From contig JQKK01000003.1 in assembly GCA_000746015.1 (NCBI GenBank), forward strand, positions 62,001 through 126,000: 64,000 bases of DNA. The letters run 5' to 3'. This document shows, piece after piece, positions 1 through 64,000 of this stretch. The notes under the pieces were generated by a model. The model worked only from the letters and a program-made list of their open reading frames with translations. It searched no databases and was not told where the DNA came from. Origin of the DNA: Lachnospiraceae bacterium MA2020. GTDB taxonomy: Bacteria > Bacillota > Clostridia > Lachnospirales > Lachnospiraceae. Positions within the stretch are counted from its first letter, which is position 1; every line of letters starts with the position of its first letter. Position numbers and translations under genes: made by a program.

Positions 1-875
1 CACTTGAAGTTCTGAAAAATGAAAAGGTTTCTACTTATCATATAAACAATAATTCTTCAACTCTTGAAGTTATCGATGTGTTTAATGATAAAAAGACGGA
101 TCTTTGTGCGCTGAGAACTCTTGATAAAAATATGCTTGAGCTTAACAGCAAGGGATACCTAAACGGACATACACCGTTTTCTGCAATCGTTGCTTTTTCA
201 TCAGTGATAACAGCATTTCTTAATAGAAGAAAGTATATCGCACTTTCAAATGAAACAAGTGCAAATGAGTCTACTGTTAAGGATTCGTTTGTTAATCATC
301 AGTATTCAAAGAGTTATGAGTTTGAAGAAGATTTCAACAATTATATAAAAACAATAGTGAGCAGCGATATTCATTACTTCAGCTTTTTAAGACCACTTAC
401 AGAGCTGCAGATTGCTGCGCTGTTTTCGAGATATAAGGCATACCACAGTGTTTTCAGAAGCTGTAATGTCGGAAGTAAAAAAGGAATCTGGTGTGGAAAC
501 TGTCCGAAATGCCTGTTTGTTTACATTATACTTGCGCCATTCCTTTCAGAGAGTGAGGAAGTAAGTATATTTGGCGAGAAACTTCTCGATAAGGAGTCAT
601 TGGATAAGGATTTTCGTGAGCTTGTGGGAATAGATGAGAACAAGCCGTTTGAATGTGTAGGAACAAGGGGTGAAGTGGCTGCTTCACTTAGTCATTTTAT
701 AAAGTCAGGCAAGAAGAGCCTTCTGACTGAAAGATACAGAAAGCAGCTTGAAGAAAGCCGTGAAACTGTAGGTGATTATATGAAGAAGTGGGAGTCAAAG
801 CACTTTGTACCTGCAAAATATGAAGAAGAGTTAAGAAAGGCACTTGAAGAATGTGTAACCCAGTTGAATATCTGA
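1..875 (+). CDS. murL: MurL-type epimerase (UDP-MurNAc-L-Ala-L-Glu epimerase), 5' end missing
   Basis: MurL inverts the terminal L-Glu of UDP-MurNAc-L-Ala-L-Glu to D-Glu, so the cell wall precursor can be made without free D-Glu; it acts in the cytoplasm. The frame is open from base 3, upstream of a GTG at 78, so the gene begins outside the window and about 290 C-terminal residues are seen; family members are roughly 450. Visible signatures are GHTPFSAI, SNETSANES, the Cys motif GIWCGNCPKC and GTRGEVAASL. The stop lies 25 bases inside the following MurD-type ligase gene, so the two are translationally coupled. The MurL assignment rests on remembered family motifs plus this neighbour. The murL/murD2 pair was defined in Xanthomonas; the role here is inferred. 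I am fairly sure of the family, less so of the exact activity. Confidence 0.75.
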   Translation, partial: LEVLKNEKVSTYHINNNSSTLEVIDVFNDKKTDLCALRTLDKNMLELNSKGYLNGHTPFSAIVAFSSVITAFLNRRKYIALSNETSANESTVKDSFVNHQYSKSYEFEEDFNNYIKTIVSSDIHYFSFLRPLTELQIAALFSRYKAYHSVFRSCNVGSKKGIWCGNCPKCLFVYIILAPFLSESEEVSIFGEKLLDKESLDKDFRELVGIDENKPFECVGTRGEVAASLSHFIKSGKKSLLTERYRKQLEESRETVGDYMKKWESKHFVPAKYEEELRKALEECVTQLNI

Positions 876-2050
876 ATGGAAAGAAAATACTGATATGGGG
901 ATTTGGCAGAGAGGGAAAGTCTACTAAGAATTTCCTCGATACCTTTTGTCCGGATGCAAAATATGATGTGTATGAAGGAAATCGTGAGGGAGTTAAGGAC
1001 GAAGAATATGACTATGTATTTGTAAGTCCGGGTGTACCTTTTGAGGAGACTGATCCTAAGTTTACTTCTCAGACACAGGTGTTTTTGGAAGCATTTGGCG
1101 ACAGGACCATTGGAATAACAGGCACTAAGGGAAAAAGTACGACAAGCTCACTTCTTTATGCTGCACTTAAGGCTGCATCAGGAAGGGAAGTCTGCCTTGT
1201 AGGCAACATACAGCTTCCGTGCCTTGATTACTATGGTGAAATGATGAATGATGAGCAGGAGCTTGCAGTATTTGAGCTTTCATGCCATCAGTGCCAGCGC
1301 CTTACGGTTGCGCCTCATATAGCGGTATTTTTGAATCTTTTTGAGGATCATCTTGACAGATATCATACGGTTGAAAAGTATTTTGAGGCAAAGAAGGGTA
1401 TCACACGCAATCAGAAAGCTGATGATGTATTTTATGTCGGCGCAGAGGTCCCTGACTTTGATGTAAAAGCAAGAAGGATCGTGATAGATGACACAGCGAT
1501 CGATGAGCACTTTGACCTTATGATACCGGGTGAGCACAATCAGTATAATGCTGAGTTTGTAAAAAGGATAGCCTGTGGCGAATATGGCTGTGATGAGGGT
1601 AAAGTACGTGAAGCTATGAAAAGCTTTTCGGGACTTCCTCACCGTCTTGAATATGTTGGCGAGTTTAATGGCATCAGGTTTTATGATGATTCCATATCGA
1701 CTATACCGGAGGCTACTATCAGTGCGGTCTCAAGTATTGCAAATGTAAGGACTGTGCTCGTGGGCGGCATGGACAGAGGGATAGATTATGATATACTTAT
1801 CGACTTTATCCCTCAGCATACAGATATCAATTTCATCTGTTCTTATGAGTCGGGCAGGAGAGTGTATGATGCTGTAGGAAATTCCGGCAACATTTTTTAC
1901 AAAGAAGATCTTGATGCTGCAGTTGCCCTTGCAAAGCAGATCACTCCGGAAGGCGGAAGCTGTGTACTTTCTCCGGCAGCGGCATCATATGGCTATTTTA
2001 AGAATTTTGAAGAACGTGGAGACTATTTTAAAGGACTGGTCAGAAATTGA
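851..2050 (+). CDS. murD2: MurD-family ligase, probably UDP-MurNAc-L-Ala--L-glutamate ligase (MurD2)
   Basis: ATP-dependent Mur ligase adding glutamate to UDP-MurNAc-L-Ala in the cytoplasm. It has 399 residues, shorter than the usual 440-460 of MurD. An N-terminal Rossmann-like region (ILIWGFGREG, 13-22) is followed by the ATP loop GTKGKSTT (91-98), the central FELSCHQCQ (141-149), EDHLDRYH (165-172) and the C-terminal DDSISTIPEAT (279-289). The central motif differs from the common ELSSFQL form, which fits a divergent subfamily. It starts at an ATG inside the 3' end of the MurL-type gene, and recQ starts over its stop. Partner MurL suggests this enzyme uses L-Glu and not D-Glu. If MurL is misassigned, plain MurD would be the alternative. 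Mur ligase: nearly certain; L-Glu specificity: inferred. Confidence 0.8.
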   Translation: MCNPVEYLNGKKILIWGFGREGKSTKNFLDTFCPDAKYDVYEGNREGVKDEEYDYVFVSPGVPFEETDPKFTSQTQVFLEAFGDRTIGITGTKGKSTTSSLLYAALKAASGREVCLVGNIQLPCLDYYGEMMNDEQELAVFELSCHQCQRLTVAPHIAVFLNLFEDHLDRYHTVEKYFEAKKGITRNQKADDVFYVGAEVPDFDVKARRIVIDDTAIDEHFDLMIPGEHNQYNAEFVKRIACGEYGCDEGKVREAMKSFSGLPHRLEYVGEFNGIRFYDDSISTIPEATISAVSSIANVRTVLVGGMDRGIDYDILIDFIPQHTDINFICSYESGRRVYDAVGNSGNIFYKEDLDAAVALAKQITPEGGSCVLSPAAASYGYFKNFEERGDYFKGLVRN

Positions 2051-3648
2051 GCGCAAAAGAAGTATTAAAGGAAGTATTTGGCTATGACAACTTCAGAGTA
2101 GGACAGGAAAAGCTTGTTGAGGCCGTGTGCAGTGGCCGTGATGTGCTTGGTATCATGCCTACTGGAGCAGGAAAGTCCATATGCTTTCAGGTGCCGGCAC
2201 TTATGTCAGAGGGTATTACGCTTGTCGTGTCTCCACTTATTTCTCTGATGCGTGATCAGGTAGCAGCGCTTAATGCGGCAGGAATACACGCGGCGTATTT
2301 AAACAGCTCTCTTACACCGGGGCAGTATGCAAAGGCTATTGCTTTAGCCAAAACCGGCCGATATAAACTTATATATGTGGCTCCTGAGAGACTGGATACG
2401 GAAAGATTTCTTGATTTTGCGCTTGATGAAAATGTAAATATACCTTTTATTGCAGTTGACGAGGCTCATTGTGTATCGCAGTGGGGACAGGATTTCAGAC
2501 CAAGCTATCTTAAGATTGCTGATTTTGTGCGAAAACTTCCTAAAAGGCCCATAGTCGGTGCATATACAGCAACAGCTACATCACAGGTAAAAGAGGACAT
2601 ACAAAAGCTTCTTGAGCTTGATGATCCTGTAAGTGTTACTACCGGTTTTGACAGGGACAACCTGTATTTTGCTGTAAAAAAGCCTCGTGACAAATATATG
2701 GCACTAAAATATTATCTTCAGGATAAAGAAGATGCTATGAGTGGCTCATCGGGAATCATATATTGTCTGACACGAAAGAATGTCAATGAAGTGGCGGAGA
2801 GACTAGAAAACGATGGATTTTCAGTGACACGCTATCATGCGGGTCTCGATGAAGAAGAGAGACATGCCAACCAGGAGGCGTTTATCTCCGGCAATAAGCA
2901 GCTTATGGTCGCAACGAATGCTTTTGGTATGGGCATAGATAAGTCGGATGTCCGTTTTGTGGTTCACTATAATATGCCAAAAGATATGGAGAGCTACTAT
3001 CAGGAGGCGGGCAGAGCCGGCAGAGACGGAGACATGGCGGAGTGCGTGCTGCTTTATGGCAAGAATGATGTACGGCTTAATGATTTCTTAATTGAGCACA
3101 GCAGTGACGATAATGAAGGATTATCGGATGATGAAAAGGCGGTGATAAAGGCAAGGGATAAGGAACGCTTAAAAAAGATGACCTTTTACTGTCACACCAA
3201 GTACTGTCTTAGAAGCTATATCCTCAATTATTTTGGCGAAAAGGGTCCGGCTAATTGCGGCAACTGTTCTGTGTGTCTCAGAGAGAAGGATACAGACAGG
3301 GAGATGATACTGGATATTCCGGATAATGTCGGAGCAGACCTTGCTGAGCGTCCTGCTATGATCGCGAGCGAGTATAAGATCAGCAGGTCAAGGAAGAGGT
3401 CTGCATCTGAAAGTCTTGAAGCCGGTGACAGAAGGATATTTGATGCCCTTCGTGAGCTTAGGACTACTATCGCAAAAGAGTCAAGGGTACATCCGTATAT
3501 CATATTCTCGGACAGGACTCTTGCTTATATGGCGGTGTCCAGACCACAAAGCAAAGAAGAAATGCTGAAGGTGAGCGGTGTGGGACAGTTTAAGTACGAA
3601 AAATATGGAGAGCGGTTCCTGCAGGCAATAAAAGAATGTTCATATTAA
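2047..3648 (+). CDS. recQ: ATP-dependent DNA helicase RecQ
   Basis: 3'-5' superfamily 2 DNA helicase in recombination and fork repair. The protein is 533 residues. It shows Walker A MPTGAGKS (37-44), VDEAHCVSQWGQDFR with DEAH at 138-141, the second RecA lobe with GMGIDKSDVRFVVHYNMPK and QEAGRAGRDG, a zinc-binding segment with YCHTKYC and NCGNCSVC (about 380-408), and a C-terminal HRDC domain (about 455-533). The winged-helix part between the zinc site and HRDC is short, as in compact RecQ forms. The start is a TTG overlapping the TGA of the preceding ligase gene, so it is the last gene of the murL operon. No terminator hairpin is obvious before the pyk promoter. Confidence 0.95.
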   Translation: MSAKEVLKEVFGYDNFRVGQEKLVEAVCSGRDVLGIMPTGAGKSICFQVPALMSEGITLVVSPLISLMRDQVAALNAAGIHAAYLNSSLTPGQYAKAIALAKTGRYKLIYVAPERLDTERFLDFALDENVNIPFIAVDEAHCVSQWGQDFRPSYLKIADFVRKLPKRPIVGAYTATATSQVKEDIQKLLELDDPVSVTTGFDRDNLYFAVKKPRDKYMALKYYLQDKEDAMSGSSGIIYCLTRKNVNEVAERLENDGFSVTRYHAGLDEEERHANQEAFISGNKQLMVATNAFGMGIDKSDVRFVVHYNMPKDMESYYQEAGRAGRDGDMAECVLLYGKNDVRLNDFLIEHSSDDNEGLSDDEKAVIKARDKERLKKMTFYCHTKYCLRSYILNYFGEKGPANCGNCSVCLREKDTDREMILDIPDNVGADLAERPAMIASEYKISRSRKRSASESLEAGDRRIFDALRELRTTIAKESRVHPYIIFSDRTLAYMAVSRPQSKEEMLKVSGVGQFKYEKYGERFLQAIKECSY

Positions 3649-3703
3649 ATAATAAACAAATTTGACTTATTTGTTTACTATCATAAAAATGTCATTATTT
3701 TTG

Positions 3704-3732
3704 TTTACATTGGCAAATGGTTGTGTTAAAAT
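3704..3732 (+). promoter_or_regulatory. Promoter of pyk
   Basis: TTTACA at 3704-3709, a 17-base spacer and TAAAAT at 3727-3732 with an extended -10 TG at 3724-3725. The roughly 75-base leader that follows carries a 6-bp hairpin (3763-3768 with 3781-3786). It is the only good sigma-A-like site between recQ and pyk. Confidence 0.65.
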
Positions 3733-3813
3733 ATCACACGTTTTGATTTGAATCATTGAATTACGTGTAGAAAGAAGAAAACACGTCGGAGCAATAGAAA
3801 GGATTTAAGATTT

Positions 3814-5241
3814 ATGAGGAAAACAAAGATCGTTTGCACCATTGGACCTGCATCACAGAGCGAGGAGATGCTCAGAAAGCTTATCAAGGCAGGTATGAAC
3901 ATCGCACGTTTCAACTTCTCACACGGAGATTATGAGGAGCACGGAAACAAGTATAAGAACCTTAAGAAAGTAAGAGAAGAAATGAACAGCCCTATAGGCG
4001 TACTTCTTGATACAAAGGGACCTGAGATCCGTCTTCGTGATTTCAAGGATCACAAGGTTCAGCTTAAGAGAGGACAGGAGTTCACACTTACAACAGAGGA
4101 TATCTTAGGAGATGAGACTCGTGCCTCTATCACATATAAGGGACTTGTTAATGATGTACGTCCGGGCGGATCTATTCTTATCGATGATGGTCTTATCGAG
4201 CTTCACATCGACAAGGTAGGTTCAACAGATATCGTATGTACAGTACTTAATGATGGTCCTGTATCAGATAAAAAGGGTGTAAACGTTCCGGGAACAGATC
4301 TTTCAATGCCTTTCATCAGCGAGAAGGACAGAGCTGATATCATCTTTGGATGTGAGCAGGGATTTGATATCGTTGCTGCTTCATTCACAAGAACAGCTGA
4401 GGATATCCTTGAAGTTCGTAAGCTCATTGAGGAGCAGGGCGCTAACATGAAGATCATCGCTAAGATTGAGAGCGTTCAGGGTGTTAAGAATGTTGAGGAG
4501 ATCCTTAAGGTTGCTGACGGTGTAATGGTAGCAAGAGGAGACCTTGGTGTTGAGATCCCTATCGAGGATGTTCCTGCAGTGCAGAAGAAGATCATCAAGC
4601 TTGCTGAGCAGGCTGGTAAGCAGGTTATTACTGCTACACAGATGCTTGACTCTATGATCCACAACCCACGTCCTACTCGTGCTGAGACCACCGACGTAGC
4701 TAATGCTATATATGATGGTACAACAGCTATCATGCTTTCAGGTGAGACTGCAAACGGTGCTTATCCTGTAGAGGCTGTTGAGATCATGTCAAAGATTGCA
4801 GAGCGTACAGAGAAGGATATCGACTACAAGGAGCGTATGACAAAGCGTTTCGCTAATCAGGTAACTGATGAGACAACAACAGCTATCTCACACGCTACAT
4901 GCACAATTGCTGAGGATATCAACGCTGCTGCTATCATCACAGTTACAATGTCAGGCTTTACTGCTGAGAAGGTTTCAAGATATAAGCCTACATGCCCAAT
5001 CTTCGCATGCTCACCATCATACAACGTAGCATGCCAGAATAACCTCCTTTACGGTGTTATTCCTCTTACTATCGTACAGCAGGAAAATCAGGATAAGCTT
5101 CTTGAAGTTGCTGTTGCGAAGGCTAAAGATGCCGGATTCGTTAAGGATGGCGATATCGTAGTACTTACAGCAGGTATGCCACTTGGCGTAAGCGGTAGAA
5201 CAAACATGATCCGTGTCGTAGAAGTTGGTAAGGATCTTTAA
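3814..5241 (+). CDS. pyk: Pyruvate kinase
   Basis: Converts phosphoenolpyruvate and ADP to pyruvate and ATP, the last step of glycolysis, in the cytoplasm. At 475 residues it is the normal length for a form without the extra C-terminal PEP-utiliser domain of Bacillus enzymes. It opens with RKTKIVCTIGPAS, has the ARFNFSHG region, the active-site lysine segment KIIAKIESVQG, the metal/ADP loop VMVARGDLGVEIP and the ATQMLDSM helix. A C-terminal allosteric-type domain occupies about 350-475. Codon use is strongly biased (CTT, ATC, AAG, GGA), like nifJ downstream, which points to high expression. It has its own promoter and terminator, so it is monocistronic. Confidence 0.97.
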   Translation: MRKTKIVCTIGPASQSEEMLRKLIKAGMNIARFNFSHGDYEEHGNKYKNLKKVREEMNSPIGVLLDTKGPEIRLRDFKDHKVQLKRGQEFTLTTEDILGDETRASITYKGLVNDVRPGGSILIDDGLIELHIDKVGSTDIVCTVLNDGPVSDKKGVNVPGTDLSMPFISEKDRADIIFGCEQGFDIVAASFTRTAEDILEVRKLIEEQGANMKIIAKIESVQGVKNVEEILKVADGVMVARGDLGVEIPIEDVPAVQKKIIKLAEQAGKQVITATQMLDSMIHNPRPTRAETTDVANAIYDGTTAIMLSGETANGAYPVEAVEIMSKIAERTEKDIDYKERMTKRFANQVTDETTTAISHATCTIAEDINAAAIITVTMSGFTAEKVSRYKPTCPIFACSPSYNVACQNNLLYGVIPLTIVQQENQDKLLEVAVAKAKDAGFVKDGDIVVLTAGMPLGVSGRTNMIRVVEVGKDL

Positions 5242-5270
5242 TTTAATATCGATCAATAATGTTTTCTATG

Positions 5271-5305
5271 GGAGTCTGAGATATTATATTTCAGACTCCT
5301 TTTTT
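5271..5305 (+). terminator. Rho-independent terminator after pyk
   Basis: A perfect 9-bp stem GGAGTCTGA / TCAGACTCC (5271-5279 with 5291-5299) with an 11-base AT-rich loop, followed by six T residues. Confidence 0.9.
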
Positions 5306-5391
5306 GTAACTAATGTTTCTTGACGGATGAGTATCATTCGCGTTATGATAGTTTCTCGGATGTCATGCGATATGTGAAAGGAAGTGGTTTC

Positions 5392-5565
5392 ATGGCGGCC
5401 TGCGACAGTTGTGCAAATTATGGGTATGATGAGGAAGAAGAATACTACTATTGTGGTGTGGATCTTGATCAGGATGATATGTATAAATTTTTGACGGGTT
5501 CGGATTTTGCCTGTCCTTTTTATAAAAATGGCGACGAATATGCAGTTGTAAGACATCAGATGTAA
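5392..5565 (+). CDS. Small Cys-rich protein, DUF6472-like
   Basis: A 57-residue protein beginning MAACDSCANYGYDEEE. It has a CxxC near the start, then YYCGVDLDQDD and a later CPFYKNGDEY, so four cysteines are laid out as in a small metal-binding fold. I recognise the pattern as the DUF6472 family found in Lachnospiraceae; no function is known to me. The start at 5392 is chosen because AAAGGA lies nine bases upstream and homologues start at this motif; a longer frame from a TTG at 5320 has no ribosome site. It lies alone between the pyk terminator and the suf promoter, which overlaps its last codons. No biochemical role should be assumed. Confidence 0.75.
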   Translation: MAACDSCANYGYDEEEEYYYCGVDLDQDDMYKFLTGSDFACPFYKNGDEYAVVRHQM

Positions 5566-5574
5566 TTATATATA
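5546..5574 (+). promoter_or_regulatory. Possible promoter of the sufCB operon
   Basis: TTGTAA at 5546-5551, 17 bases, TATATA at 5569-5574. The -35 element lies in the last codons of the DUF6472-like gene. It would give a leader of about 120 bases containing the hairpin at 5609-5648. Confidence 0.45.
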
Positions 5575-5608
5575 AAACTGCGTTAAGTATAGAGTTGTAG
5601 AGGAGCCA

Positions 5609-5648
5609 GATACCGTTCGAAGTTGCGAAGCAGCGAGATTACGGTATC
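5609..5648 (+). other. Structured inverted repeat in the sufC leader
   Basis: GATACCGT at 5609-5616 pairs perfectly with ACGGTATC at 5641-5648. The enclosed 24 bases form a second small hairpin (GTTGC 5622-5626 with GCAGC 5630-5634, one G-U). The element is richer in GC than its surroundings and ends about 55 bases before sufC. It is not followed by a T-run, so it is not a simple terminator. It could be a cis-regulatory RNA fold or a protein site; I cannot name a family. Confidence 0.5.
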
Positions 5649-5703
5649 GGCCCCGTACGGATTTAGTCGCATAATAAAATAGCACTATTAGAGGAGAATA
5701 AAG

Positions 5704-6441
5704 ATGTTAGAGATCAAAAATCTTATATATAGGGTTGATGATGAAAATGATACTAAAGAGATCATTGACGGACTTAATCTTACAGTTGAAGATGGTAAAT
5801 TTGTTGTAATTACCGGTCCTAACGGCGGTGGTAAGTCTACACTTGCCAAGCTTATCATGGGCATTAACAAGACAACATCGGGAAACATTGTATTTGACGG
5901 TGTTGATATCACAGAAAAGAGTATTACCGACAGGGCAAAGCTCGGTATAAGCTTTGCGTTTCAGGCACCTGTGCATTTTAAGGGTATCAGAGTCGTTGAT
6001 CTTTTGAGACTTGCTGCCGGAAAGCAGATCTCAGTTGCAGAAGCATGTGAGTATCTTTCAAAAGTAGGTCTTTGCGCAAAAGATTATGTGGAACGTGAAG
6101 TAAACAATTCACTTTCCGGAGGTGAGCTCAAGAGAATTGAGATAGCTACAGTACTTGCACGTGGAACAAAGCTTTCTATCTTTGATGAGCCGGAAGCAGG
6201 TATAGACCTTTGGAGCTTCCAGAATCTTATCAAGGTCTTTGAGAATATGAGAAAGACTGTAAATGGTACTATTATCATCATCTCACACCAGGAGCGTATT
6301 CTAAATATTGCTGACGAGATAGTTGTTATAGAGAATGGTAAGGTAAAGAAACAGGGTCCTAAGGATGAGGTATTCCCTGAGCTCTTAGGTACTTCATCAG
6401 CAGCAAATCTTGCATGCAATAAGTTAGGAGGCGATCAGTAA
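5704..6441 (+). CDS. sufC: Fe-S cluster assembly ATPase SufC
   Basis: ABC-type ATPase that drives the SufB scaffold in iron-sulfur cluster assembly; cytoplasmic. It has 245 residues, the usual length. Walker A is GPNGGGKST (about 39-47), the signature is NSLSGGELKRIEI, and Walker B is LSIFDEPEAGIDLWS, with an H-motif at ISHQERI. GAGGAG six bases before the ATG is a good ribosome site. The stop overlaps the sufB start in TAATG. No sufS, sufU or second sufB/D is adjacent, so this is the reduced two-gene form. Confidence 0.93.
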   Translation: MLEIKNLIYRVDDENDTKEIIDGLNLTVEDGKFVVITGPNGGGKSTLAKLIMGINKTTSGNIVFDGVDITEKSITDRAKLGISFAFQAPVHFKGIRVVDLLRLAAGKQISVAEACEYLSKVGLCAKDYVEREVNNSLSGGELKRIEIATVLARGTKLSIFDEPEAGIDLWSFQNLIKVFENMRKTVNGTIIIISHQERILNIADEIVVIENGKVKKQGPKDEVFPELLGTSSAANLACNKLGGDQ

Positions 6442-7358
6442 TGGATGAGATTCAGAAGAAGATACTTGCGGAGGTTGCCGATCTTCACGGCGTGCCGGAG
6501 GGTGCATATAATATCCGTGCAAACGGTGCAGGTGTTGCCAGAAGCACAACTGCAAATATAGATATTGTTACTAAAACAGATAAGCCTGGTATTGATATAA
6601 TCATCAAGCCTGGTACAAAGAATGAGAGCGTACATATCCCTGTTGTTATCAGCGAGAGCGGACTTAAGGATATGGTTTACAATGATTTCTTTATAGGAGA
6701 GGACGCAGATGTTACTATAGTTGCCGGCTGCGGTATCTCTAACTGTGGAGATCAGGATTCTCAGCACGATGGTATCCATACTTTTCATGTAGGCAAAAAT
6801 GCAAAGGTTAAGTACGTAGAAAAGCACTACGGCGAGGGTGACGGCAGAGGAGCCCGCATCCTTAATCCTGTAACAGAAGTATATCAGGAAGAGGGGAGCT
6901 ATGTTGAGATGGAGATGGTACAGATCAAGGGTGTTGACTCAACTGTACGTACCAACATTGCCGAGCTTAAAGAAGGGGCAACTCTTTCAATACACGAAGC
7001 GCTTATGACACACGGTACACAGAAGGCTACGAGCGATTACAAGGTTGAGCTTAATGGAGAAGGCTCAAGTGCTGATGTTGTATCAAGATCTGTGGCTAAG
7101 GATGACTCAGAGCAGATATTTGCTGTATCTATAGAGGGAAATACACCTTGCAACGGACATGCTGCATGTGACGCTATCATTATGGGAAATGCCCATGTTG
7201 TGGCTATACCTAAGCTTGATGCAAAGAATGTCGATGCAGCACTTATCCATGAGGCAGCTATCGGTAAGATCGCAGGAGACCAGCTTATCAAGCTTATGTC
7301 ACTTGGACTTACGGAAGAGGAAGCAGAAGAGCAGATCATTGCAGGATTCCTTAGGTGA
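6441..7358 (+). CDS. sufB: SufB/SufD-family scaffold of a minimal two-gene SUF system
   Basis: Scaffold partner of SufC in Fe-S cluster building. At 305 residues it is much shorter than standard SufB (about 460) and lacks the long N-terminal extension. The beta-helix core carries AGCGISNCGDQDSQHDG with Cys residues, HVGKNAKVKYVEKHYG, and the conserved C-terminal part with NGHAACDAIIMG, a candidate ligand Cys, and ALIHEAAIGKI with His and Glu. It is coupled to sufC by a TAATG overlap. Length and the single paralogue fit the ancestral SMS-type SufBC described in anaerobes, where one protein serves as both B and D. Whether it supports all cluster assembly in this cell is inferred. Confidence 0.85.
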   Translation: MDEIQKKILAEVADLHGVPEGAYNIRANGAGVARSTTANIDIVTKTDKPGIDIIIKPGTKNESVHIPVVISESGLKDMVYNDFFIGEDADVTIVAGCGISNCGDQDSQHDGIHTFHVGKNAKVKYVEKHYGEGDGRGARILNPVTEVYQEEGSYVEMEMVQIKGVDSTVRTNIAELKEGATLSIHEALMTHGTQKATSDYKVELNGEGSSADVVSRSVAKDDSEQIFAVSIEGNTPCNGHAACDAIIMGNAHVVAIPKLDAKNVDAALIHEAAIGKIAGDQLIKLMSLGLTEEEAEEQIIAGFLR

Positions 7359-8665
7359 AGATGATGAGCAGCTTTGGTGAAGATATTTCTCAATATTTTA
7401 AAAATTCTACAAAGGATTTTGCCTACATGCTGCGCTATTTTGTGATAGCGGCTATAACGGGCGTGCTAGTTGGAGCAGTAAGTACAGCATTTTCATGGTG
7501 TGACGCAAAAGCTAATGCTTTTCGTGCAGAAAACCCATGGATACTGTATTTTCTGCCGCTTGCCGGTATAATAATAATATTTTTATATCATAGGGCAGGA
7601 GTAAGGAGCCCGCGTGGTACCAATCTTGTCCTTTCTACGCTTCAGGCAAAGGATACACTTCCGGTAAGGATGGCACCGCTTATTTTCATTTCTACGATCA
7701 TCACTCATCTTTGTGGTGGATCTGTGGGAAGAGAAGGAGCAGCGCTGCAGCTGGGAGGAGCTATAGGAGCCAGTGCAGGAGCACTGCCGATCAAGTCTTT
7801 GGATGAAAATGACAGACGAATGATAATCATGTGCGGCATGAGTGCAGCGTTTTCTGCGATTTTTGGAACTCCTATAGCGGCTGCTATCTTTCCTATGGAA
7901 GTTATAAGTGTCGGAATTTTACAGTATTCGGCATTATTCCCTTGCTTTATATCTTCATATGTTGCATCAAATTTTGCATTATTTTTGGGATTTGATCGCG
8001 AACACATAAGGACGATATATATGCCGGAGCAAAACTTACAGGATCCTTTGATGGTAGTTATATTATCATTGATGATCGCAGTGATAAGTGTTATTTTTGT
8101 TCTTATGCTCAAGCATTCAGGAAGTCTTTTCTCAAAGATCACACCTAACAGATATATTCAGGTTATTATAGGCGGAGTCATCATGATAGCCGCAACAAAG
8201 CTGCTTGGCACTACGGACTATAATGGTGCCGGCATGGATGTCATTGAACGTGCTGTGAAAGGTGATGCGGTATGGTATGCATTCATATTGAAGATGATAC
8301 TCACGGCGGTCTGCATAGGTTCCGGCTATAAGGGTGGTGAGATAGTTCCGTCATTATTTATAGGAGCGACTTTTGGAGCAGCTTTTGCTAACATCGTCGG
8401 CATGAGCCCTGCGCTTGCTGCAGCATGCGGCATGGCGGCAATGTTCTGCGGTGTGACAAACTGTCCGATAGCGACACTTCTCATAACATGCGAGTTGTTT
8501 GGTTTTCACAGCGCCTGCTATTTCTTGCTCGCAATCGCCACGAGTTATGTAATGAGCGGATATTTCGGGCTTTATTCAGCTCAACGTATTATGTATTCTA
8601 AGTTTCGTACAAAGTTTATCAATAAGATGGCAGATGGTTCTTACGACGATTTTTCGGGCATGTAA
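7355..8665 (+). CDS. CLC-family anion transporter, possibly of the fluoride (CLC-F) clade
   Basis: Integral membrane CLC protein of 436 residues with about ten hydrophobic segments. The filter region reads GTNLVLS (88-94) in place of GSGIP, and the glutamate-gate motif is GGSVGREGAALQLGG with GREG at 125-128. The stretch PVRMAPL then THLCGGS is the pattern I associate with fluoride-exporting CLC-F proteins and not classical chloride exchangers. Later segments have KGGEIVPSLFIGA. The gene overlaps the sufB stop. The start is the GTG at 7355 or an ATG at 7361 or 7364. No fluoride riboswitch is visible. CLC membership is nearly certain; the ion is inferred. Confidence 0.85.
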   Translation: MKMMSSFGEDISQYFKNSTKDFAYMLRYFVIAAITGVLVGAVSTAFSWCDAKANAFRAENPWILYFLPLAGIIIIFLYHRAGVRSPRGTNLVLSTLQAKDTLPVRMAPLIFISTIITHLCGGSVGREGAALQLGGAIGASAGALPIKSLDENDRRMIIMCGMSAAFSAIFGTPIAAAIFPMEVISVGILQYSALFPCFISSYVASNFALFLGFDREHIRTIYMPEQNLQDPLMVVILSLMIAVISVIFVLMLKHSGSLFSKITPNRYIQVIIGGVIMIAATKLLGTTDYNGAGMDVIERAVKGDAVWYAFILKMILTAVCIGSGYKGGEIVPSLFIGATFGAAFANIVGMSPALAAACGMAAMFCGVTNCPIATLLITCELFGFHSACYFLLAIATSYVMSGYFGLYSAQRIMYSKFRTKFINKMADGSYDDFSGM

Positions 8666-8760
8666 GAACCATGCCCTTATGGAAAATGAATTTTGTAAGA
8701 CATTGCTAACAGCACAGCTTTGAGTGCGGTCTTTTCTAGTAATTCTTCATATTTCCTTTA

Positions 8761-8789
8761 TTTACTTTCGGTTGATAGTATGGTAGAAT
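8761..8789 (+). promoter_or_regulatory. Promoter of nifJ
   Basis: TTTACT at 8761-8766, 17 bases, TAGAAT at 8784-8789 with an extended -10 TG at 8781-8782. This leaves a leader of about 120 bases. The 250-base gap between the CLC gene and nifJ also holds a 9-bp inverted repeat over the CLC stop codon (8636-8644 with 8662-8670), without a T-run. Confidence 0.55.
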
Positions 8790-8819
8790 ATACAACGCGG
8801 TAGTAATGTGCAAATAGAT

Positions 8820-8863
8820 TTCAGAACTAGTTTATAACGTAATTCCAATAAATTAGTTCTGAA
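8820..8863 (+). other. Leader hairpin of nifJ
   Basis: Inverted repeat of 15 bases, 14 matching: 8820-8834 (TTCAGAACTAGTTTA) against 8849-8863, with a 14-base loop. It sits in the middle of the nifJ leader, about 50 bases before the ATG. It may stabilise a highly expressed mRNA or be a dyad operator; the sequence does not match the Rex box. Confidence 0.55.
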
Positions 8864-8916
8864 TGTTTATGCACTTTAAAAAATTACTTTAAATTTAAGG
8901 TAGGAGGAATTACAAA

Positions 8917-11900
8917 ATGGCAAGATTTAAAAAGACCATGGATGGTAATGAAGCAGCAGCACATGCTGGTTATATATTTACAGAAGTAGCTGCTATCTAT
9001 CCTATTACCCCTTCATCACCAATGGCAGAGCACACAGATGAGTGGGCAACACAGGGTAGAAAGAACATCTTTGGCAACACTGTTAAGATGGTAGAGATGC
9101 AGTCTGAGGCTGGTGCAGCAGGTGCTGTACACGGATCACTCGTTACAGGTGCACTTACATCTACTTACACAGCATCACAGGGACTTCTCCTTATGATCCC
9201 TAACCTTTACAAGGTTGCAGGTGAGAGACTTCCAGGTGTATTCAACGTTTCAGCTCGTTGCGTAGCTTCACACGCATTGAACATCTTCGGAGATCACTCA
9301 GACGTATATGCTTGCCGTCAGACAGGATGCGCAATGCTTTGCGAGTCTTCAGTACAGGAAGTTATGGATCTTACACCAGTTGCTTATCTTTCAGCAATCG
9401 AGGGAAGACTTCCATTCATTAACTTCTTCGATGGTTTCCGTACATCTCACGAGATCCAGAAGATCGACTGCTGGTCAAACGAGGACTTCGAGGATATCCT
9501 TCCAAAGGAGGCAATCGCTCAGTTCAAGGCTAATGCACTTAACCCAAATCATCCATGTGAGATGGGCTCAGCTCAGAACCCTGATGTATTCTTCCAGACA
9601 AGAGAAGCATGCAACAGCGCATACAATGAGCTTCCAGCAATCGTTACAAAGTACATGAACAAGATTAACGAGAAGCTTGGTACAGACTATAAGCTCTTCA
9701 ACTACTATGGTGCAGCTGACGCAGAGCACGTTATCGTTGCTATGGGTTCAGTAAGCGATACTATCGAAGAGACAATTGATTATCTTGCAGATCAGGGCGA
9801 GAAGGTTGGTCTTATCAAGGTAAGACTTTACAGACCTTTCGTTGTTGAAGAGTTCATTAAGACAATTCCTTCTACTGTTAAGACAATCTCAGTTCTTGAC
9901 CGTACAAAGGAGCCTGGTTCAATCGGAGAGCCTCTTGCTCTTGATGTTATGGCTGCTGTACGTGGAACTGCATTTAAGGATGTTAAGATCAATTCCGGAC
10001 GTTACGGACTTGGTTCTAACGATACAACACCTAACCAGATCGTTGCTGTATATCACAATACAGAGAAGTCTGAGTTCACAATCGGTATCACTGATGATGT
10101 AACACACCTTTCACTTGATGCGGGTGAGGATCTTGTTACAACTCCAGAGGGAACAGTTTGCTGTAAGTTCTGGGGACTTGGTGCTGACGGTACTGTTGGT
10201 GCTAACAAGAACTCTATCAAGATCATCGGTGACAACACAGATAAGTACGTTCAGGCATACTTTGACTATGATTCAAAGAAGTCTGGCGGTATCACAATGT
10301 CACACCTTAGATTTGGTGATAAGCCAATCAAGTCAACATACCTTATCCACAAGGCTAACTTCGTAGCTTGCCACAATGCAGCTTACGTAAGAAAGTACAA
10401 CATGGTTCAGGAGCTTGTTGATGGTGGTACATTCCTTCTTAATTGCCCATGGTCAGATGAGGAGCTTGGTAAGCACCTTCCAGGACAGGTAAAGAAGTAC
10501 ATCGCTGATCACAAGATCAAGCTCGTTACAATCGACGGTGTTAAGTGTGGTATCGAGTCAGGCATGGGTCCTACACGTATCAACACAATCCTTCAGTCAG
10601 CATTCTTCTGCCTCACAGGAATCATTCCTAACGAGAAGGCTATCGAGCTCATGAAGGCTGCTGCTAAGAAGACATATGGTCTTAAGGGTGACGACGTAGT
10701 TCAGAAGAACTGGAACGCTATCGATCTTGGTGCTAAGAACTTCCACGAAGTTGCAGTACCTGCAGATTGGACAAACGGCGTTGATGAAGGTCTTGATTAT
10801 CCTAAGGCTACAACAGGTCGTAAGGAAGTTATCGACTTCGTTAATGATATCCAGATTAAGGTATCTTCTCAGGAAGGTAACTCAATCCCAGTTTCTGTTG
10901 TTAAGAAGTATGACAACGGATTTACACCATCAGGTGCAGCAGCATACGAGAAGCGTGGTGTTTCAGTAGCTGTTCCTGTATGGAACCCAGATAACTGTAT
11001 CCAGTGTGGTTTCTGTTCATATGTATGTCCACACGCTGCAGTTCGTCTTACAGCTATGACAGCTGATGAAGCTGCTAAGGCTCCAGAAGGAATGAAGTGC
11101 AAGGAAATGACAGGCATGCCTGAGTACAAGTTTGCTGTTGTTGTTTCTGACATGGACTGCCTTGGATGCGGAAGCTGTGCTAACGTATGTCCTGGCATGA
11201 AGGGCAACAAGGCTCTTGAGATGAAGACTCTTGATGATGCTCTTAAGGCTGAGCAGAAGTACTTCGACTATGCAGTATCACTTGATGATAAGGAAGAAGT
11301 TATCAACAAGTTTGGTATCGCATCAGTTAAGGGTAGCCAGTTCAGACAGCCACTCCTTGAGTTCTCAGGCGCTTGCGCAGGCTGCGGTGAGACACCTTAT
11401 GCTAAGCTTATCACTCAGCTCTTTGGTGACAGAATGTACATTGCAAATGCTACAGGATGTTCATCAATTTGGGGTAACTCATCACCTTCTACACCTTACA
11501 CAGTAAACAAGGCTGGCCACGGTCCTGCATGGGATAACTCACTCTTCGAGGATAATGCAGAGTTCGGATTTGGTATGGCTCTTGCTCAGAAGACACTTAG
11601 AAGCAACCTTAAGGATCAGGTTCTTGCAATAGCTGAGAACGATGCTGCTGTAAAGGCTGCTGCTGATAAGTGGATTGAGACATACAACTCAACAGAGCTT
11701 AACACAGATGCTGCAAATGCACTTGTTGAAGCACTTGAGAAGAACGGTTCTGCTGAAGCTAAGGCTGTAGTTGCTGAGAAGGACTTCCTTGCTAAGAAGT
11801 CACAGTGGATCTTCGGTGGTGACGGATGGGCATTCGATATCGGATTCGGTGGTCTTGACCACGTACTCGCATCTGGTGAGGATGTAAACGTATTCGTATT

Positions 11901-12447
11901 CAACACAGAGGTTTACTCAAATACAGGCGGACAGTCTTCAAAGGCTACACCTACAGGTGCTGTTGCACAGTTCGCTGCAGGCGGTAAGGAGATCAAGCAG
12001 AAGGATCTTGCTTCTATCGCTATGAGCTATGGTTATGTATATGTTGCTCAGGTATCAATGGGTGCTAACATGAACCAGCTCGTTAAGGCTCTTAAGGAGG
12101 CTGAGGCTTACCACGGACCTTCACTCATCATCGGTTATGCTCCATGTATCAACCACAGAATCAGAGTTGGTATGGGCAAGGCTATGGAAGAAGAGAAGAA
12201 GGCTGTTGAGACAGGATACTGGAACCTCTTCAGATTCAATCCAGAAGCTGACAAGAAGTTCACTCTTGACTCAAAGGCTGCAACAAAGGATTACATGGAA
12301 TTCCTTAGTGGCGAGGCTCGTTATACAGCTCTTCAGAAGGTTAACAAGGAGAAGGCAGACAGACTCTTCGAGGCTGCTGCAGAGAACTCAAAGAAGCACT
12401 TCGAGTATCTTGAGAGTCTTGTTGATCTTTACGATACAACAAAGTAA
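8917..12447 (+). CDS. nifJ: Pyruvate:ferredoxin (flavodoxin) oxidoreductase
   Basis: Oxidises pyruvate and CoA to acetyl-CoA, CO2 and reduced ferredoxin; the central step of clostridial fermentation, in the cytoplasm. It is a single-chain homodimer-type enzyme of 1176 residues, full length. Seen in order: TPP pyrimidine domain (AAAHAGYIFTEVAAIYPITPSSPMAEH near the N-terminus), the CoA/transketolase-type domain, the GAMMA-type domain, two 4Fe-4S sites (CIQCGFCSYVCP and CLGCGSCANVCP, about 690-755), the CAGCGETPY cysteines and the TPP-diphosphate site GGDGWAFDIGFGGLDH with NTEVYSNTGGQ. Codon use is extremely biased to a few codons, a sign of very high expression. GGAGGA precedes the ATG. Single gene, closed by a strong terminator; the hydrogenase next to it is the likely electron sink. 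Confidence 0.98.
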   Translation: MARFKKTMDGNEAAAHAGYIFTEVAAIYPITPSSPMAEHTDEWATQGRKNIFGNTVKMVEMQSEAGAAGAVHGSLVTGALTSTYTASQGLLLMIPNLYKVAGERLPGVFNVSARCVASHALNIFGDHSDVYACRQTGCAMLCESSVQEVMDLTPVAYLSAIEGRLPFINFFDGFRTSHEIQKIDCWSNEDFEDILPKEAIAQFKANALNPNHPCEMGSAQNPDVFFQTREACNSAYNELPAIVTKYMNKINEKLGTDYKLFNYYGAADAEHVIVAMGSVSDTIEETIDYLADQGEKVGLIKVRLYRPFVVEEFIKTIPSTVKTISVLDRTKEPGSIGEPLALDVMAAVRGTAFKDVKINSGRYGLGSNDTTPNQIVAVYHNTEKSEFTIGITDDVTHLSLDAGEDLVTTPEGTVCCKFWGLGADGTVGANKNSIKIIGDNTDKYVQAYFDYDSKKSGGITMSHLRFGDKPIKSTYLIHKANFVACHNAAYVRKYNMVQELVDGGTFLLNCPWSDEELGKHLPGQVKKYIADHKIKLVTIDGVKCGIESGMGPTRINTILQSAFFCLTGIIPNEKAIELMKAAAKKTYGLKGDDVVQKNWNAIDLGAKNFHEVAVPADWTNGVDEGLDYPKATTGRKEVIDFVNDIQIKVSSQEGNSIPVSVVKKYDNGFTPSGAAAYEKRGVSVAVPVWNPDNCIQCGFCSYVCPHAAVRLTAMTADEAAKAPEGMKCKEMTGMPEYKFAVVVSDMDCLGCGSCANVCPGMKGNKALEMKTLDDALKAEQKYFDYAVSLDDKEEVINKFGIASVKGSQFRQPLLEFSGACAGCGETPYAKLITQLFGDRMYIANATGCSSIWGNSSPSTPYTVNKAGHGPAWDNSLFEDNAEFGFGMALAQKTLRSNLKDQVLAIAENDAAVKAAADKWIETYNSTELNTDAANALVEALEKNGSAEAKAVVAEKDFLAKKSQWIFGGDGWAFDIGFGGLDHVLASGEDVNVFVFNTEVYSNTGGQSSKATPTGAVAQFAAGGKEIKQKDLASIAMSYGYVYVAQVSMGANMNQLVKALKEAEAYHGPSLIIGYAPCINHRIRVGMGKAMEEEKKAVETGYWNLFRFNPEADKKFTLDSKAATKDYMEFLSGEARYTALQKVNKEKADRLFEAAAENSKKHFEYLESLVDLYDTTK

Positions 12448-12487
12448 TTTTTTGTAATCACTAAATCTATAGATTAGTTTGCTGAGA

Positions 12488-12529
12488 GACCTTCGACGCA
12501 AAAAAATGCGTCGGAGGTCTTTTCTTTTT
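12488..12529 (+). terminator. Terminator after nifJ
   Basis: A 13-bp stem (12488-12500 with 12507-12519, one G-U) around a loop of six A, followed by TTTTCTTTTT. Confidence 0.95.
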
Positions 12530-12628
12530 CAAGAGTTTGTGAAATAATAAACAAGTAAAACGGTAGAGGTAATACGTATTCGTCAATTGTGCTGAACGGG
12601 TGCGAATCTGAAAGGAGTTTTTGGTTTT

Positions 12629-14098
12629 ATGCTTAGCGGTGATGTAACAGTTTTAAACATCAAACACGAGATACTTACTAGAGTGGCTCGACTTGCATAC
12701 GAGGGTAAACTTGAAGAGGAGAGGGATAAGATCCCTTATGAGATTTCTCCGGGACCTAAGGCAAAGTTCCGTTGCTGTGTATTCAGAGAAAGAGAGATCA
12801 CTAAGGAAAGAGTTAGACTTGCAGAGGGTCTTGATGCAGATCCTACAAGCGGCACAAACAACATCGTGCAGGTTATCAAGGCAGCATGTGATGACTGTCA
12901 GCTTTCACGATACACTGTAACTGATAACTGTAGAGGATGCCTGCAGCATGCCTGCAGAAGCGCATGTAAGTTCAATGCTATCACTATCGGAAAGGGAAAT
13001 CGTTCTTATATCGATCCTTCTCTTTGTAAAGAGTGTGGAGCTTGTGCAAAAGCATGTCCTTATAATGCTATAGCTGATCTTGTTCGTCCATGTAAGCAGA
13101 GCTGCCCTACAGGTGCTATCACAATGGATGATAATGGTATCTGCGTAATTGATGAAGAAAAGTGCGTACAGTGCGGACGCTGTGTACATTCCTGCCCATT
13201 CGGAGCTATCGGAACAAAGACTTTCATCGTAGATATCATCAAGGCAATGCAGGCTGGAAAGCATGTATATGCTATGGTAGCACCTGCTTGGGAAGGTCAG
13301 TTTGGACCTGAGATCACAATGGCAAGCTGGAAGAAGGCAATGAAGGAAATCGGTTTCGAAGATTGTCTTGAAGTTGCTCTTGGCGGTGACCTTACAGCAT
13401 ACTCTGAGGCTGAGGAGTGGGCTGAAGCATATAAGGAAGGCAAGAAGCTTACAACATCATGCTGTCCTGCATTTGTAAGCTATATTAAGAAGCACTTCCC
13501 AGAGTTTACAGAGAATATTTCAACAACTGTATCTCCTATGTGTGCTATGTCACGTATGCTCAAGGCTAAGGATCCGGGATGTGTAGTTGTATTTATCGGA
13601 CCTTGCGTAGCTAAGAAGAATGAGGTTAGAGATTCTGAGCTTGAGAATAATGCAGATTTCGCTCTTACATTTGGTGAGATCCGTGCGATGATGAGAGCTA
13701 AGGGTGTTATGCTTGAGCCGGCTGAGAATTCTACACAGGAAGCTTCTGTATTTGGTAAGAGATTTGGTAATACTGGTGGTGTTACAGCTGCTGTTGTAGA
13801 GAGCCTTAAGGAGCAGGGTATCGATCCTTCAGAAATCAAGGTTACACGCTGCAACGGCCTTGAGGAGTGTAAGAAGGCTCTTACAATGTGGAAGTTTGGC
13901 AAGTGGAATGATGACTTCATCGAGGGTATGTCTTGTATCGGTGGATGCGTAGGCGGACCTTCAAGCCACAAGAAAGAAATGCTTGCAAAGAAAGACAGAG
14001 ATAAGCTCATTGCAGAGGCTGATGACAGAAACGTTAAGCAGGCTCTTGAAATGGAAAAGACTGGAGAAGTTAAGTTCTCAATGCATAAAGGACATTGA
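12629..14098 (+). CDS. [FeFe] hydrogenase, group B type
   Basis: Hydrogenase-family catalytic protein of 489 residues. The N-terminal part has several Fe-S motifs: CCVFRER, CRGCLQHACRSAC, CKECGACAKACP and CVQCGRCVHSCP. The H-cluster domain shows the three active-site motifs in variant form: TSCCPAF (about 282), IGPCVAKKNE (about 325) and GMSCIGGCVGGP (about 435). These replace the TSCCPxW, MPCxxKxxE and ExMACxGGCxxGGG of classical HydA, which is the pattern of group B enzymes. Group B biochemistry is thin, so direction and partner are inferred: ferredoxin reduced by NifJ would feed H2 evolution. AAAGGAG lies eleven bases before the ATG. No maturases are in the window. Confidence 0.85.
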   Translation: MLSGDVTVLNIKHEILTRVARLAYEGKLEEERDKIPYEISPGPKAKFRCCVFREREITKERVRLAEGLDADPTSGTNNIVQVIKAACDDCQLSRYTVTDNCRGCLQHACRSACKFNAITIGKGNRSYIDPSLCKECGACAKACPYNAIADLVRPCKQSCPTGAITMDDNGICVIDEEKCVQCGRCVHSCPFGAIGTKTFIVDIIKAMQAGKHVYAMVAPAWEGQFGPEITMASWKKAMKEIGFEDCLEVALGGDLTAYSEAEEWAEAYKEGKKLTTSCCPAFVSYIKKHFPEFTENISTTVSPMCAMSRMLKAKDPGCVVVFIGPCVAKKNEVRDSELENNADFALTFGEIRAMMRAKGVMLEPAENSTQEASVFGKRFGNTGGVTAAVVESLKEQGIDPSEIKVTRCNGLEECKKALTMWKFGKWNDDFIEGMSCIGGCVGGPSSHKKEMLAKKDRDKLIAEADDRNVKQALEMEKTGEVKFSMHKGH

Positions 14099-14127
14099 AA
14101 ACATTAACAAAAATAAGTGTTATGCAA

Positions 14128-14166
14128 AAGACCCCCGGAACGACGGAAGCCGTCGCCGGGGGTCTT
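14128..14166. terminator. Bidirectional terminator between hydrogenase and minus-strand gene
   Basis: A long GC-rich stem: AAGACCCCCGG (14128-14138) with 14156-14166, and inside it CGACGG (14141-14146) with CCGTCG (14150-14155). The minus strand ends in TCTTTT after the stem. It serves convergent transcription units. Confidence 0.85.
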
Positions 14167-14253
14167 ATCTATAAAATGCAGCTGCATCTGCCAAGGTTAG
14201 GCGGATAAAAGAGCCAACAACTACATTCTATTTACTACTACTATTATAACTTA

Positions 14254-15564
14254 TTATATAAGATCTGTATAGGACAGATTGTTGATAGTATTATTAAGTG
14301 TTGCATCCTGATCATAAAGAGTAGAATCGGATATTTTATTGGATGCGAGCTTTTCAATGGATGCAGCTTTTGAAGCTACTTTTTCACCATATGAATTATA
14401 ATCTGCGAACATAGATTTAATGCTGTCTATGCTGGCTGAATTAAATTTATCCTTATCTATACTGAGCTTTCCGTCCTCGTCTATTCCGATGCCGATACGT
14501 TTGAGTGCTCCGGAGAAGCTTGAAGTAAGCTTCATGGCACTGAGTGTTGTATCATTCGCTGCAGATGTCTGCTCTGATATTCCTGTTGAAACCATAGAAT
14601 TATAGCCCTTCACAAAGTCGGACATTTTTTCATACAGTGAATCATAGTCATATTCTGAATCTTTTTTATTTCCTTCACTATCTGTAACCTGATAAGAACC
14701 CTTGCTGTATAACTTGTTGTTTTCAAGTCCTTTAATGGCACTTTGCACGCTCTCGGCGGCAGATTTTAATGATGAGTATGCCTGCTTTTCGGAAACAGAA
14801 GTTGTTTTATTGTTCGAAGATGTCTTTGAAATGCTGCTGGAGGTATTCCTGACAACACTTGGAGAGATCTTTGAAAGCTTGTTAAGTTCGGAATCGGCTG
14901 TCCTGCTTATAACGGTAGCCTTGTTTTCTACAGTACTGCCATAGGATCCGGTAGTGTTGAATAAGGTTTTGATCGTGCTGATGTTTGCCTTGTTGAGCTT
15001 GTCGCGATCAATACTGAGCTTACCATCTGAATCAGAAGTAACACCTATGCTCTTCAAAAGGTTTGAACTTGATACAGTAGCTGATACCATATTCAACGCG
15101 GTTTTATTTGTCTTTGAAGCTTCATCAGAACCGGCTGATGAAAGAGTGGAATTATATTTATCAACAAAATCTGATAACTTATCATATATTGAATCATAAT
15201 CATATTCAGCTGTTGATTTTGAACCATCGCTGCCGGTTACGGTATAGCTGCCTTTTTCGTAAAGTTTTGAATTATCTAATGCTGAAGCGGCAGATTTAAG
15301 GTCATCTGCGTTTGATTTTACTTTGGAATATGCATTTGCAGATTTCTCAATGTCTTCTTCGGACATATCAGAACGGGATGATGAGGAGGACTTACCGTAA
15401 TAAGCCTTCATAAGCTTTCCATAACTGCCGTTCTTGATCATGCTGCGATCACCTAAATTGCTATATATAGCATCAAGGTTTGAACTTGAATTTGTTTTTG
15501 AATTATTGGTATTAAGCCATGATGAGGAGTTTCCAAGACTATTAATTGATAACGACATAGACAT
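14254..15564 (-). CDS. FliD-like Ser-rich protein with an internal duplication
   Basis: About 436 residues, rich in Ser, Lys, Asn and Asp, with no signal peptide or membrane segment. Two copies of a roughly 145-residue module are clear. Copy 1 (about 80-225) has KLYEKGSYTVTGSDG, EYDYDSIYDKLSDFV, KYNS and SDGKLSIDRDKL. Copy 2 (about 262-410) has KLYSKGSYQVTDSEG, EYDYDSLYEKMSDFV, GYNS and EDGKLSIDKDKF. The YNS and DGKLSID segments resemble the C-terminal region of the flagellar cap FliD, but the FliD N-terminus is absent. The ribosome site is AAAGGAG on the minus strand; ATG at 15564 or 15558 are both possible starts. Flagellar or secreted-surface function is a guess. Confidence 0.7.
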   Translation of the reverse strand: MSMSLSINSLGNSSSWLNTNNSKTNSSSNLDAIYSNLGDRSMIKNGSYGKLMKAYYGKSSSSSRSDMSEEDIEKSANAYSKVKSNADDLKSAASALDNSKLYEKGSYTVTGSDGSKSTAEYDYDSIYDKLSDFVDKYNSTLSSAGSDEASKTNKTALNMVSATVSSSNLLKSIGVTSDSDGKLSIDRDKLNKANISTIKTLFNTTGSYGSTVENKATVISRTADSELNKLSKISPSVVRNTSSSISKTSSNNKTTSVSEKQAYSSLKSAAESVQSAIKGLENNKLYSKGSYQVTDSEGNKKDSEYDYDSLYEKMSDFVKGYNSMVSTGISEQTSAANDTTLSAMKLTSSFSGALKRIGIGIDEDGKLSIDKDKFNSASIDSIKSMFADYNSYGEKVASKAASIEKLASNKISDSTLYDQDATLNNTINNLSYTDLI

Positions 15565-15621
15565 CACACTCCTTTGTTTGTACAGCAGGACATCCTTGTC
15601 CTATTTTGTATACCTAATATA

Positions 15622-15649
15622 AGTATAACGCATAAATAGAAAAAAACAA
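15622..15649 (-). promoter_or_regulatory. Possible promoter of the FliD-like gene
   Basis: On the minus strand TTGTTT (15649-15644), 16 bases, TATACT (15627-15622). It looks like a sigma-A site; no SigD-type flagellar promoter is seen. Confidence 0.45.
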
Positions 15650-15773
15650 GTAAAATATTAGTTAAATTTTAATTCTAGACTTCACTTTTGGTAAAGAATG
15701 TACGATAATATAATTGAAAAAGAAGAATATTTTGTTAATTTGAATATTTTTATATATTTCTGGAGGTATACTT

Positions 15774-16067
15774 ATGAAGTGCAAGAGGATAGGACTTATA
15801 TCAGATGTGGTTGAATATGAAGAGGGAAAAGGCTTGGAAGATGGATATGAGCTTTTTTCTGACGTAGTCACAAAAGGATGGTTTATTACAGATAATCTTA
15901 TCAAAGTCACCAGAGAAAATGGGCAGATCTTCACCCCTTACATATCTCATAGACGTGGAAGGACGTTCATTTGCAATGGAGATTATGTGATAATAGACGA
16001 GGATGGAACCAAACATGTGGTTGGAAAAGATAAAGTTTTTAATCGTTATAAAAAAATTGAAGAATAA
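15774..16067 (+). CDS. Small protein of unknown function
   Basis: 97 residues, MKCKRIGLISDVVEYEE at the N-terminus and GDYVIIDEDGTKHVVGK near the C-terminus. No membrane segment, no cysteine cluster beyond two single Cys, mixed charge. GGAGG lies eight bases before the ATG, so the frame looks genuine, and upstream there is an AT-rich stretch with TATAAT at 15709-15714. I do not recognise a family. It is divergent from the FliD-like gene and ends just before the rpsU promoter, so it is probably a single-gene unit. Confidence 0.65.
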   Translation: MKCKRIGLISDVVEYEEGKGLEDGYELFSDVVTKGWFITDNLIKVTRENGQIFTPYISHRRGRTFICNGDYVIIDEDGTKHVVGKDKVFNRYKKIEE

Positions 16068-16070
16068 TGC

Positions 16071-16098
16071 TTGACGAATCGCATTTCTATGGTATAAT
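16071..16098 (+). promoter_or_regulatory. Promoter of rpsU
   Basis: TTGACG at 16071-16076, 16 bases, TATAAT at 16093-16098 with an extended -10 TG. One of the best promoters in the window. Confidence 0.88.
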
Positions 16099-16101
16099 GA
16101 T

Positions 16102-16165
16102 TTTGCATGTTGATTGAGGACATGCAAATACCCATTCAGTCTATGTCTGTTGGTCTGAAGGGAGG
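16102..16165 (+). promoter_or_regulatory. Folded leader of rpsU, possible autoregulatory RNA
   Basis: Two hairpins can form between promoter and start codon. The first is 8 bp, TTTGCATG (16102-16109) with CATGCAAA (16121-16128). The second pairs CCC (16131-16133) and TTCAG (16135-16139) with CTGAA (16155-16159) and GGG (16160-16162), one base bulged. The second takes two bases of the ribosome site GGAGG (16161-16165), so it could control S21 translation. This is inference from base pairing only. Confidence 0.5.
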
Positions 16166-16179
16166 TTAGGTGCGAGAGT

Positions 16180-16356
16180 ATGTCAAATGTCATTGTAAAA
16201 GAAAATGAATCTCTTGACAGCGCTTTACGCCGTTTCAAGAGAAACTGCGCAAAGGCAGGAATCCAGCAGGAAATCCGCAAGAGAGAGCATTATGAGAAAC
16301 CAAGCGTAAGACGCAAGAAAAAATCAGAAGCTGCTCGTAAGCGCAAATATAACTAA
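16180..16356 (+). CDS. rpsU: 30S ribosomal protein S21
   Basis: 58 residues, [19 protein letters not shown] at the start and a Lys/Arg-rich tail ([15 protein letters not shown]). S21 sits near the 3' end of 16S rRNA on the small subunit platform and helps initiation. Length and sequence match the Firmicutes form. GGGAGG is 13-18 bases upstream of the ATG, somewhat far, and may be masked by the leader hairpin. It has its own strong promoter and terminator, so it is a single-gene unit. Confidence 0.97.
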
Positions 16357-16364
16357 TGAAGTCA

Positions 16365-16399
16365 AGCCTTGGCGTCAATTCGCCAAGGCTGTTTTTCTT
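16365..16399 (+). terminator. Terminator after rpsU
   Basis: A perfect 10-bp stem AGCCTTGGCG / CGCCAAGGCT (16365-16374 with 16381-16390), a six-base loop, then GTTTTTCTT. Confidence 0.95.
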
Positions 16400-16418
16400 T
16401 CTAACGTGAGGTAAAAAT

Positions 16419-17024
16419 ATGTGGAACATACCGATTTTCGATACTGATGTATATCACGTTGTCATGTGGTTTATATTGTATAGTATGCTCGGCTGGTTCT
16501 TGGAGAGTGTTTACATGTCTATATGCAATAGACGCCTGACAAATCGTGGTTTTGCAAAAGGTCCATTTTGTCCTATATATGGATTTGGATTTGTAGGTGC
16601 CTGGTTTATATTCAGACCGATTGCGGCACATCATGTTTTATTATATATTTCAGCAGCCATCATAGCGACGGCGTTTGAGTATATTGTCGGAGAAGCGATG
16701 ATAAAGATCTTTGGAGAGCTATGGTGGGACTATAATGAAAAGCCATTCAACTACAAAGGCATTATCTGTCTGGAAAGTACGTTGGGATGGGGATTTTACG
16801 CATTATGTCTGTTTGGATTTGTCCATAACGCAGTATCCAGTCTTGTTGACAGGATCGTTCCATCTATGGGAGTGAGATTTTGCAGCATCATTTTTGTTAT
16901 ATTCTCACTCGATTTTGGGATTCAGTTGGCACGAGCCCTACATTGGAACCAGACAGAGAGATTTATGAGGATGAAAGACACTTACACTAAATTAAGGGCT
17001 AAGTTCTATGATGAAGAAAACTGA
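16419..17024 (+). CDS. Membrane protein of the CmpB / putative ABC-transporter type IV family
   Basis: 201 residues with about five hydrophobic segments. The pattern SMLGWFLESVYMSI, then RGFAKGPFCPIYGFG, WWDYNEKPFN and LESTLGWGFYAL is that of the PF06541 family, annotated as putative ABC-transporter type IV; the actual function of these proteins is unknown. The ATG follows GTGAGG. Its last codons overlap the next gene by 17 bases, so it leads a short operon with the NusG-II protein and the Gx transporter. The transport role is only a family label. Confidence 0.75.
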   Translation: MWNIPIFDTDVYHVVMWFILYSMLGWFLESVYMSICNRRLTNRGFAKGPFCPIYGFGFVGAWFIFRPIAAHHVLLYISAAIIATAFEYIVGEAMIKIFGELWWDYNEKPFNYKGIICLESTLGWGFYALCLFGFVHNAVSSLVDRIVPSMGVRFCSIIFVIFSLDFGIQLARALHWNQTERFMRMKDTYTKLRAKFYDEEN

Positions 17025-17400
17025 TATGATAATCGCGGGCGTGGCATTAGCAGCTGCGCTCGTTTGCTATGTAGGATATTATTCACACACACATGTATCA
17101 AAGGCTAAGGCTGAGAAGGTTGATGAAAAAGTTGTTGTTTCGATAGGAGGCCAGGTAGTTGGAAGATATGACCTTCACAAAGATGATGAGTTTATAATAG
17201 ATGGTGAAAATGGCATAAGCAATCATCTTGTTATAAAGGACGGTATTGCGGATGTTGTAAGTGCAAATTGTCCGGATAAGCTTTGCGTTCATCAGTCATC
17301 TATTTCTCAAAATGGAGAAATAATCGTTTGCCTTCCTGCGGAAGTGATAGTTGAGATCGAGACTAAGGAGCCAGAAGAATATGAGGCAATTGCGAACTAA
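17008..17400 (+). CDS. Membrane-anchored NusG domain II protein
   Basis: 130 residues. One N-terminal membrane helix (about 6-25) is followed by a small beta domain outside the membrane, with VVVSIGGQVVGRYDL, VIKDGIADVVSANCPDKLCV and a conserved Cys pair (CPDKLCVH). This is the NusG_II family (PF07009), named for a fold found in some NusG proteins; it is not a transcription factor. It typically lies beside a Hpre_diP_synt_I/Gx transporter gene, as here, where the downstream gene starts 20 bases before its stop. A redox or cofactor-linked role is suspected for the pair but not shown. Confidence 0.8.
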   Translation: MMKKTDMIIAGVALAAALVCYVGYYSHTHVSKAKAEKVDEKVVVSIGGQVVGRYDLHKDDEFIIDGENGISNHLVIKDGIADVVSANCPDKLCVHQSSISQNGEIIVCLPAEVIVEIETKEPEEYEAIAN

Positions 17401-17899
17401 TAAGGTTGCGCTTTGTGCAGTATTTACTGCGTTAGCAATGATTCTTTCATATGTTGAGAGCATGATACCTAATTTTTTTCCTGCTCCCGGCATGAAACTT
17501 GGGCTTACTAATCTGCTTGTAGTATTTGCGCTTTATTGCTGGAGTGCAAAGGAAGCGATAGTAATAAACATTATGAGGATTTTTCTTGTGGGATTTCTTT
17601 TTGGAAATCCCTATAGTATTGCATACAGTCTTTCGGGCTGTATCTTAAGTTTTCTGGTGATGCTTTTGCTAAAGAAGACCGGAAAGTTTTCGGTAGTCGG
17701 AATAAGCATGGCAGGAGGCGTTTTTCACAATGTGGGACAGATAATCATTGCGTATCTGATAGTTTCCAATTTCGCAATCGTGTCATACCTGCCATTGCTT
17801 ATTATCGGAGGGTTGATCACGGGATTTTTGATAGGTATCCTCAGCGGAGAGATGCTTAAAAGGCTGGGAGAGTATTTGAGGTTTGGAGAGGGAAGATGA
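17381..17899 (+). CDS. Gx transporter family protein (heptaprenyl diphosphate synthase component I-like)
   Basis: 172 residues, five to six membrane segments, with ALCAVFTALAMILSYVES, PAPGMKLGLTNL and a Gly-rich FHNVGQIIIAY. The family (PF07456) was named after a heptaprenyl diphosphate synthase subunit but looks like an S-component or small-molecule transporter. The ATG at 17381 is preferred over an earlier in-frame codon at 17351 because AAGGAG lies ten bases before it and the protein starts at the first helix. It is coupled to the NusG-II gene upstream and to ruvA downstream by an ATGA overlap. Confidence 0.78.
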   Translation: MRQLRTNKVALCAVFTALAMILSYVESMIPNFFPAPGMKLGLTNLLVVFALYCWSAKEAIVINIMRIFLVGFLFGNPYSIAYSLSGCILSFLVMLLLKKTGKFSVVGISMAGGVFHNVGQIIIAYLIVSNFAIVSYLPLLIIGGLITGFLIGILSGEMLKRLGEYLRFGEGR

Positions 17900-18510
17900 T
17901 AGGATTTTTGCGTGGTAAAATAGCTGGATATAACGAAAATATGCTGCTTATGGATGTAGGCGGTGTTGGTTATGAGGTCATAATCTCTGCAGGTACTGCT
18001 GAGGAGCTGCCTCCTGTCGGAGAGGAGCTTAAGATTTTTACGCATCTTTCGGTAAGAGAAGATGCTATGACTTTGTACGGATTTTTGACATCGGATGATC
18101 TTTCTATTTTTAAGCAGCTTATTGGGGTAAGCGGAATAGGCCCGAAGGGTGCGCAGTCGATCCTTTCTGAACTTTCACCTGACGACCTCAGGTTTGCGAT
18201 ACTGGCAGGAGACGCCAAGGCTATATCCAAGGCTCCGGGGATTGGAGCAAAGACGGCACAGAGGATAATTATCGACCTTAAGGATAAGCTGTCACTTGAA
18301 GAGACTTTTGAACATGCTCTGGGACAGCCGGAAGTTAAATCAAAGGCGGACCATGGACAGAGTAGTGAAGCTAAAGACGAGGCTGTTGAGGCTTTGATCG
18401 CGCTTGGATATTCTTCTACAGATGCATACAGAGCAGTAAAAAATGCTGATGATGGCTCTGGAATGGATGCAAATGGATTACTAAAAGCGGCGCTTAAATT
18501 TATAATTTGA
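17896..18510 (+). CDS. ruvA: Holliday junction branch migration protein RuvA
   Basis: RuvA holds the four-way junction and loads RuvB rings. 204 residues, normal. An N-terminal OB fold ([21 protein letters not shown]) is followed by helix-hairpin-helix repeats ([17 protein letters not shown] and [20 protein letters not shown]) and a C-terminal RuvB-binding domain ([17 protein letters not shown]). It overlaps the upstream gene by four bases and is followed at once by ruvB. No ruvC is here, as is usual in Firmicutes. Confidence 0.97.
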
Positions 18511-18524
18511 TGGGAGCGGACTCT

Positions 18525-19517
18525 ATGGAAAGGCGTGTGATCGAGACCAATATTACTGAAGAAGACGTCAAGCTTGAAGGTTCGTTGAGACCTCATACAC
18601 TTGAGGATTATATTGGTCAGAGTAAAATAAAGGAAACATTAAAAATATATATCGAAGCTGCCAAAACCAGAGGGGAAGCGCTTGATCATGTACTGTTTTA
18701 TGGACCTCCCGGTCTTGGTAAGACGACCCTCGCAGGCATTATCGCGAGTGAGATGGGGGCAAAGCTTAAGATAACAAGTGGCCCTGCTATCGAGCGTCCG
18801 GGAGATATTGCAGCTATACTTAACAACTTGCAGGATGGAGATGTATTATTTTTAGATGAGATCCACCGTCTGAACCGTCAGGTAGAAGAAGTGTTGTATC
18901 CTGCGATGGAGGATTATGCTATAGATATAATGATCGGCAAAGGTCCTACGGCTAAGTCATTAAGGCTTCCACTTCCTAAGTTTACTCTTGTGGGAGCGAC
19001 TACAAGAGCAGGTCTGCTTTCGGCTCCGCTAAGAGACAGGTTTGGCATAATCAACAGGCTTGAGTTTTATTCTGTTGAGGATCTTGCTACGATCATAAAA
19101 CACTCAGCCAAGGTACTCGGAGTAAAGGTTGAGGATAAGGCTGCAATCGAGATGGGCAGACGCTCCAGAGGAACTCCGAGAATTGCAAACAGGCTATTGA
19201 AGAGAGTGAGAGATTTTGCCGAGATAAAGTTTGATGGCGATATCACAGAGGAAGCTGCCAATCTGGCACTTGACCTCCTTAAAGTCGATAAGTATGGGCT
19301 TGATGATCTTGATAGAAATATCTTAAGAACCATGATAGAGAAGTTTGGAGGAGGGCCCGTGGGTCTTGACACACTTGCTGCTGCAATAGGAGAGGATGCA
19401 GGTACGATCGAGGATGTATATGAGCCATATCTCATCAAAAATGGTCTTATAAACCGTACACCTCGTGGAAGGGTAGTTACTGATCTGGGGCTGCAGCACA
19501 TGGATGGGCATATTTAA
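18525..19517 (+). CDS. ruvB: Holliday junction DNA helicase RuvB
   Basis: AAA+ motor of branch migration. About 330 residues. [11 protein letters not shown] starts the motor domain, Walker A is [11 protein letters not shown], Walker [10 protein letters not shown], sensor motif GATTRAG, arginine finger near PLRDRFG, and a C-terminal winged helix ends in [12 protein letters not shown] choose the ATG at 18525 because GGGAG lies eight bases upstream; TTG 18507 and ATG 18510 overlap the ruvA stop but have no ribosome site. Confidence 0.97.
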
Positions 19518-19524
19518 TGTAGCG

Positions 19525-19553
19525 TTGAAATGATTATACATATCTGCTATAAT
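19525..19553 (+). promoter_or_regulatory. Promoter of zapA
   Basis: TTGAAA at 19525-19530, 17 bases, TATAAT at 19548-19553 with an extended -10 TG at 19545-19546. Confidence 0.85.
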
Positions 19554-19602
19554 TTAGCTTGTATTGATTTTCGCGCAGGAGTGCAAGGGGAGGCAAAACT
19601 GT

Positions 19603-20298
19603 ATGGCTAACAAGACGGATACAGAGGTTCTTATTGGAGGAAAAGTGTATACACTTTCGGGCTACGAAGGCGAGGAATATATGCAGCGTGTGGCTTCATA
19701 TATTAATGGTAAGCTTTCGGAGTTTAGTAAGGTCGCTGGATATAACCGCCAGTCAGTGGATACACAGAATGTTTTGCTTCAACTAAACATTGCCGATGAT
19801 TATTTTAAGGCAAAGCAGATGTCAGAATCATTGCAGACCCAGCTTGATGGTAAAGACAAGGAGCTCTATGATATCAAGCATGATCTGGTTACTTCACAAT
19901 TGAAAGTCAAGAGCTTGGAAGAGTCATTAAAAGAGCTTCAGGATGCCAGCAATGAGTATCAAAAGAAGATCGTAAGACTTGAAACTGAGTTAAAAGCGAG
20001 TGTTATGTCAAATATTCCATCAGAAAAGGAAACTCCGTTTAATGATGAAGAAGTACAGGATGTAACCAGTGAAGAACTTAAGGAAACAGTTCAGGCAGAG
20101 GTTGTTGAACGTGTCAGTGATGCTGAAGTGATAGGCTTTGATGAATTTGAGGAAAAGCGCAAAGAGGATGTCGCAGAAGAGGATTTTGTACAAACTGTTG
20201 ACAGTACTGCAGAGTTTGTACAGCATGGAGACAGCGACAATTATCAGAGTTTTAACAAAAGTTCAGTAAAGAAAAAGTATTACGGCAAACGACGTTGA
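19603..20298 (+). CDS. zapA: Cell division protein ZapA with a long C-terminal extension
   Basis: ZapA crosslinks FtsZ filaments at the division site. The first 95 or so residues (MANKTDTEVLIGGKVYTLSG, EEYMQRVASYINGKL) are the ZapA core. A long coiled coil (about 70-135) and an acidic, probably disordered tail bring it to 231 residues, against about 90 in Bacillus. The tail ends in a basic KKKYYGKRR. The ATG at 19603 has GGGGAGG ten bases before it; the frame is open upstream but that part lies in the leader. Single-gene unit with its own promoter. Confidence 0.85.
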   Translation: MANKTDTEVLIGGKVYTLSGYEGEEYMQRVASYINGKLSEFSKVAGYNRQSVDTQNVLLQLNIADDYFKAKQMSESLQTQLDGKDKELYDIKHDLVTSQLKVKSLEESLKELQDASNEYQKKIVRLETELKASVMSNIPSEKETPFNDEEVQDVTSEELKETVQAEVVERVSDAEVIGFDEFEEKRKEDVAEEDFVQTVDSTAEFVQHGDSDNYQSFNKSSVKKKYYGKRR

Positions 20299-20303
20299 TC
20301 TGC

Positions 20304-20325
20304 GAGGCTGTCCTAGGACAGCCTC
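20304..20325 (+). terminator. Hairpin after zapA, weak terminator
   Basis: A perfect 10-bp palindrome, GAGGCTGTCC / GGACAGCCTC, with a two-base centre. The following ATTATTATC is T-rich but not a run, so termination may be partial and the U32 genes may be partly read from the zapA promoter. Confidence 0.55.
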
Positions 20326-20344
20326 ATTATTATCGAAAGGATTT

Positions 20345-21610
20345 ATGGATTTGGGAAAAATTGAGTTATTGAGTCCGGCTGGAAATATTGATTGTTTTTA
20401 TGCAGCAATGGCTGCCGGTGCTGATGCAGTATACGCAGGAGGCCCGAGGTTTGGAGCAAGAGCATATGCCGGTAATTTTACAGAAGAAGAATTCATAGAG
20501 GCAATTGGATATGCGCATCTTTTCGATAAAAAGCTTTACATGACTCTTAATACTCTGATGAAAGAAGACGAGCTTGCAGAGTTTTCAGACTACTTCAGAC
20601 CATATTACGAGGCTGGACTCGATGGCGTTATAGTTCAGGATATCGGTCTTATACGTCTTTTGAGACGCGAGTTTCCACTTTTGCCGGTTCATGCAAGTAC
20701 CCAGATGGCTTTGACAGGAGTTTATGGAGCTAAATATCTTAAGCATATGGGTGCTGAAAGGATTGTTCCTGCACGTGAGTTATCTCTTAAGGAGATAAAG
20801 AAGATCCATGATAATGTAGATATTGAGATCGAAGTATTTATTCATGGAGCTATGTGCTACTGTTATTCAGGAATGTGCCTGATGTCGTCATTTTTAGGCG
20901 GACGCAGCGGCAACAGAGGACGATGTGCAGGACCATGCAGACAGCCGTACGGCAAGGATGGTAAATATCTTCTTTCAATGAAAGACTTGTGCAGTATAGA
21001 GCTTTTGCCTGAGATAATCGATGCAGGAGCGTGCTCACTTAAGATCGAAGGAAGAATGAAGTCACCTGAATATGTATCCGGTGTTACCGGCATATATAGG
21101 AAGTACCTTGATCAGTACTATGAAAAGGGACGTGACGGCTTCAAGGTTTCCAAAAAAGATCTTGAGACGCTTGTAAATCTTTACTCAAGAAGCGGACTCA
21201 ATACAGGTTACTTTAAAAAGCACAATGGTTACGATATGGTGACCATCGAGAGAGGAAGTTATTCGACTTCAAAGCCTAAGGATTTCAAGATTGAAAAAAA
21301 GCAGCTTGGAATTAAGGGTGAGATAAAGGTTCATGTAGGTGAGCCTTTGGAATTAAAGGTTAAATATGAAAACTTCGAAGCATGTTTGAAGGGCGGATTA
21401 GTAGAAGAGGCTGCAAAGCAGGCTATGGGAGAAGAGGCACTCAGAAAGCAGCTTTATAAGACAGGAAATACTGATTTTTACTTCGAAGATTTTGTATATG
21501 ATATTGAGGGTTCTGCGTTTGTTCCTGTAAAACAGTTGAATGAACTTCGCAGACAGGTTTTGCAAATTCTAAGGGAGGAAATTTTAAGTGGTTATCAACG
21601 TATTATGTGA
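20345..21610 (+). CDS. U32 family protein, N-terminal catalytic half
   Basis: 421 residues of the peptidase U32 family, whose characterised members (RlhA, TrhP) act in RNA hydroxylation and not clear-cut proteolysis. MDLGKIELLSPAGN, AVYAGGPRFGARAYAGNF, HASTQMA and the U32 signature EVFIHGAMCYCYSGMCLMSS, followed by GNRGRCAGPCRQPY, are all present, with several Cys that could bind a metal cluster. Many clostridial relatives carry this part and the next gene in one chain of around 700 residues. Here the frame stops at 21610 after a DUF3656-like region and the next ORF continues in the +1 frame. Confidence 0.85.
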   Translation: MDLGKIELLSPAGNIDCFYAAMAAGADAVYAGGPRFGARAYAGNFTEEEFIEAIGYAHLFDKKLYMTLNTLMKEDELAEFSDYFRPYYEAGLDGVIVQDIGLIRLLRREFPLLPVHASTQMALTGVYGAKYLKHMGAERIVPARELSLKEIKKIHDNVDIEIEVFIHGAMCYCYSGMCLMSSFLGGRSGNRGRCAGPCRQPYGKDGKYLLSMKDLCSIELLPEIIDAGACSLKIEGRMKSPEYVSGVTGIYRKYLDQYYEKGRDGFKVSKKDLETLVNLYSRSGLNTGYFKKHNGYDMVTIERGSYSTSKPKDFKIEKKQLGIKGEIKVHVGEPLELKVKYENFEACLKGGLVEEAAKQAMGEEALRKQLYKTGNTDFYFEDFVYDIEGSAFVPVKQLNELRRQVLQILREEILSGYQRIM

Positions 21611-22343
21611 GAAACCGGCTCAGACAGCAGCTATAGCAAGAATTCCGGGAATATCTTATATATACAGTGCGGAACGTCCAAAGGGCACAGATGCGATGTG
21701 GATACAGGTCTTGCCTTACATTATGAGAGATGACGTTCAGGTTGATATTGATCCATATGCAGAGGGCGTATTGGTTAGGAATTACGAAGAACTTGAGATG
21801 GTAAGAGAAAGTAATTACCATGGCAGGGTTATTGCGGATGCTTCGCTTTATTCATTTAATTCAGAGGCTATTGCGCAGCTTAAAAGTGACGGTATCACAA
21901 GAGATACAGTTCCTTATGAGCTCAATGTCCACGAGATGAAGAAAAGAGGCGTCAGAGGCTCAGAGCTTATGATATATGGACGTGTGCCACTGATGATATC
22001 AGCAAATTGTCTTTACCTTACTGAGAATGAGCAGTGTGGTAAAAATATACCGAGCGGTAACAATGTGGAATTGATAGACCGCATGAATACAGAGTTTCCT
22101 GTAGTGTGTGACTGCCGTTACTGCTACAATGTTCTGTATAATTCAGTACCGGTTTCACTTCATAAGGAAATCGATACTATCAGTACTCTGGGACTGCATT
22201 CTGTAAGACTCAATTTTACGACAGAAGAGCCACAGGAGGCTGTTGAGATAGTGGAGTATTTTAAGGACCTCCTTATAGGAAGAGCGGGAGAGACACCTGT
22301 CCGCTACTATACACGAGGACATTTTAGAAAGGGCGTAGAATAA
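21588..22343 (+). CDS. U32-associated C-terminal half as a separate gene
   Basis: 251 residues matching the C-terminal part of long U32 proteins: NVLCEKPAQTAAIARIPG at the start, three Cys in a CDCRYCYN site, and the family end RYYTRGHFRKGVE. It starts with GTG, overlaps the preceding gene by 23 bases, and has its own strong ribosome site (AAGGGAGG, about eight bases before). That makes a true split gene more likely than a sequencing frameshift. It presumably works with the upstream half as a heterodimer. Confidence 0.75.
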   Translation: MVINVLCEKPAQTAAIARIPGISYIYSAERPKGTDAMWIQVLPYIMRDDVQVDIDPYAEGVLVRNYEELEMVRESNYHGRVIADASLYSFNSEAIAQLKSDGITRDTVPYELNVHEMKKRGVRGSELMIYGRVPLMISANCLYLTENEQCGKNIPSGNNVELIDRMNTEFPVVCDCRYCYNVLYNSVPVSLHKEIDTISTLGLHSVRLNFTTEEPQEAVEIVEYFKDLLIGRAGETPVRYYTRGHFRKGVE

Positions 22344-22353
22344 TACTAATCTT

Positions 22354-23685
22354 ATGAACACCGTAATTATCGGTCTTTCACGTTATGCGTTGGTATTCTT
22401 TATAGCTTTCTATGCTTTCCATTGTTTTATGGCATTTGCATATGGCAAGGAAGGTACAAGAAACTGGTTTTACTTTACGCAAAACGCATTTATGATCTTT
22501 ATACATGTAACTGGTCTGGTGGTTATTGCCATGCAGACCGGCAATAAAGACCTTTATGTGGCGTGTGCGCTGCAGGAGGTCCTATTTTTAGCAGTTATTG
22601 CTTTGTATTACGTTATATATCCAAATAGCTCACGTCTGCTTATTAATAATATGTGCATGTTTCTTGCCATAAGCTTTGTGATCCTTTCAAGGCTGTCTGT
22701 AGAGAAGGCAATGAAACAGTTTATCGTCGTAGCGGTTTCACTAATTATCACAATGATCATACCAATTATTATAGAACGTTTTAAGAATATGCGTGTATTG
22801 ACGTATATTTTTGGTACGGTCGGTGTACTCAGTCTGCTTACAGTAATGCTTTTGGGAGCAGCTACCAATGGTTCAAAGCTTTCTTATGATCTGTTTGGGA
22901 TTACTTTTCAGCCATCCGAATTTGTAAAGATATTATTTGTCTTATTTGAAGCGGGGATGCTTACAGATAAAGATGAAAAGACTGGAAAGATAGTGATGAG
23001 ACCGGATCCGGTAAAGGTAGTAACATCAGCGATCGTTGCTGCAGCATATGTTGTTATACTTGTTCTTTCAAGAGATCTTGGAAGCGGACTGATATTTTTT
23101 GTTGTTTATATATTCATGTTATATGCATCTCTGAAGGCATCTTTAGTCTTACTGGGTGGCGCAGGATCAGGAATTTTGGGCTCTGTTATAGGATATAAGC
23201 TGTTTTCACATGTCAGGACGCGAGTTATAGCATGGAGAGATCCTTTCAAAGTAATAGAAGGACAGGGATATCAGATAACCCAGTCACTTTTTGCTATAGG
23301 AACAGGCGGATGGTTTGGAATGGGGCTTACTTTAGGAAGCCCGGACAGAATACCTGTTGTCGAGAGAGATTTTATTTTTTCTGCTATTTCAGAAGAACTG
23401 GGATGCATTTTCAGTATCTGTCTGATCTTGATATGCATTAGCACTTTTTTGATAATTATGAATGTGGCAATGATGATTGAAAATCCATATTATAAGCTTA
23501 TTGCATTGGGATTGGCTGTAAATTATGCCTTTCAGGTTTTTCTTACAGTGGGAGGTGTGACAAAGTTTATCCCGCTTACAGGAGTTACATTACCGCTTGT
23601 AAGCTATGGAGGATCTTCGGTTTTGGCTACACTCATAGTATTTTCAATAGTTCAGGGAATATATTTACTTCATAAGGAAGGCTGA
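22354..23685 (+). CDS. SEDS peptidoglycan glycosyltransferase (FtsW/RodA/SpoVE family)
   Basis: Polymerises lipid II glycan chains in the membrane together with a class B PBP. 443 residues, about ten membrane segments. Conserved SEDS features are FQPSEFVKILFVLFEAG, the SRDLGSGLIFFVVY segment with the catalytic-type Asp, YQITQSLFAIGTGGWFGMGL, RDFIFSAISEELG and PLVSYGGSSVLATL. It has an extra N-terminal region with two or three helices before the SEDS core. The bPBP gene starts six bases after its stop. I cannot say from sequence whether it is the elongation or division enzyme. Confidence 0.9.
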   Translation: MNTVIIGLSRYALVFFIAFYAFHCFMAFAYGKEGTRNWFYFTQNAFMIFIHVTGLVVIAMQTGNKDLYVACALQEVLFLAVIALYYVIYPNSSRLLINNMCMFLAISFVILSRLSVEKAMKQFIVVAVSLIITMIIPIIIERFKNMRVLTYIFGTVGVLSLLTVMLLGAATNGSKLSYDLFGITFQPSEFVKILFVLFEAGMLTDKDEKTGKIVMRPDPVKVVTSAIVAAAYVVILVLSRDLGSGLIFFVVYIFMLYASLKASLVLLGGAGSGILGSVIGYKLFSHVRTRVIAWRDPFKVIEGQGYQITQSLFAIGTGGWFGMGLTLGSPDRIPVVERDFIFSAISEELGCIFSICLILICISTFLIIMNVAMMIENPYYKLIALGLAVNYAFQVFLTVGGVTKFIPLTGVTLPLVSYGGSSVLATLIVFSIVQGIYLLHKEG

Positions 23686-23690
23686 CTTTT

Positions 23691-25160
23691 ATGGAATTTT
23701 TTGATGAAGATTTAGATAAAGAGACAAGACCGAAAAGTAAAAAAAAGAAAACGGTCCGTGTAAACCATGAAATGTCAGTCGTAGTATATTTCTTTGTGGG
23801 TTTATTTCTTGTGATGCTGGGCTATTTTTCCTGGTTTGTACAGATCAAGGCTCCGGATACAATAAACAGCTCATACAATATGCGTCAGCAGAACCTTGCC
23901 AAAAAGGTCATACGAGGAAAAATATTTGCAGCTAATGGAGATGTTTTGGCTGAGCAGGCAATGAATTCTGAAAATAAGGAAGTGAGATACTATCCTTATT
24001 CTGATGTATTTGCGCATGCTGTAGGCTATTCCACACATGGCGGTACTGGCGTTGAGTCTGTTGCAAATATAAGCCTTCTTACGTCTGATTCTCCTATAAA
24101 CGAGCGACTCCAAAAGGAAATGGCGGGAGTTCGAAATTATGGAGATGACATATATACAACCTATGATGTCGGTTTGCAGCAGGTTGCCTATAATGCACTG
24201 GGAGCATATACTGGAGCGATAGTCGTGATGGAGGCAAAGACGGGCAAGATACTGGCTATGGTTTCCAAGCCGGATTTTGATCCAAATACCGTTTCGGATA
24301 ATTGGGCAAAAGTAAGTAACGACAAGGAGAAAACACCATTGCTCAACAGGGCAACACAAGGTCTTTATCCACCAGGCTCTACATTTAAGATGGTATCCCT
24401 ACTTGAATATATGCGGGAAAATCCGGATAACTATGAGGACTATACGTACAACTGTAAGGGCAGGATAACGGTAGAAGATGTGACAGTAGACTGTTTTCAC
24501 AGTTCGGTACATGGCAAGGTCGATCTGAAGAGTTCCTTTGCAAAATCATGCAACAGTTCTTTTGCTAATATAGGAAATCTTATGAATACAAAGAAGTTTT
24601 CTGATACATGCAGTAAGCTTCTGCTCAATAAAGATCTTCCCATAGATCTGTATTATAAAAGAAGTTCTTTTGCACTTGACCGTAATTCTGGCAGAGAAGA
24701 GATCATGCATACTGCGATAGGGCAGGGTGAAACGCTTATGACACCTATGCATATCGCGCTTATAACACAGGCTATAGCTAATAAGGGTATGATGATGCGC
24801 TCGTATGAGATAGAAAAGCAGACAAATTATCAGGGAACTGTAATAAAAAGCTATGAACCTAAAGAATATAAGCGTATAATGTCAGAAAAGGAAGCTTCAG
24901 TAATTCAGGAATATATGGAAGAAGTTGTAAATACAGGTACCGGAAAAAAGCTTAAAGATGCAGGGTATACGGTGGCCGGAAAAACGGGATCGGCTGAGTA
25001 TGGAAATGTTAAAGGCGAGAGTCACGCGTGGTTTACAGGTTATTCTAATGTTAGTGATCCGGATATAGTGGTCACTGTAATTGTTGAAAAGGCTGGAAGC
25101 GGAAGCGACTATGCAGTTCCGATGGCAAAGCGTGTATTTGATGCCTATTACGGAATGTAA
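23691..25160 (+). CDS. Class B penicillin-binding protein, transpeptidase
   Basis: Crosslinks peptidoglycan outside the membrane. 489 residues: a basic cytoplasmic start, one membrane helix (about 28-50), a short pedestal and the transpeptidase domain with SxxK at 230-233 (STFK), SxN at 286-288 (SCN) and KTG at 431-433. There are no PASTA domains and the N-terminal module is short, as in mycobacterial PbpA and other SEDS-linked PBPs. GGAAGG precedes the ATG. Directly behind the SEDS gene, so the two form a cognate polymerase-transpeptidase pair. Confidence 0.92.
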   Translation: MEFFDEDLDKETRPKSKKKKTVRVNHEMSVVVYFFVGLFLVMLGYFSWFVQIKAPDTINSSYNMRQQNLAKKVIRGKIFAANGDVLAEQAMNSENKEVRYYPYSDVFAHAVGYSTHGGTGVESVANISLLTSDSPINERLQKEMAGVRNYGDDIYTTYDVGLQQVAYNALGAYTGAIVVMEAKTGKILAMVSKPDFDPNTVSDNWAKVSNDKEKTPLLNRATQGLYPPGSTFKMVSLLEYMRENPDNYEDYTYNCKGRITVEDVTVDCFHSSVHGKVDLKSSFAKSCNSSFANIGNLMNTKKFSDTCSKLLLNKDLPIDLYYKRSSFALDRNSGREEIMHTAIGQGETLMTPMHIALITQAIANKGMMMRSYEIEKQTNYQGTVIKSYEPKEYKRIMSEKEASVIQEYMEEVVNTGTGKKLKDAGYTVAGKTGSAEYGNVKGESHAWFTGYSNVSDPDIVVTVIVEKAGSGSDYAVPMAKRVFDAYYGM

Positions 25161-25192
25161 GACGGTTTATATCGTTTAACACAGGTGATTAT

Positions 25193-25519
25193 ATGAGATT
25201 TGCAAAAAATATTTATCTGGGAGAAGGTGCACGCAAAAATTCTCAGATAATGAAATGGAAATTAAAATTTGGAATGGGGATGATAGGTGCATATTGTATT
25301 GTTATCCCTGAGTACGGAGATGATCCGCTTGAAATTTTTCATAATTCTGTGTTGAGACAAAAGTATTATAGAAAAAAACGTCCGCTTATAGTTGGTCTGG
25401 CTGAAGGGTTTGAAGAGGCAGCTTTTTTAAGCGCAAAGATAATGGCTGACAGCTATAAGGAAAATGGCAATTATAATGTAAGAGAATATTTTAAGAAAAT
25501 GGGGGAAAAGAGCTTATGA
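25193..25519 (+). CDS. Conserved hypothetical protein
   Basis: 108 residues with a basic N-terminus (MRFAKNIYLGEGARKN), a possible weak hydrophobic stretch (MGMIGAYCIVIPEYG) and helical charged C-terminus. I do not recognise a domain. It lies between the PBP gene and the DUF2953 gene and overlaps the latter by four bases, so it is part of this operon. Alternate coding on the other strand is not convincing. Codon use matches its neighbours. Confidence 0.65.
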   Translation: MRFAKNIYLGEGARKNSQIMKWKLKFGMGMIGAYCIVIPEYGDDPLEIFHNSVLRQKYYRKKRPLIVGLAEGFEEAAFLSAKIMADSYKENGNYNVREYFKKMGEKSL

Positions 25520-26610
25520 TGATCTTTCTTACCATACTTAAAATCATAGGATTGGTACTCCTTTCTATACTAGGGGTGATATTATTTGTCTTACTACTGG
25601 TGCTGTTTGTACCGTTAAGGTATAAAATTGAAGGTGGATTTGCTAAGAAACCATTAAAATATAAAGCTTTTGCACAAGTAACATGGCTTTTGGGATTGCT
25701 GAATGTCAGTGCCCAGTTTGATAATGATAATGGCTTTGAGCCATGTTTGAAACTGGCAGGAATAAAGGTTTATCCGAAAAAACAGGATGATCCTGATGAT
25801 ATGGAGGAAGCTGATTATGATGGGTTATACGAAAAAGCAGGTGAAGAATGTCCGCAGGAAACTCAGATGGAAGCGTCGCCGCCAGAAATTAGAGCGAGAG
25901 ATGAGGGTAAGGCGAAGGAAGAAGCAGATGAAACGCCTCTTGAGACGCGTGAAGAAACAGCAGAAACCACAAAGACGCGGGATACTTGGGATGCTGGAAA
26001 GGCAGAAGAGGAAACTGGAGGCGGCAGCGACACTTGCGCTTCTCTGGATAGCACGGAAGCCTATACTGAATACAGCTATTCCAATCTTGAAGATGGCTTC
26101 GAAGGTGATAAAGAAGCTGAACATTCTTCAAAGATTAGAAAATTTGCAGAATTCATTAAAAGACTGATAGAAAAGACAAGCAAGGCTTTTGAGAATATAT
26201 CCTACACAATACAGAGTCTCTGTGATAAAATAGAGAATATCACACGAAAGATAGATTACTATAAAAACTGGTGGGAGTCTGAAGCAACACAAGGGGCTGT
26301 TCACAAAGTTTTGGCACAGGCAGGCTTTTTTATACGTGCCATAAGACCGCGCAGATTATCTTTAGGCGTGGTATATGGGGATAAAGATCCTTCAAATACC
26401 GGCAGGATGTATGGCAATTATGCGGCAGTATCACCATGGATAGGCAGATGGGTATCCATGGAGCCAAGATTTGAAGAAGATATCTTAGAATGTGATCTTG
26501 ATGCGAAGGGACGTCTTCAGCTTTATATTGTGCTGATCATTGCATGGAAACTGTTTTTTGATAAAAATCTGCGGTGTGTCATAAAGAGATTTAAGAGAGC
26601 TCCGCAATGA
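25516..26610 (+). CDS. DUF2953 membrane protein (YtfI-like)
   Basis: 364 residues: two close N-terminal hydrophobic stretches (about 1-35), a central low-complexity Glu/Lys/Thr-rich stretch (about 95-200) and a C-terminal DUF2953-like part (RPRRLSLGVVYGDKDPSNTGRMYG, then a final hydrophobic segment). In Bacillus the DUF2953 protein YtfI precedes YtfJ, and the same order is seen here, ten bases apart. A sporulation or envelope function is suspected for the pair. The central low-complexity part makes frame shadows on both strands; they are not genes. Confidence 0.75.
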   Translation: MMIFLTILKIIGLVLLSILGVILFVLLLVLFVPLRYKIEGGFAKKPLKYKAFAQVTWLLGLLNVSAQFDNDNGFEPCLKLAGIKVYPKKQDDPDDMEEADYDGLYEKAGEECPQETQMEASPPEIRARDEGKAKEEADETPLETREETAETTKTRDTWDAGKAEEETGGGSDTCASLDSTEAYTEYSYSNLEDGFEGDKEAEHSSKIRKFAEFIKRLIEKTSKAFENISYTIQSLCDKIENITRKIDYYKNWWESEATQGAVHKVLAQAGFFIRAIRPRRLSLGVVYGDKDPSNTGRMYGNYAAVSPWIGRWVSMEPRFEEDILECDLDAKGRLQLYIVLIIAWKLFFDKNLRCVIKRFKRAPQ

Positions 26611-26620
26611 AGAGGGAAAA

Positions 26621-27025
26621 ATGTCAGATAATAAAAATGAAAATGTAATAGATAAGCTTATGAATGGCATGAGTTCATTTCTTTCTACCAAGACTGTTGT
26701 TGGTGAGCCAATGATATTTGGTGATACTACACTTATCCCATTGGTAGAGGTTTCATTTGGAATGGGAGCCGGCAGCGGATCTGGTGAAAAGAAGGACAGC
26801 AGCTGTGGTGGAATTGGAGGTAAAGTCAGTCCGTCAGCAGTGCTTGTACTCAGAGGTGGATCAGCCCGTCTCGTTAATGTCAAAAATCAGGATTCAGTTA
26901 CTAAAATACTGGATATGGTGCCTGATATAGTAAATAAATTCAGCGAGGTAAAGGGCGCAAAGGGGCCGGAATTTACGGATAAAGAAGCAGTAGATATCGC
27001 CTTTGACAGGACTGAAAACCAGTAA
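26621..27025 (+). CDS. ytfJ: GerW / YtfJ family protein
   Basis: 134 residues: VIDKLMNGMSSFLSTKTVVGEPM, FGDTTLIPLVEVSFGMGAGSG, a Gly-rich SSCGGIGGKVSPSAVLV and a short C-terminal helix. This is PF09579; in Bacillus it is a spore cortex-associated protein (GerW), but the family also occurs in bacteria without known spores. It follows the YtfI-like gene, keeping the ytfI-ytfJ order. GAGGG precedes the ATG. Confidence 0.88.
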   Translation: MSDNKNENVIDKLMNGMSSFLSTKTVVGEPMIFGDTTLIPLVEVSFGMGAGSGSGEKKDSSCGGIGGKVSPSAVLVLRGGSARLVNVKNQDSVTKILDMVPDIVNKFSEVKGAKGPEFTDKEAVDIAFDRTENQ

Positions 27026-27061
27026 GTTTGAAAGAAAATTGCATATAACAGAAAAAAAGGG

Positions 27062-27090
27062 TTGAAATTCCTTAATTATTCTGTTAGAAT
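27062..27090 (+). promoter_or_regulatory. Promoter of rpmB
   Basis: TTGAAA at 27062-27067, 17 bases, TAGAAT at 27085-27090 with an extended -10 TG at 27082-27083. The leader has a small stem GGGTC (27102-27106) with GACCC (27118-27122). Confidence 0.82.
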
Positions 27091-27148
27091 ATCAATGTTG
27101 CGGGTCTGGATTGCAGGGACCCAGTACGGTTTGCAAGGAGGTGTTTTC

Positions 27149-27334
27149 ATGGCAAAATGTGCAGTTTGTGGAAAGGACGTACACTTCGGTAATAACGTCA
27201 GCCATTCTCATAGAAGGTCGAATCGCGTTTTTAAGTCAAATATCAGACACGTGAAGTGTAAGGTTAACGGCGTTTCAAAGAGACTTTATGTTTGCAGCCG
27301 CTGCCTGCGTTCAGGAGCTGTTGAGCGTGCTTAA
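27149..27334 (+). CDS. rpmB: 50S ribosomal protein L28
   Basis: 61 residues, MAKCAVCGKDVHFGNNVSH then basic SHRRSNRVFKSNIRH and CSRCLRSGAVERA. The two CxxC pairs make this the zinc-binding (C+) form. The ATG at 27149 is fixed by AAGGAGGTG six bases upstream; an open frame reaching back to the promoter is not translated. Single-gene unit: own promoter, terminator directly after. Confidence 0.97.
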   Translation: MAKCAVCGKDVHFGNNVSHSHRRSNRVFKSNIRHVKCKVNGVSKRLYVCSRCLRSGAVERA

Positions 27335-27361
27335 TGCTCAAAAATGAGAATCGTAAATGTG

Positions 27362-27392
27362 GAGTCAAGGATATGTCCTTGGCTCTTTTTTC
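27362..27392 (+). terminator. Terminator after rpmB
   Basis: A 10-bp stem (27362-27371 with 27376-27385, one T-G), loop TATG, followed by TTTTTTCTT. Confidence 0.9.
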
Positions 27393-27400
27393 TTAATGTC

Positions 27401-28936
27401 ATGAGAGAAAAACTAAGAATAGTATTGTTGATGGCTGTGACTTTTGCTATTGCGGGGATGATCATAATTGCCGCGGCAGCAATTAAGACACGTCAAAAGA
27501 AGACAATTGGATATACTGATATAGATAACTTTGAGGGCATATATGTTCCGGCTGATGAGAATCCAGGTCTGTTTTTTGATACTACCGGCTATATTACAGG
27601 GAGTGGAGTCTGTATTTTTCTCCCGTGTATGGCAGATGAGTCAAGGCTTGTTTTTTATTCTACCGGAAAGAATGGGGAATTTCTTGAGCGGTTTGAGCAT
27701 GATTTTAGTGAAGGGGCATTAGATATAGAGGGAGTTTCCATATATACGATGCATTCTGATCTTCCTTCGATCAATCTGTCGATCGCACCATCTTCACCTT
27801 CTATAAATGATGTAGAGTCTTCAAAAGACCATTCTGTTGAAACAAATGGTACATTTGAGATAAGAGATATTTCAGGAAATCGTGTCAGTGAGTTAATGAC
27901 TATGCGCGGGCGAGGAAATACGAGCTGGCTTGAGGATAAAAAGTCGTTTCAGGTCACATTAGAGAAGTCGCAAGATGTGCTTGGGATGGGCAAGGCAAAG
28001 AAGTGGATACTGATTGCAAATGCAAAGGATCATACTCTTCTTAGAAATGAAGTATTTTTGTCTCTTGCTGACAAGCTAGGACTTGCGTATACTCCAAAGC
28101 TCAGGCAGGTTGATCTGTTTATCAATGGCGAATATAATGGCACCTACTCGCTTTGCACCAAGGTAGAGAATGCAAAAAACAGGGTAGAGCTAGGAGATGG
28201 AGATTATCTATACCGCATAGGTGCAGATAAAGATGAATATTCTTTTTTCTTATATGATGATCTGACTAAGAAAGGCACAGAGGAATATGCACCTATATAT
28301 GGAGAGCTTAGAGATAGTAAAGACAGAGGTAAGATATCTAAAGCTTCGATATATCTTAAGAATGTAGTAAATGAGCTCTATGAACCCGACTCTACACTTG
28401 ATGACTGTGATCTTGAATCGTTTGCGAAGTATTACTGGCTTCAGGAGTATTCAAAGACTACTGATCCAACACTCAGAAGCGTCTACATGTATTGGAAAAA
28501 TGATGAGCAGAAAATGTACATGGGACCTGCATGGGACTATGACAGGACGGCAGGTATCATAGAGATGCCATTCAGAGAAGAAGACTATCAGTGGCCTATG
28601 GGATGGACTGCAAGAGAGCAGGATTATTACAGATTTCTGTTTAAGAATAAAACTTTTACTGATGTAGTTTATGATATGTATTATAACGGCGGTGTCAGGG
28701 AGGCATTTACTCAGGTTTCCGAGGAACTGCCGGGCAGGATAGAGGCTATATCAGAGAGCGCTGCCATGAACTTTGTCAGATGGAATGTTTTATACAGGGA
28801 AGAGAGTAATAAAATTGCTGAAACTTATGGAGATACATCTCATGAGAGTCACCTAAAATGGCTTACAGACTGGCTTAGGCTCAGATCTGAGTGGATTGAA
28901 GATGAAATGAAGATGCCAGACACGAGACATAAGTGA
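27401..28936 (+). CDS. CotH kinase family protein, membrane-anchored
   Basis: About 511 residues. An N-terminal signal-anchor helix (IVLLMAVTFAIAGMIIIAAAA) is followed by a beta-rich region and a CotH domain: RGRGNTSWLEDKKSFQVTL, KKWILIANAKDHTLLRNEV, FINGEYNGTYSLCTKVE, WLQEYSKTTDP and PAWDYDRTAG. CotH of Bacillus is a spore-coat protein kinase; many bacterial relatives are extracellular and of unknown substrate. The start is uncertain: ATG 27401 lies just after the rpmB terminator and has no clear ribosome site; the open frame begins at 27344 inside the terminator. Expression may depend on readthrough or an unseen promoter. Confidence 0.82.
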   Translation: MREKLRIVLLMAVTFAIAGMIIIAAAAIKTRQKKTIGYTDIDNFEGIYVPADENPGLFFDTTGYITGSGVCIFLPCMADESRLVFYSTGKNGEFLERFEHDFSEGALDIEGVSIYTMHSDLPSINLSIAPSSPSINDVESSKDHSVETNGTFEIRDISGNRVSELMTMRGRGNTSWLEDKKSFQVTLEKSQDVLGMGKAKKWILIANAKDHTLLRNEVFLSLADKLGLAYTPKLRQVDLFINGEYNGTYSLCTKVENAKNRVELGDGDYLYRIGADKDEYSFFLYDDLTKKGTEEYAPIYGELRDSKDRGKISKASIYLKNVVNELYEPDSTLDDCDLESFAKYYWLQEYSKTTDPTLRSVYMYWKNDEQKMYMGPAWDYDRTAGIIEMPFREEDYQWPMGWTAREQDYYRFLFKNKTFTDVVYDMYYNGGVREAFTQVSEELPGRIEAISESAAMNFVRWNVLYREESNKIAETYGDTSHESHLKWLTDWLRLRSEWIEDEMKMPDTRHK

Positions 28937-28952
28937 AAAAATAATGTATAAT
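28924..28952 (+). promoter_or_regulatory. Possible promoter of the Asp23-DAK2-recG operon
   Basis: GAGACA at 28924-28929, 17 bases, TATAAT at 28947-28952. The -10 is perfect, the -35 matches four of six. It overlaps the end of the CotH gene. Confidence 0.45.
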
Positions 28953-28990
28953 CATATATACATATAATATATATTGTGGAGGAATGCTTT

Positions 28991-29347
28991 ATGAAAGGAC
29001 GAATGAGTACCGAACTTGGTAGCATTGTAATTGATACAGATGCTATTGCGCAATATGCTGGTTCTGAAGCAATGGAATGTTTTGGAATTGTCGGAATGGC
29101 AGCAGTATCCATGAAAGATGGATTAGTAAAGCTTTTGAAGGGTGAAAATCTTGGTCGTGGAATTAATGTTGTTATAAATGACAATCGTCTCACTGTGGAT
29201 TTTCATGTCATTGTTGCATACGGAGTAAGTATCCAGGCTGTAGCCAGGAACCTTATAGATTCTGTAAAGTATAAACTTGAGAAATATACCGGATTTGAAG
29301 TTGAGAAGATCAACATCTTTGTAGAAGATGTCCGGGTAATAGACTAA
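28991..29347 (+). CDS. Asp23/Gls24 family envelope stress protein (YloU-like)
   Basis: 118 residues, MKGRMSTELGSIVIDTDAI then AGSEAMECFGIVGMAA and the C-terminal VEKINIFVEDVRV. The family includes membrane-associated alkaline-shock proteins; biochemical function is not clear. The ATG at 28991 follows GGAGG by nine bases; a GTG at 28976 upstream has none. Gene order Asp23, DAK2, recG is kept across Firmicutes. The last base pair is shared with the next start. Confidence 0.92.
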   Translation: MKGRMSTELGSIVIDTDAIAQYAGSEAMECFGIVGMAAVSMKDGLVKLLKGENLGRGINVVINDNRLTVDFHVIVAYGVSIQAVARNLIDSVKYKLEKYTGFEVEKINIFVEDVRVID

Positions 29348-31059
29348 TGGAGGATGAGAACTTGGCAATCCAGAAATTTGATGCGCGTGCAGTAAAGTAT
29401 TGCTTCCTTGCGGGGGCTCAGAACTTAGGCGCGAATCAGGAGTTGATCAATGAATTAAATGTCTTTCCTGTACCAGACGGAGATACAGGAACGAACATGA
29501 CAATGACAATAACCTCTGCTGCAAATGAGGTTGCTGCTCTTTCGGATGATTGTACTATGGAGCAGGTGTGCAAGGCTATTTCAATGGGTTCACTGAGAGG
29601 TGCCAGAGGTAATTCTGGTGTTATTCTTTCACAGCTTCTCAGAGGTTTTTCAAGAGGCATAGGTGAGTACGAAGAGCTTACACCTGTTATCCTTGCAAGA
29701 GCCTGCAATAAGGCAACAGAAACAGCTTATAAGGCAGTTATGAAGCCTAAGGAAGGTACAATTCTTACAGTAGCAAAGGGAGCGTCTGAAAAGGCACTTG
29801 AGCTTGCAAAGGATAAAACTATCACTGCAGCACAGTTTGCTGATGAAGTGCTTAGTCATGCAGAATATGTTCTTTCTGAGACGCCTAACATGCTTCCTGT
29901 ACTTAAAGAGGCAGGTGTTGTTGACTCAGGCGGAAAGGGACTTGTAGAAGTTCTCAGAGGAATTGCTGATCTACTCAATGGCAGGAAGACAGAGATCAAT
30001 ATAAAGACTGGTGTTAAGACTCCGGTATCAGATGCATCCGGCATCAATAAAGAGGTTGTAGCTGCTGCAGATATTAAGTTCGGATACTGCACAGAGTTTA
30101 TATTAGAGACAGAGAAGCCTTTCACCGAAAAAGATGAAAAGGATATGAAGAGATTTCTTGAGTCAATGGGTGATTCAATAGTATGTGTTGCTATGGATGA
30201 GATAGTAAAAGTCCATGTACATACCAATCATCCGGGACTTGTTTTTGAAGAAGCTCTTAAGTACGGTGCTCTTACATCTCTCAAGGTCGATAACATGAGA
30301 AAAGAGCATAATGAACGACTTTTCAAGCTTGAAGGCGGAAAATATGAGGAAAAATCTGAGGAGGCTGCAGCTTCAGAAGAAGCATCATCAGAGGAAAAGA
30401 AGCCTTATGGCTTTGTAACAGTATCTTCAGGTGAAGGTCTTAGTGAAGTATTTAAGGGACTTGGCGCAGACAGGATAATTGCCGGTGGCCAGACAATGAA
30501 CCCGTCAACGGATGATCTGCTTCAGGCAATAAATAGCATCAATGCTGATGTAGTATATGTATTGCCAAACAATAAAAATATTGTCCTCGCTGCCAACCAG
30601 GCTGCTCAGCTTGCTGAGGACAGAGAGGTTATCGTCATTCCTTCAAAGACGATTCCTCAGGGTATTACAGCTATGATAAACTTTATCCCGGACTACAGCG
30701 CTGAGGAGAATAAGGAAGCTATGTGTGCTTCACTTGAGTCAGTTAAGAGCGGTGAAGTTACTTATGCAGTTCGAGATACTGAGATAGATGGTAAGAAGAT
30801 AGCTAACGGAGATATCATGGGAATAGATGACAAGGGTATCTGCGCAGTTGGTAAAGAGATAGAAGATACTACTATCGAGCTCATTGATAATCTTGCTGAT
30901 GAAGATTCAGAAGTTATCACTATTTACTATGGTGAGGGTATGAGCGAGGATGATGCTGAGAGCCTTAGATCAAAAGTAGAAGAAAAGTATTCTGATGCTG
31001 AGGTTGAGGCAACATACGGCGGACAGCCTGTATATTACTACGTAGTATCAGTTGAATAA
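29347..31059 (+). CDS. DAK2 domain protein, FakA-like (YloV)
   Basis: 570 residues. N-terminal DAK2 kinase domain (about 8-205) with ELNVFPVPDGDTGTNM, the metal/nucleotide site with PDGDTGTNM, GSLRGARGNSGVILSQ, and DSGGKGLVEVLRG; central domain with HVHTNHPG (about 285-310); then a linker rich in Ser/Glu and a C-terminal DegV-like fold (about 350-570). FakA uses such domains to phosphorylate fatty acids bound by FakB, supplying acyl-phosphate for phospholipids. The FakB partner is not in the window. Start overlaps the Asp23 stop in TAATG. Confidence 0.9.
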   Translation: MEDENLAIQKFDARAVKYCFLAGAQNLGANQELINELNVFPVPDGDTGTNMTMTITSAANEVAALSDDCTMEQVCKAISMGSLRGARGNSGVILSQLLRGFSRGIGEYEELTPVILARACNKATETAYKAVMKPKEGTILTVAKGASEKALELAKDKTITAAQFADEVLSHAEYVLSETPNMLPVLKEAGVVDSGGKGLVEVLRGIADLLNGRKTEINIKTGVKTPVSDASGINKEVVAAADIKFGYCTEFILETEKPFTEKDEKDMKRFLESMGDSIVCVAMDEIVKVHVHTNHPGLVFEEALKYGALTSLKVDNMRKEHNERLFKLEGGKYEEKSEEAAASEEASSEEKKPYGFVTVSSGEGLSEVFKGLGADRIIAGGQTMNPSTDDLLQAINSINADVVYVLPNNKNIVLAANQAAQLAEDREVIVIPSKTIPQGITAMINFIPDYSAEENKEAMCASLESVKSGEVTYAVRDTEIDGKKIANGDIMGIDDKGICAVGKEIEDTTIELIDNLADEDSEVITIYYGEGMSEDDAESLRSKVEEKYSDAEVEATYGGQPVYYYVVSVE

Positions 31060-31064
31060 ATACT

Positions 31065-33116
31065 ATGAAATTAAGTGATAGCGTAAGTAAATTAAAAGGG
31101 ATTGGAGAAAAGACATCGGCTTTGTTTGGCAAGGTCGGAGTCTTTTCTTTATGGGATCTTTTATTATATGTTCCAAGAGATTTCATGAGATATCCTGAGA
31201 TAACAACGGCCGACAGCATACAGTTTGGCTCAACTGTAGCGGTGGAGCTTACTTTGCAGACAGAGGCTTCACTTGTGCATGCTTCCAGACTTTCGATCCT
31301 TTCATGCAGTGCTTCTGATCATACGGCTTCACTCAGACTGGTCTGGTTTAATATGCCATATATCAAAAAGACGCTTCATGCCGGGATGACAAGGATATTT
31401 TATGGTAAAGTCGGCATGTACCGTAATTTGCTTGTACTTGAGCATCCAAAGATGTTTACGCGCGAGGAATACTGTAAGATGCTGGGCGTTTTGGAGCCTA
31501 TATATCCGGTAACTCATGGCCTGACTACTGACAGGGTTAAAAAGACTATACGTGCAGCCATGGATGAAGTATTCCCAATAGAAGATTATCTTCCTCGGGA
31601 TGAAGTGGCGAGACTTGGGATAATGACGCTCACTGAAGCGATACGCATTTTGCATTCTCCGGCCCATGAGGATGTAATGAGAAAAGCACGTAAAAGAATA
31701 GCTTTTGATGAATACTTAGCGTTTCTTTTATCTGTTAAAAGCATGAAAGAAGAGAATAATCGCTCAAAAAACTGCTTCCCTATGAATGAGTCCAAATCTG
31801 CAAGGCTGATAGTTGAAAGACTTCCGTATAAACTTACCGGAGCTCAGGCAAGGACTTATGAGGAAATCTTAAAGGATATGGCAGGAGAAAGGGCAATGAA
31901 TCGTCTTGTTCAGGGTGATGTAGGCTCAGGAAAGACGATTGTTGCCTTGCTTGCAATGGTCACAGCGGCAGAATATGGATATCAGAGTGCTCTTATGGCC
32001 CCTACTGAAGTACTTGCGGCACAGCATGCATCCAAGATAAAGGATATGCTTGAAGAATATGGTCTCGACTATGGTGTTGAGCTGCTTTCGGGTTCGCTTA
32101 CAGCAAAGCAGAAACGTGAGGCGAAGAAACGTATTGCAGATGGAGAGTGCAGGATAATAGTTGGTACTCAGGCACTTATACAGGATGGAGTGGAGTTTTC
32201 TTCGCTCGCTCTTGTTGTTACCGATGAGCAGCACAGATTTGGTGTAAGGCAGAGAGAGACTCTTGCCATGAAGGCTGATACTGATGGACAAAATGGTAAT
32301 ATTCCACATGTGCTTGTGATGTCGGCAACTCCGATCCCGAGGACACTTGCGATAATTCTTTACGGAGATCTCGATATTTCTGTAATGGATGAGCTGCCTA
32401 GCGTAAGGCTTCCGATCAAGAACTGCGTGGTAGGAGTTAATTCACGGAAAAAATCGTATGAGTTTATCGCAGAGCAGGTCGAAATGGGGCATCAGGCATA
32501 CGTTATCTGCCCGCAGGTAGAAGCTTCAGATATGTCGGAGTCCGAAAATGTTACGGATTATACAGAAAAGCTCAAAGGTGTTTATGGCTCTAAGATAAGA
32601 GTTGAAATGCTGCATGGCAAAATGAAACCAAAAGAGAAAAATGATATAATGCAGCGTTTTGCAGCTCATGAAATAGATGTCCTTGTATCAACCACTGTTG
32701 TTGAAGTAGGTGTTGATGTCCCGAACGCGACTGTAATGATGATTGAAAATGCTGAGAAATTCGGGCTCGCACAGCTTCATCAGATAAGGGGACGAGTGGG
32801 CAGAGGATCTGCACAGGGGTACTGCATATTCCTTAATACTTCAAAGAGCAAAGAGGATAATAAACGATTAAAGATACTTAACGGGACAAATGATGGATTT
32901 AAGATAGCATCCGAGGATCTTAAGCTCAGGGGGCCTGGAGACTTTTTTGGTATAAGGCAATCCGGTGAGATGGACTTCAGGGTGGCAGATATATATAATG
33001 ATGCTGATATGTTGAAAAAGGCATCAGAGTATGTCAAAGTAATAGATGAGCAAAGCATAAGAGCATTAAACGAATTTACTAGTGTGGATTCGCATGCCCA
33101 AAATATAACATTATAG
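31065..33116 (+). CDS. recG: ATP-dependent DNA helicase RecG
   Basis: Reverses stalled forks and branch-migrates junctions. 683 residues. N-terminal wedge/OB domain (about 20-145), then motor: RLVQGDVGSGKTIVALLA (Walker A), VVTDEQHRFGVRQ (DEQH), SATPIPRTLAIILYGDLD, STTVVEVGVDVPNATVMMIENAEKFGLAQLHQIRGRVGRG, and a C-terminal TRG-like end (KLRGPGDFFGIRQSG). The start ATG at 31065 is six bases after the DAK2 gene stop, without a strong ribosome site. Confidence 0.97.
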   Translation: MKLSDSVSKLKGIGEKTSALFGKVGVFSLWDLLLYVPRDFMRYPEITTADSIQFGSTVAVELTLQTEASLVHASRLSILSCSASDHTASLRLVWFNMPYIKKTLHAGMTRIFYGKVGMYRNLLVLEHPKMFTREEYCKMLGVLEPIYPVTHGLTTDRVKKTIRAAMDEVFPIEDYLPRDEVARLGIMTLTEAIRILHSPAHEDVMRKARKRIAFDEYLAFLLSVKSMKEENNRSKNCFPMNESKSARLIVERLPYKLTGAQARTYEEILKDMAGERAMNRLVQGDVGSGKTIVALLAMVTAAEYGYQSALMAPTEVLAAQHASKIKDMLEEYGLDYGVELLSGSLTAKQKREAKKRIADGECRIIVGTQALIQDGVEFSSLALVVTDEQHRFGVRQRETLAMKADTDGQNGNIPHVLVMSATPIPRTLAIILYGDLDISVMDELPSVRLPIKNCVVGVNSRKKSYEFIAEQVEMGHQAYVICPQVEASDMSESENVTDYTEKLKGVYGSKIRVEMLHGKMKPKEKNDIMQRFAAHEIDVLVSTTVVEVGVDVPNATVMMIENAEKFGLAQLHQIRGRVGRGSAQGYCIFLNTSKSKEDNKRLKILNGTNDGFKIASEDLKLRGPGDFFGIRQSGEMDFRVADIYNDADMLKKASEYVKVIDEQSIRALNEFTSVDSHAQNITL

Positions 33117-33134
33117 GATTATAGGAGGCTTTAT

Positions 33135-34925
33135 ATGGAAGCACAGATCATTAGGGAGAGGCTGTCAGAGCTCAGAAATGCCATGAAGGATGCAGGAATA
33201 GATGCATATTACATAAATACTGCGGATTTCCACAATTCTGAATATGTTAATGATTATTTCAAGGTAAGGGAGTTTTTCTCCGGATTTACAGGATCAAACG
33301 GAAGTCTTGTAGTAATGGCAGAAGAAGCAGGACTTTGGACAGATGGAAGATATTTTGTGCAGGCAGAAGCTGAGATCGAGGGCACAGGAATAACTCTTTA
33401 CAGAATGGGAGAGGAAGGCGTTCCTGAGATAAAAGATTTCATTGCTTCAAAGCTTAAGGAAGGCGATGTTTTTGGATTCGATGGCAGAGTTGTTACTGCT
33501 GCGAAAGGAAAAGAGTTTAAGGCAGTTGCAAAAAGATGCGGCTTTTCTATAGCATGCAAGAAAGATCTCAGCAAGAAGATATTTAAAAGACCTGATTTCC
33601 CGGTTAGTAAGGCAGAAGTATTTGCGACTGAGCTTGCAGGAGAAAGTGTAAGGTCAAAGCTTGAGAGAGTAAGGAAGATCTTAGAGAAAAATGGTGCAGG
33701 AAGCCTTTTCCTTACATCACTTGATGATATAATGTGGCTTTTTAATATCAGAGGAAATGATGTCACATACAATCCGGTATTGATGAGCTATGCTTATGTT
33801 ACACTTGAAAGTGCGATCTTATTTGTGCAGAAAGAGTCAGTTACCGAAGAACTTAGGGAAGCTATGGATAAAGCCGGAGTTACGATCAGCGATTATGGCT
33901 ATGTAAAGAAGTTCCTTAAAGATCAGTTCTTTGATGAGGGAGCAGTAATGCTCGATATGTCTCAGGTGAACTATGCATATTTCAAGCAGATCAAAAAGCG
34001 TGCTGCAATAGTGGATCACCGTAATCCTACTACAGATCTTAAGGCAGTTAAGAATCCGGTAGAGATTGCAAATATGAAGAAGATCTATCTTAAGGATAGT
34101 ATCGCTCTTACAAGATTCATCAGAGAAGTTGTAACTAACGTAGGCAAAGAGAAAATGACAGAGATGTCACTTTCTGACAGGCTTGAAGAATACAGAAGGG
34201 AAATACCAGAGTTCAGGGATCTTTCATTCAATACGATAAGTGCTTATGGCGCAAATGCAGCTATGATGCACTATGCTCCATCTGATGCAAGGCCGGTGGA
34301 AGTAAAGGCTGAGCATATGCTTCTGGTTGATTCCGGCGCGCAGTATTATGGCGGTACTACAGACGTAACAAGGACTATCGTTCTTGGTGAGCTTACAGAT
34401 GAGGAGAAGCGTGGATTTACGCTTACTGCATGCTCAATGCTTAAGCTGCTCAATGCAAAGTTTTTATACGGCTGTACAGGAAGAAATCTTGATATTCTGG
34501 CTCGTGAAAGAATGTGGAATGAAGGCATGGATTATAAGTGCGGAACAGGTCATGGTATAGGATATATCCTCAATGTACATGAAGGTCCGCAGAATATCAG
34601 ATGGAAGGCTGTAGAGAATGAGGCTGTCCTTGAAGAAGGAATGGCAATATCAAATGAACCTGGTGTTTATAAGGCAGGCAAATTTGGAATTAGAACAGAG
34701 AATATCGTTGTAGTTAAAAAGGGTGTTCACACTGATGATGGACAGTTTATGGAATTTGATAATCTGACTATCGTTCCTATTGACGACAGAGGCATCGACA
34801 GGAGTATCATGTCTGAGAAGGAGCTTGCACGCTATATTGCGTACCAGACAGCTGTTTATAATGAACTTAAGCAGTATCTGAGCGAAGATGAAGCAGCATG
34901 GCTTAAAGAATATTCAGGAATTTGA
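33135..34925 (+). CDS. Aminopeptidase P family protein (Xaa-Pro aminopeptidase, M24B)
   Basis: Removes N-terminal residues before proline; a cytoplasmic dimetal peptidase. 596 residues, the long three-domain type: two creatinase-like N-terminal domains (1-310) and the M24 domain. The five metal ligands are visible in LLVDSGAQYYG (Asp), TTDVTRT (Asp), GTGHGIGY (His), ISNEPGVY (Glu) and IRTENIV (Glu). GGAGG lies before the ATG. It is 18 bases after recG and ends just before the ncRNA promoter. Confidence 0.95.
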   Translation: MEAQIIRERLSELRNAMKDAGIDAYYINTADFHNSEYVNDYFKVREFFSGFTGSNGSLVVMAEEAGLWTDGRYFVQAEAEIEGTGITLYRMGEEGVPEIKDFIASKLKEGDVFGFDGRVVTAAKGKEFKAVAKRCGFSIACKKDLSKKIFKRPDFPVSKAEVFATELAGESVRSKLERVRKILEKNGAGSLFLTSLDDIMWLFNIRGNDVTYNPVLMSYAYVTLESAILFVQKESVTEELREAMDKAGVTISDYGYVKKFLKDQFFDEGAVMLDMSQVNYAYFKQIKKRAAIVDHRNPTTDLKAVKNPVEIANMKKIYLKDSIALTRFIREVVTNVGKEKMTEMSLSDRLEEYRREIPEFRDLSFNTISAYGANAAMMHYAPSDARPVEVKAEHMLLVDSGAQYYGGTTDVTRTIVLGELTDEEKRGFTLTACSMLKLLNAKFLYGCTGRNLDILARERMWNEGMDYKCGTGHGIGYILNVHEGPQNIRWKAVENEAVLEEGMAISNEPGVYKAGKFGIRTENIVVVKKGVHTDDGQFMEFDNLTIVPIDDRGIDRSIMSEKELARYIAYQTAVYNELKQYLSEDEAAWLKEYSGI

Positions 34926-34946
34926 TATTAAAATGTGCTAAAACTC

Positions 34947-34974
34947 TTGACGATTGTATTCAATAGGTTATAAT
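34947..34974 (+). promoter_or_regulatory. Promoter of the ncRNA at 34981
   Basis: TTGACG at 34947-34952, 16 bases, TATAAT at 34969-34974. It starts 22 bases after the aminopeptidase stop codon and points into a stretch without any good ORF. Confidence 0.88.
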
Positions 34975-34980
34975 AAAGGT

Positions 34981-35247
34981 ATCAAAACCTGGGAGGTTCG
35001 ACAGCTTCTGTTTTATTTGAACCTACATTTACTTTAAATGGGATTCCGATAGTCACGAAGTCCGATGTCAGGCCACCGCCGCCTAGCGGACACGAGTTTA
35101 CTCGCGTAGGAGTGGAAGACAGACGATAAGTTGAGGTAACCCACCTAGCAGCGGCTAGGAGTCATTTGGCAGGGGAACGGCTTACCCGGGAATTAAAATT
35201 AAAAAATTATGGAAGCAGCTTTGATAGTTGCTTCCATTTTTTGTTTC
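34981..35247 (+). ncRNA. Structured noncoding RNA of unassigned family
   Basis: About 265 bases between a strong promoter and a strong terminator. Possible stems: closing CCTGGG (34988-34993) with CCCGGG (35185-35190); AGGTTC (34994-34999) with GAACCT (35019-35024); CCAC (35073-35076) with GTGG (35112-35115) enclosing CCTA..TAGG and CGAG (35093-35096) with CTCG (35101-35104), loop TTTA; and CCTAG (35144-35148) with CTAGG (35155-35159). TCCGAT is repeated at 35045 and 35061. It is more GC-rich than its flanks and contains no ORF with a ribosome site. GGTTCGACAG near the 5' end recalls tmRNA, but there is no tRNA-like 3' end or tag frame. The raiA motif is a possible identity I cannot test; 6S and RNase P do not fit. 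Confidence 0.75.
35209..35247. terminator. Bidirectional terminator of the ncRNA and the XRE regulator
   Basis: An 11-bp stem ATGGAAGCAGC (35209-35219) with GTTGCTTCCAT (35227-35237), one G-T, followed on the plus strand by TTTTTGTTTC. On the minus strand the stem is followed by AATTTTTTAATTTT, so it also ends the regulator gene. Confidence 0.9.
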
Positions 35248-35258
35248 ATATATTTTTG

Positions 35259-36740
35259 TTATTTGTATTCGCCACTCTTAAGTTTTTCGATACAATCATC
35301 TATAAGCGCTATAGTTTCATCCTGCGAGCACACTATGTTTGAGCAGAGAAATGGACTATTTGCTGCATATTCCAAAAAGTCAATAAATGCGTCCATTAAT
35401 GTTGGCTCATTCATAAAGAAAAATCGGTAGCTGTCATGTTTATTATCGAAAACGCTGATACCTACATGGTTATCGTGAGTAATCTGAATAGCTATGTTGG
35501 TGGTAATATGGAAGAAATTATCATTGAATACTCTTACCATGTACCCCTCACGTTCTACATGCTCTTTGAGCATTTTAAGTGAGTTTGTTCTGTATTTAGC
35601 AGGTATAATTTTTACATACTTTTCCGGGAAATTCAATATCTTTCCGTTTTTTGAAAACTCAATAAGACCTTCTCTGGAAAAGAAACTAATGTGCGCGTCA
35701 ATCCTTTTGCCATTGTCAGATGAGGATGAGACTATATGATCTATAGTATTCTTAACGTCCTTATTGCCTGGAATGATCTTCAGAGCTGTCTCAAGATTAA
35801 ACATAGAAAACAGCCAGGGCTGTTTACCCATTTTACAGAATCCTGAGCGCTTGATGACAGAAGGAGGGAAGTATTCTGCCAGATCTTTTAAATTATCTCC
35901 GGTCCTTACGAGCTGCTGTGCCTCTGAAACATTAAGGTTGAAATAGTCTCTGTACTCTTTGACAACATCAGGGATATTGATAAATACTGCTGCCTCGAAA
36001 TCGATTGCAAGATGAATGAGCAAGTCTCCCATAATGATGTAATAAGGATGGAGTATCTGAGACTCAGCAACTAAAGGATGCTGCACGTAAGTGTAGTATG
36101 CATGATAATCAATAAGATCAGTAAAAGCTAAAGGAAGGACATTTGAAAGTATCTGAAGATTAAAGTTGATCTCCTTTGGCTGTGCCGGGTTTTTAATAAA
36201 GTGCATCAAATGACGTATATGTAAAGTCTTTGATCCTTTTGATGACAGATGCTTAAAAAAGTCTGATATAAAATCACTTGTAAAAGGAGCGAAAACACAA
36301 ATATCATCATCTGGCTGATTAAGGCTCGCCAAAATAAGGCTGTGAGCAACTTCATATCTTCCTTTTAAGATAATATGTCCGGCGCGCAGATTGACATTTG
36401 TTCCGGTCTTTGGTGAAGCACCATTACTTTTATAAAGCTTTGGGCTTGAAAACTCGGGATGAAAAATACGTTTGACCATACTTAGCATGAACTGGCGGCG
36501 CTCATACAGCTGTTCTCCGGATGAGATGATCTCGTAAGTGCGCCAAAGATCTTTTGTCTGGTCCGGTGTAAGCTTAAGGAACGGAATGAGTTTTTCTATA
36601 TTCTGCTGCTCTGGGAGCCTGTTTGCATTTATCATACGGACGATGGATGTCCTGTTAACTCCGGAAAGCATTGCAAGCTTATTTACGGAGTATCCACTTT
36701 CTTCAATATATTGATTTAGTTTATCACCTAATAATGAAAT
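35259..36740 (-). CDS. XRE-type DNA-binding protein, likely ATT start
   Basis: A helix-turn-helix of XRE type (residues about 1-60: GDKLNQYIEESGYSVNKLAM, then LSGVNRTSIVRMINANRLP) followed by about 430 residues of unrecognised, non-repetitive alpha/beta sequence without membrane segments. The first ATG (36671) would cut off the first helices of the HTH. The open frame continues upstream to AAAGGAGG (36754-36747), six bases before an ATT at 36740; no ATG, GTG or TTG lies in frame there, so ATT is the best start (493 residues). The promoter upstream contains the 18-bp repeat, suggesting autorepression. Large one-HTH regulators of this kind are common in Lachnospiraceae; a ligand or peptide-sensing C-terminal part is a guess. 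Confidence 0.72.
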   Translation of the reverse strand: MSLLGDKLNQYIEESGYSVNKLAMLSGVNRTSIVRMINANRLPEQQNIEKLIPFLKLTPDQTKDLWRTYEIISSGEQLYERRQFMLSMVKRIFHPEFSSPKLYKSNGASPKTGTNVNLRAGHIILKGRYEVAHSLILASLNQPDDDICVFAPFTSDFISDFFKHLSSKGSKTLHIRHLMHFIKNPAQPKEINFNLQILSNVLPLAFTDLIDYHAYYTYVQHPLVAESQILHPYYIIMGDLLIHLAIDFEAAVFINIPDVVKEYRDYFNLNVSEAQQLVRTGDNLKDLAEYFPPSVIKRSGFCKMGKQPWLFSMFNLETALKIIPGNKDVKNTIDHIVSSSSDNGKRIDAHISFFSREGLIEFSKNGKILNFPEKYVKIIPAKYRTNSLKMLKEHVEREGYMVRVFNDNFFHITTNIAIQITHDNHVGISVFDNKHDSYRFFFMNEPTLMDAFIDFLEYAANSPFLCSNIVCSQDETIALIDDCIEKLKSGEYK

Positions 36741-36796
36741 GACGGGCCTCCTTTCAGATAGCCTAAGTTATAGGTATAAAGTTATCTTATGTTCAC

Positions 36797-36825
36797 ATTT
36801 TAGTCTATGCCAAGCACAATTGCAA
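36797..36825 (-). promoter_or_regulatory. Promoter of the XRE regulator
   Basis: On the minus strand TTGCAA (36825-36820), 17 bases, TAAAAT (36802-36797). The -35 lies inside the first 18-bp repeat. Confidence 0.65.
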
Positions 36826-36830
36826 GCACA
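36813..36830. repeat. 18-bp operator-like repeat, copy 1
   Basis: AGCACAATTGCAAGCACA, itself two AGCACA hexamers 12 bases apart around ATTGCA. Identical to copy 2 at 36868-36885, 55 bases start to start. It covers the -35 of the regulator promoter. Likely binding site of the XRE protein, by position. Confidence 0.7.
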
Positions 36831-36867
36831 GATTAAGGTATATTTTGTGCATGTTTTAAAAGGTGTT

Positions 36868-36885
36868 AGCACAATTGCAAGCACA
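36868..36885. repeat. 18-bp operator-like repeat, copy 2
   Basis: Exact second copy of AGCACAATTGCAAGCACA. It ends two bases before the -35 (36888) of the plus-strand promoter, a place suited to either activation or repression. A half-site in the other orientation, TGTGC, lies between the copies at 36846-36850. Confidence 0.7.
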
Positions 36886-36887
36886 TA

Positions 36888-36916
36888 TTGAAATAAGTAT
36901 TTCAACTTGGTATTAT
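36888..36916 (+). promoter_or_regulatory. Promoter of the small RNA at 36923
   Basis: TTGAAA at 36888-36893, 17 bases, TATTAT at 36911-36916. Divergent from the XRE promoter. Confidence 0.75.
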
Positions 36917-36922
36917 ACTATC

Positions 36923-37082
36923 TGTAATTAGGGTGTAGTTTTAATCATACATTCAGTCGCAAGCGAAGGGGAAAGCTGGCGACAGGGGAGATTCAATTAC
37001 ACTGAGGGGTGTATATTGGACGTTATATATATGGAAAAGAGGCTTTTAAGGATAGGGGAAATCCTTAAACAGCCTCTTTTTC
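36923..37082 (+). ncRNA. Small RNA divergent from the XRE regulator
   Basis: About 160 bases from the predicted start to the terminator. TGTAATT (36923-36929) pairs with AATTACA (36995-37001). Inside is a hairpin GTCGC-A-AGC / GCT-G-GCGAC (36956-36983) with a G-rich loop. Four GGGG tracts occur at 36968, 36985, 37006 and 37055; the first and last are in hairpin loops. No convincing ORF: a TTG-started frame near 37018 would run through the terminator. It resembles a regulatory RNA with exposed G-rich loops; I do not recognise a family. Control by the XRE protein is inferred from the repeats. Confidence 0.65.
37039..37082. terminator. Terminator of the small RNA, also facing the minus-strand gene
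   Basis: GAGGCT (37039-37044) with AGCCTC (37071-37076) and TTTAAGGAT (37045-37053) with ATCCTTAAA (37061-37069), followed by TTTTT. On the minus strand the stem ends in TTTTCC, so it can also end the gene at 37098. Confidence 0.9.
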
Positions 37083-37097
37083 ATTTAAAAAATTGCA

Positions 37098-37358
37098 TTA
37101 AACGATGGCCTTGACCGGATGAAGATCGGCATAGTCAAAGCCGGCCTCAAAGCCATGCAGGTACATGATGAATTCATCAACTGTTTCTGCTGAGAGAATC
37201 TTTTCTCCACATACACTGAGTACATACTCGCGAGGAGCAGCACCGCAGGTATAAAACTGAAGATGGAGGTTCAGCCTTTTGGAAAGGCGCTGAATGTCTC
37301 TCTGTAATTTTAGTACCTTCATGGTGTCATTGAGTTCGTTCCTTTTGTTGTTTGTCAT
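37098..37358 (-). CDS. Small hypothetical protein
   Basis: 86 residues; a basic, helical N-terminus (MTNNKRNELNDTMKVLKLQRDIQRL) with a coiled-coil-like start, then a compact part with one Cys pair (FYTCGAAPREYVLSVCGEK) and a helical end. TAGGAG lies seven bases before the ATG on the minus strand. I do not recognise a family. It has a long 5' leader with a GC-rich hairpin (37406-37436) and shares a terminator region with the small RNA. Confidence 0.62.
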   Translation of the reverse strand: MTNNKRNELNDTMKVLKLQRDIQRLSKRLNLHLQFYTCGAAPREYVLSVCGEKILSAETVDEFIMYLHGFEAGFDYADLHPVKAIV

Positions 37359-37405
37359 TAGTTTCTCCTAAATTTTTAATTCTAAATTCTCCTAAAAATA
37401 GAATT

Positions 37406-37436
37406 GGCGGCCGGCATAAGGGAGGCGCCGACCGCC
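37406..37436. other. GC-rich hairpin in the 320-base gap before the FtsH-like gene
   Basis: GGCGGCCGGC (37406-37415) with GCCGACCGCC (37427-37436), nine of ten pairs. On the minus strand it lies in the leader of the gene at 37358 and is followed about ten bases later by TATTTTT, so it may be an attenuator. The rest of 37359-37679 holds a repeat TTGTATA..TATACAA (about 37465-37490), a T-rich tract and a TTGACA at 37513 without a partner -10; no gene is seen. Confidence 0.4.
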
Positions 37437-37679
37437 GATACTTGGGGTATATGAGGGGGGTATATTGTATAAAGTGCATACTGTATACAACGGATATAAA
37501 TATAAACCATTTTTGACAAAAGGGCAATAGGAAAAGTGCTCTTTTTTTGATACAATAAATGGGATTTTTGCGAGAACACCGTATAGATGCGCTTGTATTT
37601 AAGATTGGCGGGTGCTAAAATTTCTTTGGATGTCGGATAGAACGGCAGCATTATTTTAGGAATAACGGGACAATAGTTA

Positions 37680-38894
37680 ATGAAATCTACAAATAAAAAT
37701 ACTAATAATAGAAAAGTACATTTTAATATGGCTGCGTTAGTAGTAGCTGTTATTATTTGTGCTATCGCGGCAACAGCAGCATTAAACTATATGAATGCAC
37801 CTTCTGAGAAGGTTTCATACAGTAAGTTTTGTGAGTACATGGATTCAAAAAAGCTGGATAAGGTTGAACTGGCGGAAGACAAGATAAGTTTTATGCTCAA
37901 GGGTGAAAACGGAAAATACATTACAGACAATCCGGAGACACCTGACATTAAAGAGCGTATTCTCTTGTCTGGAGCTGAGGTCACGAAAGATTCAGAGACA
38001 GCATATCTTGTCACATATGTGCTTGACATTATTTTTGATTTTCTGTTCTTTGGAATAATAGGCTTTCTAGTTTACAAATTTATATCTTATAGTAGGAAAA
38101 CATTCAAGCTTGTCAGGCACACGGGTGTCCATTTTGATGATATAGCAGGAATGGAAAGACAAAAAAGTGAGATGATGTGGCTTGTCAACGTGCTCAAAAA
38201 CAAAAAGAATTTCAGTGAAAAGGGCATAAGGCAGGTCAAGGGAGTAATTCTTGAGGGACCTCCGGGAAATGGAAAGACACTATTTGCAAAGGCATTGGCT
38301 GAAGAATCCGGCGTGAATTTTATCGCTACAAGGGGAGCTGATTTTCAGAGTGTTTTTATGTCAATGGGTTCTATGAAGATCAAGCGGCTATTTAATAAGG
38401 CAAAGCACCATAAGCCATGCATTGTTTTCATTGATGAATTTGACAGTATCGGCGAGAGAAGAAATTATGCCGGAACGGGTATAGATAAAGAAAATAATAG
38501 GATAATAACTACAATGCTCAATGAGATGGATGGATTTGAGGCATCTGACGGGATTTTGGTAATAGCGGCAACGAATTCATATACTTCATTAGATGGGGCA
38601 TTGATACGCCCGGGAAGATTTGATGTTAAGTATACTATAGGAAAGCCGGATCAGGATACTAGGGTGAGGATCCTTGAAATATATACAAAGGACAAGAAGC
38701 TTGCAAAGAATATAGAAATAACAGCGCTTGCAGCGGCACTTGAGGGACAGAGCTGCGCAGCCATAGAAACGCTTATAAATACGGCAGCTACGATAGCTGA
38801 GATGAATTCACGCAGCGGCATTACAATGTCAGATATATCAAAAGCAGCGGCAGACACTCATCTAAAACTTAAAGTAAACAGGGCAGAGGTATGA
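37680..38894 (+). CDS. FtsH-like AAA ATPase without the protease domain
   Basis: 404 residues. A first membrane helix (about 16-37), a small external domain (about 40-105), a second helix (about 113-133), then an AAA module with GVHFDDIAGMERQK, Walker A GPPGNGKT (193-200), Walker B CIVFIDEFDS, NEMDGFEASDGILVIAATN and RPGRFD. This layout is that of FtsH, but the chain ends right after the AAA lid; the M41 zinc protease part with HEXXH is absent, and the next ORF does not supply it. It may remodel membrane proteins or act with a full FtsH. Ribosome site is weak. Confidence 0.85.
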   Translation: MKSTNKNTNNRKVHFNMAALVVAVIICAIAATAALNYMNAPSEKVSYSKFCEYMDSKKLDKVELAEDKISFMLKGENGKYITDNPETPDIKERILLSGAEVTKDSETAYLVTYVLDIIFDFLFFGIIGFLVYKFISYSRKTFKLVRHTGVHFDDIAGMERQKSEMMWLVNVLKNKKNFSEKGIRQVKGVILEGPPGNGKTLFAKALAEESGVNFIATRGADFQSVFMSMGSMKIKRLFNKAKHHKPCIVFIDEFDSIGERRNYAGTGIDKENNRIITTMLNEMDGFEASDGILVIAATNSYTSLDGALIRPGRFDVKYTIGKPDQDTRVRILEIYTKDKKLAKNIEITALAAALEGQSCAAIETLINTAATIAEMNSRSGITMSDISKAAADTHLKLKVNRAEV

Positions 38895-38909
38895 TAAGTC
38901 CTCTATCTC

Positions 38910-38938
38910 TTGATAAAATGCACAATCTAATTTATAAT
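38910..38938 (+). promoter_or_regulatory. Promoter of the bactofilin-pyrH-frr operon
   Basis: TTGATA at 38910-38915, 17 bases, TATAAT at 38933-38938. Confidence 0.85.
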
Positions 38939-38976
38939 AAGTAATAGTGTAAATATAACGCAAGGAGGATGCGTCT

Positions 38977-39846
38977 ATGGGCTTTTTCAGTGATTTTAAA
39001 GATGATGACTTAGAGTCTTCACTGTCTGACCTTGAGATAAGTGAAGCTAGTACAGCCACTGAACCAGCAGTACTTGATGGGGAAGTTACAGAAGAACTCA
39101 CTATTGGGGATGAAGTTTTTGGCGAGGGACCTGTGGAGGAAGTTTCAGAGGAGATCACAATTCCTGAAGCTGAGGGAACATCGCTTGATTCAGACCTTTC
39201 TGAGGATATACCTGATGATGTTCTGCTTGAGACAGTTACAGCAGAACCAGTTGAGGTGCCTGAAAGTGACAGCAAGGAAAAAACTAAAAAAGACAAGTTG
39301 GAGGAGAGTAGCATGAGTGCAGATGAGAAGGATTTTAAGGATGGGATGCTTGGCGATGGCCCAGTTTCTGATGAGGTTGGCAGCATTACAGCCGGCATGA
39401 CCATCAACGGTAATATCGCGTCAGAGGGTTCTCTTGACATTTTTGGAACAGTTATCGGAGACATTAAGATTAAGGGAAAGCTTAACATTTCCGGTAATAT
39501 TACAGGTAATTCAAACGCAGCTGAGATTTTTGCTGATTCTGCAAAGATCACAGGTGAGGTTGTTTCACAGGGTGCTGTAAAGGTTGGTCAGGAGTCAGTT
39601 ATCCTTGGTAATATTTCTGCAACTTCTGCAGTTATCGCAGGAGCTGTTAAGGGAAATATCGATGTTCACGGACCAGTTATTCTTGATACATCAGCTATTG
39701 TAATGGGTGATATCAAGTCTAAGTCAGTTCAGATCAACAATGGTGCTGTTATCGAAGGTCACTGCTCACAGTGCTATGCAGAGGTTAGCCCAACATCCTT
39801 CTTTGAAGATTTCAAGAGCAATATAGAGGGTAAAAAGAAAAAATAA
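38977..39846 (+). CDS. Bactofilin-domain protein with long acidic N-terminus
   Basis: 289 residues. The first about 130 are acidic, Glu/Ser/Asp-rich and probably disordered. From about 130 comes a polymer-forming bactofilin core of short beta-helix repeats: GSITAGMTINGNIASEGSLDIFG, GDIKIKGKLNISGNI, KITGEVVSQGAVKVG and GDIKSKSVQINNGAVIEG. The end is basic (EGKKKK). Bactofilins build cytoskeletal filaments near the membrane. AGGAGG precedes the ATG. Leads the operon with pyrH and frr, an unusual neighbour. Confidence 0.85.
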   Translation: MGFFSDFKDDDLESSLSDLEISEASTATEPAVLDGEVTEELTIGDEVFGEGPVEEVSEEITIPEAEGTSLDSDLSEDIPDDVLLETVTAEPVEVPESDSKEKTKKDKLEESSMSADEKDFKDGMLGDGPVSDEVGSITAGMTINGNIASEGSLDIFGTVIGDIKIKGKLNISGNITGNSNAAEIFADSAKITGEVVSQGAVKVGQESVILGNISATSAVIAGAVKGNIDVHGPVILDTSAIVMGDIKSKSVQINNGAVIEGHCSQCYAEVSPTSFFEDFKSNIEGKKKK

Positions 39847-39859
39847 GGAATATTGATCG

Positions 39860-40555
39860 ATGAAAAGAGTACTACTTAAGCTTTCCGGCGAGGCACTCGC
39901 CGGAGAAAAGAAAACCGGATTTGATGAAGATACTGTACGTGGAGTGGCTGTTCAGGTAAAGAAGCTGACAGAAGATGGTATTCAGGTTGGTATCGTGATA
40001 GGCGGAGGTAATTTCTGGAGAGGCCGCAGCTCTGAGCGTATTGACCGCACAAAGGCAGACCAGATAGGAATGCTCGCAACTATCATGAACTGCATCTATG
40101 TTTCTGAGATTTTCCGCTCAGAAGGAATGATGACAAACATCCTTACACCATTTGAGTGTGGTACGTTCACAAAGCTTTTCTCAAAGGATCGTGCAAATAA
40201 GTATTTTGCTCACGGCCAGGTTGTTTTCTTTGCAGGTGGAACAGGTCACCCATATTTCTCAACTGATACAGGTGTTGTCCTTAGGGCAATCGAGGTTGAG
40301 GCTGATACAATACTTTTGGCAAAGGCTATAGATGGTGTTTATGATTCTGATCCTAAGACCAATCCGGATGCCAAGAAGTATGATAGTCTTACAATTGGTG
40401 AGATCATAGACAAGAAGCTCCAGGTTATCGATCTGGCAGCATCTATCCTTGCTATGGAAAACAAAATGTCAATGCGAGTATTTGCGCTCAATGAGCCAAA
40501 CAGCATAATCAATGCTGTCAGTGGCGATTTCAAGGGCACAGATATCACATGTTAA
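39860..40555 (+). CDS. pyrH: UMP kinase
   Basis: Phosphorylates UMP to UDP with ATP; pyrimidine pathway, cytoplasm. 231 residues, amino-acid-kinase fold: KRVLLKLSGEALAG, GIVIGGGNFWRGR, QIGMLATIMN, FFAGGTGHPYFSTDTGVVLRA and AKAIDGVYDSDP. Fourteen bases after the bactofilin gene. Gene order pyrH-frr-uppS-cdsA is the common bacterial one. Confidence 0.97.
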   Translation: MKRVLLKLSGEALAGEKKTGFDEDTVRGVAVQVKKLTEDGIQVGIVIGGGNFWRGRSSERIDRTKADQIGMLATIMNCIYVSEIFRSEGMMTNILTPFECGTFTKLFSKDRANKYFAHGQVVFFAGGTGHPYFSTDTGVVLRAIEVEADTILLAKAIDGVYDSDPKTNPDAKKYDSLTIGEIIDKKLQVIDLAASILAMENKMSMRVFALNEPNSIINAVSGDFKGTDITC

Positions 40556-40575
40556 ATGAAAGGTAAAGACAGATA

Positions 40576-41127
40576 ATGGACGAGAGAGTAAAAAAGTACG
40601 AAGACAAGATGAATAAGTCTTTGGATAATCTTGATGGCGAATTTAAGGCTATAAGAGCAGGAAGAGCAAACCCACACATCCTTGACAGGATTCGTGTAGA
40701 TTACTATGGAACTCCAACACCTCTTCAGCAGGTTGGTAATGTTTCAGTACCTGAGGCAAGAGTTATCATGATCAAGCCTTATGATAAGTCTATGCTTAAA
40801 GAAATTATCAAGGCTATTGAGATTTCTGATATTGGTATCAATCCAAATAATGATGGAACAACAGTCAGACTCGTATTCCCTGAGCTTACAGAGGATCGTC
40901 GTAAGCAGCTCTGTAAAGATGTTAAGAAGAAGGGTGAAGAGTGTAAGGTTGCCATCAGAAATATCAGAAGAGATGGTAACGAAGAATTCAAGAAACTCTC
41001 TAAGACAGATGTTTCTGAAGATGTGATATCAGAGCTTCAGGATGATCTTCAGAAAGTTACAGATTCTTTCATTAAGAAGATCGACCAGGCTACAGCCGAA
41101 AAAGAAAAGGAAATAATGACAGTATGA
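40576..41127 (+). CDS. frr: Ribosome recycling factor
   Basis: Splits the post-termination ribosome with EF-G. 183 residues, near 185 usual: MDERVKKYEDKMNKSLDNL, EFKAIRAGRANPHILDRIRVDYYGTPTPLQQVG, then NNDGTTVRLVFPELTEDRRKQL, and a coiled-coil C-terminus. Overlaps uppS by four bases. Confidence 0.97.
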   Translation: MDERVKKYEDKMNKSLDNLDGEFKAIRAGRANPHILDRIRVDYYGTPTPLQQVGNVSVPEARVIMIKPYDKSMLKEIIKAIEISDIGINPNNDGTTVRLVFPELTEDRRKQLCKDVKKKGEECKVAIRNIRRDGNEEFKKLSKTDVSEDVISELQDDLQKVTDSFIKKIDQATAEKEKEIMTV

Positions 41128-41852
41128 GAATTCCTCAGCATGTTGCTATTATTCTCGATGGAAATGGCAGATGGGCTAAAGCAAAGGGCATGCCAAGAAC
41201 TTATGGACATACAGTAGGCGCTAAAAATGTAGAGACTATCTGCAGAGCCTGCCATGACATGGGCATAAAGTATCTTACAGTGTATGCTTTTTCTACAGAA
41301 AACTGGACAAGACCATCGGATGAAGTTTCTACACTTATGAAGCTTCTTCGAAATTATCTTGCAACCTGTCAGAAGACAGCTAAGAAAAATAACATGAATG
41401 TTCATGTTATCGGAGATATTTCAAGACTTGATAAGGATATTCAGGAAACTATCATAAAACTTGAAGATGCAACTAAGGATTATGATGGACTCTATTTTAC
41501 GATCGCACTTAACTATGGCAGTCGTGACGAGATAACAAGAGCTGTAAATCAGATAATAAAAGAAAGAGAAGATGGCCAGATATCATCTGATGAGCCTATT
41601 ACTCAGGAAATGATATCTCAGCATCTTGATACTAGAGGGATTCCAGATCCTGATCTTTTGGTACGTACAAGTGGAGAGGAAAGGCTTTCTAATTTCCTTT
41701 TGTGGCAGTGTGCATATACTGAGTTTTATTTCACAGATGTTCACTGGCCGGATTTCAATGAAAAGGAATTGATGAAGGCCGTAGAGGTGTATTCTTCACG
41801 CGACAGAAGGTACGGTGGAGTCAAAGATACGGAGGATTCGGCTAATGCTTAA
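41124..41852 (+). CDS. uppS: Isoprenyl transferase (undecaprenyl diphosphate synthase)
   Basis: Condenses isopentenyl diphosphate onto farnesyl diphosphate to build the cis-polyprenyl carrier for cell wall precursors. 242 residues: [17 protein letters not shown] with the catalytic Asp, [12 protein letters not shown], and [23 protein letters not shown]. Overlaps frr at the start and cdsA at the end. Feeds lipid carrier into the pathway served by the dxr and ispG genes of the same cluster. Confidence 0.96.
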
Positions 41853-42645
41853 GACCAGAGTGTTAAGTGGAATAGCTCTGGTAATCATATTAGGTGGTGC
41901 TTTATATATGGGAGGGTACTTTTTATGGACCCTCCTATTGTTTGCGTCTATAATAGGATTAATAGAGCTTTATAGGGCTATGCATGGTATCAATATAGGA
42001 GAAAGCTATAAGTTTAACATCCTTGAGATGGTTGGTATAGTATCATCGCTTGCATTTTATTGCAGTATACTTTTTAGTAAGAATAGTAATGATGCTATTT
42101 TTGTAGTGATCCTATCTATGATAGCTGCTATGATTGCTTATGTACTAACCTATCCTAAGTATAAGGTATCAGAAGCTAAGCAGGTTTTCTTTGGTGAAGT
42201 TTATATTCCTGTCATGCTTTCCTTTATTTATCTTCTGTGGAGAGACCATGGATTCAAGATGACTATACTTGTATTTATAAGTTCATGGGTATGTGATACA
42301 TGTGCTTATTTTACAGGTAAGACGTTTGGAAGACATAAGCTTGCGCCAGTTCTCAGTCCGAAGAAGTCAATAGAGGGTTCTGTAGGCGGAGTACTTGGAT
42401 CAGCACTGGTTGGAGTCTTATATGGCTATCTGTTTGGTTTTATGCCGGGATACATGGCTTTGCTTTGTGGTATAGCGGGAGCAATATCACAGTTTGGAGA
42501 TCTTTTTGCATCGGCTATCAAACGAGAGCATGGCATAAAAGATTATGGAAATCTTATTCCGGGACATGGCGGGATAATGGATAGATTTGACTCTGTGATA
42601 ATCACAGCACCGATAATCTATATTTTAGCAGAGGTATTGATGTGA
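41845..42645 (+). CDS. cdsA: Phosphatidate cytidylyltransferase
   Basis: Makes CDP-diacylglycerol from phosphatidic acid and CTP in the membrane. 266 residues, about eight helices, with [37 protein letters not shown] and the signature [36 protein letters not shown]. The ATG at 41845 is fixed by GGAGG ten bases upstream and lies inside the end of uppS; a longer frame from 41815 has no ribosome site. Confidence 0.95.
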
Positions 42646-43775
42646 AAAATTTGGTAATTCTTGGTTCTACAGGTTCTATAGGAACCCAGACTATCGATAT
42701 AGTTAGAAACTATAAAAATGAGCTTCATGTGAGTGCAGTTGCAGCACTGAAGAATGTTGATCTTGTTGAAAAGCAGGTAAGGGAGTTTGGTCCTAAGGTT
42801 GCGGTTCTTTATAATGAAGAGGCTGCGAAAGAATTAAAGACGAGACTTGCTGATACTGAAACACGAGTGCTCAGTGGCATGGATGGACTTATCGAGGCTG
42901 CTACTCTTGAAGAGGCAGATATAGTAGTAGGTGCAGTAGTAGGTATGATTGGTATACGTCCTACAATTGCTGCTATCAGAGCTCACAAGACAATCGCGCT
43001 TGCAAATAAGGAGACACTTGTTACTGCAGGTCATATCGTTATGAGAGAGGCAAGGGAAAATGGCGTAAAGATATTGCCGGTAGATTCTGAGCATTCAGCT
43101 ATTTTCCAGTCTATGCAGGGCGAGGAACATTCTAAGGTTGAAAAGATACTTCTTACGGCATCGGGCGGTCCATTCAGAGGCAGAAAACGCAGCGACCTTG
43201 AAGGTATGACAGCAGCTGATGCACTTAAGCATCCTAACTGGGATATGGGACCAAAGGTTACTATTGATTCATCAACTTTGGTAAATAAGGGCCTTGAGGT
43301 TATGGAGGCGAGATGGCTTTTTGATGTTGACTATGAAAATATCGAAGTGCTTGTACATCCTCAGAGCGTGATCCACTCGGCAGTACAGTATGTTGATGGA
43401 GCTGTTATGGCGCAGCTTGGTGTTCCGGATATGCATCTTCCTATACAGTATGCATTATTCTATCCGCACAGGATGCCATTGTCTGAAGAGAGACTTGATC
43501 TTACAAAGCTTGCATCGCTTACATTTGAAAAGCCGGATTATGATACGTTTAAGGGATTGTCACTCGCGTTTAGAGCGGCACGTACAGGCGGCAGCCTTCC
43601 TACAGTATTTAACGCAGCAGATGAGGTTGCAGTACAGAGATTCCTTAAGGGCGAGATAAAGTATCTTGAAATTGCAGATGAGATTGAAAAAGCTATGGAT
43701 AACCATAAGCTTATAGAAAATCCGACACTTGATGAAATAATTGAAGTAGAGAAGGCAGTTAGAGAGTGCTTATAA
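42642..43775 (+). CDS. dxr: 1-deoxy-D-xylulose 5-phosphate reductoisomerase
   Basis: Second step of the MEP isoprenoid pathway: DXP to MEP with NADPH. 377 residues: NADPH loop [39 protein letters not shown], metal-site residues there, TASGGPFRG and [30 protein letters not shown] start overlapping the cdsA stop; GAGG just upstream. Confidence 0.97.
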
Positions 43776-44818
43776 AATTTATTCTTTTTCTTTTAATCTT
43801 CATGGTGATCGTACTTGTACATGAAGGTGGTCATTTTATAATAGGTAAAAGAAGTGGAATCCATGTGGAAGAGTTTTCAATAGGACTTGGTCCAACGATA
43901 TGGGGATTTATGCATAATGGGACTAAGTATTCCATAAAGCTGCTTCCGTTTGGCGGCCTTTGCATGTTTGAAGGCCTGGATATGGATGATGAAGATGCCG
44001 AGCCGGGCGAGGGGTCTTTCTTAAAGGCACCGGTCTGGTCACGTATAGCGACGGTTGCGGCGGGACCTATAATGAATTTTGTGCTTGCATTTTTCCTTTC
44101 ACTTTTTGTAATAAGCAGCGTTGGCTATGATGCTCCTGTTGTTTACAATGTGATGGAAGGGTATCCGGCGGCAGAAGCCGGTATCAGTGCAGGAGATGAG
44201 ATATTAAAGATAGGCTCGAAACGTATAGAGATTTATCGGGATATAAGTCTTTATATGCTCCTAAATGAGAAAAAGACTGTTGATATTACATACAGGCATG
44301 AAGGACAAAAGCATACTGTATCTGTGACTCCAAAATATGATGAGAGCACTGGCAGGTACCTTTTTGGTCTATATGGTTCAGGTGAACGCAAAAAAGGAAA
44401 TGTCATAGACACTGTACGATATAGTCTGGTTGAAGTACGCTATTGGATAGAGGCGACATGGAAAGGACTTGGCATGATATTTGCCCAAAGAGTTACATTA
44501 GATGATGTTTCCGGTCCGGTAGGAGTAGCCCAGACAGTTGGAGAAGTATATGAGTCTTCAAAAAGTGATGGCATATATTATATCTGGCTGAACATGATGG
44601 AGCTCACGATACTTCTTACAGCAAACTTAGGAGTCATGAACCTGCTTCCTATACCGGCATTGGATGGAGGAAGACTTGTGTTTTTGCTTATAGAAGCACT
44701 GACAAAGCGCAAGGTTGGTCAGAATATAGAAGCATTAGTACATTTCGTAGGAATGTGTGTGCTTTTGGTATTTATGGTCTTTGTAATGTATAACGATATA
44801 ACAAAATTATTTAAGTGA
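43766..44818 (+). CDS. rseP: Site-2 metalloprotease RseP (RIP)
   Basis: Intramembrane zinc protease that cleaves membrane-bound regulators. 350 residues; HEGGH (the HExxH motif) in the first helix region (about 20-24), a PDZ domain (about 115-190: VVYNVMEGYPAAEAGISAGDEI), and the second active-site motif NLLPIPALDGGRL in the C-terminal membrane part. GTG start, overlapping dxr by ten bases. Terminator directly after, so the upstream operon ends here. Confidence 0.94.
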   Translation: MLIKFILFLLIFMVIVLVHEGGHFIIGKRSGIHVEEFSIGLGPTIWGFMHNGTKYSIKLLPFGGLCMFEGLDMDDEDAEPGEGSFLKAPVWSRIATVAAGPIMNFVLAFFLSLFVISSVGYDAPVVYNVMEGYPAAEAGISAGDEILKIGSKRIEIYRDISLYMLLNEKKTVDITYRHEGQKHTVSVTPKYDESTGRYLFGLYGSGERKKGNVIDTVRYSLVEVRYWIEATWKGLGMIFAQRVTLDDVSGPVGVAQTVGEVYESSKSDGIYYIWLNMMELTILLTANLGVMNLLPIPALDGGRLVFLLIEALTKRKVGQNIEALVHFVGMCVLLVFMVFVMYNDITKLFK

Positions 44819-44825
44819 TAAGATG

Positions 44826-44860
44826 AAGTCAGGCAGAAGATTCTCTGCTTGACTTTTTTG
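44826..44860 (+). terminator. Terminator after rseP
   Basis: An 11-bp stem (44827-44837 with 44844-44854, one G-T), loop of six, followed by TTTTT. The 3' arm contains the -35 of the next promoter. Confidence 0.88.
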
Positions 44861-44877
44861 ATGCAGAAGTATACAAT
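44849..44877 (+). promoter_or_regulatory. Promoter of the kinase operon
   Basis: TTGACT at 44849-44854, 17 bases, TACAAT at 44872-44877. The leader of about 90 bases can form a hairpin TGTGATC / GATCACA and a second one near 44930 with a TTCG-type loop. Confidence 0.65.
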
Positions 44878-44973
44878 AACATCTGTTTTGTGATCAAAGA
44901 CAGATCACATTCTTATGACATTGCGTTCGCAAGTCAAAATCCCTAAATACAAATCGTATATGGTGGTGTTGTT

Positions 44974-46182
44974 TTGAAAGATGATTATAGGATAATAAGA
45001 AGCTTGGGTAAAGGCGGAATGAGCCGGGTTTTTCTTGCAGTAGACAGGCGGATTGCCAGAAAATGGACGATCAAAGAAATATGTTGTAATGATAAAGAAT
45101 ATATACTTAACAGCATATATAGGGAAGTCTCGCTTCTTAAAGAAATAGAAAATGATAGAATTGCGAAAATAGTGGATGTATATTCTGATGACAATAATGT
45201 ATTTCTTGTCATGGAATATATTGAAGGGACGGCGCTATCGGATATCTGCAGAGAAAGACCTGCGTTTGCTGCCAGGATGGCGAGAAAATGGATTATAGAG
45301 ATAGCGGAAATACTCGATGAACTGCACTCTATGAGCCCGCCGGTGATATATCGGGATTTAAAGCCTTCTAATATAATTGTGAAAAGTAATGGAAAGCTGA
45401 GTCTCATTGATTTTGGTGCAGCAAAGATTAAGTCAGATGAGCCTAAGGATATATATCCGACTGGGACAGTCAATTATTCAGCACCGGAGCAATTAGAAGG
45501 ATATACGGATGAGCTGACGGATATATATTCATTTGGAAAGACGATAGAAAAACTCTCGTCAAATGATATATTTATCAAGAAGATAGTGAGTGATTGTATA
45601 AAAGAGGATAGAAGCGAGCGTCCGCAGAGTATAAATAGTATATTAAAGCGTTTGAGATTGCATAGAAATATAAAGTACTATGGGCTGCAGACCACATTGA
45701 TCATTATTATTTTGGCAGCGGCTGTCTTATATAGCGTAAATATATATGGTCTGAAGAAAACAGAAGCAGAATCATATCATTTTGAACTGACGAAAGAGAA
45801 ACTTGAAAGGCTGGATAGGGCAGCGCCGGAAGAACTGGCAAGCGTTGTCAGTGAGATGGATGACTATAGTGAGTCGTGTGAAAATGAAGAACGCGGAAGG
45901 ATTAAGTACAGCTGTGCCAAGAAGGCATTGATCGAGCTTAATGATTATGAACTTGCATATAAGTATTTGTGCGAACTGGATACAGATAAGTATCCTGATG
46001 TAAAATATCTAAGAATCATATCTGAAGAATTATCAAAATTTTCTGATGAGCCGGAAAGGCTCAATAAAACCCTTATAGAATACAAAAAATATATTGAGAA
46101 TAACGAAAATGGAGAACAGAAAAAAGATGACCTTGCCTATGTGGCAAGCCTGTTAGTTTTGGAGGCTGAGAGAAGACAATGA
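44974..46182 (+). CDS. Hanks-type Ser/Thr protein kinase, membrane-anchored
   Basis: 402 residues. Kinase domain: Gly loop LGKGGMSRVF (11-20), Lys34, YRDLKPSN with catalytic Asp128, DFG at 146-148, TVNYSAPEQLEG, YSFGKTIEKL. One membrane helix at about 233-250, then about 150 residues outside the membrane, helical and without PASTA repeats. The external part may sense a ligand. TTG start after GGTGGTG; the ribosome site is weak. Coupled by four bases to the secreted Ig-like protein. A general signalling kinase of unknown substrate. Confidence 0.88.
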   Translation: MKDDYRIIRSLGKGGMSRVFLAVDRRIARKWTIKEICCNDKEYILNSIYREVSLLKEIENDRIAKIVDVYSDDNNVFLVMEYIEGTALSDICRERPAFAARMARKWIIEIAEILDELHSMSPPVIYRDLKPSNIIVKSNGKLSLIDFGAAKIKSDEPKDIYPTGTVNYSAPEQLEGYTDELTDIYSFGKTIEKLSSNDIFIKKIVSDCIKEDRSERPQSINSILKRLRLHRNIKYYGLQTTLIIIILAAAVLYSVNIYGLKKTEAESYHFELTKEKLERLDRAAPEELASVVSEMDDYSESCENEERGRIKYSCAKKALIELNDYELAYKYLCELDTDKYPDVKYLRIISEELSKFSDEPERLNKTLIEYKKYIENNENGEQKKDDLAYVASLLVLEAERRQ

Positions 46183-47708
46183 AGAAATTTGGTGTGATCA
46201 TACTATTTACTATGTTGTTTAATTTGTGCGCTGCAGAAAATATATTTGCTGACAGTCCGGTAAGAGTAGTGGATGGAGTGGGACATGAAATGTCTTTTGA
46301 CGAAACCGGTACGCTTGTGACGAGTGGAGATACAATATTTGATTTTAGCGGTATCAAAGAGGATATATATGTTGTTAAAAATGAAGACACTAAGAATTAT
46401 GAGATAGCAGATAATAAAAAATATCTTGTGAAAGAAGGGACTGATGTCAATCTGACATTTTACAGAGTTGATCATAGAAGCAGGACTTATATGGATATGC
46501 CAATGCTTCCGAGCGTGTGCAAAATCAGAAATACAACCATGCAGGACAGATCGGTTAAGGCAGAACTTATATATGATGAATGTGAAGAATTAGATGGAAC
46601 AAAAATACTTAAAGGAAAACAGGCAAAGATTAAAGTACAAAAAGTAGCTGGGGCTATAACGTATATAAAGATCACAAACGAAAAAGGTGCACTGAAATAT
46701 AGAGTAGATGTACCGGTGAGGGAGTTTGCACTTGGAGATGGCAGATATAGTCTGGACATCTGGAATGAAGATAGCAAGGGGAATAGATATGAAGACACTC
46801 TGCCGTTTGATGCGTTCATAGTAGATAATACGGAGCCGGATAAGCCTAAGATTGAAATAGATGTAGATGAGGACGGACTCCTAAAGGAGAAGAATTGTAT
46901 AATTGCAAACAAAAAAATGAGATTTAAGGCATTTTCTGATGATGAAGGGAGTGGGGTAAAGAAGTATGTTTATGAATTTCAGGACGGTACCGAGAAGGAG
47001 GGAAATATACTTGAACTTGAAAACGGGTTTAATGGAACATTTTCTGTATGGGCAGAAGATAATGCCGGAAATCGTTCTGAAAATGCAGTATTTAAGAAAA
47101 AAATAATAGTAGACACTGAAAAGCCAAAGCTGAATGTCAGTAAGTCAATGCTTTTGGGAGAAGTAATTCATCTAAATGTTGAGACTGATGATGAATTATC
47201 TGGAATTGATGAAGTGAAGATAGTTCTTGATGAAAAGGAGATTGTAAGCAATAAAAATGCGGATACAGATTGCAGGATAGATATTTCATCACTTGAAGAA
47301 GGCGTGCATTATATAAAGATAGAAGCGCTGGACAAGGCAGGCAATACTTCAGAAAAAAGACTGGATCTTGATATAGAAAAGATTGAAAGTCCTATAGAGG
47401 AATTGCTGATGGAAAGCAATAAAGCTGAAAAGGCTGAGAAAACAAAGATCAAAAATCTGCCAACGATACCCGAACTATTAAAATTAGATAAAAAATATAT
47501 AAAAAAGCTTTTTGTAGATGTGCCTAAAAAAGCACTTGATAAGGATTATACTAATGGTGATATAGAGATGTATATCAATGGAGAAAGCTTTTATGGAGGC
47601 GGTATAGAAAGACCCGGACACTATGTTTTATCAATAAGAGCAACTGATGAAATGGGAAGGAAAAACGTATCCAAGGCCGAGTTCATAATACGAAAAAGCG
47701 CTGATTGA
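46179..47708 (+). CDS. Secreted Ig-like domain protein
   Basis: 509 residues. Signal peptide (KKFGVIILFTMLFNLCAAENIFA), then modules of Ig-like fold. The recurring end motif is WAEDNAGNRSE (about 285), ALDKAGNTSEKR (about 390) and RATDEMGRKN (about 490), typical of bacterial Ig-like repeats, with VDNTEPDKPKI and VDTEKPKLNV linkers. A Lys/Glu-rich stretch lies about 405-440. No anchor, so secreted or wall-bound. Start overlaps the kinase stop, suggesting a kinase-ligand pair; that is inference. Confidence 0.78.
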   Translation: MKKFGVIILFTMLFNLCAAENIFADSPVRVVDGVGHEMSFDETGTLVTSGDTIFDFSGIKEDIYVVKNEDTKNYEIADNKKYLVKEGTDVNLTFYRVDHRSRTYMDMPMLPSVCKIRNTTMQDRSVKAELIYDECEELDGTKILKGKQAKIKVQKVAGAITYIKITNEKGALKYRVDVPVREFALGDGRYSLDIWNEDSKGNRYEDTLPFDAFIVDNTEPDKPKIEIDVDEDGLLKEKNCIIANKKMRFKAFSDDEGSGVKKYVYEFQDGTEKEGNILELENGFNGTFSVWAEDNAGNRSENAVFKKKIIVDTEKPKLNVSKSMLLGEVIHLNVETDDELSGIDEVKIVLDEKEIVSNKNADTDCRIDISSLEEGVHYIKIEALDKAGNTSEKRLDLDIEKIESPIEELLMESNKAEKAEKTKIKNLPTIPELLKLDKKYIKKLFVDVPKKALDKDYTNGDIEMYINGESFYGGGIERPGHYVLSIRATDEMGRKNVSKAEFIIRKSAD

Positions 47709-47734
47709 CAAAAATTGTGGGAGGGTTGTATCAT
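47705..47734 (+). promoter_or_regulatory. Possible internal promoter of ispG-polC
   Basis: TTGACA at 47705-47710 overlapping the Ig-like gene stop, 18 bases, TATCAT at 47729-47734 with TG just before. It would keep ispG and polC expressed apart from the kinase pair. Confidence 0.5.
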
Positions 47735-47758
47735 AAATTAGATAGTGAGGTAGATCAA

Positions 47759-48814
47759 ATGTATAGAGATAATACAAAGGTAGTAAAAATAGGCGATAAG
47801 GTCATAGGTGGCGGAAATCCTATACTTATCCAGTCAATGACAAATACAAGGACAGATGATGTGAGATCAACTGTCGAGCAGATACTGAGACTTGAGGAAG
47901 CAGGATGTGAGCTTATCAGATGTACAGTTCCTACAATGGAGTGTGCAAAAGCGCTCGCTGAGATCAAGAAGCAGATACATATTCCTCTCATTGCAGATAT
48001 TCATTTCGATTATAGGATGGCTATAGCAGCAATGGAAAACGGAGCAGACAAGATCCGTATCAATCCTGGCAACATCGGTGGAGAAGAAAAAATTGCCGCA
48101 GTTGTAAAGGTTGCAAAAGAGAGAAACATTCCTATAAGAGTAGGTGTTAATTCCGGTTCACTTGAGAAAAATCTTGTGGAAAAGTATGGCGGAGTTACAG
48201 CTGAGGGACTTGTTGAGAGTGCTCTTGACAAGGCTGCCATGATTGAAAAGCATGATTACGATAATCTTGTTATCAGTATCAAGTCATCAGATGTACTTAT
48301 GTGTGCAAAGGCTTATGAGCTTATAGCCGATAAGACAAAGTATCCGCTTCATGTAGGTATTACAGAGGCAGGTACTGTACTTTCCGGAAATATCAAATCA
48401 GGAATAGGTCTTGGAATAATTCTCTATCAGGGAATAGGTGATACCATCAGAGTTTCACTTACAGGTGACCCGGTAGAAGAGATAAAGAGTGGAAAGATCA
48501 TCTTAAGAACGCTCGGCCTTAGAAAGGGTGGTATCGAGGTTGTTTCATGTCCTACATGTGGAAGGACAAGGATCAATCTCATAGAGCTTGCAAACCAGGT
48601 AGAGACACTTGTACAAGGGTATGATCTTGACGCAAAGGTTGCCGTAATGGGCTGTGCCGTAAATGGACCTGGAGAAGCCAGCGAGGCTGATTTTGGAGTA
48701 GCAGGTGGTGATGGTGAGGGTCTTCTTTTCAAGAAGGGAAAGATAGTCCGTAAATTGCCTGAGTCAGAACTTTTGGGGGCATTAAAGGATGAGCTCGACA
48801 AAGCCGTTTTATGA
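47759..48814 (+). CDS. ispG: 4-hydroxy-3-methylbut-2-en-1-yl diphosphate synthase (flavodoxin)
   Basis: Fe-S enzyme of the MEP pathway making HMBPP. 351 residues. KVVKIGDKVIGGGNPILIQSMTNT, a TIM-barrel part with IRINPGNIGGEEK and the 4Fe-4S motif CPTCGRTRINL plus MGCAVNGPGEA. The ATG at 47759 has GAGGT ten bases upstream; an open frame from TTG 47705 has the promoter sequence in it. The last codons overlap polC. Confidence 0.96.
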   Translation: MYRDNTKVVKIGDKVIGGGNPILIQSMTNTRTDDVRSTVEQILRLEEAGCELIRCTVPTMECAKALAEIKKQIHIPLIADIHFDYRMAIAAMENGADKIRINPGNIGGEEKIAAVVKVAKERNIPIRVGVNSGSLEKNLVEKYGGVTAEGLVESALDKAAMIEKHDYDNLVISIKSSDVLMCAKAYELIADKTKYPLHVGITEAGTVLSGNIKSGIGLGIILYQGIGDTIRVSLTGDPVEEIKSGKIILRTLGLRKGGIEVVSCPTCGRTRINLIELANQVETLVQGYDLDAKVAVMGCAVNGPGEASEADFGVAGGDGEGLLFKKGKIVRKLPESELLGALKDELDKAVL

Positions 48815-51800
48815 AGTATTTCCAACACTGAAACTTGAAGGAGAAGAGAAAAAACTCTTCTCCTTTGTTAGCGTTCAGAAGATCAGTACAACCGCAAGAA
48901 GAGACCGCTTTACGGTCTATATAGAGAGCCCGAAGCTTCTTACAAAGGAGCTTGTAAACAGGGTTGAGCTCTTGCTTTCGAAGCAGCTTTTTCCAAAGAA
49001 TAATGTTTCCTTTTATATTAGGGAATCATTTAAACTGTCAGATCAGTACACTCCAAAAAGTCTTATGGAACTCTACAAGGATAGTATTGCTGTAGAACTG
49101 AGGAAGGAATCACCGATCCTTTACAATTTATACAGGCATGCGGAGTTTACATTTGATGATACAAATATTGTAATTATGGAAGTGCCGGATACAATCATTT
49201 CTAGAGAAAAAGCAGAAGAGCTTGCTGATTATCTTGTAAATGTAATGAATGTCCGATGCGGGCTTAAATCTGATATCAGAGTTACTTACAGATTAGAAGA
49301 AAAGTCTGCAGAAGCGAAAGAAGCTGAGCTTAGAGTACAGCAGGAAATAGCAGCTATCACGGAAGCAGCACGTAAGAATTCGCAGCAGAATAACAGACTG
49401 GAAAGTGCAGCTCAGGATAAGAAAGAGAGCAAGGCTCCGGATAAAAAGACTTCAGGAGATCCTCAGAAAAAAGCGCCTGAAAAGAAGGCATTTGAAAAGA
49501 AAACTTTTGAAAAGAAGAGCTTCGACCGTAAGCAGAATCCTGACGTTATATATGGAAGGGATTTTGATGAAGATGCTATACCGATAAAGGATCTTGTCGG
49601 AGAAAACAGCTCTGTAATGATAAGAGGACAGCTTGTTAAATATGAAGAACACGCTATCCGCGGTGAGAGAAGTGTTATATCAATAGACATTACGGACTTT
49701 ACGGATTCGATCACGTTTAAGCTTTTTATCAAAAATGAAGAGCTTCCTGAGTTTAGAGATGCAATAGGTGCATCGGGGCTTGAAAAGGGTAAGCCCGGTA
49801 TTTTTGTAAAGGTCAAGGGACTGCTTAATCTTGATACATTTGAGCACGACATAGTCATAAGCGGAGTAAGAATGATCAAGAAGATAGGCTCTTTTGTTGA
49901 GCCTAGAAATGACGTAGCACCTGTGAAACGTGTCGAGCTCCACTGTCATACAAAGATGAGCGATATGGACGGAGTATCGGATGTTAAGTCAATCATCAAG
50001 CGTGCAGACAGCTGGGGAATGAATGCGATCGCAATCACAGATCACGGAAATGTACAGGCATTCCCAGTTGCATTTCATACATTGCCTGACCTTAATAATA
50101 AGGATTTTAAGCTTATCTACGGTGTTGAAGGCTATCTTGTAGATGACCAGCGCCGTTCTGTCTGGACAATAGGCGATGGCGATGGTCTTGATACTCACGG
50201 CTTCAAGGACAGCTATGTGGTTTTTGATATAGAGACCACCGGCTTTTCTCCTGAGAAGAATAAGATCATCGAAATCGGTGCTGTCAGGGTTGAAAACGGC
50301 ATAGTTGTCGGAAGATTCAATGAATTTGTAAATCCGCTCGTGCCGATACCTTTCAGGATAGAAGAACTTACGAGTATAAATGATTCTATGGTGCAGGATG
50401 CAGGGACTATTGATGAGGTACTTCCAAAGTTCCTTGAATTTTGCGAGGGAGCGAATGTAGTTGCTCACAATGCAGCTTTTGATACTAGCTTTATTGCAAA
50501 GAACGCAAAAGATCTCGGGCTTCGCTTTGATAAGTTCATCATTGATACAGTAGAGCTTGCGAGAGCGCTCCTTACGGATCTTACAAATTATAAGCTTCAT
50601 ACTGTAGCTAAAGAGCTTGAAGTATCGCTTGAGCATCACCACAGGGCCGTAGACGATGCAGAGGCAACGGCAGGAATATTCCTCAGATTATGTGACAGGA
50701 TCAAGGAGCAGGGCATAGAGAGCTTTGAACAGTTTGCGTCAGAAAATACTATTTCTGATAAGGCGATCAGAAAGCTTCCTATGTATCATGTGATAATTCT
50801 TGCAAAGAATGAGACGGGACGAGTAAATCTTTATAGGCTTGTTTCGATGTCTCATCTGCAGTATTACGCAAAGAGACCGAGAATTCCAAAGAGTGTCTTA
50901 AATAAGTATAGGGAAGGTCTTATCGTTGGCAGTGCATGTGAGGCAGGAGAGCTGTTTCAGGCTATAAAGAAGGAGGTTAGCGAGGAAGAGATAGCAAGGA
51001 TCGTTAATTTCTATGATTACCTTGAGATACAGCCTATCGGAAACAACATGTTCATGCTCAAGCAGGACAACCAGTATGAGACAGTAGAGGACCTGCAGGA
51101 TGTAAATAAGTATATAGTCAAACTTGGTGAGCAGTTCAAAAAGCCGGTCTGTGCGACGTGCGATGTGCATTTCCTTGATCCGGCAGATGAGGTTTACCGC
51201 CGCATAATCATGGCAGGAAAAGGCTTTGATGATGCGGATGATCAGGCACCATTGTATCTTAGGACGACAGATGAGATGCTTGAGGAGTTTATGTATCTTG
51301 GAGAGGAAAAGGCTAGAGAGGTAGTTATCACCAATCCAAATCTGATTGCGGATATGGTCGACAGGATCACTCCTGTAAGACCGGATAAGTGTCCTCCTGT
51401 AATCGAGAATTCTGATCAGACACTTAGAGATATCTGCTATGAAAAAGCGCGCGAGCTGTATGGAAATGACCTTCCTGAGCAGGTAGAAAAGCGCCTTGAG
51501 GTAGAGCTTAAGTCTATCATAGGAAATGGCTACGCGGTTATGTACGTTATCGCTCAGAAACTGGTGTGGAAGTCCGTCGAGGATGGCTATCTGGTAGGCT
51601 CACGAGGTTCTGTAGGATCTTCGTTTGCTGCGAATATGGCGGGAATTACCGAGGTTAATTCTCTTGCGGCACACTATCTTTGCCCGAAGTGCCACTACTA
51701 TGACTTTGATTCGCCGGAAGTAAAAGAGTATGCGATGAAGAGTATGTGCGGCTGCGATATGCCGGATAAGATATGTCCTAAGTGCGGAGAGAAACTTACA

Positions 51801-53324
51801 AAGACCGGATTTGATATTCCGTTTGAAACCTTCCTTGGATTCTCGGGTGATAAGGAGCCGGATATCGACCTTAACTTCTCGGGTGACTATCAGTCGAAGG
51901 CACATAAGTACACGGAAGTTATCTTTGGCGCCGGACAGACTTTCAGAGCCGGTACGGTAGGTACTCTTGCTGAGAAAAACTCATATGGATTTGTAAAAAA
52001 GTACTTTGAGGAAAGAGAGATACATAAAAGGCGAGCTGAGATGGAGAGACTGGCGCGCGGCTGTGAGGGAGTCCTTAGGACGACAGGACAGCATCCGGGC
52101 GGTATCGTAGTTATGCCTAAGGGAGAGGAGATATATTCATTTACTCCCGTACAGCATCCGGCTAACGACATGACAACTCCTATAATCACGACTCACTTTG
52201 AATACCATTCGATAGACCACAATCTATTGAAACTTGATATACTCGGACACGACGATCCTACCATGATAAGATTTTTGCAGGATGCGACAGGGGTTGATCC
52301 TCTTGCTATACCTCTTGATGACAAGAAGGTAATGTCACTCTTTAAGAGCCCTGAGGCTCTGGGAATCACGCCGGAAGATATAGGTGGATGTCCGACAGGC
52401 TCTATGGGTATACCGGAGTTTGGTACTGATTTCGTAATACAGATGCTTGTAGACACACAGCCGGATACATTCTCAGACCTTATCAGAATATCAGGTCTTT
52501 CACATGGTACCGATGTGTGGCTTGGAAATGCTCAGCTCCTTGTAAATGAAAAGGGCATGAAGCTTGGCGAGTGTATCTGTTGTCGTGATGATATCATGCT
52601 TTATCTCATCAATAAGGGCATGGATCCGGCTCTTTCGTTTAAGACTATGGAGTCTGTACGTAAGGGTAAGGGACTTAAGCCTGAGATGAAAGAGGCCATG
52701 CTTGCGGCGAATGTACCGGACTGGTATATTGACTCATGCCTTAAGATCAAGTACATGTTCCCTAAAGCGCATGCAGCGGCTTATGTTATGATGGCATGGC
52801 GTGTTGCATGGTTTAAGGTTTACAGACCGCTTGCGTACTACTCAGCGTTTTTTTCGATACGTGCAAGTGGAATAGACTATGGAACAATGTGTCAGGGCAA
52901 GGGTAAGCTTGAGCAGACTATGAAGGTACTTACCGATAAGCAGAAGGAAGTCGGAAAGAATAAGATGACGGCGACAGAGCTTGATGCCATCAGAGATATG
53001 AAGCTCGTACAGGAGATGTATGCCCGTGGCTTTGATTTTGCACCGATCGATATCAATACTGCAGATCCTAAGTATTTCAAGCAGGTTGATGATAAGAGGA
53101 TAATGCCGCCGCTTTCATCTGTAGAAGGTATGGGGGGTAAGGCAGCGGATTCGCTGGCAAATGCCATCGGTGAGTCTTCTAAGGAAGGTCCGTTCCTTTC
53201 AGTGGATGATTTCTGCATAAGGACAGGATGTTCAAAGAATATGGCTGCGAAGCTAAAAGAACTTGGACTTCTCGGAGATATTCCGGACTCAAATCAGTTG
53301 TCGATATTTGACTGGATGAGCTAA
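48789..53324 (+). CDS. polC: DNA polymerase III alpha subunit, PolC type
   Basis: Replicative polymerase of Firmicutes. 1511 residues, full length. N-terminal part (1-220), a Lys-rich linker with repeated FEKK (about 225-255), an OB domain (about 280-375), PHP (ELHCHTKMSDMDGVSD, about 382), a DEDD 3'-5' exonuclease inserted (VVFDIETTGFSPEKNKIIEIGA about 475; AHNAAFDTSF; HHRAVDDAEATAGI), then PHP end, palm and fingers (GSRGSVGSSFAANMAGIT about 938; zinc cysteines CPKCHYYDF and CGCDMPDKICPKCG; PDIDLNFSGDYQ about 1023) and C-terminal HhH and OB parts. ATG at 48789 with GGGGGC before it. Last gene of this operon. Confidence 0.98.
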   Translation: MSSTKPFYEVFPTLKLEGEEKKLFSFVSVQKISTTARRDRFTVYIESPKLLTKELVNRVELLLSKQLFPKNNVSFYIRESFKLSDQYTPKSLMELYKDSIAVELRKESPILYNLYRHAEFTFDDTNIVIMEVPDTIISREKAEELADYLVNVMNVRCGLKSDIRVTYRLEEKSAEAKEAELRVQQEIAAITEAARKNSQQNNRLESAAQDKKESKAPDKKTSGDPQKKAPEKKAFEKKTFEKKSFDRKQNPDVIYGRDFDEDAIPIKDLVGENSSVMIRGQLVKYEEHAIRGERSVISIDITDFTDSITFKLFIKNEELPEFRDAIGASGLEKGKPGIFVKVKGLLNLDTFEHDIVISGVRMIKKIGSFVEPRNDVAPVKRVELHCHTKMSDMDGVSDVKSIIKRADSWGMNAIAITDHGNVQAFPVAFHTLPDLNNKDFKLIYGVEGYLVDDQRRSVWTIGDGDGLDTHGFKDSYVVFDIETTGFSPEKNKIIEIGAVRVENGIVVGRFNEFVNPLVPIPFRIEELTSINDSMVQDAGTIDEVLPKFLEFCEGANVVAHNAAFDTSFIAKNAKDLGLRFDKFIIDTVELARALLTDLTNYKLHTVAKELEVSLEHHHRAVDDAEATAGIFLRLCDRIKEQGIESFEQFASENTISDKAIRKLPMYHVIILAKNETGRVNLYRLVSMSHLQYYAKRPRIPKSVLNKYREGLIVGSACEAGELFQAIKKEVSEEEIARIVNFYDYLEIQPIGNNMFMLKQDNQYETVEDLQDVNKYIVKLGEQFKKPVCATCDVHFLDPADEVYRRIIMAGKGFDDADDQAPLYLRTTDEMLEEFMYLGEEKAREVVITNPNLIADMVDRITPVRPDKCPPVIENSDQTLRDICYEKARELYGNDLPEQVEKRLEVELKSIIGNGYAVMYVIAQKLVWKSVEDGYLVGSRGSVGSSFAANMAGITEVNSLAAHYLCPKCHYYDFDSPEVKEYAMKSMCGCDMPDKICPKCGEKLTKTGFDIPFETFLGFSGDKEPDIDLNFSGDYQSKAHKYTEVIFGAGQTFRAGTVGTLAEKNSYGFVKKYFEEREIHKRRAEMERLARGCEGVLRTTGQHPGGIVVMPKGEEIYSFTPVQHPANDMTTPIITTHFEYHSIDHNLLKLDILGHDDPTMIRFLQDATGVDPLAIPLDDKKVMSLFKSPEALGITPEDIGGCPTGSMGIPEFGTDFVIQMLVDTQPDTFSDLIRISGLSHGTDVWLGNAQLLVNEKGMKLGECICCRDDIMLYLINKGMDPALSFKTMESVRKGKGLKPEMKEAMLAANVPDWYIDSCLKIKYMFPKAHAAAYVMMAWRVAWFKVYRPLAYYSAFFSIRASGIDYGTMCQGKGKLEQTMKVLTDKQKEVGKNKMTATELDAIRDMKLVQEMYARGFDFAPIDINTADPKYFKQVDDKRIMPPLSSVEGMGGKAADSLANAIGESSKEGPFLSVDDFCIRTGCSKNMAAKLKELGLLGDIPDSNQLSIFDWMS

Positions 53325-53331
53325 GAAATGC

Positions 53332-53382
53332 TGGAAACTCCCGTGTTTTTGCGTGGGGTTTCCATGTTCAAAAAATTTTTTT
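53332..53382 (+). terminator. Terminator after polC
   Basis: TGGAAAC (53332-53338) with GTTTCCA (53358-53364), extended inside by TCC / GGG pairs, followed a few bases later by a run of seven T (53376-53382). Confidence 0.82.
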
Positions 53383-53401
53383 AAAAAAATTGAAAAAGTA
53401 C

Positions 53402-53430
53402 TTGCATTATTATTTTAGTTGTAGTATTAT
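53402..53430 (+). promoter_or_regulatory. Promoter of tRNA-Glu
   Basis: TTGCAT at 53402-53407, 17 bases, TATTAT at 53425-53430. Confidence 0.75.
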
Positions 53431-53470
53431 ATCTATTGTTCGCGGCAAACGAAAAACAAAAATAAAAAAT

Positions 53471-53542
53471 GGCTCGTTGGTCAAGGGGTTAAGACGCTGC
53501 CCTCTCACGGCAGAATCAGCGGTTCGATTCCGCTACGAGCTG
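53471..53542 (+). tRNA. tRNA-Glu (anticodon CTC)
   Basis: Acceptor GGCTCGT (53471-53477) pairs with ACGAGCT (53535-53541), with G1-U72. The D arm contains GGTCAAGGGGTTAAGAC, the anticodon stem-loop is CTGCC-CTCTCAC-GGCAG with anticodon CTC, and the T arm is AGCGG-TTCGATT-CCGCT. No CCA is encoded. It reads GAG, the minor Glu codon partner to GAA. Alone, with promoter and terminator. The G1-U72 pair is the only odd point. Confidence 0.93.
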
Positions 53543-53547
53543 CGATA

Positions 53548-53583
53548 AACCAGTAGATGAAAATCTGCTGGTTTTTTCTTTTT
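53548..53583 (+). terminator. Terminator after tRNA-Glu
   Basis: An 11-bp stem (53548-53558 with 53563-53573, one T-G), loop GAAA, followed by TTTTTCTTTTTT. Confidence 0.9.
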
Positions 53584-53589
53584 TGTATT

Positions 53590-53637
53590 AAAAGCAGAAC
53601 AAGAGTCGGTTGTTGCTCACTTTTGTTCTGCTTTTTT
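53590..53637. terminator. Second hairpin terminator, just after the first
   Basis: A perfect 13-bp stem AAAAGCAGAACAA (53590-53602) with TTGTTCTGCTTTT (53623-53635), loop of 20, then TT. Symmetrical and able to act both ways. There is no gene between the two hairpins. Confidence 0.75.
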
Positions 53638-53694
53638 ATGTGTTAAGATTTAAAAGGTATCTTAGTTGTATTATGGGAAAGGAAAGGGGATCTT

Positions 53695-54051
53695 ATGATA
53701 AAAGTCTATTGTTATTCAAGGTGTTCTACATGCAAGAAGGCTCTTAAATGGCTTGATGATAACAAGATCAAATATGAGCAGATCGATATCAAGGAAAATC
53801 ATCCGGACGAGACTACACTTAGAAAGCTTCACGAAAAAAGCGGGCTTCCACTTAAAAAGTTCTTTAATACAAGCGGAAAGATATATCGTGAAATGGAACT
53901 GTCCAAGAAACTTCCGGATATGAGTGAAGATGAACAGTTTAGGCTCCTTGCTTCAGATGGCATGATCGTAAAGAGACCTCTGCTTATTACAGATAAAAAG
54001 GTCCTGACGGGATTTAAGGAGAGTGAATGGAAGGAAACGATGGGAGTGTGA
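53695..54051 (+). CDS. ArsC/Spx family protein
   Basis: 118 residues, thioredoxin-like: MIKVYCYSRCSTCKKALKWLDDNKIKYEQIDIKE with Cys10 and Cys13 as CSTC, then a helical part and KRPLLITDKKVLTGFKE. The family includes arsenate reductase (ArsC, glutaredoxin type) and the RNA-polymerase-binding Spx/MgsR. The RPLL-type motif with the CxxC-like pair fits the wider group and not a specific function. Single gene; GGAAAGGGG precedes the ATG. Confidence 0.85.
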   Translation: MIKVYCYSRCSTCKKALKWLDDNKIKYEQIDIKENHPDETTLRKLHEKSGLPLKKFFNTSGKIYREMELSKKLPDMSEDEQFRLLASDGMIVKRPLLITDKKVLTGFKESEWKETMGV

Positions 54052-54097
54052 TACAATAGTGGATAGGTTGTAAATATTATATCCAGGGAGGCTTACT

Positions 54098-54910
54098 ATG
54101 GCACTTATTCAGATGAGCTATCTTTCAAAAGCTCTTTTTAGGACTGTTCCGGTTAATGTTATCCTGCCGGTAGATAAGATTTCGATTCCGGGTGGGAACT
54201 ATGAGGACAGAGCACCGTATAAAACTTTATATCTTTTGCACGGTCTCATTGGCAGCTATATAGACTGGGTATCCGGGACAAGGATACAGAGATTTGCTGA
54301 GGAAAACAATCTTGCTGTTGTCATGCCGTCAGGAGACAATTCTTTTTATGTAGACAGTACTATACCAAATAATGATTATGGGACATTCATAGGTGAGGAG
54401 CTTGTTGACATTACGAGAAAGATGTTTCCGTTGTCGGATAAGAGAGAAGACACTTTTATCGCAGGTCTTTCCATGGGTGGTTTTGGCGCTCTGAGAAATG
54501 GATTGAAGTACGCTGATACATTTGGATATATTGGGGCTCTTTCAAGTGCTGCGCATGTATTGGAAAACGTTGATCATGGCATCCCAGGAGTACAGGAAGT
54601 ATTTGGAGATTTTGAAAAGGCAAAGAATTCTGACAAAAATCCAAGGGTAATACTTGAAGAACTTGTCAGAGAGAAGCGCGAAATCCCTAAGATCTATATG
54701 GCATGTGGTCTTCAGGATGATCTGCTTGAGGCTAACAGGGAATATAGAGATATGTTCAAAAAAGCAGGCGCAGACCTTACTTATGTAGAAGAAGATGGCG
54801 GCCATGAGTGGGATTTCTGGGACAGACAAATAAAGAAGGCTATCGAATGGCTTCCGCTCGACAGATCTGAAAATGGATTGGGAAGTGGAAATGTGTCGGG
54901 TATAAACTGA
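54098..54910 (+). CDS. Alpha/beta hydrolase, esterase D-like
   Basis: 270 residues. TLYLLHGLIGSYIDW with the oxyanion region, FIAGLSMGGFGALRN with the nucleophile Ser at about 127 in GLSMGG, Asp near CGLQDDLL and GGHEWDFWD with the His. Tributyrin-esterase-type family (PF00756), as EstA; acyl ester hydrolysis, no signal peptide, so cytoplasmic. AGGGAGG precedes the ATG. Four bases before the next gene. Confidence 0.88.
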   Translation: MALIQMSYLSKALFRTVPVNVILPVDKISIPGGNYEDRAPYKTLYLLHGLIGSYIDWVSGTRIQRFAEENNLAVVMPSGDNSFYVDSTIPNNDYGTFIGEELVDITRKMFPLSDKREDTFIAGLSMGGFGALRNGLKYADTFGYIGALSSAAHVLENVDHGIPGVQEVFGDFEKAKNSDKNPRVILEELVREKREIPKIYMACGLQDDLLEANREYRDMFKKAGADLTYVEEDGGHEWDFWDRQIKKAIEWLPLDRSENGLGSGNVSGIN

Positions 54911-54926
54911 CTAAGTGGGGCAAAAA

Positions 54927-55628
54927 ATGCAAAAATACTTATATGAAACTCATTTACATACATGTCAGGGCAGTGCTTGTGGAAAAAATACCGGAAGTGA
55001 AATGGCAATAGCCCATAAAGAGGCAGGATACGCAGGTATAATAGTGACTGACCATTTCTTTTATGGAAATACGGCTGTGGACAGAGGCTTGCCCTGGCAG
55101 GACTGGGTGCATGAGTTCTGCTCCGGATATAGAGATGCATTGGAGACGGGAAAGCAAATAGATCTCGATGTCTTTTTTGGATGGGAGTCAGGCTATAATG
55201 GCACAGAGTTTTTGATATATGGACTTGATGAAGAATGGCTCATGGCGCATCCGGAGATTAAAGATGCTACAGTGCAGGAGCAGTACAAACTTGTTAAAGA
55301 GAGCGGTGGAGCAGTATTTCAAGCGCATCCGTATAGGGAAGAATACTACATTCCAAAGGTCAGACTATATCCTGATGACATTGATGGTATAGAGGTGTTT
55401 AATGCAAGTAATAAGCTTAGGGATGGAATAGATGTATTTAATGAGCGTGCAGAAAAATATGCTCTGAAAAATAATTTTCCAACGACCTGCGGCTCAGACA
55501 TACATTGCAGTGAGCCTATCATGAGCGGCGTGGAATTTGACAAAAGACTTAAAGACATTCACGAATTTGTTGCCATGGTAATGAGCAGACAGTGTGAAAT
55601 GGTTAAGAAAAGTAAATTTTATAGCTAA
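54927..55628 (+). CDS. PHP domain metal-dependent phosphoesterase
   Basis: About 233 residues: YETHLHTCQGS at the start with two His ligands, VTDHFFYGN, GWESGYNG, HPYREEYY and SDIHCS as metal site residues of a PHP fold, as in histidinol phosphatase and related enzymes. The substrate is not known. ATG at 54927 is preferred; a GTG twelve bases earlier itself forms part of the GTGGGG ribosome site. In the esterase unit. Confidence 0.85.
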   Translation: MQKYLYETHLHTCQGSACGKNTGSEMAIAHKEAGYAGIIVTDHFFYGNTAVDRGLPWQDWVHEFCSGYRDALETGKQIDLDVFFGWESGYNGTEFLIYGLDEEWLMAHPEIKDATVQEQYKLVKESGGAVFQAHPYREEYYIPKVRLYPDDIDGIEVFNASNKLRDGIDVFNERAEKYALKNNFPTTCGSDIHCSEPIMSGVEFDKRLKDIHEFVAMVMSRQCEMVKKSKFYS

Positions 55629-55635
55629 TATACTG

Positions 55636-55663
55636 AAAAGCCACCGGATATTCGGTGGCTTTT
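55636..55663. terminator. Bidirectional terminator
   Basis: A perfect 11-bp stem AAAAGCCACCG (55636-55646) with CGGTGGCTTTT (55653-55663). It ends the PHP gene on the plus strand and the ABC-F gene on the minus strand. Confidence 0.93.
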
Positions 55664-55674
55664 GGTATAAAAAA

Positions 55675-57630
55675 TCAACTATTCAATTCATCAAGCTCGC
55701 TGTTGAGTGTTTCCCATTTTTCCATCAGTTCGTCATTTTCTCTCATGAGCTCTGACTGTTCGTTGGAGAGTTTCGTACATTCAGCGACATTTCTCGCAAT
55801 GTCTTCATGGGTTAAAAGCTCATCGATCTCAGCGCTTCTTGCTTCATTTTTCTCAATCTGATCTTCGCATTTTTTCAAATCATTTTTGATCTTTCGAATT
55901 TTTGCCTGCTGAGCTTTGCTTTCTTCCCAGGAGAGCTTGTTTTCTGTAGGTGCAGTCGATTTTGCATTGACAGCACTTACAAGGCTGCCGGTATCGGATG
56001 AAGTACCGATCGCGGCAAGAGTGAGCTCGTCCTTCTTGGCAAGGTAGTAGTCGTAGTTTCCTATATAATTGACTACTGTATGTCCTGTCAGGTCAAGAAT
56101 CCTGGTAGCTGTCTGATTTATAAAGTATCGGTCGTGGCTGACATAAAATACAGTTCCGGTATAGTTTACAAGAGCCTGCTCCAGTATTTCCTTTGAAGTG
56201 ATATCAAGGTGGTTGGTAGGCTCGTCGAGAAGAAGGAAGTTAGCATTTGAAAGCATGAGCTTTGCAAGTGATACACGTCCTCTTTCTCCACCGGACAGCT
56301 CGCCGATAAGCTTATAGACATCATCGCCAGTAAAAAGGAATGAGGCCAAAGTATTACGGATCTTAGTGTTGTTAAGAGTAGGGTATGCATCGGAAATCTC
56401 CTGGAAAAGAGTTTTCTCTGCATGAAGTACCTGATGCTCCTGGTCATAGTAGCCTATCTTAACATTAGTTCCGAGGCGGAAGTGTCCGTCATCAGCACGC
56501 GTCATGCCTGTAAGTATCTTAAGCATTGTAGTTTTTCCGGTGCCGTTATTTCCGATAAGTGCGACACGCTCACCTTTTTTGATCTCAAAGGAGATGTTGT
56601 CAAAAAGAGGCTTGTCGGGAAAAGCTTTTGTAAGGCTTTCAACCGTAAGTACGTCATTACCACTCTCGATAGAAGGTGTAATTGAAAGATTCATTGCATC
56701 GTTGAGATCTTCCGGACGCTCAAGAACATCGACTTTTGCGAGCATCTTTTCACGGCTCTCTGCACGCTTTATGGATTTTTCACGATTAAATTGCTTGAGT
56801 TTTGTAATAACAGCTTCCTGATGCTTAATCTCTGCCTGCTGATTCATATAGGCTTTAATGGCGGCATCGCGGAGCTGCTTTTTCTTTTCTGCGTAAGCAG
56901 AGTAGTTGCCTGTGAAAGTGCGGCAGGAGCCGGCCTCGATCTCAAATACTTTTGTGACGATCTTGTCGAGGAAGTATCTGTCGTGCGCAACGATAAGCAC
57001 AGCTCCCGGATAGTTTTTCAAAAATCCCTCGAGCCACTCGATGGAAGCAACATCTAAGTGGTTTGTAGGCTCATCGAGCATGATGATATCTGGCTTTGAA
57101 AGGAGGAGCTTACCCAGAGCAACTCGGGTCTTCTGACCACCCGACAAAGTGTTTATGCGCTTGGTAAATTCATCTTCAGAAAATCCGAGACCTTTAAGTA
57201 TACCGGTAACTTCACTTTGGATGGCATAGCCGTTTTTGAGCTCAAAATCATGTGTAAGTGCGGAATATCGGTTCATTTTTGACTCGAGCTCTGCACCGGA
57301 AAGATTTTTCATTTCCTGCTCAAGACGGCGGATCTCAGCTTCCTCGTCAAGCAGAGCCTGCTTAACAGACAGAACCTCATCGTAAATGGTATTATCACTC
57401 TTTACGGCTTCCTGCTGCGCAAGATAACCAAATGTAGCACCGGAAGAGAGTGTGACTTCACCATCGTCAGGGGTCATTTCTCCGGTGATTATTTTGAGCA
57501 TTGTGGACTTGCCGGCACCGTTGACACCGACAAGAGCACACTTCTCATTTTCCTCTATATGAAAGGAACAGCCATTTAATATTGACTTTCCAACAAATGT
57601 TTTCTCGATATTATAGACTTGTAATAGCAT
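55675..57630 (-). CDS. ABC-F family ATPase
   Basis: 651 residues, two ABC domains without membrane part: first Walker A VGVNGAGKSTM, signature LSGGQKTRVALG, Walker B IIMLDEPTNHLD; then a linker and second Walker A IGNNGTGKTTM, LSGGERGRVSLA, LLLDEPTNHLD, ending in a coiled-coil of about 80 residues. ABC-F proteins act on the ribosome, some giving resistance to ribosome-targeting antibiotics. The long C-terminal coiled coil fits the Uup/YdiF-type group. Minus strand, single gene. Confidence 0.93.
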   Translation of the reverse strand: MLLQVYNIEKTFVGKSILNGCSFHIEENEKCALVGVNGAGKSTMLKIITGEMTPDDGEVTLSSGATFGYLAQQEAVKSDNTIYDEVLSVKQALLDEEAEIRRLEQEMKNLSGAELESKMNRYSALTHDFELKNGYAIQSEVTGILKGLGFSEDEFTKRINTLSGGQKTRVALGKLLLSKPDIIMLDEPTNHLDVASIEWLEGFLKNYPGAVLIVAHDRYFLDKIVTKVFEIEAGSCRTFTGNYSAYAEKKKQLRDAAIKAYMNQQAEIKHQEAVITKLKQFNREKSIKRAESREKMLAKVDVLERPEDLNDAMNLSITPSIESGNDVLTVESLTKAFPDKPLFDNISFEIKKGERVALIGNNGTGKTTMLKILTGMTRADDGHFRLGTNVKIGYYDQEHQVLHAEKTLFQEISDAYPTLNNTKIRNTLASFLFTGDDVYKLIGELSGGERGRVSLAKLMLSNANFLLLDEPTNHLDITSKEILEQALVNYTGTVFYVSHDRYFINQTATRILDLTGHTVVNYIGNYDYYLAKKDELTLAAIGTSSDTGSLVSAVNAKSTAPTENKLSWEESKAQQAKIRKIKNDLKKCEDQIEKNEARSAEIDELLTHEDIARNVAECTKLSNEQSELMRENDELMEKWETLNSELDELNS

Positions 57631-57655
57631 GTGTATCTTCCTTAAATAATGTAAA

Positions 57656-57684
57656 TTGACAATAACTTAACAATCTATTATACT
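57656..57684 (+). promoter_or_regulatory. Promoter of rex with an overlapping Rex operator
   Basis: TTGACA at 57656-57661, 17 bases, TATACT at 57679-57684. The stretch 57656-57673 reads TTGACAA-TAAC-TTAACAA. The right half matches the Rex box TTGTTAA-N4-TTAACAA exactly, the left in five of seven. It lies over the -35, so NADH-free Rex would shut off its own promoter. Confidence 0.7.
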
Positions 57685-57766
57685 TATGAATATGTAAAAT
57701 TAGGTTAATTAGACCGAGATAGTATAGCATAAAGAAACGAAATAATAAAGCAGTTGGAGGCGTAGA

Positions 57767-58405
57767 TTGTCAGGTAAGGATATTTCAAGAGCGGTAATAA
57801 GACGCTTGCCGAGATACTTTAGATATCTCGGAGAACTGAAGGACGAAGGCGTAGAGAAGATATCATCACAGGATTTATCCGAGATGATGCATGTTACGGC
57901 TTCGCAGATCAGGCAGGATCTAAACAATTTTGGAGGCTTCGGACAGCAGGGGTATGGCTACAATGTCAGCTATCTGTATGACGAGATCGGTAAGATATTA
58001 GGGCTTTATAAAGAGCACAATCTTATACTGGTTGGTGCAGGTAATCTCGGACATGCGTTGGCTGGATATATGAATTTTGAAAAAAGAGGATTTTACATCA
58101 GGGGTATTTTTGATCTTAATCCGGAGCTGCTTGGAAGTAAGATCAGAGACATTCCTATCATGGATATGAAGGATATGCCGGAGTTTGTCAAGGAGAACGA
58201 TATTGATATAGCTGTTATCGCTATACCAAAGGCAGCAGCTGTATCGGTGGCAAGGACACTTGTCAATTGTGGTATCAAAGGTATATGGAATTTTTCACAT
58301 GTTGATCTGGAAGTTCCTCCATCAGTGATGGTTGAGAGCGTACATCTTTCGGAGAGTCTTATGAGACTTTCATATAATTTGAACAATTATGAGGGTAATA
58401 AGTAA
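57767..58405 (+). CDS. rex: Redox-sensing transcriptional repressor Rex
   Basis: Rossmann-fold repressor that senses the NADH/NAD+ ratio; controls fermentation genes. 212 residues: winged helix (ISRAVIRRLPRYFRYLGEL, SSQDLSEMMHVTASQIRQDLNNFGGFGQQGYGYNV), NAD site LVGAGNLGHALAGY (about 87), GIFDLNP and IAVIAIPKAAAVSVA. TTG start with GGAGG six bases before it. Its natural targets would include hydrogenase or PFOR genes, but no clear Rex box was seen before nifJ. Confidence 0.95.
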   Translation: MSGKDISRAVIRRLPRYFRYLGELKDEGVEKISSQDLSEMMHVTASQIRQDLNNFGGFGQQGYGYNVSYLYDEIGKILGLYKEHNLILVGAGNLGHALAGYMNFEKRGFYIRGIFDLNPELLGSKIRDIPIMDMKDMPEFVKENDIDIAVIAIPKAAAVSVARTLVNCGIKGIWNFSHVDLEVPPSVMVESVHLSESLMRLSYNLNNYEGNK

Positions 58406-58441
58406 TAAAAAGGTATTTAGGGGTATAAAGGAGTTAAATAT

Positions 58442-59128
58442 ATGGCTGATAGTAGATTTGAAGAGGCCATAAATGGTAAAAAGATTCCGCTTCTCACTCT
58501 TGATAATAAATGGCATAAGCTGTTTACTCATTCAACTGAGAGCCGTCAGATGCATAAGCTTGCAGAAAGGCTTAATGAGCTGATCGAGAGGCAGGGAAAG
58601 CTTACCACGGAGTTTAAGGACTTAAAAAAAGTCAAGTCGGATATGATGAATAACATCATGTCCAATATGAATGTGGCTGAGGGTAAAGGTGACAGGAAGG
58701 CAGAAAAGATCGTCGATGAAAGCAAGCGTATGATCGATGAGATCAATGAAAAGCTTGATGAATATGCAGATGAGCTGCTTGATCTGCCGGATGAGATACA
58801 AAGGGTTAATAGAGAGCTTATGCTTCTTACGATGGAAGAGTGCTATGCTCTCATTAAGACTAACACAAGGGATATGAGCGAGCTTGCTCCAAAGATCAAG
58901 GAAATGAGAATAGCGCTTAAGCGTAAGATCCTTGAAATGCAGCATATGGAAGTGGTCAATGTTGAATTATATTCATGGATGCAGGATATATTTGGCCCTG
59001 ATGTTATGGATATATTTGACATTGAGTATGACATAGAGGCAAGGAAGCAGGAAATGGTAAAGAAGCGCGACGCCATGAGAGAAGAAAAGGCGCGTAAAGA
59101 ATCGGGGAAAAAGGCAGGAGGCTCTTAA
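58442..59128 (+). CDS. Coiled-coil protein of unknown function
   Basis: 228 residues, nearly all helical and charged: LAERLNELIERQGKLTTEFKDLKKVKSD, VDESKRMIDEINEKLDEYADELLDLPDEIQ and a basic C-terminus (REEKARKESGKKAGGS). No signal peptide, Cys or membrane helix. I do not recognise a domain. Between rex and the NAD(P)HX repair gene, one base before the latter start; same operon. AAAGGAG lies seven bases before its ATG. Confidence 0.68.
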   Translation: MADSRFEEAINGKKIPLLTLDNKWHKLFTHSTESRQMHKLAERLNELIERQGKLTTEFKDLKKVKSDMMNNIMSNMNVAEGKGDRKAEKIVDESKRMIDEINEKLDEYADELLDLPDEIQRVNRELMLLTMEECYALIKTNTRDMSELAPKIKEMRIALKRKILEMQHMEVVNVELYSWMQDIFGPDVMDIFDIEYDIEARKQEMVKKRDAMREEKARKESGKKAGGS

Positions 59129-59129
59129 A

Positions 59130-60599
59130 ATGGAGTATATTCTTTCTGCAAGAGAGATGAAAGAAGCAGATGAGCGTACATCGAGGGAGATGCACGTTTC
59201 ATCTGCTGTTTTAATGGAACGTGCTGCGTTAGCAGTGGCTGATGTTGTAGGCAGTGGGAGAGTGCTTATAGTTGCAGGCCTTGGTAATAACGGCGGTGAT
59301 GGCTTTGCTGCAGGACGCATATTGATGGAGCGAGGGGCAGACGTGGACTTTTGCCTGATAGGAGATGAGCAGAAGTGTTCTCCACTTGAAAAAGAACAGT
59401 TAGCCTCAGTCAAGGCTTTTGACAGCAGCATAGAGATCATGCAGACAGTTCCAAAGGGACAGTACAGCTGGATAATCGATGCTATATTTGGCATCTCACT
59501 CAATCGCGAGGTGGGAGGCATATTTGCAGATGCAGTAGAAGCTATAAATAAGCATCGCGAAGATGGCGCTAAGGTGATAAGCATCGATATCCCAAGTGGT
59601 ATAGAAGCTGACAGTGGAAAGGTGCTTGGGTGTGCGGTAAAGGCAGACATAACTATAGCCTGTGCTTTTAAAAAGCCGGGAGAGCTTTTGTATCCCGGAG
59701 CTGACTATGTAGGCGAGCTCAGGCGTGCAGATATTGGGATAACGGAGCGCTCGATAACCGGAGAAATAAAGACTTTTGCACCGGATAAGTCGGATGCATA
59801 TCTTCCTGCAAGACGAAGTGATTCAAACAAGGGGACATACGGCAAAGTGCTCGTTATCGCAGGATCTGAAGAGATATGCGGTGCTGCTATACTCTCTGCT
59901 TCAGCGGCACTTAGGAGCGGATGCGGCATGGTGAGGGTGTATACTCACGAAAATAACAGGATCGCACTTCAGACAGCTCTGCCGGAGGCACTTGTGACTA
60001 CTTATATGGATAGCACGATTAAGCTAAAGAGTGCTGTTGAGTGGTGCGATATCGCTGTGATCGGTCCGGGACTTGGCACATCAGATATTGCAAAAGAGAT
60101 TCTTGAATTCATGCTTAAAGAAGCAGGTGTACCGCTTGTAATAGATGCGGATGCTCTGAACATGATCTCAAAACAGCCGGAACTTTTAAAAACAATAAAG
60201 GCAGAGGCGGTGATAACACCTCACGTTGCAGAAATGTCACGGCTGTGCGGACAAGATATAAAAAGTATAAAGGGTGATCCTATCGGTACTGCGCGTGATT
60301 TTGCAGAAACATATCATGTTACCTGTGTGCTTAAGGATGCAAGGACTGTCACTGCAATTCCTGGTGGCGCGACGGTGATCAATACGAGTGGAAACGACGG
60401 AATGGCTACAGCGGGAAGCGGCGATGTACTGACAGGCATAATTGCGTCACTTGCAGCACAGGGTGAGAAAATGAGTGAAGCCGCATGGAGAGGCGTATAT
60501 CTTCATGGTCTGGCAGGAGATTCAGCAAAAGAAAAATTTGGTGCACACAGCATGACATCAAGTGATATAATAGACGCTATATATACTTTAAAAAGGTAA
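59130..60599 (+). CDS. nnrD: Bifunctional NAD(P)HX epimerase/dehydratase
   Basis: Repairs hydrated NAD(P)H. 489 residues: N-terminal YjeF_N epimerase domain (1-215, with VAGLGNNGGDGFAAGRIL and IDAIFGISL) and C-terminal ADP-dependent dehydratase of ribokinase fold (about 235-489: GTYGKVLVIAGS, GPGLGTSD, VIDADALNMIS, NTSGNDGMATAGSGDVLTGIIASL). AGGAGG precedes the ATG. Lies between the coiled-coil protein and alr. Confidence 0.95.
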   Translation: MEYILSAREMKEADERTSREMHVSSAVLMERAALAVADVVGSGRVLIVAGLGNNGGDGFAAGRILMERGADVDFCLIGDEQKCSPLEKEQLASVKAFDSSIEIMQTVPKGQYSWIIDAIFGISLNREVGGIFADAVEAINKHREDGAKVISIDIPSGIEADSGKVLGCAVKADITIACAFKKPGELLYPGADYVGELRRADIGITERSITGEIKTFAPDKSDAYLPARRSDSNKGTYGKVLVIAGSEEICGAAILSASAALRSGCGMVRVYTHENNRIALQTALPEALVTTYMDSTIKLKSAVEWCDIAVIGPGLGTSDIAKEILEFMLKEAGVPLVIDADALNMISKQPELLKTIKAEAVITPHVAEMSRLCGQDIKSIKGDPIGTARDFAETYHVTCVLKDARTVTAIPGGATVINTSGNDGMATAGSGDVLTGIIASLAAQGEKMSEAAWRGVYLHGLAGDSAKEKFGAHSMTSSDIIDAIYTLKR

Positions 60600-60616
60600 A
60601 GAGGAGCTGATGCATT

Positions 60617-61798
60617 ATGAGAAAATATGAACGTATCTATGCAACTGTCGACTTGGATGCATTGATGTTTAATATGGAGTCAATGCATTCAAACATCAAA
60701 AGCGGCACGTCAATGATGGCGGTCATTAAAACTAATGCCTATGGTCATGGCGCAACAGAGCTTAGTCACGAGCTTGAGAGTCTTGATTATCTTTATGGCT
60801 TTGCAGTTGCTACTGCAGATGAAGCAATGGAGCTTCGGAGCAGCGGCATAGCGAAGCCAATTTTGATTTTGGGATATACTTTTCCGGACAGCTATGAAGT
60901 ACTTGTTAAAAATGATGTAAGGCTTGCAGTATTCAGGCCTGATCAGGCAAAGCAGCTGTCAGATGCAGCTGTAAAGCTTGGTAAGACGGCGCATTTTCAT
61001 CTTGCAGTAGATACTGCAATGAGCAGGATAGGTGTAAGACCGGATGAAAGCTCTATACAGATGGTTAAAGAGATGTCGGAGCTTCCAAACGTTGAGTTTG
61101 AGGGAATATTTACACATTTTTCAAAGGCTGACATGACCGGAACTGCACCTACAGAAAAGCAGATAGAGCTTTTTAAGAACTATATTGAGCTCTGTAGTAA
61201 GAATGGAATTGAGTTTAAAATCCATCATTGTTCTAATTCTGCAGGCATAGTATTGTATAATGAAGCAAATATGGATATGGTAAGGGCAGGAATCACACTT
61301 TACGGGCTTTGGCCGTCTAATGAGGTTGAACGCAATATCATTTCACTCAAGCCTCTGCTTGCACTAAAAAGCCATATCGTTTATATTAAATATATTGAGC
61401 CTGAAGAGGCTGTCAGCTACGGCGGTACTTATGTGGCAAAAGACAGGCGAAGAGTTGCTACGATACCAGTCGGATACGGCGATGGATATCCACGTTCGCT
61501 GTCAAATAAAGGATACGTTTTGATAAAAGGTCAGAAGGCTCCGATACTCGGAAGAGTGTGTATGGATCAGTTCATGGTAGATGTGACAGACATTGCAGAA
61601 GCTTCTGAGGGTGACGAAGTCACACTTCTTGGAAAAGATGGCGAGGCAGAGATTACAATGGAGGAGCTTGGAGATCTTTCAGGTCGCTTTAATTATGAGC
61701 TGGCATGTGATCTTGGAAGGCGTATACCACGTTTATATATGAAATCGGGGAAAGTTGTTTCGGTTAGAGACGAATTTGAAGAATGCTATCAAAATTAA
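60617..61798 (+). CDS. alr: Alanine racemase
   Basis: PLP enzyme interconverting L- and D-Ala for the cell wall. 393 residues: ATVDLDALMFNM, MAVIKTNAYGHGATEL with the PLP Lys, VDTAMSRIG, ITLYGLWPS, SYGGTYVAKDRRRVATIPVGYGDGYPR, RVCMDQFMVDVT with the second catalytic Tyr region. GAGGAG precedes the ATG. Overlaps the next gene by 16 bases. Confidence 0.96.
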   Translation: MRKYERIYATVDLDALMFNMESMHSNIKSGTSMMAVIKTNAYGHGATELSHELESLDYLYGFAVATADEAMELRSSGIAKPILILGYTFPDSYEVLVKNDVRLAVFRPDQAKQLSDAAVKLGKTAHFHLAVDTAMSRIGVRPDESSIQMVKEMSELPNVEFEGIFTHFSKADMTGTAPTEKQIELFKNYIELCSKNGIEFKIHHCSNSAGIVLYNEANMDMVRAGITLYGLWPSNEVERNIISLKPLLALKSHIVYIKYIEPEEAVSYGGTYVAKDRRRVATIPVGYGDGYPRSLSNKGYVLIKGQKAPILGRVCMDQFMVDVTDIAEASEGDEVTLLGKDGEAEITMEELGDLSGRFNYELACDLGRRIPRLYMKSGKVVSVRDEFEECYQN

Positions 61799-62646
61799 AA
61801 AAACTATTTAAAAAAGAAAATGTTGATGAAAACGAGATAATCTCTATGGTCAACGAAGGTCATGAGCAGGGCGTGCTTGAAGCATCGGAAGTTGAGATGA
61901 TTTCTAATATTTTCGCTTTTGGTGACAAAGAAGCACAGGATATCATGACGCATAGAGAGCATATTGTCGGGATAGAGGGCAATGAGACGCTTGAGAGAGT
62001 TGTTGACTTCATGCTGGACGGCAATAAGTCGAGATATCCGGTCTATGAGGACAATATTGACAACATCATTGGTATCATCCATTTTAAGGATGTGATGAAA
62101 TTCAATGTGCGCTCAGATCTCAGGGCTAAGGAGATATCTGCTATAGAGGGACTTATAAAGGAAGTTAGGTTTATCCCGGAGACACGCAAGATAGACTCGC
62201 TGTTCCGTACCATGCAGCAAAATAAGATCCACATGGTGATAGTTGTTGACGAATATGGTCAGACAGCCGGAATTGTTGCTATGGAGGATATTCTTGAGGA
62301 AATTGTCGGAAATATTCTTGATGAGTATGATGACGAAGACAGTGTAAGAATCCGCAGGCAGGGGGATGATACCTTCATCATTGAAGGTCTTACACCACTT
62401 GATGAAGTAGCAGATAAGCTTGAGATCAAGTTTCCGGATGACGGATATGAAACACTGAATGGTTTTATGACTGACAGGTTAGGACATGTTCCGAAGACGG
62501 GAGAGAATTTTGAAACAGATTATGAAGGATATCGTTTTCAGATTGCATATGTCAAGGGACGTGTGATACAATCAGTACGCTGTAAAAAAATCACTGACAA
62601 TCCGGACACAGAAAATGAACAGTTGTCAGAAGATGATAAAAAATAA
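61783..62646 (+). CDS. CorC/HlyC-like CBS-domain protein without membrane part
   Basis: 287 residues. After a short basic N-terminus comes a CBS pair (about 55-180: AQDIMTHREHIVGIEGNETL, RYPVYEDNIDNIIGIIHFKDV, HMVIVVDEYGQTAGIVAMEDILEEIVG) and a C-terminal CorC_HlyC domain (about 195-275). The DUF21 membrane part seen in many relatives is absent; E. coli CorC is likewise soluble. Role in ion homeostasis is by family name only. Confidence 0.85.
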   Translation: MLSKLKKLFKKENVDENEIISMVNEGHEQGVLEASEVEMISNIFAFGDKEAQDIMTHREHIVGIEGNETLERVVDFMLDGNKSRYPVYEDNIDNIIGIIHFKDVMKFNVRSDLRAKEISAIEGLIKEVRFIPETRKIDSLFRTMQQNKIHMVIVVDEYGQTAGIVAMEDILEEIVGNILDEYDDEDSVRIRRQGDDTFIIEGLTPLDEVADKLEIKFPDDGYETLNGFMTDRLGHVPKTGENFETDYEGYRFQIAYVKGRVIQSVRCKKITDNPDTENEQLSEDDKK

Positions 62647-62676
62647 ATATATTTAAGTTTTAAGGAGTTTTTAGTT

Positions 62677-63405
62677 ATGTCAGGACATTCAAAATTTGCA
62701 AACATTAAGCACAAGAAAGAAAAGAACGATGCTGCAAAGGGAAAGGTTTTCACAATTATCGGACGTGAAATCGCTGTAGCAGTTAAAGAGGGCGGCCCGG
62801 ATGTAAACAACAATTTCAAGCTTGCTCAGATCGTTGCTAAGGCAAAGGCTGCAAACATGCCTAACGATACTATCGAGAGAGGTATCAAGAAGGCTGCCGG
62901 TGATTCAGATAACGTTAACTATGAGTACTGCACATACGAAGGATACGGCCCAGGCGGTACAGCTATTATCGTTGACACACTTACAGACAACAAGAACCGT
63001 ACAGCAGCAAATGTTCGTTCTGCTTTCACAAAGGGCAGCGGAAATCTCGGAACACAGGGCTGCGTATCTTTCATGTTTGATGAGAAGGGACAGATCATCA
63101 TCGATAAGGAAGAGTGCGAGATGTCAGCTGACGATCTTATGATGATCGCTCTTGATGCCGGTGCTGATGATTTCAATGAAGAGGATGACAGCTACGAGGT
63201 TATCACAGCTCCTGATGCATTCGAGGATGTTAAGAAGGCTCTTGAGGATGCAAAGGTTGAGCTTGCTTCTGCTGAAGTTACAAAGCTTCCACAGAATTAT
63301 GTTGATGTAGCTGATGATGACACAATGACAAAGCTTCAGAGAATCCTTGACCTGCTTGATGACGATGATGATGTTCAGGCAGTTTACCACAACGCAAACC
63401 TTTAA
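62677..63405 (+). CDS. yebC: YebC/PmpR family protein
   Basis: 242 residues: MSGHSKFANIKHKKEKNDAAKGKVFT, RGIKKAAG, YEGYGPGGTAIIVDTLTDNKNRTAANVR and FMFDEKGQIIID. Known as a transcription regulator, and recently as a factor that helps ribosomes at proline stretches. AAGGAG precedes the ATG. Codon use is biased, so it is well expressed. Confidence 0.96.
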   Translation: MSGHSKFANIKHKKEKNDAAKGKVFTIIGREIAVAVKEGGPDVNNNFKLAQIVAKAKAANMPNDTIERGIKKAAGDSDNVNYEYCTYEGYGPGGTAIIVDTLTDNKNRTAANVRSAFTKGSGNLGTQGCVSFMFDEKGQIIIDKEECEMSADDLMMIALDAGADDFNEEDDSYEVITAPDAFEDVKKALEDAKVELASAEVTKLPQNYVDVADDDTMTKLQRILDLLDDDDDVQAVYHNANL

Positions 63406-63473
63406 ATTTGTTCCGAAGTTAAAGGTTTCTCCGACGGATTACACATCATTACAAACTAGGAAGGTACAATACA

Positions 63474-63941
63474 ATGGAGAAGGACATTCACAGACTCTTA
63501 TCTGATATTGATGTCAGGACGGGGCTTAAAAATTTTAAGAAAAACCGTTATGAAAGCTTTTTTAACGCATACAGAAACGATCTTAGTGATGTTTACAGTA
63601 ATATAAATAAGCTTTATGACATGGATGATAAGGAGGAAGCGCTGAATGAAGCGGCGCTTTCTCTTGTGTCGTGGGCAAAAGATACATATGACAGCACAGG
63701 AAGATTCAGCAAAGAGCAGAAGCTTCTTGATATGCAGTGTATGATGGTGTTTTATGTGCTTCCGGGCATCCTGGCTAATGGCCACGAGGATGACAGGGCA
63801 CTTACAGACAGCATAGTTGGCCAGTGGAGAGCAGCTTTTGCCGGATCGAAGATAGAGGCTGCAACTTACGACGAGCTCTATGGCGGTTTCAGAGATACTA
63901 TTTTTGGCTTTAACATCGAAAATATTTTTCAGAAAAAGTAA
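63474..63941 (+). CDS. Conserved hypothetical protein
   Basis: 155 residues, mostly helical with no signal peptide, membrane segment or Cys cluster: MEKDIHRLLSDIDVRTGLKNF, then LYDMDDKEEALNEAAL, and FRDTIFGFNIENIF at the end. No family recognised. GGAAGG lies nine bases before the ATG. Probably the start of a unit with the next gene, nine bases on. Confidence 0.65.
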   Translation: MEKDIHRLLSDIDVRTGLKNFKKNRYESFFNAYRNDLSDVYSNINKLYDMDDKEEALNEAALSLVSWAKDTYDSTGRFSKEQKLLDMQCMMVFYVLPGILANGHEDDRALTDSIVGQWRAAFAGSKIEAATYDELYGGFRDTIFGFNIENIFQKK

Positions 63942-63949
63942 GGGTTGAA

Positions 63950-64000
63950 ATGGGATTTTCATTACGTAAGTTTGATGTAAATAACTGGACTTTTGAGTCA
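63950..64000 (+). CDS. Start of a gene cut by the window end
   Basis: An ATG at 63950 after TAAGGG, nine bases beyond the previous stop, with an open frame to the end of the window: MGFSLRKFDVNNWTFES. Too short to assign. Confidence 0.5.
   Translation, partial: MGFSLRKFDVNNWTFES

Follow-up and report, generated by a model that had tools for sequence, protein, structure and literature searches.

A putative XRE-type regulator conserved with direct-repeat operators and a divergent small RNA in Lachnospiraceae

The regulator gene, its operators and the small RNA

The window analysed here is a stretch of 64,000 nucleotides of Lachnospiraceae bacterium MA2020, and its nearest named relatives are Lachnospiraceae. 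The regulator gene lies on the minus strand (35259..36740). The mechanically listed open reading frame begins with ATG at 36671 and the regulator protein begins upstream of that codon; a start at 36671 would cut the first helices off the DNA-binding domain. The most likely start codon is ATT at 36740, which follows an AGGAGG box, and this start would give a protein of 493 amino acids with a complete DNA-binding domain. In the genus, the other 11 loci whose start is readable have an ATG at the equivalent position, and the 74% identical protein P0003 has isoleucine at the same start position. ATT is a rare start codon. The 95% identical protein P0002 is annotated 23 residues too short. A 6S RNA gene (RF00013; 34983-35196, plus strand; 47.7 bits against 46.4) is convergent with the regulator. 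Near the regulator of loci L036, L037 and L046 there is likewise a 6S-like word, with no 6S above threshold in those loci, and a Clostridiales-1 RNA (RF01699) lies near the module at L043:3968-4093.

The domain organization of the regulator was predicted as an XRE-type helix-turn-helix (residues ~1-75), a linker, a phospholipase-D-like (PLD-like) part (~116-280, with strands near 400-444) and a C-terminal region. The single sequence matched HTH_3 of Pfam with an E value of 4.9e-4 and 20.5 bits, slightly below the cut-off of 23, while the family profile matched C.BclI with E 3.2e-6 and the predicted model resembled SinR and C proteins in fold comparison. The sequence and the model thereby place a Cro/XRE-type helix-turn-helix (HTH_3) in the regulator. 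The Pfam scan of the regulator protein (P0001) returned helix-turn-helix families only. The unannotated part is predicted to adopt a non-catalytic PLD-like fold, as in archaeal TrmB; the list of fold matches consisted mostly of PLD-like chains, the mean pLDDT of the model was 75 with some weak stretches, and the whole-chain TM-scores against TrmBL2 were low (0.21 and 0.37). Phospholipase D enzymes carry an HxKx4D motif, which occurred in 0/28 aligned family proteins, and the family was not classed with these enzymes. Regulators of the AimR type (RRNPP) carry peptide-binding TPR repeats, for which the regulator protein gave no Pfam match. The model supports the view that the PLD-like part has a fold found elsewhere in effector domains. 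The TrmB match spans residues 110-242 of the chain and most sugar contacts of TrmB lie at 305-326 (PMC4158304); ligand binding therefore does not follow from the fold.

Two operators of the form AGCACA-N6-AGCACA were located on the plus strand. The first (36813..36830) lies over the -35 box of the regulator and is predicted to mediate autorepression; the second (36868..36885) has the same sequence, ends 2 bp before the -35 box of the small RNA and is predicted to mediate activation. The regulator promoter (36797..36825, minus strand) is composed of a -35 box TTGCAA at 36825-36820 inside the first site, a 17-bp spacer and a -10 box TAAAAT at 36802-36797. The RNA promoter (36888..36916, plus strand) is composed of TTGAAA at 36888-36893, a 17-bp spacer and TATTAT at 36911-36916; it is near consensus and may need no activator. 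The first-pass annotation had described two identical 18-bp sites 55 bp apart, one over the regulator's -35 and the other abutting that of the RNA. Both sites are exact and 55 bp apart from start to start, and both positions were confirmed. Operator matches with up to 3 mismatches in the window numbered three, two being exact and one carrying 3 mismatches; the window shuffles (n=100) gave a mean of 0.11 matches and none of them contained three. The exact 18-bp site occurs twice in the whole assembly, at these two places.

The small RNA is a predicted plus-strand transcript of ~160 nt (~36923-37082), its ends being estimated from promoter and terminator. The folding of 36928-37087 gave a z value of -7.8, and 0/200 shuffles were as stable. 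Hairpin 1 (36956..36983, plus strand) presents the loop GAAGGGGAA, invariant in the seven long-form RNAs; hairpin 2 (36988..37024, plus strand) holds a 19-nt core, CACTGAGGGGTGTATATTG (37000-37018), identical in 12/12 RNAs; and the terminator hairpin (37033..37082, plus strand) has an AGGGGA loop and a T run that closes its 3' arm. A simple terminator scan found none at the small RNA; the fold of the region revealed a 21-bp hairpin with the T run at the end of the 3' arm. The three hairpins were supported by the seven long-form RNAs, with two-sided changes in 16/40 pairs; in hairpin 1 the stem is variable (two-sided changes in 6/8 pairs) around the constant loop. The covariation score of these seven rows, to which the claim of covariation is confined, was 0.454, compared to 0.242 for shuffles and 0.074-0.148 for slid rows, and the number of pair types was not above shuffles (33 against 31.2; 137/500). 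Long and short forms do not align well with each other, and the alignment of all 12 rows therefore gives a poor fold. The short forms (n=5) measure 113-125 nt and have no recognisable hairpin 1, and the AGGGGA terminator loop belongs to the long forms, the RNA of L046 lacking a G-rich terminator loop, which leaves hairpin 2 as the constant element.

The small RNA matched no family of Rfam, the matches of the window above gathering score being tRNA and 6S only; at E values up to 5, eight matches fell in the region, all far under their gathering scores. Base-pairing targets were sought with the 9-mer complement of the core loop, CACCCCTCA, in the 12 carrier genomes, and no clear enrichment was obtained: out of 80 matches 12 were the RNA itself, leaving 68 compared to 52 in the reversed control. 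Pairing of the RNA with the regulator mRNA leader gave nothing in the 12 loci, with z between -1.2 and +1.0.

Conservation of the module and of the operator geometry

The regulator is encoded in 12/48 genus genomes at 34-100% identity, being split across two contigs in G319. These 12 genomes also carry the exact 19-mer of the RNA, which is absent from the 36 others; 15 of those 36 have a completeness of 90% or more and a contamination of 5% or less. No match with 1 or 2 mismatches occurred in the 48 genomes, and matches with exactly 3 mismatches occurred in 5/36 non-carriers and at extra places in carriers. The RNA is divergent to the regulator in 12/12 loci, RGCACA-N6-AGCACA ends 2 bp before TTGAAA, TTGAAT or TTGCAA in 12/12, and a -35 box followed by 17 bp and a -10 box is readable for the RNA in 12/12. 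The expectation laid down beforehand, that RNA and repeats accompany the gene, held in all carriers, and the regulator-operator-RNA module is real as a unit conserved in 12/12 of them. Comparison of the loci showed the conserved unit, the operator, its geometry and the RNA structure.

The exact 19-mer search over one genome per species (84,980 species) gave 11 stretches, of which 10 were Lachnospiraceae with operator and regulator. The remaining match, in a Rickettsiella assembly, had neither and was taken as chance. A covariance model run on 299 family genomes, with strict filters that lose weak matches, recovered the window's own copy with E 1.5e-34. Five further matches were weak (E 3.6e-4 to 0.09 per genome); their loci had neither GAGGGGTG nor the operator, and they were also taken as chance. 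The protein search with the distant-family profile at E 1e-10 returned the same 11 close relatives only.

A -35-like box of the regulator lies under an operator in 12/12 loci; it reads TTGCAA in 8/12 and has 3 or 4 of 6 consensus matches throughout. The -10 box at 17 bp has at least 5/6 consensus letters in 10/12 loci and 4/6 in L043 and L044, where an alternative 5/6 box stands at 14 bp. A single operator serves the regulator -35 and the RNA promoter in 9/12 genomes, and the loci of the window, G323 and G326 carry two copies, one for each task, so the paired operators of the first-pass annotation are not the rule. The RNA-side operator of G323 and G326 has no TTGCAA centre, the window copies being identical, which suggests that the protein may read the half-sites and that the TTGCAA centre persists solely for its role as a promoter box. 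AGCACA-N6-AGCACA was also seen within the regulator coding region (G299:C2:24478, G327:C11:96971 and G344:C5:36622) and, in L040 (G337:C111:3148-3165), immediately downstream of the regulator and close to a hairpin-like stretch.

Homologs of the regulator were detected in 51/299 sampled family genomes, the window's own included, the more distant ones occurring in other genera of the family. The regions upstream of 26 distant homologs (19-26% identical) contained exact 6-mer repeats at period 12 in 10 cases, compared to a mean of 1.28 and a maximum of 5 in 200 shuffled sets and to 0-4 regions for the other periods from 9 to 16. This test is independent of the motif letters; the distant sites had first been spotted by eye, and the later tests are not fully independent of that. 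One of the ten repeats, that of L008, has a sequence unlike that of the operator and unrelated to it. A composite promoter test, with a CA constraint picked after the sites were seen, was positive in 13/26 regions compared to a shuffle mean of 0.93 and a maximum of 4. In 10 of 11 distant loci, chosen for having a visible site, a -10-like box (at least 4/6) lies 16 or 17 bp past the 2-bp gap and 6-bp box. The same gap precedes poor -35 boxes (TTTCGG, TGGTAA, GAATAC) in distant members of the family.

A weight matrix derived from the window performed poorly on the distant homologs at low cut-offs (18-bp score of at least 6: 6/26 upstreams against 11/46 control flanks) and was weakly positive against flanking DNA at a 23-bp score of at least 10 (5/26 against 1/46). 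The 299 genomes contain 7 exact copies of the extended operator, 6 of them within 2 kb of a homolog; with at most 1 mismatch there are 61 sites, compared to 8 in the reversed control, and 9 of the 61 sites lie within 5 kb of a detected homolog while 52 do not. RGCACA-N6-RGCACA is present in 38/48 genus genomes with or without the regulator, so the half-site pair alone is not specific. Two extended operators lie near one homolog in G296 (C1:398828 and 402776) and in G028 (C82:63445 and 65182), one of the four with a mismatch, and these pairs suggest small local regulons. An exact extended operator was also seen at G254:C35:39188, in a genome without a detected homolog.

The genes beyond the sites of the distant homologs are mostly protein-coding. 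Among others, L016 and L024 have genes for response regulators of the LytTR type, L034 for a receiver-domain protein that scores below the Pfam cut-off, L035 for a trypsin-like protein, L007 for a protein with choline-binding repeats and L023 for a TPR protein; no open frame of this kind was seen in L014, and the one in L011 is doubtful. In L016, L024 and L034 the homolog is divergent to these response-regulator-like genes and the repeat lies before the -35 box.

Proposed mechanism and alternative explanations

The comparisons point, with a probability of roughly two in three, to a regulator that activates one small RNA and represses its own expression. The module would act as a one-component switch whose main output is the small RNA. 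The XRE domain would recognise a pair of AGCACA half-sites that lie 12 bp apart on one DNA strand. From a site 2 bp upstream of the RNA's -35 box the regulator would contact RNA polymerase and activate the RNA, and from a site over its own -35 box it would repress itself. The non-catalytic PLD-like domain, whose fold resembles a portion of the TrmB effector domain, may detect a small ligand that sets the switch, and the RNA may act in trans by offering its G-rich hairpin to a partner. We infer binding, the direction of control, ligand sensing and the mode of RNA action from these data, ligand sensing being the least certain step. Two observations limit the confidence in this reading: the TrmB match does not reach the subdomain that contacts the sugar, and 52 of the 61 sites with at most 1 mismatch are not near a homolog.

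The near-consensus RNA promoter of the window and the single operator common to both promoters in 9/12 loci would also agree with a regulator that represses both divergent promoters until a ligand releases it. Repressor sites usually overlap the core promoter at variable positions. The operator, however, lies entirely upstream of the RNA's -35 box with a gap fixed at 2 bp in 12/12 loci, and the gap recurs in the distant members with poor -35 boxes; co-repression was therefore considered unlikely. Chance recurrence of the half-site motif, and the distance of most 1-mismatch extended sites in the family from any detected homolog, could mean that repeats and regulator are unrelated neighbours, but the strict co-occurrence and geometry, together with the period-12 repeats beside distant homologs, make this very unlikely.

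The role of the transcript was also considered in two other ways. CsrB-type decoy RNAs, which sequester CsrA, carry repeated GGA motifs across the family, and CsrA is encoded in 7/7 carrier genomes tested (of 12 carriers), the seven long-form RNAs having 4-6 GGA and 3-4 GGGG runs. The count of GGA per RNA nevertheless ranges from 0 to 6, falling to 1-2 in L041-L044 and to none in L046; GGA is absent from the invariant sequence of the core hairpin, and A-N-GGA is missing in 5/12 RNAs. The RNA was not classed as CsrB-type, and a decoy function has a small chance only. A leader or peptide-coding mRNA would be in line with GAGGGGTG followed by TTG, which looks like a ribosome site and start. The frames after it, scanned up to 40 codons, were rejected as peptide genes, as they measure 2-40 codons and share no sequence across the 12 loci; moreover the 3' hairpin is present in 12/12, the gene that follows in the window is convergent and the flanking sequence, judged by eye, differs between lineages, which renders such a transcript very improbable. 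A trans-acting RNA switched on by the regulator remains the preferred reading.

Relation to known systems

The first-pass annotation knew of no such described system, which is wrong for the layout, as SgrR-SgrS, the sugar-stress switch of Escherichia coli and other enteric bacteria, is a counterpart. Its two genes are divergent, SgrR represses itself and SgrS pairs with transporter mRNAs in an Hfq-dependent manner; SgrR consists of SgrR N-terminal and solute-binding domains. SgrR adjoins the small RNA and activates it under a metabolic signal, SgrS ends in an intrinsic terminator and the intergenic region is conserved (PMC4021124). The present module shares a small RNA with terminator beside its regulator, whereas the protein has no SgrR or solute-binding domain and carries an XRE helix-turn-helix with a PLD-like part instead, and the RNA has no conserved SgrT-like peptide and matches no Rfam family at gathering score. 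SgrR-SgrS is built from unrelated parts, and the novelty lies in the parts and not in the layout.

In OxyR-OxyS and GcvA-GcvB a transcription factor likewise activates a nearby small RNA, as proposed here, OxyR, GcvA and AimR being LysR-type or TPR-type regulators. AimR activates AimX in the same way, and the RNAs of all three systems are unrelated to the present one. TrmB and TrmBL2 share a helix-turn-helix followed by a non-catalytic PLD-like fold. TrmB differs in its winged helix (PF01978), which the Pfam scan of P0001 did not return at E values up to 1, the helix-turn-helix here being XRE-type, and in its effector domain (PF11495), not found here by sequence and similar in fold to a part only. 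TrmB binds maltose and sucrose (PMC4158304), and the fold match stops short of its subdomain with most sugar contacts.

A limited search of open-licence literature found no published account of the module. It is a tentative suggestion, possible rather than probable, that the module is a Gram-positive counterpart of SgrR-SgrS in which an XRE and TrmB-like PLD metabolite sensor drives an RNA whose invariant G-rich hairpin has an undescribed mode of pairing or protein binding, and that it arose within an activator family using a fixed direct-repeat promoter code, when an RNA took the place of a protein-coding target.

The results offer a testable operator and promoter rule, namely a 12-bp direct repeat, a 2-bp gap, a -35 box, ~17 bp and a -10 box, covering a large regulator family of which Pfam names only the helix-turn-helix. 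A structured small RNA outside Rfam is added to rumen Lachnospiraceae, and the predicted fold suggests that bacteria combine an XRE head with the PLD-like domains known from archaeal sugar regulators. As distant members adjoin genes for LytTR response regulators and secreted proteins, the operator rule may serve to assign targets to uncharacterised regulators.
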